NCBI GenBank assembly: GCA_024635605.1 | Contig: JAGXIR010000185.1 | Location: forward strand, 1 to 33,417 | Direction of reading: 5' to 3' | Origin: Sunxiuqinia sp. | GTDB taxonomy: Bacteria; Bacteroidota; Bacteroidia; Bacteroidales; Prolixibacteraceae | DNA: 33,417 nt | In this document: piece by piece, positions 1 to 33,417 of the stretch | Position numbering within the stretch: the first letter of the stretch is position 1 | How the letters are laid out: every line of letters begins with the position of its first letter | The notes under the pieces: model-generated | Database searches by the model: none | Told to the model about the DNA's origin: nothing | What the model saw: the letters and a program-made list of their open reading frames with translations, nothing else | Made by a program: the position numbers and the translations under genes

Positions 1-13
1 AAATTAATAGTGA

Positions 14-45
14 AGAGGTATTCCTGATGGAGTACCTCTTTTTTT
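14..45 (+). terminator. Rho-independent terminator reading rightward
   Basis: A 7-bp stem (AGAGGTA at 14-20 pairs with TACCTCT at 33-39) is followed by a run of T to 45 on the plus strand. The T-run lies on the plus strand only, so it most likely ends a plus-strand gene lying left of the window and convergent with gpsA. On the minus strand the stem is not followed by a T-run, so it would serve gpsA poorly. Confidence 0.7.
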
Positions 46-48
46 AGA

Positions 49-1044
49 TTATCTCAATTTGTCTGTTAATTGTCTAATTTCAACAGCAGGTGGAACATTG
101 CCATACAAAATGTTATAAACGGCATCGCAAATCGGCATTTTCACTTTATATACCTCGTTTATTTCATGAATTGACTTGGTGGCATAATAACCTTCAGCCA
201 CCATGTGCATTTCAATTTGTGCGGTACGGGTGGTATAGCCTTTACCAATCATGGCGCCAAAAGTACGGTTTCGCGAAAACTGAGAATAGGATGTCACCAG
301 CAAATCACCCAGGTAAGCCGAACTTTTAATGTCGCGGGTGATCGGATGAACCTTATCAACAAAACGCTTAATTTCCTGAATGGCATTGGCAATAAGCACT
401 GCCTGAAAGTTATCACCATAACGCAGCCCGTGTACAATACCTGATGCAATAGCAATGATATTCTTCAGAACGGCAGCATATTCGGTTCCAAAAATATCAT
501 CCGATACATGCGTCCGAATGTATTCACAGTCGAGCTTTACACCAAAATCGCGTGCCCGCTTAACATCCGGACAAGCAATGGTGAGGTACGATAAGCGCTC
601 CAACGCGACTTCCTCGGCATGGCAGGGGCCAGTAATAATTCCAATCCGTTCGTACGGTAGTTTATAGGATTCGTGCAAATAATGTCCCACAATTTGATTG
701 GACTCAGGAACAATTCCCTTGATGGCCGAAACAACAAATTTATGGTTGATCGGGACGGTCAGTTTCGAAAAGGCATCATGCAAAAAAGCCGAAGGAATGG
801 TCAAAATCAAAATATCGGACGCTTCAACAACCTCGTTAATGTCATTATAAAAGTCAATCCGGTTGATATCAAATTCAACGCCCCGCAAATAATTCGGATT
901 ATGCCTGAAACGTTTGAACTGCTCGATATTATCGGCGCTGCGAAAATACCAATTGATGCTGTCCTCATTATTCAATAGGATTTTGGCCAGGGCTGTTGCC
1001 CAGCTTCCACTTCCTATTACCGCTACTTTTGGTTCTGAATTCAT
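49..1044 (-). CDS. gpsA: Glycerol-3-phosphate dehydrogenase [NAD(P)+]
   Basis: Reduces dihydroxyacetone phosphate to sn-glycerol 3-phosphate in the cytoplasm, supplying the backbone for phospholipids. The N-terminus has the dinucleotide-binding pattern VAVIGSGSWATALA. Further in are the family blocks SAIKGI and GIITGPCHAEEVA, and the C-terminal domain has the conserved lysine stretch AAVLKNIIAIASG and the block SAYLGDLLVTSYSQFSRNR. Length is 331 residues, normal for the family. The ATG at 1044 is chosen; a longer in-frame TTG at 1056 lies only 6 bp from the lysS stop and adds four unconserved residues. The gene sits 18 bp downstream of lysS on the same strand, so the two are probably co-transcribed from the lysS promoter. 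Identification is firm from motifs and length; start choice is inference. Confidence 0.95.
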   Translation of the reverse strand: MNSEPKVAVIGSGSWATALAKILLNNEDSINWYFRSADNIEQFKRFRHNPNYLRGVEFDINRIDFYNDINEVVEASDILILTIPSAFLHDAFSKLTVPINHKFVVSAIKGIVPESNQIVGHYLHESYKLPYERIGIITGPCHAEEVALERLSYLTIACPDVKRARDFGVKLDCEYIRTHVSDDIFGTEYAAVLKNIIAIASGIVHGLRYGDNFQAVLIANAIQEIKRFVDKVHPITRDIKSSAYLGDLLVTSYSQFSRNRTFGAMIGKGYTTRTAQIEMHMVAEGYYATKSIHEINEVYKVKMPICDAVYNILYGNVPPAVEIRQLTDKLR

Positions 1045-1062
1045 AAATTTAAACAACTTTAG

Positions 1063-2793
1063 CTATTCAAGCCATTGCTTAACATCATCCATTGATGGAT
1101 TTGTCAGGCCAAGTTTGTTCTTTTTATTGAAACCACAAAGCTCATTGAAGAATTTCCCGGCTTTGGCTTCTTTTAAAGCATCAGTTTTTTGAATGCCCAA
1201 CTTGCGAATCACCGCGATCCACTCGACTGGAATCCCCATTTCGATGAACTTTTCATCCGCATCAATGTCTGCTTTTTTCTCAGGTTTCATTTGCGGGAAG
1301 AACAGCACATCCTGAATGGACGCGTTGTTGGTCATAAACATGGTCAGGCGGTCGATACCAATGCCCATGCCCGACGTTGGCGGCATGCCATACTCCAGCG
1401 AGCGTAGGAAATCCTGGTCGATAAACATGGCTTCGTCGTCGCCTTTCTCCGATAGTTTCATCTGGTCTTCAAAACGCTCACGCTGATCAATCGGGTCATT
1501 CAGCTCCGAATAAGCATTGGCCAGTTCCTTGCCGTTCACCATCAGCTCAAAACGCTCGGTCAGCTCCGGATTTTCGCGGTGTTTTTTGGTTAACGGTGAC
1601 ATTTCAACCGGATAATCAATAATGAAGGTTGGCTGAATGTAATGGTGTTCGCATTTTTCGCCAAACAGCTCATCAATCAACTTTCCTTTGCCCATACTTG
1701 GGTCGGTTTCAAGATCGAGTGCTTTGCAAATCTCGCGTAATTCCTGTTCGTTTTTACCGGCAATGTCGTATCCGGTGTGTTCCAGAATGGCATCGCGCAT
1801 GGTTACCCGCGGGTACGGACGTTTAAAATTGATGAGTTTATCGCCAAGGGTTACTTCCGTTTTACCATGCAACGAAAGAGCTACCCGCTCCACCATTTCT
1901 TCGGTGAAGTTCATCATCCATTTGTAGTCTTTGTAGGCCACATAAATTTCCATCACCGTAAACTCCGGGTTATGCGTGCGATCCATCCCTTCGTTACGGA
2001 AGTCTTTGGCAAACTCATAAACCCCGTCAAAACCGCCAACAATAAGGCGTTTCAGGTATAGTTCGTTGGCAATACGCAGGTACAGCGGAATATTCAGACT
2101 GTTGTGATGCGTGCTAAACGGACGGGCGGCAGCTCCACCGGGAATCGCCTGCAAAATCGGCGTTTCCACTTCAAGGTAACCCTGCTCATTAAACATTTCG
2201 CGCATGGTGTTGATGATTTTGGTTCGTTTAATGAACGTATCTTTCACCTGCGGATTGACAATTAAATCGACGTAGCGTTGACGGTAGCGTTGCTCAAGAC
2301 CGGTAAAGGCATCGTATGTTTTGCCATCTTTTTCCTTCACCACCGGCAGTGGACGAAGCGACTTACCCAACACGGTAAATTCTTTGACATGAATGGACTT
2401 CTCACCGACTTGGGTGACAAACGCGAAACCTTTCACTCCAATGATATCGCCAATATCCAGCAGTTTTTTAAATACTTCGTTGTACAAAGTCTTATCATCG
2501 CCGGGGCAAATTTCATCGCGGTTAAAATACATCTGGATCCGGCCTGAATCATCCTGCAATTCAGCAAACGAAGCTTTTCCCATAATACGTCGACTCATGA
2601 TTCGTCCGGCTAAAACAACCTCTTGATAAGTTCCTTTTTCCGGCTCAAAGTTGGCCTTGATTTCTGCTGCTTTGGCATTCACGGGATACTCTTCTGCCGG
2701 GTACGGCTCAATTCCTAACTCACGTAATTTCGCCAATGAATTTCGACGAATCACTTCCTGTTCGCTAAGCTCTGCTACACTCATGGGTATCAT
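1063..2793 (-). CDS. lysS: Lysyl-tRNA synthetase, class II
   Basis: Charges tRNA-Lys with lysine in the cytoplasm. At 576 residues it is a full bacterial class II enzyme with a C-terminal tail somewhat beyond the E. coli length. An N-terminal OB-fold anticodon-binding domain (about residues 50-160, with [19 protein letters not shown]) is followed by the class II catalytic core. Motif 2 is visible as [15 protein letters not shown] and motif 3 as [13 protein letters not shown]; the substrate loop [16 protein letters not shown] is intact. After motif 3 come about 70 residues ([22 protein letters not shown]), an extension I recall in Bacteroidota LysRS. Start is either ATG 2793 or ATG 2784; both fit. 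A TATCTTTG box on the minus strand lies about 30 bp upstream. gpsA follows after 18 bp. Confidence 0.97.
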
Positions 2794-2824
2794 TCAATTT
2801 GATGTATTTTGTAAAAATTTTGTG

Positions 2825-2832
2825 CAAAGATA
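2825..2832 (-). promoter_or_regulatory. Promoter -7 box for lysS-gpsA
   Basis: On the minus strand the sequence reads TATCTTTG, a perfect match to the Bacteroidota -7 consensus TAnnTTTG. It would place the transcript start near 2820 and give lysS a leader of about 27 bases. The -33 TTTG partner is poor: a TTTG occurs with a 23-bp spacer, longer than the usual 19-20. The interval 2794-3089 is a divergent promoter region shared with recJ and I see no gene in it. Confidence 0.55.
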
Positions 2833-3014
2833 ACAAAGAAATGTTTATTCCCTTCCAAAGTCTATTTCAAACTAAAAGTAACATAATCAAGAGTTTGAGC
2901 TGTCGGAATCCTTGTTGATAATTTTCTAATAAGTCTAATAGTTTGAATGGTTGAAAATTAGATTCAAATCTCCGCTATTTATTAACAAAATATGACCGGC
3001 GGGTTTTCTTTTCC

Positions 3015-3045
3015 TTTCCAGATCGGAGCGCATTGCTTATCTTTG
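3015..3045 (+). promoter_or_regulatory. Promoter of recJ
   Basis: TTTC at 3015-3018, 19 bp, then TATCTTTG at 3038-3045, matching the Bacteroidota sigma consensus TTTG-N19-TAnnTTTG with one mismatch in the -33 element. The transcript would start near 3050, which excludes the upstream TTG at 3033 as a recJ start and supports the ATG at 3090. Confidence 0.65.
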
Positions 3046-3089
3046 ACCAACTAAAACCGTGCATACAAAACGAGGCAGAAGCAATCAGA

Positions 3090-4811
3090 ATGGATAAAAT
3101 CTGGAACATTAAAACCCAAGGCGATGCCAATGTTATCAAGCATTTATCTGCTGCCCTCAATGTGAACATGGTGATTGCCAATCTTTTATCGCAACGCGGA
3201 ATCACTTCCTACAACGAAGCCAAATCCTTTTTCCGACCCCGCCTGTCCGACTTACATGACCCGTTTTTGATGAAGGACATGGACAAAGCTGTTGCCCGCC
3301 TGGAACAAGCCATCCAAACCCAGGAAAAGGTAATGATTTATGGCGATTACGATGTGGACGGAACCACCTCAGTTGCTGTGATGTACCAGTTTTTACGCAG
3401 CCGCATCAAAAGCCTGGACTACTACATTCCCGACCGCTACTCCGAAGGCTATGGCATTTCGCCCCAAAGTATTGACTACGCTTCAGAACAAAAAATATCC
3501 CTTGTTATTGTGTTGGACTGCGGGATCAAAGCCGTTGACAAAATTAAAAACGCCAAAGAGCGGGGAATCGACTTTATCATTTGCGACCATCATAACCCGG
3601 ACGAAATTATCCCTGATGCGGTGGCCGTGCTTGATGCCAAACGCCCCGACTGCAATTACCCCTTCAAAGAACTGTCGGGTTGCGGCGTTGGCTTTAAATT
3701 GCTTCAGGCATACACCCAGAAAAACGATGTTCCCATTGTGGAGCTGTACGATTTGCTCGACATGGTGGTGGTTAGTATTGCTTCGGATATTGTGCCGGTC
3801 GTTGGCGAAAACCGGGTGCTGGCTTATTACGGACTCCGAAAACTGAACTCCAACCCCAGCCTGGGATTGAAGACCATCATCCAGCTTTCGGGCCTGATTG
3901 GGCAGGACATCTCGGTGAGCGACATTGTGTTTAAGATTGGTCCCCGCCTCAACGCTTCGGGACGCATTGAACACGGCAAAAAATCGGTGGCCATCATGGT
4001 TGTAACCGACGAGGAAGAAGCCATTGACCTGGGTAACGAAATCAATTCGTACAACGAAATCCGCAAAACGCTCGACCGCGACATTACCCAGGAAGCCCTG
4101 GATATGATTGCCCACGACCCCAACCAAACGCAGCGCATGGCAACCGTGCTATACAACCGCGACTGGCACAAGGGTGTGGTTGGGATTGTGGCCAGCCGCC
4201 TGACCGAGCACTATTATCGTCCAACGGTCATTTTGACCGAATCGAATGGGATGGCAACAGGTTCCGCCCGATCCGTAAAGGATTTTGACCTGTATGAAGC
4301 CATCGGCTCCTGCAGCGATTTGCTGGAATCGTATGGCGGACACATGTATGCTGCCGGGCTTACAATGAAGATTGATAACATTCCGGCTTTCACCCGCCGG
4401 TTCGAAGAGATTGTGGCCAAACAAATTACCGAGCAGCAAAAAACAGAAATGATTGAGGTGGATGCCAAAATCCAGCTCTCCGACATCACCCCTAAGTTTT
4501 ATCGCGTATTGAAGCAATTTGCCCCTTTTGGGCCTCGCAATATGACCCCGGTTTTTGTAACTGAAAACGTGCTGGACGCAGGATCCAGCCGCTGTGTTGG
4601 TCGCCAGCTGGAGCATTTAAAGCTGGATTTGGTTGAGCCCACCGGAACTTCATCCATTTTTCAGGCCATTGCTTTTAATCAGGCCGACCATTGCGAGGCT
4701 ATCAACCAGGGCTTGCCGTTCGACATCTGCTATTCCATAGCCGAAAATGAATTCAGAGGCAAAACAAACATCCAATTGTACGTTCGCGACATTTCAGCAA
4801 AACTATATTAA
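3090..4811 (+). CDS. recJ: Single-stranded-DNA-specific exonuclease RecJ
   Basis: A 5'-3' single-strand exonuclease of the DHH phosphoesterase superfamily acting in RecF-pathway recombination, mismatch repair and base excision repair. DHH motifs are intact: YGDYDVDGTTS, VLDCGIK and FIICDHHNPDE. The DHHA1 part has GSARSVKDFDLYEAI and YGGHMYAAGLTM (the GGH motif), followed by a C-terminal OB-type region. The ATG at 3090 gives 573 residues, normal for RecJ, and starts MDKIWNIK, a typical Bacteroidota RecJ N-terminus; an upstream TTG at 3033 lies inside the promoter. The permease gene follows after 27 bp on the same strand, so read-through is likely although the functions are unrelated. Confidence 0.96.
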   Translation: MDKIWNIKTQGDANVIKHLSAALNVNMVIANLLSQRGITSYNEAKSFFRPRLSDLHDPFLMKDMDKAVARLEQAIQTQEKVMIYGDYDVDGTTSVAVMYQFLRSRIKSLDYYIPDRYSEGYGISPQSIDYASEQKISLVIVLDCGIKAVDKIKNAKERGIDFIICDHHNPDEIIPDAVAVLDAKRPDCNYPFKELSGCGVGFKLLQAYTQKNDVPIVELYDLLDMVVVSIASDIVPVVGENRVLAYYGLRKLNSNPSLGLKTIIQLSGLIGQDISVSDIVFKIGPRLNASGRIEHGKKSVAIMVVTDEEEAIDLGNEINSYNEIRKTLDRDITQEALDMIAHDPNQTQRMATVLYNRDWHKGVVGIVASRLTEHYYRPTVILTESNGMATGSARSVKDFDLYEAIGSCSDLLESYGGHMYAAGLTMKIDNIPAFTRRFEEIVAKQITEQQKTEMIEVDAKIQLSDITPKFYRVLKQFAPFGPRNMTPVFVTENVLDAGSSRCVGRQLEHLKLDLVEPTGTSSIFQAIAFNQADHCEAINQGLPFDICYSIAENEFRGKTNIQLYVRDISAKLY

Positions 4812-4838
4812 TACGTCACACTAAATTTCAACTAGATT

Positions 4839-6068
4839 ATGAACCTGATGAAGAAAGAGAACCAGAGCCAGTTTACGGGAAGTAACATGGTTTTGGGCGT
4901 ACAGTTTTTGTTTGTTGCTTTTGGGGCAACCGTACTTGTGCCCCTTTTGGTGGGCATCGATCCGGCCGTTGCGCTGTTTACCGCCGGTGTGGGAACTTTG
5001 ATTTTCCACGTCATTACCAAAGGAATGGTGCCTGTTTTCCTTGGCAGTAGCTTTGCCTTTATTGCCCCCATTATTGAAGCCACGCGGTTATATGGTCTGC
5101 CCGGAACTTTTTCCGGTATCATTGCTGTGGGTTTGGTTTACGGCCTGGTTTCAGCCATTGTCAAATGGCGTGGTATTAAATTCGTTGAGCGACTGTTTCC
5201 TGCAACCGTAGTTGGGCCGGTCATTATAACAATCGGATTATCGCTGGCCTCCGTGGCTGTTGATATGGCTCAAACGCATTGGATCATTGCCGGCATCAGT
5301 TTGGCTACTGCGGTAATCGTGGTGGTCTTCACCAAGGGATTAATTAAGCTTGTCCCTATTTTCATCGGAATTATTGTAGGTTACCTGGCTGGATTTTTAT
5401 TTGGCGTAATCGACTTCACTCCCGTGAAAGAATCAGCCTGGTTTGCTCTTCCTGGCTTTGTGATGCCTGAATTCAGCTGGGGTGCCATTCTGTATATGGT
5501 TCCGGTAGCTGTAGCCCCCATTATTGAACATGTTGGCGACATGTACGCCATTGGTGGTGTTGCCGAGAAAAATTTCATTGAAAAACCGGGTTTGCACCGC
5601 ACCTTGCTGGGTGATGGTATTGCTACCGGACTGGCTGGCATGGTGGGTGGTGTTCCCAACACCACCTATTCGGAAGTAACCGGAGCCATTGCTCTGACCA
5701 AAGTGACCAACCCCTTCATTCTTCGGATTGCCGCCGTTACCGCGATTGTTTTCTCGCTGGTGGGTAAAATCAGTGGCATTCTGAAAACCATTCCCCAAGC
5801 GGTATTGGGTGGGATTATGCTCTTGCTTTTTGGGTTGATTGCCTCAATCGGTATCAAAACCCTGATCGATTCAAAAACCGACATGAGCCAAATCCGCAAC
5901 CAGGTGGTGGTTTCCATTGTACTGACCATCGGAATTGGTGGCGCCGTAATTTCCTGGGGCAACTTCTCGCTTGCCGGAATCGGTCTGGCCGCTGTGGTCG
6001 GTATTTTGCTCAACCTAATCCTTCCCGGACACGCCAAACAAGTGGTGGTGAAAAAAGAAGCAAAGTAG
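4839..6068 (+). CDS. uraA: Uracil/xanthine-type NCS2 permease (UraA-like)
   Basis: A proton-coupled nucleobase importer of the NCS2 (nucleobase:cation symporter-2) family in the inner membrane. The 409-residue protein is almost entirely hydrophobic with about 12-14 membrane segments. Family signatures are visible: GLQ-like VLGVQFLFVAFGATVLVP near the N-terminus, GSSFAFIAPI in the third segment, and the substrate-site segment GGVPNTTYSEVTGAIALT with its conserved glutamate. Overall it resembles UraA more than the xanthine or urate branches, but substrate cannot be fixed from sequence alone. ATG 4839 is chosen; ATG 4848 is an alternative. It is followed by a strong terminator at 6093-6130, which closes the recJ-permease unit. 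Confidence 0.88.
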   Translation: MNLMKKENQSQFTGSNMVLGVQFLFVAFGATVLVPLLVGIDPAVALFTAGVGTLIFHVITKGMVPVFLGSSFAFIAPIIEATRLYGLPGTFSGIIAVGLVYGLVSAIVKWRGIKFVERLFPATVVGPVIITIGLSLASVAVDMAQTHWIIAGISLATAVIVVVFTKGLIKLVPIFIGIIVGYLAGFLFGVIDFTPVKESAWFALPGFVMPEFSWGAILYMVPVAVAPIIEHVGDMYAIGGVAEKNFIEKPGLHRTLLGDGIATGLAGMVGGVPNTTYSEVTGAIALTKVTNPFILRIAAVTAIVFSLVGKISGILKTIPQAVLGGIMLLLFGLIASIGIKTLIDSKTDMSQIRNQVVVSIVLTIGIGGAVISWGNFSLAGIGLAAVVGILLNLILPGHAKQVVVKKEAK

Positions 6069-6092
6069 CAATCAAGCCTTTAAAACAATCAG

Positions 6093-6130
6093 GCGGCCGT
6101 CTCCAATCATACCGGAGACGGCCGCTTGCT
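6093..6130 (+). terminator. Strong intrinsic terminator after the permease gene
   Basis: A perfect 12-bp GC-rich stem (GCGGCCGTCTCC at 6093-6104, GGAGACGGCCGC at 6114-6125) with a 9-base loop is followed by TTGCTTTT. It lies 25 bp after the permease stop and separates the housekeeping unit from the accessory island to the right. The trailing T-run is interrupted, but the stem is exceptionally stable. Confidence 0.8.
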
Positions 6131-6237
6131 TTTGATGGTTTGCAAAAACATCGGCACCTAATGGCGTGTTTGTACTGACAAGACGGTTAAACGCTCCGCA
6201 GTGAATAACTAGTTCCTCAGGACTTCCGGGAGCTTTA

Positions 6238-6317
6238 ATACCTATCAAATTATTTTTTGATACCTGTCAAATTTTATTTTAATACCTATTAAAAATATTT
6301 TTAACAGGTATTAAAAA
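6238..6317. repeat. 22-bp tandem iteron-like repeats with an inverted last copy
   Basis: Three head-to-tail copies begin exactly 22 bp apart at 6238, 6260 and 6282, each opening with ATACCTATC, ATACCTGTC or ATACCTATT and continuing in A/T. A fourth partial copy, AACAGGTATTAAAAA at 6303-6317, is in the opposite orientation. The 22-bp period is about two helical turns, which would put each ATACCT on the same face of DNA, as in cooperative operators or iterons. No function is known to me. The block sits between the permease terminator and the palindrome array upstream of the GIY-YIG gene. Between 6318 and 6476 I see nothing further. Confidence 0.75.
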
Positions 6318-6476
6318 TCCATCGCCTCCTGTCCCGTTTTCCATCAACACCTTAGGCAAGTGCCATCGAATGCTGGAGTTTTATCCCTGATTCCGGTAGC
6401 AAAAAGCGAAAAGATGCTATGTTTTTTATTGAGGGCTTCACTTGGAGTGAAACCATCAATAATGCATGCTTGTCGA

Positions 6477-6618
6477 GTCATCCCGAATTTATTTCGGGAT
6501 CTCCGTTGAACAAGGAAAGGTTGTTTAGAACCAACAGATCCTGAAACAAGTTCAGGATGACGCTTCTCGCCCAGGACAGTTGGTTTAGGCGAGTCATGCC
6601 GAACTTGTTTCGGCATCC
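6477..6618. repeat. Palindromic repeat array I (three units)
   Basis: Three 21-bp palindromes (8-bp arms, 5-base loop) lie at 6480-6500 (arm ATCCCGAA), 6538-6558 (arm ATCCTGAA) and 6596-6616 (arm ATGCCGAA). All stems are perfect although the arm sequences differ. Each has polarity: GTC before and CT or CC after in one orientation, AG before and GAC after in the other. Orientations alternate (forward, reverse, forward) and both gaps are exactly 37 bp. The first gap, between the CT/AG ends, contains CAAGGAAAGG. This is a REP/BIME-like arrangement; short ORFs crossing it give peptides such as HPELVSGS and are not genes. Confidence 0.9.
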
Positions 6619-6681
6619 GTCTGCTAAAAAGCTGTAACTTTTCTGCCGAAATTGATACCTTTAGGCAAGAAACCACCACAC

Positions 6682-7074
6682 ATGCATAAAGGCTTCGTTT
6701 ACATACTGTCCAACAAGAACCGAACAACCTTCTATATTGGTGTGACTTCCGACATTAAACGACGGGTACTCGAACACAAAACTGGCAAAGGATCGGCTTT
6801 TACAAACAAATATAACCTGACTGATTTGATGTATTTCGAGAAAATCGAAGGCATGGATGAATGCATTAACAGGGAAAAGCAACTTAAAAATTGGCATCAC
6901 GATTGGAAAATCAACCTAATCCGGGACAGCAATCCTGAAATGAGAGATTTATCCGGCGATTGGTTTATGCAGCAAAATGGGGAGCTGGTTATTGCTGACC
7001 GGGCGAGGGCGAAAGCGTATTTTGAAAAGCTTAATAGAAATTCGCAGACAGATCCTGAAACAAGTTCAGGATGA
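6682..7074 (+). CDS. Small GIY-YIG nuclease (YhbQ/COG2827-like)
   Basis: A 130-residue single-domain protein of the GIY-YIG endonuclease fold. Visible motifs are VYIL (6-9, standing for GIY), FYIG (17-20, YIG), the following arginines in SDIKRRVLEHK (23-33), and the C-terminal-half acidic motif INREKQLKNW with the candidate metal-binding E65. These match small stand-alone GIY-YIG proteins often labelled UPF0213 or excinuclease-like; their biological role is largely unknown. ATG 6682 is chosen because MHKGFVYIL starts directly before the fold; an earlier in-frame start adds unconserved residues. The gene lies between palindrome arrays I and II. Its final residues (TDPETSSG) and TGA stop are encoded by the first palindrome of array II, so the 3' end has become fused to the repeat. 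All catalytic motifs look intact. Confidence 0.88.
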   Translation: MHKGFVYILSNKNRTTFYIGVTSDIKRRVLEHKTGKGSAFTNKYNLTDLMYFEKIEGMDECINREKQLKNWHHDWKINLIRDSNPEMRDLSGDWFMQQNGELVIADRARAKAYFEKLNRNSQTDPETSSG

Positions 7075-7195
7075 CTGTATCTTCTGGAGTTGGAGTGGAG
7101 GAAAGCGTCATGCCGAACTGGTTTCGGCATCTGTATCAAACAAGGAAAGGTTGGCAAGTACTGGCAAACAGATCCCGAAATAAATTCGGGATGAC
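7049..7195. repeat. Palindromic repeat array II (three units)
   Basis: Palindromes at 7052-7072 (arm ATCCTGAA), 7110-7130 (arm ATGCCGAA) and 7172-7192 (arm ATCCCGAA), orientations reverse, forward, reverse. Gaps are 37 and 41 bp. The 41-bp gap joins CT/AG ends and contains CAAGGAAAGGTTGG, nearly identical to the corresponding linker in array I. The first palindrome overlaps the 3' end of the GIY-YIG gene, whose stop codon is at 7072-7074. Confidence 0.9.
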
Positions 7196-7260
7196 TCGAA
7201 GATTTTTCAGTTTACTTTACTCTTAGGGTTATCGTAATGTTTTGTAGTTTTAAAGGAAAA

Positions 7261-8283
7261 ATGGCTGACAAATACGACTATCTCACAAAAACTAAAAAAG
7301 AAGAAAGAAATCATATCATTAAAATAGGAGATAAGAACATTCGAAGCTCGATTGAATATAATCCGCGACCCAATTCTCCGAAAAATCTTTTTAAATATCA
7401 TGCGTGCAACGAACACAGCTTAAGCGCCTTAAAAGAAAATGAAATATGGGCAAGCAATCCATCATCCTTCAACGATCCTTTTGATTGTTCTCCTCAGTTA
7501 TGGGAAGGTCGTTTATTTCCATTCGGTGAAATCAAAGAAATTCTAAAGCTAGTATTACTCTCTGAGCAAGTTGATTCTTGTAAAAACAATAATCAATTAA
7601 GGGAACTTTTCTTTAATACCATTAAGGATTTCATTGGGATATATTGTCTCAACGAAGGTAGAAATGAAGAATTATTTTGGGCATATTATGGCGATGACCA
7701 TAAAGGAATCAAGATAAAGTATAAGCAAAAAATTCTATCGAGGTTTTGGGAAACAGCCCCCTTAAAACTAGAATACCTTGAACTAGATGAGTTAATAAAT
7801 CAACGCATGAAGGTTAATCGTAATTTGTCAAGAAATTTTCACAAAATATTCCCCCAACTCATCAGGTGGGTTACGGTGAAAAAGAAAACCTGGGTGCATG
7901 AAAGTGAATGGAGATATATTTTTTGGGTTAGTCCGTCTGATCAAGAATCTAGAAAACAACGATACCCCAGAAATGCAATAAAGTCAATTACTCTGGGCTA
8001 TAAGTTCTTTGAAAGTAGCAATGTACAGTATATACATTCAGGTGTGTTTAAACATGTTTTTGAGATCAAAGAAGGATGTGGCAATAATCAGATTAATTAC
8101 CACCTTGAAATACTAAATTTTTTGAAAGATCATTCGGATTATCCTTTATATCAAATTGCTTTAGATGAAAATATGAAACTCTATCCTCAACAAATTTATA
8201 TCAACGAGATAAACGATAGCGTCGTAACTATTTTTAGAGAATTTCCACCTGAGCAGCTAAAGGTCATGGATGCGAAGGTATGA
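7261..8283 (+). CDS. DUF2971 domain protein of unknown function
   Basis: A 340-residue soluble protein matching the DUF2971 pattern. Recognisable blocks, numbered from ATG 7261: LFKYHACNEHSLSAL (43-57), EIWASNPSSFNDPFDC (61-76, the family hallmark), LFWAYYGDDHKGIKIKY (138-154), WVHESEWRYI (211-220) and AIKSITLGYKF (239-249). No membrane segment or signal peptide. Function of the family is not established; members occur in accessory regions. The gene is plainly more AT-rich than recJ, parE or the porin gene, suggesting acquisition. It lies between arrays II and III, and its stop is only 11 bp before the first palindrome of array III. An in-frame ATG at 7237 is an alternative start; 7261 is preferred because AAAGGA precedes it closely and residues before it look unlike coding sequence. 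No clear promoter is seen. Confidence 0.8.
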   Translation: MADKYDYLTKTKKEERNHIIKIGDKNIRSSIEYNPRPNSPKNLFKYHACNEHSLSALKENEIWASNPSSFNDPFDCSPQLWEGRLFPFGEIKEILKLVLLSEQVDSCKNNNQLRELFFNTIKDFIGIYCLNEGRNEELFWAYYGDDHKGIKIKYKQKILSRFWETAPLKLEYLELDELINQRMKVNRNLSRNFHKIFPQLIRWVTVKKKTWVHESEWRYIFWVSPSDQESRKQRYPRNAIKSITLGYKFFESSNVQYIHSGVFKHVFEIKEGCGNNQINYHLEILNFLKDHSDYPLYQIALDENMKLYPQQIYINEINDSVVTIFREFPPEQLKVMDAKV

Positions 8284-8292
8284 TCCTGATAC

Positions 8293-8559
8293 AGATTCCT
8301 TCGCTGCACTCGGAATGACGACGCAAGCAACGTTCACCCCTTATTGTCAAGTCATCCCGAATTTATTTCGGGATCTGTCTGCAAGTACCTGCCAACCTTT
8401 CCTTGTTCGATGCAGATGCCGAAACAAGTTCGGCATGACGCTTAATTTTATGGTTGTTGCCCTAATTGAAGAGCGTCACCCTGAACTTGTTTCAGGGTCT
8501 GTTGGTAAATAACTGCCTTTCCTTGTTTTGTGGAGATCCCGAAATAAATTCGGGATGAC
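8293..8559. repeat. Palindromic repeat array III (five units)
   Basis: Units at 8295-8316 (a divergent type, arms ATTCC/GGAAT), 8354-8374 (ATCCCGAA), 8416-8436 (ATGCCGAA), 8478-8498 (ACCCTGAA) and 8536-8556 (ATCCCGAA). Orientations alternate strictly: reverse, forward, reverse, forward, reverse. Gaps are 37, 41, 41 and 37 bp. Both gaps between CT/AG ends contain CCTTTCCTTG, the reverse complement of CAAGGAAAGG. The gaps between GAC and GTC ends begin or end in GACGC/GCGTC in several cases. The divergent first unit keeps the same AG...GAC flanks and the same 37-bp phase. Confidence 0.88.
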
Positions 8560-8629
8560 TTGAGCATTATAAGATCGGATCCCTGCTTGTACACACCCAC
8601 CAGGCAATGAGGCAAGCCACCACCACATC

Positions 8630-8656
8630 GGCGGCGACGAATTCCGATTCGCCGCC
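8630..8656. repeat. GC-rich inverted repeat
   Basis: GGCGGCGA at 8630-8637 pairs with TCGCCGCC at 8649-8656 around an 11-base loop. It lies between array III and the convergent dehydrogenase gene, in a stretch (8560-8890) with no credible gene. No T-run follows directly, so a terminator role is uncertain. The rest of the stretch holds one decayed palindrome at 8722-8747. Confidence 0.5.
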
Positions 8657-8721
8657 AAGCGGTTCGGAAAAAGCTCCACCCAACGAAAAAAAAGCCTCCC
8701 TTTTCGGAAATGGCTTTCCAA

Positions 8722-8747
8722 GTCCCACTGAACAGGTTTCAGGGTCT
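8722..8747. repeat. Degenerate solitary copy of the palindromic repeat
   Basis: GTC, then a 21-bp segment 8725-8745 resembling the ACCCTGAA-arm palindrome with mismatches in the left arm (CCACTGAA versus TTCAGGGT), then CT. The flanks and length are those of a forward unit, but it is out of phase with array III and its stem is broken, so it looks like a decayed copy. Confidence 0.6.
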
Positions 8748-8890
8748 ACTAAAAAAAGAGTGTTTGAACCAAATTTCAAAGGAGTCGTTTTTCACACACC
8801 TACACGGGCAGACTTATTTGGTGCATCGCGCGTTTACAAATTCGGTGTTCTTATGAATGAATAAGTTGTGCCTTTTTACTTCTTATAATA

Positions 8891-10024
8891 TCATGAGGAT
8901 AAGTTGGCTTGCGATTCTGAAACGTTAAAAACAGACTCTTTTTTAATCACCCCATCTTCGATATTAATTGCCTTTCGAATTGTCGTGTTTTTCATCCAAC
9001 TCATACGACCCTCTAAAATTGTTGGTAAATACACAATTAGTGCTGCAGAAATTGATCGTGAAGCACTTTCCCACAGATAACTTGGTGTATGATCAACTGC
9101 GTAATAATCGATCTTACCAATATTCAGAATTGGGTTTTCAAAAGTTGTTGGTTTAGCAAAATAGAACCCCATCCCTTCATCGCAACTCACATCAATAATT
9201 AGACTTCCTGGTTTTAAGGTATCCTTTTCTTCTTCTGTTACAAAATCAATCGGAAAGTCTGTATCCTGGTAGGTGCCATTAATAATGATTTCAGATTCAC
9301 CAATTAAATCGGATAACGGTCGAACGGTGCCATCATGTTCAACAGTAACCATTCGGGCCTCCCCTTCTTTACCGTCACGAATTCGAACATAGTGCACGTC
9401 CAAAACTTCTTCACGAACTTCATGATCGGGCCGTTGAATACAAATTGTAATATCTCTGAAACCGTGATATTTTAATGCATAAATAGCGCCACGGCTAACC
9501 GCGCCAAATCCAAAAATAATGACCTTGCGTTGGTTCCCATAATGACCATCGATACCCCTTAGTTGCAAGGCATGGATAACGGCACAATAGCCCGCCATTT
9601 CATTGTTCTTATAAAACGTATGTCTGCCTACTTGCCCACTAGGAGACCAAACAAACATATCTTCAAATGCAATGACTGTTAATTTTCGATCGATGGCTGT
9701 TTGTGTAATGTCGCCTTGCTGTACGCAATGCGGATACCCCCAAATGAGCCCTCCTTCACGCATTTCTTGCAAGTCTTCTAATACAGGTTTCGCAATAATA
9801 ACCGACCCCATTTCAGCCAATACCTCATGGCGAGAAGCAACTCCTCCTGCTTGAGAAACAAAAAAATCATCATCCAACCCAAAAGGCTTACCATATCCCT
9901 TCTCAAAAATTAATTGTTTTCTGATATCCTTAGGTAAACGCGATAGATCTTCAGGATGAATTGGCACACGTTTTTCGTCTTTTTTTCTTGAAGTTCCAAT
10001 AACTCCTAAGCTTAATTTCTTCAT
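8891..10024 (-). CDS. Alanine dehydrogenase/PNT-family oxidoreductase
   Basis: A 377-residue NAD(P)-dependent enzyme of the alanine dehydrogenase/pyridine nucleotide transhydrogenase superfamily, cytoplasmic. The N-terminal domain shows DEKRVPIHPED (16-26, substrate-binding R and H region) and IIAKP (76-80, with the family lysine). The Rossmann domain has VIIFGFGAVSRGAIYAL (168-184). The C-terminal part contains YAVDHTPSYLWESAS, resembling the saccharopine dehydrogenase and N5-(carboxyethyl)ornithine synthase branch more than true alanine dehydrogenase. Reaction is therefore not fixed: an opine- or ornithine-type imine reductase is a fair guess. It stands alone, facing array III; a decayed PLP decarboxylase lies divergently upstream, hinting at a lost amino-acid pathway (inference). 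The perfect palindrome at 10043-10058 just upstream could be its operator. Confidence 0.75.
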   Translation of the reverse strand: MKKLSLGVIGTSRKKDEKRVPIHPEDLSRLPKDIRKQLIFEKGYGKPFGLDDDFFVSQAGGVASRHEVLAEMGSVIIAKPVLEDLQEMREGGLIWGYPHCVQQGDITQTAIDRKLTVIAFEDMFVWSPSGQVGRHTFYKNNEMAGYCAVIHALQLRGIDGHYGNQRKVIIFGFGAVSRGAIYALKYHGFRDITICIQRPDHEVREEVLDVHYVRIRDGKEGEARMVTVEHDGTVRPLSDLIGESEIIINGTYQDTDFPIDFVTEEEKDTLKPGSLIIDVSCDEGMGFYFAKPTTFENPILNIGKIDYYAVDHTPSYLWESASRSISAALIVYLPTILEGRMSWMKNTTIRKAINIEDGVIKKESVFNVSESQANLSS

Positions 10025-10042
10025 GAATTCTCCTTCGTTAGT

Positions 10043-10058
10043 TTTGTTTTAAAACAAA
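10043..10058. promoter_or_regulatory. 16-bp perfect palindrome upstream of the dehydrogenase gene
   Basis: TTTGTTTTAAAACAAA lies 19 bp upstream of the ATG at 10024 on the minus strand, where a repressor or the polymerase would bind. It is low in complexity, so chance is possible. The surrounding stretch 10059-10523 holds no gene I can support; a weak hairpin (CAGGCT/AGCCTG around 10329-10357) is the only other structure seen. Confidence 0.35.
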
Positions 10059-10523
10059 TAAATGTCGGCCCGACTATCCGCAATTCAATGAGAAACCATT
10101 TGCTGAAGTGAAAGGAAGTATTTTTAAGGCAGCAAAGTAGCGAAATGACTAATTGAAATCAAAAATGGTAAAAACCTGCTATAAAGATACTCTAACTTCG
10201 GTAGGGATACTTTAATTATGAAACTGATAATAAAATAGTTAATTAACACAAGCCTATATCTCTGGCTCATACCCCATATGAATTCCGGTAAAGATTTGTC
10301 AAGTAATCGGAATACCTGTTTCAGGCTCTCCTCAACAAAAAAATACTGAAACGAGCCTGCATCACATTCCTTCATAAGAGAATATTACTGCCCAAATAAT
10401 TTATTCTGTGGAATTCATTACTTTAGACACACATTAATGCTGAGCGAGCGGACTTCCGATTTGTATCGAAGAATGGGAAATATGTAACGGAAGCGCACAA
10501 ATTCATCATTAAAAGCATACTAC

Positions 10524-10867
10524 CATGATTCAAAATCGTGATAATTCAATAGAAATCAGCAAAGAAGAGTTTCAGAAAATCGGCTATCAATTAATTGATA
10601 GAATTGCTGAGTTAATTGATTCAATTGATAAAAACCCGGTCACAACAACTAAAAGTCTGGCTGACCTTACAACAAGTAGGAAGAAGTGGCTATGAAAAAT
10701 TAATTAGTGAAGATATTGAATTGTCCAAAGTATTATTTCAACTAGCTGAAAATCATGAAGAACTAGAGGCTATCACTCAAAATTTAAGCATTACTACATT
10801 TAGGTATATTCCTCAAAATCAGAAACACAGCTTAGAAGATGACTAGCTGAATAAATTGAATGAATCA
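10524..10867 (+). pseudogene. Remnant of a PLP-dependent (aromatic-amino-acid/diaminobutyrate-type) decarboxylase
   Basis: From ATG 10524 one frame reads MIQNRDNSIEISKEEFQKIG then YQLIDRIAELIDSIDKNPVT, the typical N-terminus of group II PLP decarboxylases. A second frame (+2 relative) then gives LKVWLTLQQVGRSGYEKLIS and LAENHEELEAITQNLSITTF RYIP, the typical C-terminal region. The join lies near 10640-10655, so some 300 or more middle residues, including the PLP lysine, are missing and the frame is shifted. A TAG at 10844-10846 interrupts EDD-stop-LNKLNES where intact relatives would probably read on, and similarity is lost soon after. Three independent lesions show that this gene is dead. 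Family match is from recall of the conserved ends; exact substrate cannot be told. Confidence 0.8.
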
Positions 10868-10930
10868 CCCGCCGAACTTAGCTTTTCGGAAGATGGAGCT
10901 TGCGGATAACAATCAGCCTTGACTTTTTTG

Positions 10931-10964
10931 TTTACTTTTTTTTTGTGGCAAGACAAAAAGTAAA
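10931..10964. repeat. Imperfect inverted repeat in the gap before the MBL gene
   Basis: TTTACTTTTT at 10931-10940 mirrors AAAAAGTAAA at 10955-10964 around TTTTGTGGCAAGAC. The hairpin could end transcription on either strand, for instance of the minus-strand parE-parC-aroK-MBL operon, though it lies about 150 bp past its last stop. Similar T-rich hairpins with a GGCAAGACAAAAAG core occur as interspersed sequences in Bacteroidota (recall, not tested). The remainder of 10868-11116 shows no gene. Confidence 0.4.
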
Positions 10965-11116
10965 ATCCGGCTGATAAGCCAACGGATATTATTATTTGGA
11001 AAATCAGCCTGCTTATTGCGGTTTCTTATCAATCTCCATTTTAAGTCCACTCCAACTCTGAAGTGATCCATAGCCCCTCCTCGTTTATTAAACCAACCTT
11101 TGATCGTTGAGCGAAA

Positions 11117-11881
11117 CTAGATCGCAACCACTTCCGTGGCGCCATGTCTGGAGGTGAGTTCAATCTTGTAGATTTCAGTAAAAGACCGGAAAGCGGCGAA
11201 GGCTTTTTCGGGCGTATTGTTTTCGCCCGAAAGATGGCTTAAAAAAATAGTCTGCAACTGCGCTCCTGCGTATTCTTTCAAGAGCAGGCTAGCCTGCTCG
11301 TTTGACAAGTGCCCAACCGATGAGGATACCCGCTCCTTTAAATAATACGGATAAGAGCCATTCATCAACATGTGGTCGTCATAATTGCTTTCGAGGAAAA
11401 TGGCATGACAGCGGGTAAATTCGTCTTTCACACGCTGACAAGCTTCGCCAATATCAGTCATCACGCCAATGTGCTTGCCTGCATACGAAATCCGGAATGA
11501 ACAGGCGTCGGCTGCATCGTGCTGCTTGGTAAAGGGGAACACGGCAAACTCGCCCAACTGAAATTCCATATTCGGCTCAAACCAACGGGGTGTTTCCGGC
11601 TGAACAGCCTTGCGCATGGCCAAAAAGGTTTTTTTTGTGAGGTAAACCGGAATTCCCAAACGTTTACCCAATACCCGCGCTCCACGACAATGATCGCTGT
11701 GCTCGTGGGTGATTAAAACCGCTTTAATTTTGGAAGGGTTGATTTGTTTTTCAGCCAGCCGCAACTGCAACTGGCGAGCCGACAAACCGGCATCAACCAA
11801 TAGCGCTTCGGTTTCATTTCCGATGTAATAGCAATTTCCATTGCTTCCCGATGCCAAGGCACAGATCTCTAACTTTTTCAC
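11117..11881 (-). CDS. MBL-fold metallo-hydrolase (YycJ/WalJ-like)
   Basis: A 254-residue metallo-beta-lactamase-fold phosphodiesterase or nuclease. The N-terminus CALASGSNGNCYYIGN and the metal motif THEHSDH (residues 58-64) are characteristic of the YycJ/WalJ family; further metal ligands are likely in GVMTDIGEA, ESNYDDHML and LSHLSGENN. In Firmicutes WalJ is tied to the WalRK system and double-strand 5'-3' exonuclease activity has been described for YycJ; the role in Bacteroidota is not settled. The start overlaps the aroK stop by 4 bp (ATGA, 11878-11881), so translation is coupled. It is the last gene of the parE-parC-aroK operon. Confidence 0.9.
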   Translation of the reverse strand: MKKLEICALASGSNGNCYYIGNETEALLVDAGLSARQLQLRLAEKQINPSKIKAVLITHEHSDHCRGARVLGKRLGIPVYLTKKTFLAMRKAVQPETPRWFEPNMEFQLGEFAVFPFTKQHDAADACSFRISYAGKHIGVMTDIGEACQRVKDEFTRCHAIFLESNYDDHMLMNGSYPYYLKERVSSSVGHLSNEQASLLLKEYAGAQLQTIFLSHLSGENNTPEKAFAAFRSFTEIYKIELTSRHGATEVVAI

Positions 11882-12384
11882 TTTTCTCTTTTAATTTCAG
11901 CAATGACTTGTTCCGGCAATAGTTCCCTGCCTTTCAGAATACAACTTGCTTTTTCGTAAAACGGACGCCGGCTAAGCATCATTTCATCAATAAAATGGAT
12001 CAACTCTTCAGGCGATTTTCCTTTAATCAGGGGTCGTTCATTTTTCGAGTGAATCAGCCGGTTCGCCAACTCATGGCTGTCGACATCCAGAAAAACGCAT
12101 AAGCCAGCCCGGTTCATCACCTCCATATTATCGAAAAAACAAGGAGCGCCACCGCCTGTTGCCACAATCACCGGGTCAAATTCAGCCACTTCTTTGAGGG
12201 CTGCTTGCTCTTTCTTACGAAACTCAGCTTCTCCTTCTTCGACAAAAATCTGTGGGACAGTTTTAAAATATTTCTCTTCGATATACTTATCCAGGTCAAC
12301 AAACGGAATATCCAGCATGGAAGAAAGTGTTCTTCCCATTTTAGATTTTCCACAACCCATATATCCAATCAAAAAAACCTTCAT
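11878..12384 (-). CDS. aroK: Shikimate kinase
   Basis: Phosphorylates shikimate with ATP in the aromatic amino-acid pathway. The 168-residue protein opens with the Walker A loop GYMGCGKSKMGR, followed by the shikimate-binding aspartate in FVDLDKYIE, the arginine region GEAEFRKKEQAAL, the Walker B-like glycine stretch IVATGGGAPC, and the lid residues NERPLIKG. Length and all key residues are normal. It overlaps parC by one base (TGATG) and the MBL gene by four, so it is embedded in the topoisomerase IV operon although functionally unrelated to it. Confidence 0.95.
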   Translation of the reverse strand: MKVFLIGYMGCGKSKMGRTLSSMLDIPFVDLDKYIEEKYFKTVPQIFVEEGEAEFRKKEQAALKEVAEFDPVIVATGGGAPCFFDNMEVMNRAGLCVFLDVDSHELANRLIHSKNERPLIKGKSPEELIHFIDEMMLSRRPFYEKASCILKGRELLPEQVIAEIKREK

Positions 12385-15008
12385 CAGAACAGCAACATTT
12401 GATTCTTATCTTCATCATCCTCTCCTTTCGGACGTTTCACTTCAAAGGGAACTTCATCTGTTGATCCCTCCTCGGCTTGCTCCTCCGCAGGCTTATCATC
12501 TTCATCCTTCACAACAGGCTCAATCTCCTTAATGTTTTCCACTTCATAATTGGTCAGGCGTTTTCCACGAGCCTTGTGCGATTTAACACCGATAAACTCT
12601 GCCACTTCAATGATCTCATTTTCACGGGCCGAATTTTTACCGCCAAACTCAATTTCCAACCGAGGATAACGCACCCAGGTCAAACTGATCAGTTTGTTAT
12701 CGGGATGATCGCCGATAAAGCTAATTCTGCGTCCCATCACTTCGTCAATCTCAAAGCGTTTCACGTAGTATAATTCTTGCTCAGCATCGTAATAAACTGC
12801 CGACAACACCTTGCTGTTGTCGTACTTTTCGATGGTTAAGATATCGGCATCGAAGTGGTTGGACAGATCGAAATTATACAGCTGGTATTCACCTTTTTTG
12901 TAGAGCACCAGAATTTTCTCCTCACCCTGAAATTCGCCCAAAAACTTACCCCGCGAATCAGAATTGATGCGCAACACATCGGAGTCGAACCATATTTTTC
13001 GTCCGCCAAGCGTTGAAACTCCTTTTTCCTTGAGGCTGATTTTATGCACGTCGTTTTTGGTGAGAATATTTCCCATCGCCCCGCGGCCTTTGATCGCCAA
13101 CTCACTGAAGTCAATTTCAAATTGCAATTTTTTCAGGCGCGCCTTCTGTTTCAAGGTCACTTTCAACACCTCGGCTTCACCGTTTGGATTGGCACTGAAA
13201 TACCAAATCCGCGAGCCGGCTGTTCCTTTGGTCAACTCGTACTCCTTGTCGCGCGTCATTCCGGTAACCGCAAAGCGTTTCATAAAGAATGCTCCCTGCC
13301 GTCCATCGCGATAAACCACATTGTAAATGGTTCGCTTATCGTTTTTCTTGAACACGGCAATGTGCAGACTATTCTTTCCAACAAACGCCTTTTCTGAAAC
13401 CTTGGTTATGAAATACGTTCCGTCCTTTCTGAAGACGATGATGTCATCCATGTCGGAGCAATCGCAAACATATTCCGCTTTCCGCAGGCTGGTTCCTATA
13501 AAGCCTTCTTCGGCATCGAAATAGAGCTTTTCGTTGGCCACTACCACCTTGCTGGCCTCAATGTTTTCAAAACCGCGAATTTCGGTTTTGCGTTCTTTCC
13601 CTTTACCATATTTCTCTTTTATCCGCTGATAATATTCAATGGTAAATGGAACAATATTTTTAATTTTTTTGATAATCTCCTCAATCTCATCTTCAATCGA
13701 CTGGATGTAGTTGTTGGCTTTATCAGTATTGAATTTCAGGATCCGGGCCATACGGATTTCCATCAGCTTTAGGATATCATCGCGCGTAATTTCGCGCTTT
13801 AGTTTTGGCTTCCACGGATCCAAACGCTTGTCTACATAAGCCACAGCTTCGTCCATGTTGGCCGACTGCTCAAATTCCTTGTCCTTGTAAATCCGTTCTT
13901 CAATAAAGATCTTTTCAAGCGAAGCAAAATGCCAGGACTCTTCCAACTCACTTTTCCGGATTTCAAGTTCCAGCTTCAACAGCATCCGTGTTTGGTCGGT
14001 ATTTCGCTTCAGAATTTCGCTAACCCCTATAAACAAGGGTTTATCATCTAAAATGATGCATGCGTTGGGCGAAATAGAAACTTCACAGTCGGTAAAAGCG
14101 TACAGGGCGTCGATGGTTTTATCGGATGAAATTCCGGCGGCAAGATGAACCAGAATCTCTACCCGGTCCGACGTATTATCGTCAATCCGTTTGACCTTGA
14201 TTTTGTTTTTATCGTTGGCTTTAATGATGGACTCGATCAAAGTGGAAGTTGTTTTTCCAAAAGGCAACTCAGTAACAGCCAATGTTTTGTTATCCACCTT
14301 TTCGATTTTAGCGCGTACTTTTACAGCTCCGCCCCGAAGGCCGTCGTTATACCTTGAAAAGTCGGCCGATCCTCCGGTTGGAAAATCCGGATAGATTTCG
14401 AATTCCTCCTCTTTCAGGTAGGCAATGGAGGCATCGATCAATTCGATAAAATTGTGCGGGAGAATTTTGGAGGCTAAACCAACAGCGATTCCCTCAACCC
14501 CTTGCGTCAACAACAAGGGAAATTTGACAGGTAATGTCACTGGTTCTCTTTTACGTCCATCGTACGACAACTTCCAGTTGGTGGTTTTGGGATTGAAAAC
14601 CACTTCCAGGGCAAATTTAGACAAACGTGCCTCGATGTAACGAGGAGCCGCTGCCCCGTCGCCCGTCAGAATGTTTCCCCAGTTTCCCTGGCTGTCGACC
14701 ACCAAATCCTTTTGTCCAAGCTGCACCAGCGCATCACCAATGGAAGCATCGCCATGTGGATGATATTGCATGGTTTGCCCAATGATGTTGGCCACTTTGT
14801 TGTAACGCCCATCATCCATTTCGCGCATGGCATGCAAAATCCGTCGCTGAACAGGCTTTAATCCATCATTGACATAGGGCACAGCCCGTTCCAGAATTAC
14901 ATACGATGCATAATCAAGAAACCAGTCCTGGTACATCCCCGACAAATACGTGATGCCATCAGCTGGTTCTACTGGTTGATTATCTTTATTTTTTTCCTCT
15001 TCTGCCAC
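12384..15008 (-). CDS. parC: DNA topoisomerase IV subunit A
   Basis: Breakage-reunion subunit of the type II topoisomerase that decatenates daughter chromosomes. The 874-residue protein has the winged-helix catalytic region KPVQRRILHAM and YHPHGDASIGDALV, and the active-site tyrosine Y124 in AAAPRYIEARLS, with the conserved isoleucine region TQGVEGIAVGLAS downstream. The long coiled-coil tower (about 340-480) is followed by a degenerate C-terminal beta-propeller and an acidic tail ending EDDEDKNQMLLF. A canonical GyrA box is not evident, which with the neighbouring parE indicates ParC rather than GyrA. parE lies 54 bp upstream and aroK overlaps its stop by one base. Confidence 0.93.
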   Translation of the reverse strand: MAEEEKNKDNQPVEPADGITYLSGMYQDWFLDYASYVILERAVPYVNDGLKPVQRRILHAMREMDDGRYNKVANIIGQTMQYHPHGDASIGDALVQLGQKDLVVDSQGNWGNILTGDGAAAPRYIEARLSKFALEVVFNPKTTNWKLSYDGRKREPVTLPVKFPLLLTQGVEGIAVGLASKILPHNFIELIDASIAYLKEEEFEIYPDFPTGGSADFSRYNDGLRGGAVKVRAKIEKVDNKTLAVTELPFGKTTSTLIESIIKANDKNKIKVKRIDDNTSDRVEILVHLAAGISSDKTIDALYAFTDCEVSISPNACIILDDKPLFIGVSEILKRNTDQTRMLLKLELEIRKSELEESWHFASLEKIFIEERIYKDKEFEQSANMDEAVAYVDKRLDPWKPKLKREITRDDILKLMEIRMARILKFNTDKANNYIQSIEDEIEEIIKKIKNIVPFTIEYYQRIKEKYGKGKERKTEIRGFENIEASKVVVANEKLYFDAEEGFIGTSLRKAEYVCDCSDMDDIIVFRKDGTYFITKVSEKAFVGKNSLHIAVFKKNDKRTIYNVVYRDGRQGAFFMKRFAVTGMTRDKEYELTKGTAGSRIWYFSANPNGEAEVLKVTLKQKARLKKLQFEIDFSELAIKGRGAMGNILTKNDVHKISLKEKGVSTLGGRKIWFDSDVLRINSDSRGKFLGEFQGEEKILVLYKKGEYQLYNFDLSNHFDADILTIEKYDNSKVLSAVYYDAEQELYYVKRFEIDEVMGRRISFIGDHPDNKLISLTWVRYPRLEIEFGGKNSARENEIIEVAEFIGVKSHKARGKRLTNYEVENIKEIEPVVKDEDDKPAEEQAEEGSTDEVPFEVKRPKGEDDEDKNQMLLF

Positions 15009-15062
15009 AACGCTTTTGTTATAAGTAAAACTTCAGTTGCAATAATCTTCTCTTTTGATTTT

Positions 15063-16895
15063 TTAGATTTCGTCTTTCTCCACGTAGAGGTTGTCGATGA
15101 TAAACTCTTGCCGGTCGGGTGTATTTTTTCCCATATAAAATTCGAGCATCTGCGAAACCGATTCGTGTTTTTTCATTTGAACCGGTTCGAGCCGGATATC
15201 GGGGCCGATGAAGTTTTTAAATTCATCGGGCGATATTTCGCCAAGCCCTTTGAATCGGGTGATTTCCGGTTTGACACCAACTGCTTTCACGGCAGCCAAC
15301 CGCTCTTCTTCGGAATAGCAATAAAATGTTTTCTGCTTATTACGCACGCGAAACAGTGGTGTTTGAAAAATAAACAGGTGTCCTTTTTTTACCAATTCAG
15401 GAAAAAACTGCAGAAAGAAGGTGATCAGCAGCAGCCGGATGTGCATCCCGTCCACGTCGGCATCGGTGGCTATAATAACCTTGCTGTAACGCAGGTCTTC
15501 CATGCTATCTTCAATGTTCAGCGCCGCTTGCAGCAAGTTGAATTCTTCATTCTCATAGACCACTTTTTTAGTCATCCCATAGGTATTCAGCGGCTTTCCT
15601 CTCAAGCTAAACACGGCTTGGGTGTTTACATCTCTCGATTTCGTGATGGAACCGCTGGCCGAATCGCCCTCGGTGATAAAAATGGAGGAATCGCTTTTGC
15701 GCTCGTGGTTGCTGTTGTAATGCACACGGCAGTCGCGCAGTTTTTTATTGTGCAGGCTTGATTTTTTAGCCCGTTGTTTTGCCAGCTTCTTAATTCCCGA
15801 AATGGCCTTGCGCTCGCGCTCCGACTCCTGAATCCGGCGCAGAAACACTTCGGCAACATCCTGGTTTTTATGAAGATAGTTATCCAGCTCTTTTTGAACG
15901 AAGGTGACAACATGATGTCGTACACTCGGACCATCGGGGCCGATATCGCGCGAACCCAGCTTTGTTTTGGTTTGCGATTCGAAAACAGGCTCCTCCACTT
16001 TGATACTAATGGCGGCAATGATTGACGCACGAATATCGGAAGGGTCAAAATCTTTTTTGTAGAAGTCGCGAACGGTTTTGACGATGGCTTCGCGGAAAGC
16101 CACCAGATGTGTTCCTCCCTGAGTGGTATGCTGTCCGTTCACAAACGAATAGTAATCCTCGCCATACTGGTTTCCGTGGGTTATGGCCACTTCAATGTCG
16201 TCACCCTTTAGGTGGATCACCGGGTAAAGTGGTTCCGCATCGAGGTTCTCCTCCAGCAAATCTTTCAATCCATTTTTCGATTGAAATTTTTCGCCATTAC
16301 ACAAAATCGTCAGTCCGGCATTCAGAAAGGAGTAATTCTTCATCATGTTTTCCACATAGTCGTTGTGGAAACGAAAGCTTCGGAAAATATCAATATCGGG
16401 TACAAAAGCCACCATCGTGCCGTTTGGCTCATCGGTTTTCCCCAAGTCCTTTTCTTCTACCACGTGGCCCCTAGAAAAGGCGATTTCCTTCACCTGTCCT
16501 TCCCGGAACGCTTTAATTACAAAGCTGCCAGACAAAGCATTTACGGCTTTGATCCCCACCCCGTTCAATCCCACGGACTTTTTGAACACCTCGGAATCGT
16601 ACTTGGCACCAGTATTCATTTTCGAAGCCACATCGAGCAGCTTGCCCAACGGAATTCCCCGGCCAAAGTCGCGTACACTGACCAGTTCGTTTGAAACCTT
16701 GACCTCAATCTTTTTTCCAAAGCCCATCATAAACTCGTCAACCGAGTTGTCCATGACTTCTTTTAAAAGCACATAAATTCCATCATCAGAGGCAGTTCCA
16801 TCTCCGAGTTTCCCAATATACATTCCGGGACGCTTCCGAATATGTTCCTGCCAATCAAGTGTTCTAATCGAACCTTCATCGTAATTAGGAGTCAT
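15063..16895 (-). CDS. parE: DNA topoisomerase IV subunit B
   Basis: ATPase and TOPRIM subunit of topoisomerase IV. The GHKL ATPase region has EVMDNSVDE (Mg/ATP), DFGRGIPLG and [14 protein letters not shown]; the transducer domain follows. The TOPRIM domain shows [10 protein letters not shown] and [15 protein letters not shown], and the C-terminal end has [19 protein letters not shown]. At 610 residues it is the usual short ParE, lacking the insert of many GyrB proteins. It is the first gene of the operon parE-parC-aroK-MBL hydrolase and is preceded by a TATATTTG box on the minus strand. Confidence 0.94.
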
Positions 16896-16913
16896 ACTTA
16901 TTGCAATTTATCA

Positions 16914-16921
16914 CAAATATA
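16914..16921 (-). promoter_or_regulatory. Promoter -7 box for the parE-parC-aroK operon
   Basis: On the minus strand the sequence reads TATATTTG, matching TAnnTTTG, 18 bp upstream of the parE ATG. The -33 partner is weak (TTTA with an 18-bp spacer). The transcript would have a leader of about 15 bases. The rest of 16922-17120 shows no gene or further structure. Confidence 0.5.
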
Positions 16922-17124
16922 AAGAAAACAAAACACCCTTAAAGTTTCACTATTTTGTCAATAATTAACAGACGACCGTTGAAAACTTTTGCCAGGCTCA
17001 TGCAGTCTGTAAAAATAACAATAAACCGCAATTGTTCTCACAAAATCGATTCGCAGACGCTAATATACTTTCGCTCTAAATAAGGATTGTCGCACAATTC
17101 AAAACAGAACATCTTCTTCAAAAA

Positions 17125-17159
17125 AGACAAAAAAAGGCCGTTGAGTCAATCAACGGCCT
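17125..17159 (-). terminator. Intrinsic terminator of the dps operon
   Basis: Read on the minus strand, a 9-bp stem AGGCCGTTG/CAACGGCCT (17136-17159 with a 7-base loop) is followed by a long T-rich run (17125-17135 and beyond). It lies 25 bp after the dps stop and ends the stress operon. Confidence 0.85.
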
Positions 17160-17183
17160 GTGCATTATTTCTATTTAATTGGA

Positions 17184-17675
17184 TTATTTTTCTTCCAGCC
17201 AGGAAGTAAACATCCAGTAGTATTTCTCGGTTTGTTTGACCATTGAATTAACCAAGTCGATGGTTGACACATCACCAAGATCATTGGCTGTTTCAAGCAC
17301 GTTGATCATTTGGGACAATAAGATTTCAAAGTCGCTCAAAACCTGGTCTACCATACCATCCGAACCAGGGATTCCTACTGGTTCTGCAATTTTGGATGCG
17401 TTGAGGTATTCGTGCAGAGTTGCTGTTGGTCTTGCTCCAAATACGCGCACGCGTTCAGCCAAATCATCAATATTTACTTTAGAGAAATCATAGAGCTCCT
17501 CGAATTTCTCATGCAGATCAAAAAAGTCTTTTCCCGTAACATTCCAGTGAAAGTTTCGGAGTTTCTGATAATGCACATGATAACTGGAGATCAACAAATT
17601 GATCTGACTAATCAATTCAGAGGTGTCTTTCTGATTAAATCCGAGTCTTACAACTGTTTTTTCTTTCGTTTCCAT
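17184..17675 (-). CDS. dps: Dps-family ferritin-like DNA-protection protein
   Basis: A 163-residue Dps-type mini-ferritin that forms a 12-subunit shell, oxidises and stores iron using peroxide, and protects DNA. The ferroxidase pattern is visible: NFHWNVTGKDFFDLHEKFEE (41-60, with H43, H55 and E59) followed by the acidic pair region NIDDLAERV (68-76). The N-terminal tail is short with only a few basic residues, so DNA binding through the tail is uncertain. It is the last gene of the stress operon, 41 bp after the Usp gene, and is followed at once by a strong terminator. Confidence 0.93.
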   Translation of the reverse strand: METKEKTVVRLGFNQKDTSELISQINLLISSYHVHYQKLRNFHWNVTGKDFFDLHEKFEELYDFSKVNIDDLAERVRVFGARPTATLHEYLNASKIAEPVGIPGSDGMVDQVLSDFEILLSQMINVLETANDLGDVSTIDLVNSMVKQTEKYYWMFTSWLEEK

Positions 17676-17716
17676 GGTATTTATATTTTTTCGTTCTTCA
17701 ATTTTATTTTTCGTGT

Positions 17717-18613
17717 TTAATTCAGGTTCTCTTCATGATAAATCAAAACCGGCTTATCAAAATGAGTGACCACATAATGGGTTTCTGAAGAGGAAAACAA
17801 GTCCTCGAAAAACCCTTTCTTTTCTTTCAGGATAACAATCACATCCAATGATTCATTGGTCAAGTATTTTTTCAGGGCATCGCGGACATTCTTTTCATTG
17901 GCGTGTTCAAATTTGAGATGGAATCCGCTTATACTTTCCTTAACCAGTGATTTGAATCCAATCCACTTCAGTTTTGTTTCAAAGTCGATCGTTTCCATGT
18001 TGTGGAAAATCGTCAAGTTCTTTCCGTCTGCTCCGGCGGTTATTTCTGCCAAATGCTTGATCGCCTTCAAATCCTCCGCATGGAAGGCTGTTGCAAAAAG
18101 GTAATTATTGATACTAACCGCCTGTATCTCATCGGGAATAATCAGCACCGGACAAGGGACTTTATCGATAATATTCGGGTAGTTGATTGTTCCTGTGCTT
18201 AATCCCGAGTAACTGTTATAATTACTCATCAGCAGCAAAACATCTTTTTCCTGTTCAACTGTTTTCGAAATCATATCCAATCGGCTAGTTTCAACCAACT
18301 CAATTTCATACGGAATATTTTGTGGATGCTTTTCAAAATACTCCGCCGTAATTTTTCTCATTTCCGATTCGGCCCGCTCAAAATCCGTACGAATTCCCTT
18401 TTCTACTATCTGGTAAGTTTCGCTGGTCCCGGGGACTGCTGATCCGACAAACTCGCTACCAGCGCCAACCCACTGAATATCCAGAACGTAAACAATCTTC
18501 AATTTTCGTTTTAACTGATTACTTAATGAAAACGCTGAATAAATCAGGTTTTCCATATTCTTCATGGTGTCTAGCAGTAATAGATTTGTTTTCATAACTG
18601 GTTTTTTTGCCAT
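17717..18613 (-). CDS. Tandem universal stress protein (UspA family)
   Basis: A 298-residue cytoplasmic protein with two UspA-like alpha/beta domains, about residues 8-160 and 165-298. The first ends in VPCPVLIIPDE and the second in FDKPVLIYHEEN, both the usual final strand of a Usp domain. The ATP-binding glycine pattern (GxxGxxxxxxxxxG(S/T)) is not clearly present in either half, so nucleotide binding is doubtful. Its place between the DUF1469/small-protein pair and dps supports a general-stress role. A hairpin at 18621-18644 lies just upstream. Confidence 0.85.
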   Translation of the reverse strand: MAKKPVMKTNLLLLDTMKNMENLIYSAFSLSNQLKRKLKIVYVLDIQWVGAGSEFVGSAVPGTSETYQIVEKGIRTDFERAESEMRKITAEYFEKHPQNIPYEIELVETSRLDMISKTVEQEKDVLLLMSNYNSYSGLSTGTINYPNIIDKVPCPVLIIPDEIQAVSINNYLFATAFHAEDLKAIKHLAEITAGADGKNLTIFHNMETIDFETKLKWIGFKSLVKESISGFHLKFEHANEKNVRDALKKYLTNESLDVIVILKEKKGFFEDLFSSSETHYVVTHFDKPVLIYHEENLN

Positions 18614-18620
18614 TCGTATT

Positions 18621-18644
18621 GTAGCAGGTTTTACTTTCTGCTAC
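18621..18644 (-). promoter_or_regulatory. Inverted repeat before the Usp gene
   Basis: GTAGCAG at 18621-18627 pairs with CTGCTAC at 18638-18644 around a 10-base loop, in the 63-bp gap between the 77-residue gene and usp and 7 bp from the usp start. It could form in the mRNA as a processing, stabilising or start-masking hairpin. It lacks a T-run and so is not a standard terminator. Confidence 0.4.
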
Positions 18645-18676
18645 CGGTCCTTAAACCGATATTCCTCTTCATCTGA

Positions 18677-18910
18677 TCAATCTGTCTGTTCTGTTTCCTT
18701 TTCAGTCTTTTCCTGATGTGTGCGTTTTCGAAAAAACAGGTTTAACGCAATCTTTAATCCTGTTTGGAAAGCTACTTTTCTGATGTAGCCCGAAAAATCA
18801 TGCATCGCTTCCTGCACATGATCGTTGAGTTTATCCTCCAAATGGAGCGACTTAAACCTCAGGTTCTGCTTCTTGAGTTGCAGTTCGCGCATATTTCTAA
18901 TGTTCTTCAT
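18677..18910 (-). CDS. Small basic/amphipathic protein of unknown function (YqjK-like position)
   Basis: A 77-residue protein I do not recognise by sequence. It is rich in Lys, Arg, Gln and Glu with a central stretch IRKVAFQTGLKIALNLFF that could lie on a membrane surface, and a charged tail. Its start overlaps the DUF1469 stop by 4 bp (ATGA), so it is translationally coupled and very probably real. The order YtxH-like, DUF1469, small protein matches the E. coli yqjD-yqjE-yqjK layout, which suggests a YqjK-like role; this is from position, not similarity. Confidence 0.7.
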   Translation of the reverse strand: MKNIRNMRELQLKKQNLRFKSLHLEDKLNDHVQEAMHDFSGYIRKVAFQTGLKIALNLFFRKRTHQEKTEKETEQTD

Positions 18911-19275
18911 AGTAATTCCTCCTCCTCATCATCTTCGAACAGCATAGAGGAATATTTTCTTAAAACGAAGGAGGTAATCAGCTGCTTTTTCAGCAATAAA
19001 AATAGCAGTGTTAGAAAAACCAATATTCCTACGGCAAGCAACAAACCTGTCAGATAATCATGATAAACCTGTCCATACCACGCAACAAATGCAGCAAGGC
19101 CGAAAAATAAGATTAACGCTCCGGCCATAGTCAGCAAAAGACTGCTGATGAGGTATGTTGTAATCTGGGTTACCTTACCCAACATGGTCAGTTTAACCAT
19201 GTCAATTCGCGTCTGGATGTACTTCCTCGACGCTTCACTAAGTTCGCCGATGCTATCTGATAGGTTTCTGCTCAT
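18907..19275 (-). CDS. DUF1469/phage-holin-superfamily membrane protein (YqjE-like)
   Basis: A 122-residue inner-membrane protein. The N-terminal 35 residues form an amphipathic helix (SIGELSEASRKYIQTRIDMV) typical of YqjE/DUF1469 proteins, followed by two membrane segments (about 38-65 and 72-95) and an acidic tail (EDDEEEELL). The family is annotated in databases as phage holin-like, but its members are chromosomal stress-associated proteins and there are no phage genes here. Located between the YtxH-like gene (25 bp upstream) and the 77-residue gene (4-bp overlap). Confidence 0.82.
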   Translation of the reverse strand: MSRNLSDSIGELSEASRKYIQTRIDMVKLTMLGKVTQITTYLISSLLLTMAGALILFFGLAAFVAWYGQVYHDYLTGLLLAVGILVFLTLLFLLLKKQLITSFVLRKYSSMLFEDDEEEELL

Positions 19276-19300
19276 AAATTCAAGTAATTAAATGATTCGT

Positions 19301-19588
19301 TTACTTGCCGCTCGCATCGGCTTGCGATTTCGCTTCCTTCTTAATCTTTCCTTCCACATCGTTGGTGCTCTCTTTCACATGGTCAATCATTTCATTGACC
19401 TGATCTTTGAGGCTATCCACTTTTTCTCCGATGGTCTCGGACAGATCTTCAGAAACTCGTTGAACTTTTTTCTGAATTTTTTTTCTTGTTTTTTCTCCTT
19501 TTTCCGGGGCTAATAATACTCCGGCCAAAGCACCGGCTGCTGCGCCAGCTACGAAGCCAAAAATGGCGTTTCTTGTTGCTTTACTCAT
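19301..19588 (-). CDS. YtxH-domain general stress protein
   Basis: A 95-residue protein with the YtxH signature: a glycine/alanine-rich N-terminal membrane helix FGFVAGAAAGALAGVLLAPE, then KGEKTRKKIQKK, then a long charged helix with heptad-like spacing (VDSLKDQVNEMIDHVKEST) ending ADASGK. YtxH proteins are induced by general stress in Bacillus; E. coli YqjD/ElaB are functionally comparable membrane-anchored helices. Part of the stress operon, 25 bp before the DUF1469 gene. Confidence 0.85.
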   Translation of the reverse strand: MSKATRNAIFGFVAGAAAGALAGVLLAPEKGEKTRKKIQKKVQRVSEDLSETIGEKVDSLKDQVNEMIDHVKESTNDVEGKIKKEAKSQADASGK

Positions 19589-19639
19589 GACTTTTTTTGT
19601 TTTAAATTGATTAATAAATTAAACTTTCACCTCAAATAC

Positions 19640-19822
19640 TTAAATTGATGTTTTTATCTTATCTGACGTCCGTGTACTTCTCGTTTCATCCAGCGTCTTC
19701 GTCATTTTCCCAGAAGACATGGAACCCTCTGTCCCTTGAATTATTTTCTTGTCTTCCGCCGAATACGACTTGGAATTCAAATAAAGATTCATGTTATCAA
19801 TTCTTTTTCTCAGGTTTTTCAT
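19640..19822 (-). CDS. Small hypothetical protein at the head of the stress operon
   Basis: A 60-residue hydrophilic protein with no recognisable family (MKNLRKRIDNMNLYLNSKSY at the start, then a Ser/Thr/Lys-rich tail). It has the same strand as the YtxH-like gene and ends 51 bp before it. Real coding status is likely but not certain: the ORF is short and the tail low in complexity. It would be the first gene after the 400-bp regulatory gap 19823-20225. Confidence 0.5.
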   Translation of the reverse strand: MKNLRKRIDNMNLYLNSKSYSAEDKKIIQGTEGSMSSGKMTKTLDETRSTRTSDKIKTSI

Positions 19823-20054
19823 ATGATTGAAATTATTTATTATTTATACTCCATCAGCTGACCGATGAAACGAGCACTTCAATATCTCCTTCTGTGTTTC
19901 GACTAAATATGCTCGTTCCATAGCCTCCATTTTTATATATTGACCTTACTAGTGGGAAAACCATTCCAAAAGCTTCGCAAACAAAACACACACTGAATTA
20001 CAGCATGTTATAAAATCCATCATTCAGGGGTGCAAAAAATGACAGTAGAGCTTG

Positions 20055-20071
20055 TTCCACAAATTGTGGAA
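20055..20071. promoter_or_regulatory. 17-bp perfect palindrome in the gap upstream of the stress operon
   Basis: TTCCACAA and TTGTGGAA around a central A form a perfect 8+1+8 palindrome, the shape of a dimeric regulator's site. It lies about 230 bp upstream of the 60-residue gene and 155 bp after the HdeD-like gene, in a 403-bp stretch (19823-20225) with no gene. That distance would suit an upstream activating site for an enhancer-binding protein, but I could not find a convincing sigma-54 promoter (GG and GC doublets with correct spacing) nearer the operon. Confidence 0.4.
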
Positions 20072-20225
20072 AAACCTTATCAAAGCTTGTAAAGTGGATA
20101 AAAGAAAGTGATATGCCCGGCGTAAACATCCAGCCAATTATACTGTCCGTATCAATTCCGATCGCACATTAAAATTCTGGCAGATTAGATCAGAAAGCAC
20201 ATACCGTTGTAACGAAATTCTACAG

Positions 20226-20753
20226 CTACATCCGCTTTTGGAAAGCAACGGACAACAGATTAACGATGCCATAAACCAACGCAAAAGCTCCGATGAGTGT
20301 CGCCAGGGCCAGACCGCCGCGCAAGGGCTCAAAAATCAACACCAAGCCAAACGAAAGGGCAATGATGCTATTCAAAAACAAGCCCCAACTGGTTAAGCCC
20401 GCCTTCCGCAAAGTACTAAAGGAAAAGGCCATGAGCAATCCTCCGATGAGAGCCCAAATGGCAAGAATAACAACAAAAAAGGAAATGGTGCCACCCGGAT
20501 TATAAAGAATCAGGAGGCCAATCCCCACATCAAAAAGCATTTCCAGCAGCATGGAAGGGTCGCTTCGCTTGTTACGCGACAACAAAAGTATCACGCCTGC
20601 CATAGCTCCTTTTACAAGTAATAAAACAGCAACCAGCCGAGTCATGGACACGAGGGTAAATCCAGGATAAAACAGGAGCGCCAATCCCAAAAGAACCATA
20701 ATCAGACCTCTCATCAATCCCAATGACCCCTTGTGTAATTTTTCGTTTCCCAT
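20226..20753 (-). CDS. HdeD family (DUF308) membrane protein
   Basis: A 175-residue inner-membrane protein with six hydrophobic segments in three helical pairs, as in E. coli HdeD and the DUF308 repeat family. Repeat-type glycine motifs are visible: LIMVLLGLALLFYPG, DVGIGLLILYNPGGT and LSFGLVLIFEPLRGG. HdeD is linked to acid resistance in E. coli; elsewhere the role is unknown. It lies between the phosphorelay operon and the stress operon on the same strand. A weak TAATTTTG -7 box lies at 20798-20805. Confidence 0.85.
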   Translation of the reverse strand: MGNEKLHKGSLGLMRGLIMVLLGLALLFYPGFTLVSMTRLVAVLLLVKGAMAGVILLLSRNKRSDPSMLLEMLFDVGIGLLILYNPGGTISFFVVILAIWALIGGLLMAFSFSTLRKAGLTSWGLFLNSIIALSFGLVLIFEPLRGGLALATLIGAFALVYGIVNLLSVAFQKRM

Positions 20754-20797
20754 TCGGTGACTATCTTAATGTTTATCCTTAATAATTATTTGCTGAA

Positions 20798-20805
20798 CAA
20801 AATTA
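20798..20805 (-). promoter_or_regulatory. Possible -7 box for the HdeD-like gene
   Basis: TAATTTTG on the minus strand matches TAnnTTTG and lies 44 bp upstream of the ATG at 20753. No -33 TTTG is seen at the right distance, so the call is weak. Confidence 0.3.
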
Positions 20806-20967
20806 TGCTTTTCTGGAGTTTATCCTGTTTTTCGTACTGCGATCTAATAAACATGTGCTTACAAACTCCTAAAAACAAACCACAATTCCGCAAAACATGT
20901 CAGAAAATTTTGATTTGGCTGAACGGGAAATCCGATCGTCGTGCTGGTGTGCAAAAACATCCACAGA

Positions 20968-21399
20968 CTAATGAGGGGAATTGTCCACACCCTTGCCAGC
21001 AATTAATACTTCAATAAAATCGGATGGCACAGGCTTTTCAAGGTAGGCGCTAACAAAGGAATACTGCATGGCGAGATCCCGGCTCTTTTTATCGCCCGAA
21101 CTGGCCAAAATAAAAATTTCAGGTGTTTCCATATTAGCTACAATTCGCGCAAAGCTATCCAAAAAGGCTGTTGCATCCATATCGGGCAAGTGAATGTCAA
21201 TCAAGATATAATCTGGAAAATCCTCAACCAAATGCTTCTGCTTGAGTTTTTCCAAATAACTTAACAGACCCGAAGCCTTTCGAAAGCACTTGACCTGCTC
21301 TTTTAGTGTCTGCTCCTTTAACTTGCCCCCTTCAATGCTGAAGCCTCCGGGGACATCGTCAACAATAGCTATTTTCTTCAATAAATTTGATTGCCGCAT
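20968..21399 (-). CDS. Single-domain response regulator (receiver only)
   Basis: A 143-residue receiver without output domain. Key residues are present: acidic pocket IAIVDD, phospho-acceptor aspartate in YILIDIHLPDMD, the Ser/Thr switch in ILASSGD, and the lysine in AYLEKPVP. Between the first strand and the acceptor lies a longer than usual charged stretch (GGKLKEQTLKEQVKCFRKAS). It is the third gene of the kinase/activator/receiver operon, 62 bp after the activator gene. A receiver alone next to an HPt-bearing kinase could act as phosphate sink or relay intermediate. Confidence 0.82.
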   Translation of the reverse strand: MRQSNLLKKIAIVDDVPGGFSIEGGKLKEQTLKEQVKCFRKASGLLSYLEKLKQKHLVEDFPDYILIDIHLPDMDATAFLDSFARIVANMETPEIFILASSGDKKSRDLAMQYSFVSAYLEKPVPSDFIEVLIAGKGVDNSPH

Positions 21400-21461
21400 T
21401 TTCCATCCTCCTCAATGGCTCGAAATGTCCAATATCTGTTCCAAAGAATTATCGGGATCAG

Positions 21462-22817
21462 TCAAATTTCAATACCGTATTGTTTGATTTTGTTATAAAG
21501 TGTTTTGCGATCAATTTTCAGCAAGCGGGCCGCTTTCGACTTATTAAACCCAGCTTCTTCTATGGTTCTCAAAATCAACTGTCTTTCGAATTCCGACGAA
21601 GCATCCTTCAATTTTGATTCGCCAATCTCCACAGTTTCACTGTTCACTTCCGAATCGGATGGGTAAACAATATCGCGCGGGAGACAATCCTTGGTAATCT
21701 CATTTCCGGGAGACAGCAATGCAGCGCGCTTAATCACGTTTTTCAATTCCCTGAGGTTTCCGTACCAGGGATATTTTTGCAGCACCAACTCGGCATCACT
21801 GCTAATTCGTTCAATTTGAAGCTCCAGTTCTTCGTTTGAGGCGGTTAAAAAATATTTTGCAAAAAATAAGATATCTTCCTTTCGTTCGCGGAGTGCAGGA
21901 AGATTTATCTTAAACTCATTGACCCGGTGATACAAATCTTCCCTGAAATTACTTTGATTGACTTCATCAAGCAAATCATCGTTGGTAGCCGTAATAATTC
22001 GAACATCGACCTTTTGCGCCTTATTTTCCCCAACTCTCGAAACGGTTCGCTCCTGCAAAACCCGGAGCAGGCGAACCTGGATATCGTAACTCAAATTTCC
22101 AATTTCATCCAGAAAAAGCGTGCCGCCGTTGGCTTGCTGAAAAACGCCTTCCTTATCGCGAACAGCACCGGTAAACGACCCTTTAATGTGTCCAAACAGT
22201 TCGCTGTTGGCCAGGTCTTTAGGGATCGCACCACAATCAAGCGCCACAAAAGGATGGCTGTGTCGTTTGCTATGCTGATGAATAAACCGGGCAATGTATT
22301 CTTTTCCGGTACCTGTTTCTCCCTGGATGAGGACAGACATGTTGGTAGGCGCCACCCGACGGGATAGATTAATAACTGACCGCATGTTATCACTTTTACC
22401 CATGATAAAATCGCCATCGGTGTAAATATGGTCTTGTGTTTTTCGGATTGCGGGCTTTTCTTTAGCCAGTTTTTGCCTGATTAACGCTATAATTTCTTCC
22501 TGTTGCAACGGCTTGGTTATGTAATCCTCCGCTCCCATTTTCATCAACTTAACAGCCTGCCGGATATCGGCATAGGCCGTAATAATAATCACAATGGTTG
22601 ATTGGGCAATGGCTTTAATCTTTTGAAGCAACTCCATCCCATCGGTATCGGGCAGCCGGAAATCACAAAGCACCAAGTCGAACTGGCTGTTTTTGATGGC
22701 CTCCATCCCACTCTTACCGGAAAAAGCTGTTTCCACTTTATATCCGTTGCTGGTCAGTTGTTTTTTTAGGATTTCGCAAATAAACGTATCATCATCAATG
22801 ATCAATATTTTACTCAT
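21462..22817 (-). CDS. NtrC-type sigma-54-dependent response regulator
   Basis: A 451-residue enhancer-binding protein. Receiver domain 1-120 with acidic pocket IIDDD and phospho-acceptor D52 (VLCDFRLPDTDG). AAA+ domain about 140-370 with Walker A GETGTGKE, the sigma-54 contact loop as GSFTGA (serine for the more usual alanine), Walker B GTLFLDEIG, and arginine-finger region FREDLYHRVNEF. C-terminal Fis-type helix-turn-helix (about 410-448, FNKSKAARLLKIDRKTLYNK). It activates sigma-54 promoters when phosphorylated. Directly follows the hybrid kinase gene (32-bp gap), its likely partner. Confidence 0.93.
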   Translation of the reverse strand: MSKILIIDDDTFICEILKKQLTSNGYKVETAFSGKSGMEAIKNSQFDLVLCDFRLPDTDGMELLQKIKAIAQSTIVIIITAYADIRQAVKLMKMGAEDYITKPLQQEEIIALIRQKLAKEKPAIRKTQDHIYTDGDFIMGKSDNMRSVINLSRRVAPTNMSVLIQGETGTGKEYIARFIHQHSKRHSHPFVALDCGAIPKDLANSELFGHIKGSFTGAVRDKEGVFQQANGGTLFLDEIGNLSYDIQVRLLRVLQERTVSRVGENKAQKVDVRIITATNDDLLDEVNQSNFREDLYHRVNEFKINLPALRERKEDILFFAKYFLTASNEELELQIERISSDAELVLQKYPWYGNLRELKNVIKRAALLSPGNEITKDCLPRDIVYPSDSEVNSETVEIGESKLKDASSEFERQLILRTIEEAGFNKSKAARLLKIDRKTLYNKIKQYGIEI

Positions 22818-22849
22818 ATAGCTATATCTGTTAAGGTCGCGGACCTATT

Positions 22850-25273
22850 TTATTTTTGCTGAAGCTTTTCGGCTTGCTTTATCACTTCTTCCACCAAAAC
22901 CAAAATCTGTTGAGTTCTTGCCAAAAGGCTGGTGTATTCTTTATCACGCAATGCCAGGTCTTCCATTTTTTTAAGATGCTCAACCAACTCGTTCAATCCA
23001 AAAAATTTGAACGAAGGAATGGCCCGATGTGCTTTCTCTCCCAAATCATTCCAATCTTCGTTTTTTAAGGCGCTGTCAAAATCGGCTGCAAGATTTCTCG
23101 AGTTTCTTACAAATGTATCAATCATTTTATTAAAAAACTCACGATCGCCATTGGATGTTTGCCAAAGATTTTCAGCGTCAAATTCATTCCTGTTGCCCGG
23201 CAGTGCCATTTCAGAAACTGCTGTTTCTTTTTGGTCTGTACCGCTGCTGATCAGCTGTAGCACATTGCAGATCTTGTTATACAACTCCCGCTCTTTAAAT
23301 GGCTTCAGCACATAGCCATTAAACCCACGATCCATATAGAGCTTGATATCGCTTTTAAGGACATTGGCTGTTACGGCCAATGCATTTATTTTATGATTGG
23401 GGTTTTTTTTGTCTTTCCTGATTTCATGAATAACCTCCACTCCATTCATCTTAGGCATATGAATATCCAACAGAATCATGTCATATTGATTCAGCTTAAG
23501 GAAGTTCAAAGCCTCTTCCCCGTTCCGCGCCAGCTGAAAGTCGGCATTCCAGTTCGACAAAACCGTTTCGGCAAGCAAAAGGTTGTACTCATCATCATCG
23601 GCAAATAAAATTTTCTTTCCCTCCAGCAGGTTTTCACGAAGCGAATAATGGCTCTCACGCTCGGCCTTTTGCTGTTCACTCGCCTTCTGAAACGGCAAGC
23701 TAACAGCAAACAAACTTCCCCGCCCCTCTTCGCTGGTAACCTGAATCCGTCCGCCCATCAATTCGATAAGCTTTTTGCAGATGGTTAATCCCAATCCGGC
23801 TCCCTTACGCTTCTTATCCAGATTAGCCGATGACTGGGTGAATTCATCAAAAATCACAGGTTTCAGTTGGGGCGATATGCCCATGCCGGTATCTTCAACC
23901 TCGAAACGTAAAACGACGCTCTCCTGCTCTTCTTTCTCCAACACACAACGCAACTCCACCATACCTACATCTGTGTATTTCAAAGCGTTCGACATCAGAT
24001 TAATCACGATCTGCCGCAAACGAAAAGGATCGCCGACCAGCGTATCGGGTATTTTAGGATCGATTTGGACAGACAGCCGCAGCTTTTTTTCGTTGGCCCG
24101 AATGATAAACGAATTATAAATGACACTTAAAATCTGGGTCAAATTAAAAGCTATTTTATCGATATGAACTTTGCCCATGCCGAGTTTAAAAAGAATCAGG
24201 ATTTCATTGACCAGCGCGAGTAGGTGTTCGGATGAGTCGTTGATAAAACGGACAAAGACTTCCTGCTTTTTATCGAGTTCCGACTTTGCCAGCTGCTCGG
24301 CAAATCCGACAATGGCATTCAACGGAGTGCGAATCTCGTGACTCATGTTTGCCAAAAAAACTGATTTCGCATGATCCGCTTTTTGGGCATCATCTTTCGC
24401 TTTTTTCAGGCGTGCCTCCACCTCTTTATCTTTGGTTACATTCTGAACGATGGCTGTTCCCCCGACAACTTCACTGTAAAAATTCCTTACCGGAGTAGCC
24501 CAAATGTAATACACCTGATCCTCCACCCGGATTTCGCCGTCAGCCATTTCGCCGCTGAGCGCTTTGCGGTAAAAAGGAAACAAGCGCTTGTGCACTTTTT
24601 CATCAAATGCCTCAAAAAGGGTCTTGCCTGCAAAATAGCTGTTTGACAAGCCAAAGCGCTCTTTTTCGCGTCCGCCCGCAAGCACATAGCGATAGTCGGT
24701 GTCAAACAAGAAAACATCAATATCAGGCAAGTTGTCAATAACAATTTGCTGATAGTTCTTGATGTCGATCATCGTAGTGTTGGAAAAATTGACCCCCGCC
24801 ATAATTAATTCGTCGCCAACCTTCTCCGAAAGCAATTCAAGGCTAATTCTTGCCGCCAGCGGAATACCTTGGGTAGAATGGATGATCGTTTCGAACTCCT
24901 GGCTTTCTTTAGTGGCCAGTAAGCGGTCGATCATTCGAAAAAAAACATCCATTTCCTCGATTTTTAAGAGGTCGGAAATTTGTAATGCTCCGCTTTTGCC
25001 AGGGTGAAATAGGTGATCGAAAATACCGGTGTACTTATAAACTTTGTAGGTGGTATCAAAAATAAAAATGGCTTCGTGCCTGACCGATTCGGACGTGGCT
25101 GGCTGGCTGCTTAACGGATAACCCAATTTGGCCGATTTAACCTTATTGCTTAATAAATCCAGCAGTTCATCCAACTCCATCAGTGATTCCATATCTAAAT
25201 CAACATCTCCGTTTTTCAGTTGGTTGATTATTCCGGCTATTTCTTCGACTTGTTTTCCCAGTTTTTCATTCAT
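22850..25273 (-). CDS. Hybrid sensor histidine kinase with receiver and HPt domains
   Basis: An 807-residue protein with no clear membrane segment, so probably a cytoplasmic sensor. Order: N-terminal coiled region, two PAS-like sensor regions (about 66-170 and 174-285), HisKA with H312 in SHEIRTPLNAI, ATPase with N429 (NLMSNALKY), DTGMGIS and GAGLGLTICKKL, receiver (553-670) with D603 in ILLDIHMPKMNG and K657, and a C-terminal HPt-like helical domain (about 695-807) with H749 in EKAHRAIPSFKFFG. The HPt motif departs from the usual HxLKG but keeps the histidine and final glycine. All four relay residues needed for His-Asp-His-Asp transfer to the neighbouring regulator are present. No promoter recognised upstream. 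Confidence 0.92.
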   Translation of the reverse strand: MNEKLGKQVEEIAGIINQLKNGDVDLDMESLMELDELLDLLSNKVKSAKLGYPLSSQPATSESVRHEAIFIFDTTYKVYKYTGIFDHLFHPGKSGALQISDLLKIEEMDVFFRMIDRLLATKESQEFETIIHSTQGIPLAARISLELLSEKVGDELIMAGVNFSNTTMIDIKNYQQIVIDNLPDIDVFLFDTDYRYVLAGGREKERFGLSNSYFAGKTLFEAFDEKVHKRLFPFYRKALSGEMADGEIRVEDQVYYIWATPVRNFYSEVVGGTAIVQNVTKDKEVEARLKKAKDDAQKADHAKSVFLANMSHEIRTPLNAIVGFAEQLAKSELDKKQEVFVRFINDSSEHLLALVNEILILFKLGMGKVHIDKIAFNLTQILSVIYNSFIIRANEKKLRLSVQIDPKIPDTLVGDPFRLRQIVINLMSNALKYTDVGMVELRCVLEKEEQESVVLRFEVEDTGMGISPQLKPVIFDEFTQSSANLDKKRKGAGLGLTICKKLIELMGGRIQVTSEEGRGSLFAVSLPFQKASEQQKAERESHYSLRENLLEGKKILFADDDEYNLLLAETVLSNWNADFQLARNGEEALNFLKLNQYDMILLDIHMPKMNGVEVIHEIRKDKKNPNHKINALAVTANVLKSDIKLYMDRGFNGYVLKPFKERELYNKICNVLQLISSGTDQKETAVSEMALPGNRNEFDAENLWQTSNGDREFFNKMIDTFVRNSRNLAADFDSALKNEDWNDLGEKAHRAIPSFKFFGLNELVEHLKKMEDLALRDKEYTSLLARTQQILVLVEEVIKQAEKLQQK

Positions 25274-25520
25274 TGATGAGGGGCTTAGAGACCGTTCTAC
25301 TTTAACTTAGCCACTCCATGTGATCAGTTTCACTTCAAACGATGACTTTCGTGACCAGCTTCTTTATTTTAACATATAAACAAAGTGTTCGAATCAAAGT
25401 TTCTAAGATACCAATTTTTTGTCAATCAACAGCGATAAAACAAGCCTTGCAAGTTGTATATTTCTATATTTCAGATCAATAGCAAGATTCTAATCCACTT
25501 CTTCGATCGTCAATCCGGGT

Positions 25521-26471
25521 TCAATCTGCCTGTTTGTCCTTTTTATCTCGTCCTGAAAAAAGGTTCAGAATCCAGCTTTCCCTGATTTTTCCGGCTGTTT
25601 GAACAACCTCATCAACTCCCTGGCCAACTTTTACGATGGTGGTATCCACATGTTGTGCCATTTCGCGGTCATACACCAAGCGGTTCAGTAATCCTTCGCC
25701 TTCATTCAATTCTTTACTGAACAACAGCATTTCCATGGTCACCGAATCAGCGTGGGCTGTCATTTGTTTCAGGTGATTCAAGGTGAATGTCAATTCATAG
25801 GTTATGGCGCTATCATTCACCAGGCGTCCTAAATCACCTTCTCCGCGGTTCACCTTTCCCGAGATTTCGTTTGCGTTTTTGGCAAAGGCCAGCAATTCGT
25901 CGCCTGCCTGCCCCAATTTCGTCGTAATGGTATTTTCATTGATTAGTCGGCCCAAATCGCCATCGCCATTGTTAATTTTTTCACTCATTTCCAACAGGCT
26001 TTTCGATAACATCCGGCTGTCATCTATAATTCCCCGGGCTTCCTGAATAATCTCTTGCACATCAATTGCTTTGATGGATTCCAGCATTTCATTGTCTTCC
26101 ACAGTGCCGGCTTCGGGCGTTCCCGGATGAATAATCACCATTTTACTACCCATCAGCCCTTCGCGTCCAATTTCCACTTTGGAGTCTTTCCGGACAAACT
26201 CCCAAACCTTTTGATTGATGAGCATTTCAACCGAAATGGTGGAGTCGGAGATAATGTCAACACTGGAAACCGTACCAACACTGATGCCCGAATATCGAAC
26301 TTTATTGCCTTCAACCAGTCCTTTCACATCGTAAAAATGACTGGTTACTGTGAAAGTGGACGAAAACAGATTTTGCTTGCTTCCGAGGTAATAAACAGCC
26401 ATTACAAACAGTAACAACCCTACTGAAACCAGCATTCCTAATTTTAACGGACGACTTTTAAATTTACTCAT
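25521..26471 (-). CDS. mlaD: MCE-family lipid-binding protein (MlaD-like)
   Basis: A 316-residue periplasmic lipid-shuttling subunit anchored by one N-terminal membrane helix (about 10-30). The MCE domain spans about 38-118 (YDVKGLVEGNKVRYSGISVG). After it the protein carries three spaced copies of a G-[DE]-G-x-L-x-R-L motif (GDGDLGRLINEN near 168, GEGDLGRLVNDS near 210, GEGLLNRLVYDR near 257) within predicted helices. Stops 15 bp after mlaF in the order mlaE-mlaF-mlaD. MlaB and MlaC are absent, as is usual in Bacteroidota. 25274-25520 upstream of the kinase holds no further gene. Confidence 0.9.
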   Translation of the reverse strand: MSKFKSRPLKLGMLVSVGLLLFVMAVYYLGSKQNLFSSTFTVTSHFYDVKGLVEGNKVRYSGISVGTVSSVDIISDSTISVEMLINQKVWEFVRKDSKVEIGREGLMGSKMVIIHPGTPEAGTVEDNEMLESIKAIDVQEIIQEARGIIDDSRMLSKSLLEMSEKINNGDGDLGRLINENTITTKLGQAGDELLAFAKNANEISGKVNRGEGDLGRLVNDSAITYELTFTLNHLKQMTAHADSVTMEMLLFSKELNEGEGLLNRLVYDREMAQHVDTTIVKVGQGVDEVVQTAGKIRESWILNLFSGRDKKDKQAD

Positions 26472-26486
26472 AACACTGTTTTTTTT

Positions 26487-27215
26487 TTAGCTGAAATAGG
26501 CTTTTACTTCCTGATCATCACTTTCACATAATTCGCTGAAAGTGCCCTCTGCATAAAACTTCCCGTCCTTCATTATTTTAACCTGATTGGCTGTCATTTT
26601 CGCACACTTGATGTCATGTGTAATAATGATGGAGGAAGTATTGTATTTCTCCTGAACCGCCAATATCAGTTCACTGATTTCGCCTGAAGTTACAGGATCC
26701 AACCCCGTGGTTGGTTCATCGTATAAAATAACCTTTGGCTTCAGGATCAAGGTTCGAGCCAGGCCAATCCGTTTTTTCATCCCTCCGGAAAGCTCACCCG
26801 GCATTTTATTAATGGCATCCAGCAAGCCCACATTTTCAAGCGACTCTTCCACCAGTTGACGAAGCTCCGTTTTATTTTTTTCAAGCTGGGTGCGTCTAAT
26901 TTGAAATTCGAGATTTTCCCTGACGGTCATAGAATCATACAAAGCACCTCCCTGAAACAGGTAACCCACTTTTTTGCGTATTTCATTCAGTTGCTCATCA
27001 TCCATTCGAAGAACATCGTTGCCCAATACCAGAACTTCGCCATCATCGGCCTGCACCAGGCGCACAATACATTTAGTCAACACCGATTTTCCGGTACCCG
27101 ACTTACCAAGAATGGCAATATTCTCGCCTCGCTTGAGCTCCAAGTTAATATCCGTCAGAACCGGAATATCGTTGAAAGCCTTCTCCAGATGTTTGATTTC
27201 AATGACTGTTTCCAT
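26487..27215 (-). CDS. mlaF: ABC transporter ATPase (MlaF-like)
   Basis: The 242-residue ATPase that drives MCE-type phospholipid transport at the inner membrane. Walker A GKSGTGKS (37-44), Q-loop YLFQGGALYDSMTV, signature LSGGMKKR, Walker B VILYDEPTTGLDP and the switch histidine ITHD are all intact. The phrase QGGALYDSMTVREN is typical of MlaF/Ttg2A. It lies 10 bp after mlaE and 15 bp before mlaD. Confidence 0.94.
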   Translation of the reverse strand: METVIEIKHLEKAFNDIPVLTDINLELKRGENIAILGKSGTGKSVLTKCIVRLVQADDGEVLVLGNDVLRMDDEQLNEIRKKVGYLFQGGALYDSMTVRENLEFQIRRTQLEKNKTELRQLVEESLENVGLLDAINKMPGELSGGMKKRIGLARTLILKPKVILYDEPTTGLDPVTSGEISELILAVQEKYNTSSIIITHDIKCAKMTANQVKIMKDGKFYAEGTFSELCESDDQEVKAYFS

Positions 27216-27225
27216 AGGTTTTGAA

Positions 27226-28023
27226 TTAAAATCCGTATATCAATTCTGAAAGCTGAACGGCAACCAAATCAATAATAAAAATGACCAGCGAAGCTGTAAC
27301 CACCGCTGAATTGGCCGAAAGCCCGACAGACTCGGTTCCCCGGTCGGCAGTATAGCCTTTGTAAGAACCGATTAGACCAATGAAAAATCCGAAAAAGATG
27401 GTTTTGATGGTTGCCGGAATTACATCGGCAAAGCCAAGCGAATCAAAGGCCAGCGACAAGAACAGTCTAAAGGAGATATCTTCGCGCATATTCAGGGCTG
27501 CAAAAGAACCGAACAAGCCAACCGCATCGGCGAAAAAAACCAGAATTGGTACCAGGATCGTCGTTGCCATCACCCGCGTGGCCACCACGTAGTTCAGGGG
27601 TTTTGCCCCGGAGACCTCCATAGCATCCAGTTGCTCCGTCACTTTCATGGCACCCAGCTCAGCCCCGATTCCCGAACTTATTTTTCCGGCACACAGCAAG
27701 GCGGTAATCACCGGACCAATCTCGCGAACAATCGAAATAGCAATCATTCCGGGCAAAAGCGATTCGGCACCAAAATCGACCATGACCGGGCGGCTTTGCA
27801 GCGTGAGTACCAGACCCATGATAAAACCCGTGATCGCAATCAGCGGCAGGGTTTTATTTCCAATGTAGTAGCCCTGCTTAAGCAGTTCCTTATGCTCAAA
27901 AGGGGCCGTAAAAAATTGCCGGATGACATTGCCGGTAAAAAGCAGGATACTTCCCACCTCTGTGAAGAACCTTTCGAGCGAACCTAGTATATTCTCTTTC
28001 AGAGTTTCCATTTCGTTTTTCAT
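27226..28023 (-). CDS. mlaE: MlaE-family phospholipid transporter permease
   Basis: A 265-residue inner-membrane permease of the MlaE/YrbE family. Visible blocks are FTGFIMGLVLTLQS-like AITGFIMGLVLTLQSRP, REIGPVITALLCAGKISSGI and GAELGAMKVTEQLDAMEVSG, the family hallmark, followed by the helices at the C-terminus. First gene of the mlaE-mlaF-mlaD operon. On the minus strand GATATTTG at 28031-28038 is one base off the -7 consensus and only 7 bp before the ATG, suggesting a very short leader. Confidence 0.94.
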   Translation of the reverse strand: MKNEMETLKENILGSLERFFTEVGSILLFTGNVIRQFFTAPFEHKELLKQGYYIGNKTLPLIAITGFIMGLVLTLQSRPVMVDFGAESLLPGMIAISIVREIGPVITALLCAGKISSGIGAELGAMKVTEQLDAMEVSGAKPLNYVVATRVMATTILVPILVFFADAVGLFGSFAALNMREDISFRLFLSLAFDSLGFADVIPATIKTIFFGFFIGLIGSYKGYTADRGTESVGLSANSAVVTASLVIFIIDLVAVQLSELIYGF

Positions 28024-28147
28024 GGTCGAGCAAATATCATTCTAGTCAGAACTATTCCTTCAATTCTGAACCAAACAAATTCACAAACCATTAGTCATCA
28101 ACGACTAGCAATGCACATTACCAACCAAAGGCCGAAAAAACCAGAAC

Positions 28148-28176
28148 TGTAGATAATTCTGCAAACTTGTAGATAA
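28148..28176. repeat. Two TGTAGATAA direct repeats 20 bp apart
   Basis: TGTAGATAA occurs at 28148-28156 and again at 28168-28176, in the 336-bp intergenic region between the divergent mlaE and porin genes. Spacing of 20 bp puts them nearly on one DNA face. Could be a regulator site; short enough to be chance. Confidence 0.3.
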
Positions 28177-28323
28177 ATAGCCACAGATTTATCCAATCAA
28201 AATAATAGAGGAACAACAACAAAACCCCGATTTGGGAGTTTGCTGTAACAGGTCGGTTTGACGGGCAATAAAGCCTAAACCAATGCCCAACCATGGTGTC
28301 AAACTTTTTTAAGCATAAAACTC

Positions 28324-28352
28324 AGTCAAACTTTGACTTTTAATTATCTTTG
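28324..28352 (+). promoter_or_regulatory. Porin promoter with overlapping palindromic operator
   Basis: TATCTTTG at 28345-28352 is a perfect -7 box. Just upstream, AGTCAAA and TTTGACT around a central C (28324-28338) form a perfect 7+1+7 palindrome in the spacer region, where a bound repressor would block polymerase. GTCAAACTTT also occurs at 28298-28307, a direct repeat 27 bp away. The start codon at 28360 is only 7 bp past the box, implying a nearly leaderless mRNA. Confidence 0.55.
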
Positions 28353-28359
28353 CCCCTGC

Positions 28360-30333
28360 ATGTTTCAGAAGATACAGTTAACCATATGGATTTTACTGGG
28401 CTCGGTAAGCGTTTTATTCGCCCAGGGAGAACTCAGGAATTTTGGCGGTTTCAATGCCGAAAGCACCTTGCAAAACAATGATAGTCTGGAGGTAGACCAA
28501 CACGATCAGGGGGAACATATTCCATCGTTCATTCGGAGCTGGGAATTAAAAAACTACGGGGCACTCATGGAGGAAACGGAAGTGGACACCGCCCTGAACT
28601 TCTTTCACCTGTATAACCCCATCTACCAAAACAGCATCAGCAATACCTTTACCGGCAACCTTGGTGGAGCATACCAGTCGAATAATTTTTTCAAGCGAAA
28701 AGGTGATTCTGATTTTTACTTTTACCGCGCTTTCGATCTTTATTCCAAGTTTCCGTCTGATATTCGGTATTTCAACACCACAACACCCTACACGTTGCTC
28801 GACTACAGCCAAAGTGAAAATAAGAACATTCAGAATGAAACCCGGTTCAATGTGTTTCACTCACAAAATATCAGTCGTGATTTTAACTTTGCTTTGCTTT
28901 ACGACCAATCGAAAGCAACTGGCCAATATGAGTATCAAGAAAACAAGTACCACACCATTGGGTTTTACTCCAGCTACGAGTCCACCAATTGGGTTTCGCA
29001 CTTCAACCTGCTTTTCAACCGGATCCGGAACATGGAAAATGGCGGGCTGACCGATGACAATCCGGGCTTGAACGACTATTCTGAAACCGACATCTACATC
29101 GTCAACCTGGATGAAGCCAACACGTCGCTCAACAACAATACGATTTTCTGGAACACCGAATACCGGCTTGGAAAAACCATCGAAGTGGAAGATTCCTTAG
29201 GAAATATCGTGGATGAGTTTATTCCAAGAACTGGGTTTTTTTATGAGGTGGAATATTCGGGCAACAAAAAAATCTACACAGATACGAACCCGGCATCCAA
29301 CCAGCAATTTTACCGGAACACTTATATCGACACCTTAGCCACCAACGACACGATTGGCTATAACCGGCTGACCAATATTTTTCAGCTCAGGTTTTATGAG
29401 GCTCCCGACCGAAAATTCACCTTTACCAAACGGGCGTTTATCGGGCACGATCTCATCCGCATTAAAATGCCGGTAGACACCTTGTTGCAGCAATTCAACC
29501 ACAGCAACACCTTTGTAGGAGGAGGAATGTCACGCGACGAGGGCGTTTTCTGGAAATGGGGCGCGCAGGGAAAACTCTACCTGACAGGCTACCGGCTGGG
29601 CCAAACCGAACTGAGCGCTTTCATCTACAAGCCCATCCGGATTGGCAGCGATACAACAAGTCTGCGAGTATCCGGTGAGTTGAACACCATCGTTCCCGAT
29701 TATTTTGAGCAACGATTCAGCTCCAACCATTACGCCTGGAATAATCGTTTCGATAATATCAACGAAATGATTATCAATGCCGAAATCCACTCGCAAAAAT
29801 ACAAGCTGACCCTGGGAGCCGACTACGCCCTGATTGGCAACTACATTTACAACGATGCCGAAGCGCTTCCACGCCAGGGTGGAGCGGAATTGCTGGTATT
29901 GTCGGCTTATCTGAATAAGACCATCGAGTCGAAACACTGGCTGCTACGCGGACAGCTTCTCTGGCAAAAAGCCAACCAGGAACAATACCTGCACCTGCCC
30001 GACTTTAGCGGCTTTCTCAGCCTGAACTACAAAACAATCATTTCCAAAGTTTTATACACCCAACTAGGAGCCGACGTGCGGTACAACACCGAATTTTACG
30101 CCGATGCTTATGATCCGGCCACAGGACGCTACTATTGGCAAAATCAAGATAAAATTGGTAACTTCCCCTTCGTTGATGCCCACATCAACCTGAAACTAAA
30201 GCGTACCCGGGTGTTTTTCCAGTGGCTGAATGCCGCCTCGGGCTTTTTAGATGGTGGATTTTGGGCAGCACCGGATTACCCGCTATACAGAAGAACATTC
30301 AGGCTCGGAGTCGCCTGGACTTTCTATGATTAG
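28360..30333 (+). CDS. Putative outer-membrane porin (Bacteroidota Porin_10-like)
   Basis: A 657-residue protein with an N-terminal signal peptide (IQLTIWILLGSVSVLFAQ, cleavage likely after FA or FAQ) and a long beta-rich body full of alternating aromatic residues, as in beta-barrels. It resembles the Bacteroidota putative-porin family: FHLYNPIYQNSISNTFTGNL, then a region RYFNTTTPYTLLDYSQSENK and NVFHSQNISRDFNF early in the barrel. The C-terminus FRLGVAWTFYD fits a barrel's last strand. Substrate unknown. The ATG at 28360 is chosen because an in-frame TTG at 28333 would lie upstream of the -7 box. The transglycosylase gene follows after 20 bp, so the two are probably co-transcribed. Confidence 0.85.
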   Translation: MFQKIQLTIWILLGSVSVLFAQGELRNFGGFNAESTLQNNDSLEVDQHDQGEHIPSFIRSWELKNYGALMEETEVDTALNFFHLYNPIYQNSISNTFTGNLGGAYQSNNFFKRKGDSDFYFYRAFDLYSKFPSDIRYFNTTTPYTLLDYSQSENKNIQNETRFNVFHSQNISRDFNFALLYDQSKATGQYEYQENKYHTIGFYSSYESTNWVSHFNLLFNRIRNMENGGLTDDNPGLNDYSETDIYIVNLDEANTSLNNNTIFWNTEYRLGKTIEVEDSLGNIVDEFIPRTGFFYEVEYSGNKKIYTDTNPASNQQFYRNTYIDTLATNDTIGYNRLTNIFQLRFYEAPDRKFTFTKRAFIGHDLIRIKMPVDTLLQQFNHSNTFVGGGMSRDEGVFWKWGAQGKLYLTGYRLGQTELSAFIYKPIRIGSDTTSLRVSGELNTIVPDYFEQRFSSNHYAWNNRFDNINEMIINAEIHSQKYKLTLGADYALIGNYIYNDAEALPRQGGAELLVLSAYLNKTIESKHWLLRGQLLWQKANQEQYLHLPDFSGFLSLNYKTIISKVLYTQLGADVRYNTEFYADAYDPATGRYYWQNQDKIGNFPFVDAHINLKLKRTRVFFQWLNAASGFLDGGFWAAPDYPLYRRTFRLGVAWTFYD

Positions 30334-30353
30334 CCGGAAGTTACAAAACAGGT

Positions 30354-31787
30354 ATGAGTAAAAACCAGACATACAATCCATTTATTTCACTTATTTTAGT
30401 TGCCTTGCTTTTTTCCTGCACCGGAAGAAAAGACCGGAAAGATGACGGAATATCGGAAAGGAAGAATGACCTGACGCGTATTATGAAGTCGGGCCGACTG
30501 CGGGCTGTGGTCGATTATAACTCAACCAACTACTTTATTTACCGGGGGAAACCCATGGGCTTTAAGTACGAACTACTGAACCATCTGGCTGAAGCGATGG
30601 ATGTTGAACTGGAAATCTCGGTCAGCAATAACTTGCAGGAAACCTTCGAAGGTATTCGGAACGGACACTACGACCTGATTGCAAAAAACCTCACCGTCAC
30701 AAAAAAACGAGACGAAATCATTGCCTTTACCATCCCGCTGGAACAAACCCGGCAAGTGTTGGTGCAGCGCAAACCTGAAAACTGGCGAAACATGCCGCGT
30801 TATGCCATCGAAGATTCCCTGATTCGAAACCAACTGGATTTGGCCGGAAAAACAATTTATGTGCAAAAGAACACAGCTTACTACCGGCGCATGGTCAACC
30901 TGTCGGACGAAATCGGAGAAGAGATTGACATTGTACAAGACTCAATTTTTGGGGTGGAACAACTGGTTTCGATGGTAGCCAACGGAGAGATTGACTACAC
31001 GGTATGCGATGAAAACGTAGCGAAAGTCAACCAAACATTCTATCCCATTCTCGACATTGATACACCCGTCAGCTTTCCACAAAACATAGCCTGGGCGGTA
31101 CGTAACGATTCGGAAGAATGGCTGAAATACCTCAACAACTGGATTCGCAACTTTCGGAAAACAACCACCTACGCAGTACTCTACAACAAGTATTTCGAAA
31201 ACAGCCGATCCAGCACCATGGCCAACAGTGGCTACCACTCCATCCGCGACGGCAACATATCGCCGTTTGACGAGCTGATAAAGGATGCCGCTGAAAAAGC
31301 CGACCTGGACTGGCGCTTTCTGGCAGCCATGATCTACCGCGAATCGCGGTTTGATCCGCAGGCTGAATCCTGGGCCGGAGCCTACGGACTGATGCAGATC
31401 ATGCCCGAAACAGCCGATTTAGTTCGACTGAATGAATATGAAGAGCCGGAACAAAATATCCGGGTTGGTGTACGCCTGTTGGAATGGCTCGATAAGAACC
31501 TCAAGGACGACGTGCCCGATTCGACCCAACGGGTTAAGTTTGTGCTGGCCGCCTACAACGTGGGGCTGGGCCACGTGAAAGACGCACAGCGGTTAGCAGA
31601 GAAATATGACAAAAATCCGGAAATTTGGGATGACAACGTCGATTATTATTTGCTGAATAAATCGGCTTCGAAATTCTACAAGGACCCCGTGGTGCTCTGG
31701 GGCTATTGCCGGGGTGAGGAACCCTACAACTACGTGAACCGCGTGCTGGAAACATACCGCCACTACCGGAACATTATTGAAGAGTGA
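30354..31787 (+). CDS. mltF: Membrane-bound lytic murein transglycosylase F-like lipoprotein
   Basis: A 477-residue lipoprotein: signal segment with lipobox LLFSC (C22), so membrane-anchored. Residues about 40-280 form a solute-binding-protein (SBP_bac_3) domain (SGRLRAVVDYNSTNYFIYRG, GHYDLIAKNLTVTKKRDE) and 300-470 an SLT transglycosylase domain with catalytic E330 in AAMIYRESRFDPQAES and the motifs AYGLMQIMPETA and VLAAYNVGLGHV. This is the MltF architecture, which cleaves peptidoglycan glycan strands to 1,6-anhydro ends. It starts 20 bp after the porin stop; the pair links outer-membrane and wall biogenesis. Its 3' end overlaps the convergent Nudix gene by 14 bp. Confidence 0.92.
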   Translation: MSKNQTYNPFISLILVALLFSCTGRKDRKDDGISERKNDLTRIMKSGRLRAVVDYNSTNYFIYRGKPMGFKYELLNHLAEAMDVELEISVSNNLQETFEGIRNGHYDLIAKNLTVTKKRDEIIAFTIPLEQTRQVLVQRKPENWRNMPRYAIEDSLIRNQLDLAGKTIYVQKNTAYYRRMVNLSDEIGEEIDIVQDSIFGVEQLVSMVANGEIDYTVCDENVAKVNQTFYPILDIDTPVSFPQNIAWAVRNDSEEWLKYLNNWIRNFRKTTTYAVLYNKYFENSRSSTMANSGYHSIRDGNISPFDELIKDAAEKADLDWRFLAAMIYRESRFDPQAESWAGAYGLMQIMPETADLVRLNEYEEPEQNIRVGVRLLEWLDKNLKDDVPDSTQRVKFVLAAYNVGLGHVKDAQRLAEKYDKNPEIWDDNVDYYLLNKSASKFYKDPVVLWGYCRGEEPYNYVNRVLETYRHYRNIIEE

Positions 31788-32409
31788 GACTGCCTTCTTT
31801 CAGTACTTCAAAAAATTCGGATAAAATCATGGCGGTGGCTCCCCAAATAATTTCACCTTCGTACGGATAATAGGGCACTGTCAACCGGCCGCGGATGGTG
31901 TCCATTTCAGTATGGGCAATCCGTTCATCCTGTAAAAACTCCTGCACCGGAAGCAAGATCAGCTTTTCAGCTTCCGCCACGTTCAATACAAAGTCAGGTT
32001 TATAATCGACCCAACCCACATAAGGAAAAATGGTGTAACCGCTGACGGGAATAAACAACTGCGACAGCATGCCCAGCAGGCGGACATCAAGCGGCGAAAT
32101 GCCCACTTCTTCCTGGGCTTCGCGCATGGCGGTGAGCTCGGGGCTTTCGCCTTCCTCAATTCGCCCACCCGGAAAGCTGATTTGCCCCGGATGATTTTTC
32201 ATATTCGGATTGCGGCGTGTCAGGCAGGTATAAATCCGCCCCGCATGCGGAAACAACAACAGCAACACGCTGCTGTATTTCACCTCAGCCAACTCATCAA
32301 AATCGGCCGACAGCTTGCGCCCCGGCGGAAGCATTTTGCGATGCGCCTTTTCGCCCGGCAAATCGCCTTTCAGTAATTGTTGAATATGTTGTATAAAAGG
32401 GTATTCCAT
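31774..32409 (-). CDS. Nudix hydrolase, CoA-pyrophosphatase type (NudL/YeaB-like)
   Basis: A 211-residue hydrolase. The Nudix box is complete: GGRIEEGESPELTAMREAQE followed by EVGI. The preceding block CLTRRNPNMKNHPGQISFPG is the UPF0035-type motif that marks coenzyme A pyrophosphatases, which split CoA or acyl-CoA to phosphopantetheine and 3',5'-ADP. The ATG at 32409 (MEYPFIQ) is chosen; a TTG at 32463 would add 18 unconserved residues. It converges on the transglycosylase gene with a 14-bp overlap. 32410-32647 holds no other gene. Confidence 0.9.
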   Translation of the reverse strand: MEYPFIQHIQQLLKGDLPGEKAHRKMLPPGRKLSADFDELAEVKYSSVLLLLFPHAGRIYTCLTRRNPNMKNHPGQISFPGGRIEEGESPELTAMREAQEEVGISPLDVRLLGMLSQLFIPVSGYTIFPYVGWVDYKPDFVLNVAEAEKLILLPVQEFLQDERIAHTEMDTIRGRLTVPYYPYEGEIIWGATAMILSEFFEVLKEGSLTLQ

Positions 32410-32647
32410 AACTGCTAAAATCAAGGCCGATTGGTAACTTGCCTGTTCACCCAATCGTGGCAAACCATCAGCACGAAGTAAACCATTAATTTAATCACCA
32501 TACCTATATAAAAAAGTTACCGGCAAAAAGTTTTACGAATAAATAACCTTGTGCTGAAGTGGGATGGGCCATGTGTCAGTGAGCAGTCCGGGTTATTCTT
32601 CTCGTAAAAAATAGGGTTCAAACGCTATTGCACACAACGCTTTCAAA

Positions 32648-33417
32648 CTATTGATTAAGCAAGTTGTTCACTGCGGTTACCAATGCTTTTTTGTCTTGTG
32701 GTCGCGGAGCGCTCATATTCACGATATTTCCTTCTTTATCAATCAACATATAAGTTGGAAAACTTCGGACTGACAACCTGCGTTCAATCATGGCTTGTTG
32801 TTCGCGGGGCAAACGGTAATGCACCGCACTCTTGCCGGTCAACTGATTTTCGCGGATGATGTTCTTCCAGGAAGCCTCCGGCGAATTATTGGCAAAATAC
32901 ATGAAGATGACATCCTGATCTTTTAAATCCTCTTTAACAAATTTCACATACTGCATTTGCCCCTTACAGGGACCACACCAAGTTCCCCAAAAATCAACAT
33001 AGATCACTTTTCCCCGGTAGGGTTCTATTAACGAGGCCAATAATGAATCCGCATCTTTGGCCTCTTTCAGGTGATCGGTATTTTTCAAACTTTCAATATA
33101 ATAGATATCCTGAGTAATCAGCTCGCGGTAATGGTTGTTTGGTTCGTTCACCCGGGCAGCAAAAACCGGATTCTGAACTCTCTGCTGAAACGCTTCATAC
33201 AATTCCGCTGGAAGAGAGATCTTTCTATAATCTATCAGCCAATAAAAATTCTGAGCTTCAAACAGGTCCTTTAAAAGAGGATCCTTGATCTCTTGGTCTA
33301 AGTTTACCAAGTCTGCTTCTAGACGCATTTTGTCTAATAATTCAGAAACAATCTCCGACCATTCATCCTTCATAAAATGCTTTATTTCTTCTCTTTGAAA
33401 GAGTTCATTCAATTTCA
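32648..33417 (-). CDS. Thioredoxin-fold (TlpA-like) thiol-disulfide protein, 5' end outside the window
   Basis: At least 254 residues visible; the reading frame stays open to the window edge, so the N-terminus (and any signal peptide) is missing. The C-terminal 140 residues form a TlpA/AhpC-like thioredoxin domain with the redox motif FWGTWCGPCKGQM and the cis-proline region VRSFPTYMLIDKEG. The upstream half (about 1-110) is helical and charged, as in Bacteroidota periplasmic TlpA-like proteins whose N-terminal domains are poorly defined. Likely reduces or exchanges disulfides in the periplasm; location is inference because the signal peptide is not seen. Confidence 0.85.
   Translation of the reverse strand, partial: KLNELFQREEIKHFMKDEWSEIVSELLDKMRLEADLVNLDQEIKDPLLKDLFEAQNFYWLIDYRKISLPAELYEAFQQRVQNPVFAARVNEPNNHYRELITQDIYYIESLKNTDHLKEAKDADSLLASLIEPYRGKVIYVDFWGTWCGPCKGQMQYVKFVKEDLKDQDVIFMYFANNSPEASWKNIIRENQLTGKSAVHYRLPREQQAMIERRLSVRSFPTYMLIDKEGNIVNMSAPRPQDKKALVTAVNNLLNQ

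Follow-up and report, generated by a model that had tools for sequence, protein, structure and literature searches.

Results

A palindrome array around a GIY-YIG nuclease gene

The window, a 33,417-bp stretch of a Sunxiuqinia genome (G000; a 3.08-Mb assembly in 240 contigs, 71% complete), contains genes for a GIY-YIG nuclease and a DUF2971 protein bracketed by three clusters of short palindromes (Table 1). Inspection of the sequence and a script place ten perfect class A palindromes at 6477-8559, each with a 21-bp core, 8/8 arm bases paired and a 5-nt loop, together with one degenerate palindrome of another class. Orientations run +-+, -+- and -+-+- across the clusters, and the cores are separated by 37 and 37 bp, 37 and 41 bp, and 37, 41, 41 and 37 bp. 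The initial annotation had described eleven alternating palindromes with five gaps of 37 bp and three of 41 bp, which was borne out except that p7 belongs to class C. It has 5/8 outer bases paired, weaker than the class A elements, and is the one match to the class C pattern in the whole assembly, with 3 mismatches. With up to three mismatches the class A pattern matches the assembly 39 times, ten of them in this 2.1-kb stretch, and a reversed control pattern has no match in the 3.08 Mb at the same threshold. The class A array exceeds chance expectation. The remaining class A copies inspected in G000 are mostly intergenic, and a degenerate match lies at 8722-8747, beyond the end of the block. 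Scans of the window gave no Rfam match at gathering scores and no tRNA, and phage records no match at 1e-10.

Table 1. Features of the window around the palindrome array
Feature	Position	Strand	Basis or detail
Block, replaced by 11 bp in congener G126	6467..8608	.	2142 bp; flank alignment to G126
Left terminal inverted repeat (p1 + p2)	6473..6564	+	79/92 complementary to 8472-8563
Right terminal inverted repeat (p10 + p11)	8472..8563	-	partner 6473-6564
p1, class A (GTC + 8-5-8 + C)	6477..6501, core 6480-6500	+	
p2, class A	6537..6561, core 6538-6558	-	
p3, class A	6593..6617, core 6596-6616	+	
GIY-YIG nuclease gene, 130 aa	6682..7074	+	PF01541, alignment, model
p4, class A, overlapping nuclease gene 3' end	7051..7075, core 7052-7072	-	
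p5, class A	7107..7131, core 7110-7130	+	
p6, class A	7171..7195, core 7172-7192	-	
Inner inverted repeat arm	7103..7199	+	90/97 complementary to 8347-8443
Leader, probable promoter and ribosome site	7229..7268	+	common to mutB-site cargo genes of congeners
DUF2971 gene, 340 aa from ATG 7261	7261..8283	+	PF11185, PADLOC PDC-S31
p7, class C, degenerate	8295..8319, core 8295-8316	-	core gap to p8 = 37
Inner inverted repeat arm	8347..8443	-	partner 7103-7199
p8, class A	8351..8375, core 8354-8374	+	
p9, class A	8415..8439, core 8416-8436	-	
p10, class A	8475..8499, core 8478-8498	+	
p11, class A	8535..8559, core 8536-8556	-	

Two pairs of inverted arms, an inner one of 97 bp and an outer one of 92 bp, are nested in the array, and the 37/41-bp phasing is best explained by inverted copying of palindrome dimers. 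Both spacings recur at the array of the congener G126. Among 80 other loci (the best 80 of 510 relatives) the gaps between palindromes vary, and 141 of the 164 neighbouring pairs less than 120 bp apart alternate in orientation. Alternation of strands is thus a general feature and the 37/41-bp spacing, which the initial annotation had built into its search pattern, is no general constant. A functional code in the spacing was considered and dropped, dimer duplication accounting for it.

The nuclease matches Pfam PF01541 at 1.1e-15 in a scan of the longer frame 6652-7071, and its stop codon (7072-7074) falls within p4. R28 and E65 are invariant in a 12-sequence alignment. The predicted structure of the 130-aa protein is of the GIY-YIG type; profile and fold comparisons gave weak matches only, the best being to the UPF0213 proteins (1zg2, 1ywl), the N-terminal domain of UvrC and Slx1. 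These share the fold with the window protein but are repair or uncharacterised proteins with no known cognate repeats. The longer DUF2971 frame matches PF11185 at 3.7e-5, and the protein matches PADLOC PDC-S31, a candidate anti-phage defence family, at 9e-32. Frames 8270-8509 (+) and 6897-7154 (-) have no Pfam match. G000 has a second GIY-YIG gene, coding for 95 aa, with one class B palindrome on each side, the only two class B matches of the assembly. It also has three further GIY-YIG pieces, around which the stretches inspected contain no class A palindrome.

Palindrome class and GIY-YIG clade

To learn how often the gene and the palindromes occur together, we surveyed GIY-YIG loci in other genomes. 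The 80 loci compared are the best 80 of 510 relatives, and therefore represent the closest kin and not a random sample. A class A palindrome lies within 250 bp of the gene in 77 of these best 80 of 510. Among other ORFs the count is 41 of 576, and among small ORFs 7 of 133, which answers in the affirmative the question raised in the initial annotation of whether such genes sit beside arrays more often than other genes. Fisher's test on 77/80 versus 41/576 gives p of about 1e-65, but the rows share common ancestry and p-values are a rough guide only. In the same best 80 of 510, 281 of 411 class A matches (about 35 elements counted on both strands) are no farther than 250 bp from the gene, where their density is 7.1 per kb versus 0.00-0.32 per kb beyond 500 bp, and the reversed pattern has no match in these loci. 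Perfect hairpins with 8-bp arms flank both sides of 50 of these 80 genes versus 4 of 550 ORFs; three loci among the best 80 of 510 lack a nearby class A palindrome. In the arms, positions 2, 3 and 5 are paired in 336, 331 and 339 of 344 elements versus 202, 150 and 236 expected if independent, so that the two arms covary.

We also built a tree of 162 GIY-YIG loci, six being left out as too short. The tree rests on 99 columns and was drawn with 75 of 145 inner branches open; for this reason the deep split alone was relied on. One clade holds 101 of the 104 class A rows, and palindrome labels change 9 times on the tree versus 49.3 in shuffles. Within the family, class A palindromes accompany all 27 loci of clade A. 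Palindrome class tracks GIY-YIG clade. Outside the clade, 36 of 55 loci match none of the three palindrome patterns, a label that leaves room for other palindromes. In G034:C44, which carries this label, GTC-tagged palindromes of another sort lie to either side of the gene, and a loose fourth kind (D) fits four rows.

Homologs are also found in other phyla. CGTC-type repeats flank both sides of 9 of 12 distant homologs, which were picked by eye for different genera among the matches listed from 30 plasmid-collection records with a match, with no control set. A Neisseria gonorrhoeae record has a homolog with 43% identity and, at its flanks, dRS3-kind CGTC repeats. Across 100 loci we counted 54 gene contexts for the unit, a figure that includes any general loss of gene order, and in several lineages the gene has been held in place over long times, one site being common to 13 loci and the mutB site to eight. 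That class A repeats and close relatives of this GIY-YIG gene form a recurrent pair in many bacteria is well supported.

Repeat copies with and without the gene

The 26 genomes that carry the gene (including G003, with a truncated gene) have a median of 31.5 class A copies, versus 0 in 114 others. The initial annotation proposed a REP-like family with a GIY-YIG partner, to be given up if genomes had many arrays and no gene of this subfamily. The pairing it proposed is well supported, while a strict need for the gene is not: of the 114 genomes in which clade A has no match, a set that includes incomplete assemblies, 17 have at least ten copies. Examples are G073 with 62 copies, G067 with 56, G001, a single-contig genome, with 49, and G128 with 44. 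The repeats thus outlast the gene or do not strictly require it. Within the genus of the window there is no excess with the gene (14, 19, 28 and 33 copies with it versus 21, 29 and 44 without; p=0.4).

Apparent change of place of the block

The left flank of the block aligns with G126 up to 6466 (85% over 136 bp) and alignment on the right picks up again at 8609 (79.5% over 83 bp, near a contig end). Between them G126 has 11 bp and no full palindrome. G126 carries its GIY-YIG gene beside mutB, and the G000 mutB site, on a single contig, has one lone palindrome. Judged from these alignments, the two congeners present a filled and an empty site, which is new here, and the block with the nuclease and the candidate anti-phage gene has apparently changed its chromosomal place. 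TGCTTGT, noted by eye at 6467-6473 and 8584-8590, is short for judging a target site duplication. A second filled/empty pair was sought at the G002 site, where all matches of the flank in other genomes were short.

Genes carried beside the palindromes

The 40 bp of the leader are identical (40/40) in G126. Its core pattern is exact in G126 and G127 and occurs with up to four mismatches in G128, G130 and G131 among the fetched loci searched; it is likely a promoter with a ribosome site. The cargo is DUF2971 in G126 and G128 and a KAP NTPase in G127 and G130, and in G002 a type IIG restriction enzyme is bracketed by class A pairs. We found mutB in 19 of 24 genomes, with less than 1.3 kb after it in G072, G014, G021, G006 and G007, and class A in two of the 19 (G073, G001). 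The gap after mutB in G004, G010, G011, G008, G067 and G020 holds DUF2971, KAP, methylase or PIN genes with no class A in the stretch inspected. Because defence-type genes follow mutB without palindromes, the mutB site is a hotspot by itself, and defence cargo as a general property would be too strong a claim. In other families the bracketed genes are, by eye, mostly metabolic (trp, his, bio and others).

Discussion

REP/BIME elements of enterobacteria are mobilised by RAYT transposases. The palindromes described here are tagged GTC and not GTAG, and the genes they flank in the window code for a GIY-YIG nuclease and DUF2971 instead of an HUH tyrosine transposase. Like a classical DNA transposon, the block has terminal inverted repeats (79/92), but the Pfam scan found GIY-YIG and DUF2971 as its coding content and no DDE, serine or tyrosine transposase.

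CGTC-tagged REPs were found in five phyla including Bacteroidetes, and are described as having a CGTC or TGTC tag, a stem of 8-9 bp, a loop of 4-5 nt, A-T first, a short tail near CCA and paired elements (PMC3733652, Di Nocera et al. 2013). By their sequence, class A repeats match most of these features. The base before GTC is C in 268, T in 85, A in 43 and G in 15 of 411 matches (best 80 of 510 relatives; some counted on both strands), in keeping with the tag, and in the window it is C in 4/10 and A in 6/10. All ten window elements fit the stem and loop and 9/10 start AT; the next two tail bases are CT in 227, CC in 62 and CA in 26 of 344. Grouped elements are reported as rare, and the superfamily as seeming to lack a dedicated transposase (PMC3733652), whereas here we find arrays, and the flanked gene is GIY-YIG in 77/80 loci (best 80 of 510). 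As this gene codes for a nuclease, the 2013 statement on transposases is not contradicted in its wording. No link between GIY-YIG and CGTC REPs turned up in our literature search, which left most subscription journals and preprints outside.

The closest known pair is the Neisseria Ssn nuclease with its NTS (dRS3) repeats. Ssn (Nature Communications, 2025) is reportedly a small GIY-YIG protein with cognate palindromic repeats, many of them around its gene, and reportedly cuts sequence-specifically and only single-stranded DNA. The window protein likewise conserves its catalytic residues R28 and E65 and has numerous cognate palindromes (39 matches in G000, 10 around the gene). Unlike Ssn/NTS, the system here has a CTTGT-type loop class, occurs in Bacteroidota in arrays of up to five elements, carries a candidate defence gene as cargo and includes a block whose site appears to have changed.

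We think it quite probable that the palindromes are a CGTC-type REP family, that the GIY-YIG gene encodes an enzyme acting on them, and that the parent unit consists of this gene and the hairpins on either side. At its simplest the unit would measure about 0.35 kb, with a 95-aa nuclease between a hairpin and its inverted counterpart, and the dispersed genomic copies would depend on it much as REPs depend on RAYT genes; an enzyme gene between its own inverted hairpins would work like a REPtron. The protein would most likely recognise the hairpin when the DNA is single-stranded, as on the lagging strand or in intermediates of repair or uptake, and most likely nick near the tag. The resulting ends would be joined or recombined by host enzymes, since no GIY-YIG nuclease is known to rejoin DNA by itself, and the enzyme, rather than host recombination, may have moved the block. 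If so, DNA would move without a transposase. CGTC palindromes were left without a dedicated enzyme in 2013 (PMC3733652). A pairing of gene and repeat that tracks clade and class, returns in distant phyla and includes one filled/empty pair makes their spread directly testable. Much more tentatively, the unit could be a transposon-like element of a kind undescribed to our knowledge, a minimal element of ~0.35 kb made up of the gene and two hairpins, whose hydrolytic GIY-YIG nuclease, instead of a transposase, releases or copies hairpin-bounded single-stranded DNA, with larger forms such as the 2.1-kb block carrying defence genes; it would then supply the CGTC REP superfamily, in several phyla, with its missing dedicated enzyme system, which we find rather doubtful.

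A real pairing could also serve to control DNA uptake and recombination, the nuclease cutting single strands that enter the cell or lie exposed, at their repeats, as Ssn reportedly does, with the repeats spread by recombination only and the block moved by ordinary recombination or lateral transfer. The gonococcal homolog with its dRS3-kind repeats, the gene fixed at one site in many species and the repeat copies in genomes without it make this a reading to be taken seriously, though not the one we favour: homologous recombination would find no full palindrome at the empty site of G126, and the unit occupies 54 contexts (general loss of gene order included). That arrays and nuclease are a platform capturing defence genes is unlikely. 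The cargo in the window, G126, G128, G127, G130 and G002 and the single leader preceding differing cargo speak for such a platform, but the same kinds of gene follow mutB in six genomes without class A in the stretch inspected, and the genes bracketed in other families are, by eye, mostly metabolic. The filled/empty difference as an artefact of assembly is improbable. The fragmented G000 assembly has repeats that can mis-join and the right flank match is short and near a contig end, but both block flanks are colinear with G126, and the G000 mutB site with its one palindrome lies on one contig.

Returning to an enzyme acting on its own palindromes, the plain alternative of the initial annotation, palindromes that gathered in a permissive gap beside a bystander nuclease, here widened to take them as terminators or debris, is hardly credible: the copies inspected elsewhere in G000 do lie mostly between genes and many GIY-YIG genes of other clades lack such palindromes, but the adjacency control contradicts it, the palindrome classes are clade-specific and class B occurs in G000 solely at its own gene. 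The two unlike gene-repeat pairs of G000 provide a natural specificity control.

Palindrome arrays in the window

Re-scanning the window, a single contig (C19) of a 3.08-Mb assembly (G000; 71% complete, 240 contigs), confirmed the eleven alternating palindromes with 37- or 41-bp gaps described in the initial annotation. Ten are perfect 8-5-8 palindromes of the pattern GTC + ATSCYGAA-loop-TTCRGSAT + C (class A), one of them starting AC, and the other is a degenerate palindrome of another class. Together they flank both a GIY-YIG gene and a DUF2971 gene. Orientation alternates within each cluster, with core gaps of 37 bp (five) and 41 bp (three). The outer 92-bp arms of the block are inverted repeats (79/92), as are two inner 97-bp arms (90/97), and this duplication of dimers explains the regular spacing. 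With up to 3 mismatches, class A has 39 matches in the assembly, 10 of them inside the block, and the reversed pattern has none.

Features in and beside the block
Feature	Position in window	Size	Remark
Repeats of TTTAATACCTATTAAA type	6234-6316		three copies, 22 bp apart, then one inverted copy
Block (arrays and both genes)	6467-8608
Eleven palindromes	6477-8559		p1 to p11, left to right
GIY-YIG gene	6682-7074	130 aa	stop codon forms part of palindrome p4
DUF2971 gene	7261 (ATG)-8283		PDC-S31 (PADLOC, 9e-32), a candidate defence family
Alanine-dehydrogenase-like gene	8894-10024		adjoins block; scores below NCBIfam cut-off

R28 and E65, the catalytic residues of this protein family, are invariant in the GIY-YIG protein alignment. 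Its predicted structure (mean pLDDT 81) most resembles UPF0213, Slx1 and the N-domain of UvrC; these matches are weak but consistent (best E 1.5e-3). A search of the genus's six other genomes for the alanine-dehydrogenase-like gene found nothing at E<=1e-30.

Pairing of class A palindromes with a GIY-YIG clade

The initial annotation proposed a REP-like palindrome family with a GIY-YIG nuclease as its partner. As a pairing this is well supported; a mechanism, and movement driven by the enzyme, we infer. In a survey of 140 genomes of the family, all 27 loci closest to the window's gene have class A nearby. Among the closest named loci (best 80 of 510 relatives), class A lies within 250 bp of the GIY-YIG gene in 77 of 80, versus 41/576 other ORFs and 7/133 small ORFs on the same contigs, bearing out the earlier expectation that these genes adjoin arrays more often than other genes do. 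The first 250 bp hold 281 of the 411 pattern matches, about 35 elements being matched on both strands. A pattern-free search for perfect 8-bp arms on both sides within ~160 bp gave 50/80 versus 4/550. The simplest unit, found in five family loci at one common site, consists of a 95-aa gene, a hairpin whose start lies ~28 bp upstream and a second, inverted hairpin that begins 7-9 bp downstream; similar units occur in named loci, for example L171, L189 and L193. Some units adjoin trp, his and bio genes (L171, L207, L216; gene names by eye).

The hairpin is the conserved feature of class A elements. Arm positions 2, 3 and 5 vary yet are complementary in 336, 331 and 339 of 344 elements, where independence would give 202, 150 and 236. 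Orientation alternates in 141 of 164 neighbouring pairs.

In a tree of 156 GIY-YIG proteins, trusted for its deep split alone because the columns are few, class A characterises one clade (101 of its 104 rows; the three without it are L173, L184 and L226). Twelve rows with a second palindrome, class B (ATTCCYGC-GAAA-GCRGGAAT), fall outside this clade in two groups. Class labels change 9 times on the tree versus 49.3 in shuffles. Outside the clade, class A is near two loci (G055:C29, G064:C101), and 36 of 55 family loci match none of three palindrome patterns.

A second GIY-YIG gene in the window's own genome (C79, 95 aa) lies between two class B palindromes, one with its start 31 bp upstream of the gene and one that begins 7 bp downstream; the assembly has no other class B matches (<=3 mismatches). 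Two such pairs in one genome are a specificity control and among the new points here. In the stretches examined around three more GIY-YIG pieces (C48, C39, C30) class A is absent. Two of these, at contig ends (C48:9955-10044 and C39:4-132), resemble halves of one gene split by assembly; a tRNA-like sequence (by eye) directly precedes the C48 piece.

Repeat copies without the gene

At up to 2 mismatches, the median number of class A copies is 31.5 where the gene is present (26 genomes, in one of them as a truncated gene) versus 0 in the 114 others. At least 10 copies are present in 24/26 versus 17/114. The initial annotation held that many arrays without this gene subfamily would count against its proposal, and these 17 genomes are such cases. 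In the window's genus, copies with the gene (14, 19, 28, 33) and without it (21, 29, 44) do not differ. Both observations are evidence against strict dependence of the repeats on the gene.

A cargo-carrying block at another site than in a congener

In a congener (G126), a permease 96% identical to that of the window is followed by flank matching the window to 6466 and from 8609, with 11 bp, AAGTGCATGCC, in place of the block. The repeat at 6234-6316 is also found there, downstream of the permease. With the next two bases the 11 bp read CATGCCGA, resembling half a palindrome; because an 8-base match of this kind recurs 4 times per 12 kb there (both strands), possible readings are a target, a scar or a coincidence. 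The five other congeners showed no class A palindrome in the regions examined near the permease, but their downstream flanks look different.

In G126, G127 and G129, and likewise in five genomes from a different genus, the GIY-YIG gene lies beside mutB (named by eye); in the window's genome the mutB site has a single lone palindrome. Arrays and gene are 81% identical between the window and G126 over 711 bp. The two share an identical 40-bp leader ahead of the cargo gene, although their DUF2971 proteins have only 36% identity. Among the loci searched, similar leaders are present at the mutB site of G126, G127, G128, G130 and G131. Most simply, the block, leader included, would derive from a mutB-type site in the same genome or another. 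It is possible, alternatively, that G126 lost an older second copy. A cargo-bearing block at a changed site is new.

Cargo near mutB varies: DUF2971 in G126 and G128, a KAP NTPase in G127 and G130, nothing large in G129. In six other genomes DUF2971, KAP, methylase or PIN genes lie at mutB with class A absent from the stretch examined; the site is thus a hotspot for defence genes, and cargo is weakly linked to the GIY-YIG unit. In relatives (L125, L231, L234, L242, L243, L245, L237), the space that follows mutB is occupied by genes of these four kinds (DUF2971, KAP NTPase, methylase, PIN), with or without palindromes.

In G002 a type IIG restriction enzyme lies between class A pairs, adjoining the GIY-YIG gene. 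Residues 604-657 of its 1312-aa ORF (L044:5196-9134) match Pfam Y1_Tnp (IS200-like transposase), which looks like a transposase domain embedded in the enzyme. A ~125-bp repeat at L044:11080-11205 has many matches, clustered in G001 (C1:5457786-5483740) and G015 (C25:128696-138395), and could be integron-like.

Homologs beyond Bacteroidota

GIY-YIG homologs were sought in a plasmid collection; 30 records matched and 12 stretches were examined. Palindromes flank both sides in 9 of the 12 (tags by eye, no control set) and one side in two, Photobacterium and Sinorhizobium K101 (degenerate tag); the Planktothrix stretch has none. The Neisseria pair among the homologs would be Ssn with its NTS repeats, a system that the present pair resembles in kind. 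The repeats vary between groups, nearly all with a CGTC or GTC tag (by eye). Di Nocera et al. (PMC3733652), who sought transposases, name Azospirillum lipoferum, Sinorhizobium meliloti and Novosphingobium aromaticivorans for CGTC repeats, which by their account seem to lack a dedicated transposase; the gene flanked here encodes a nuclease. On the Planktothrix plasmid (L264), the palindrome-free gene of the same kind has an MmeI-type restriction enzyme on one side and DISARM drmA on the other. In Azospirillum (L260) a GIY-YIG unit with palindromes lies between annotated sufB and sufC.
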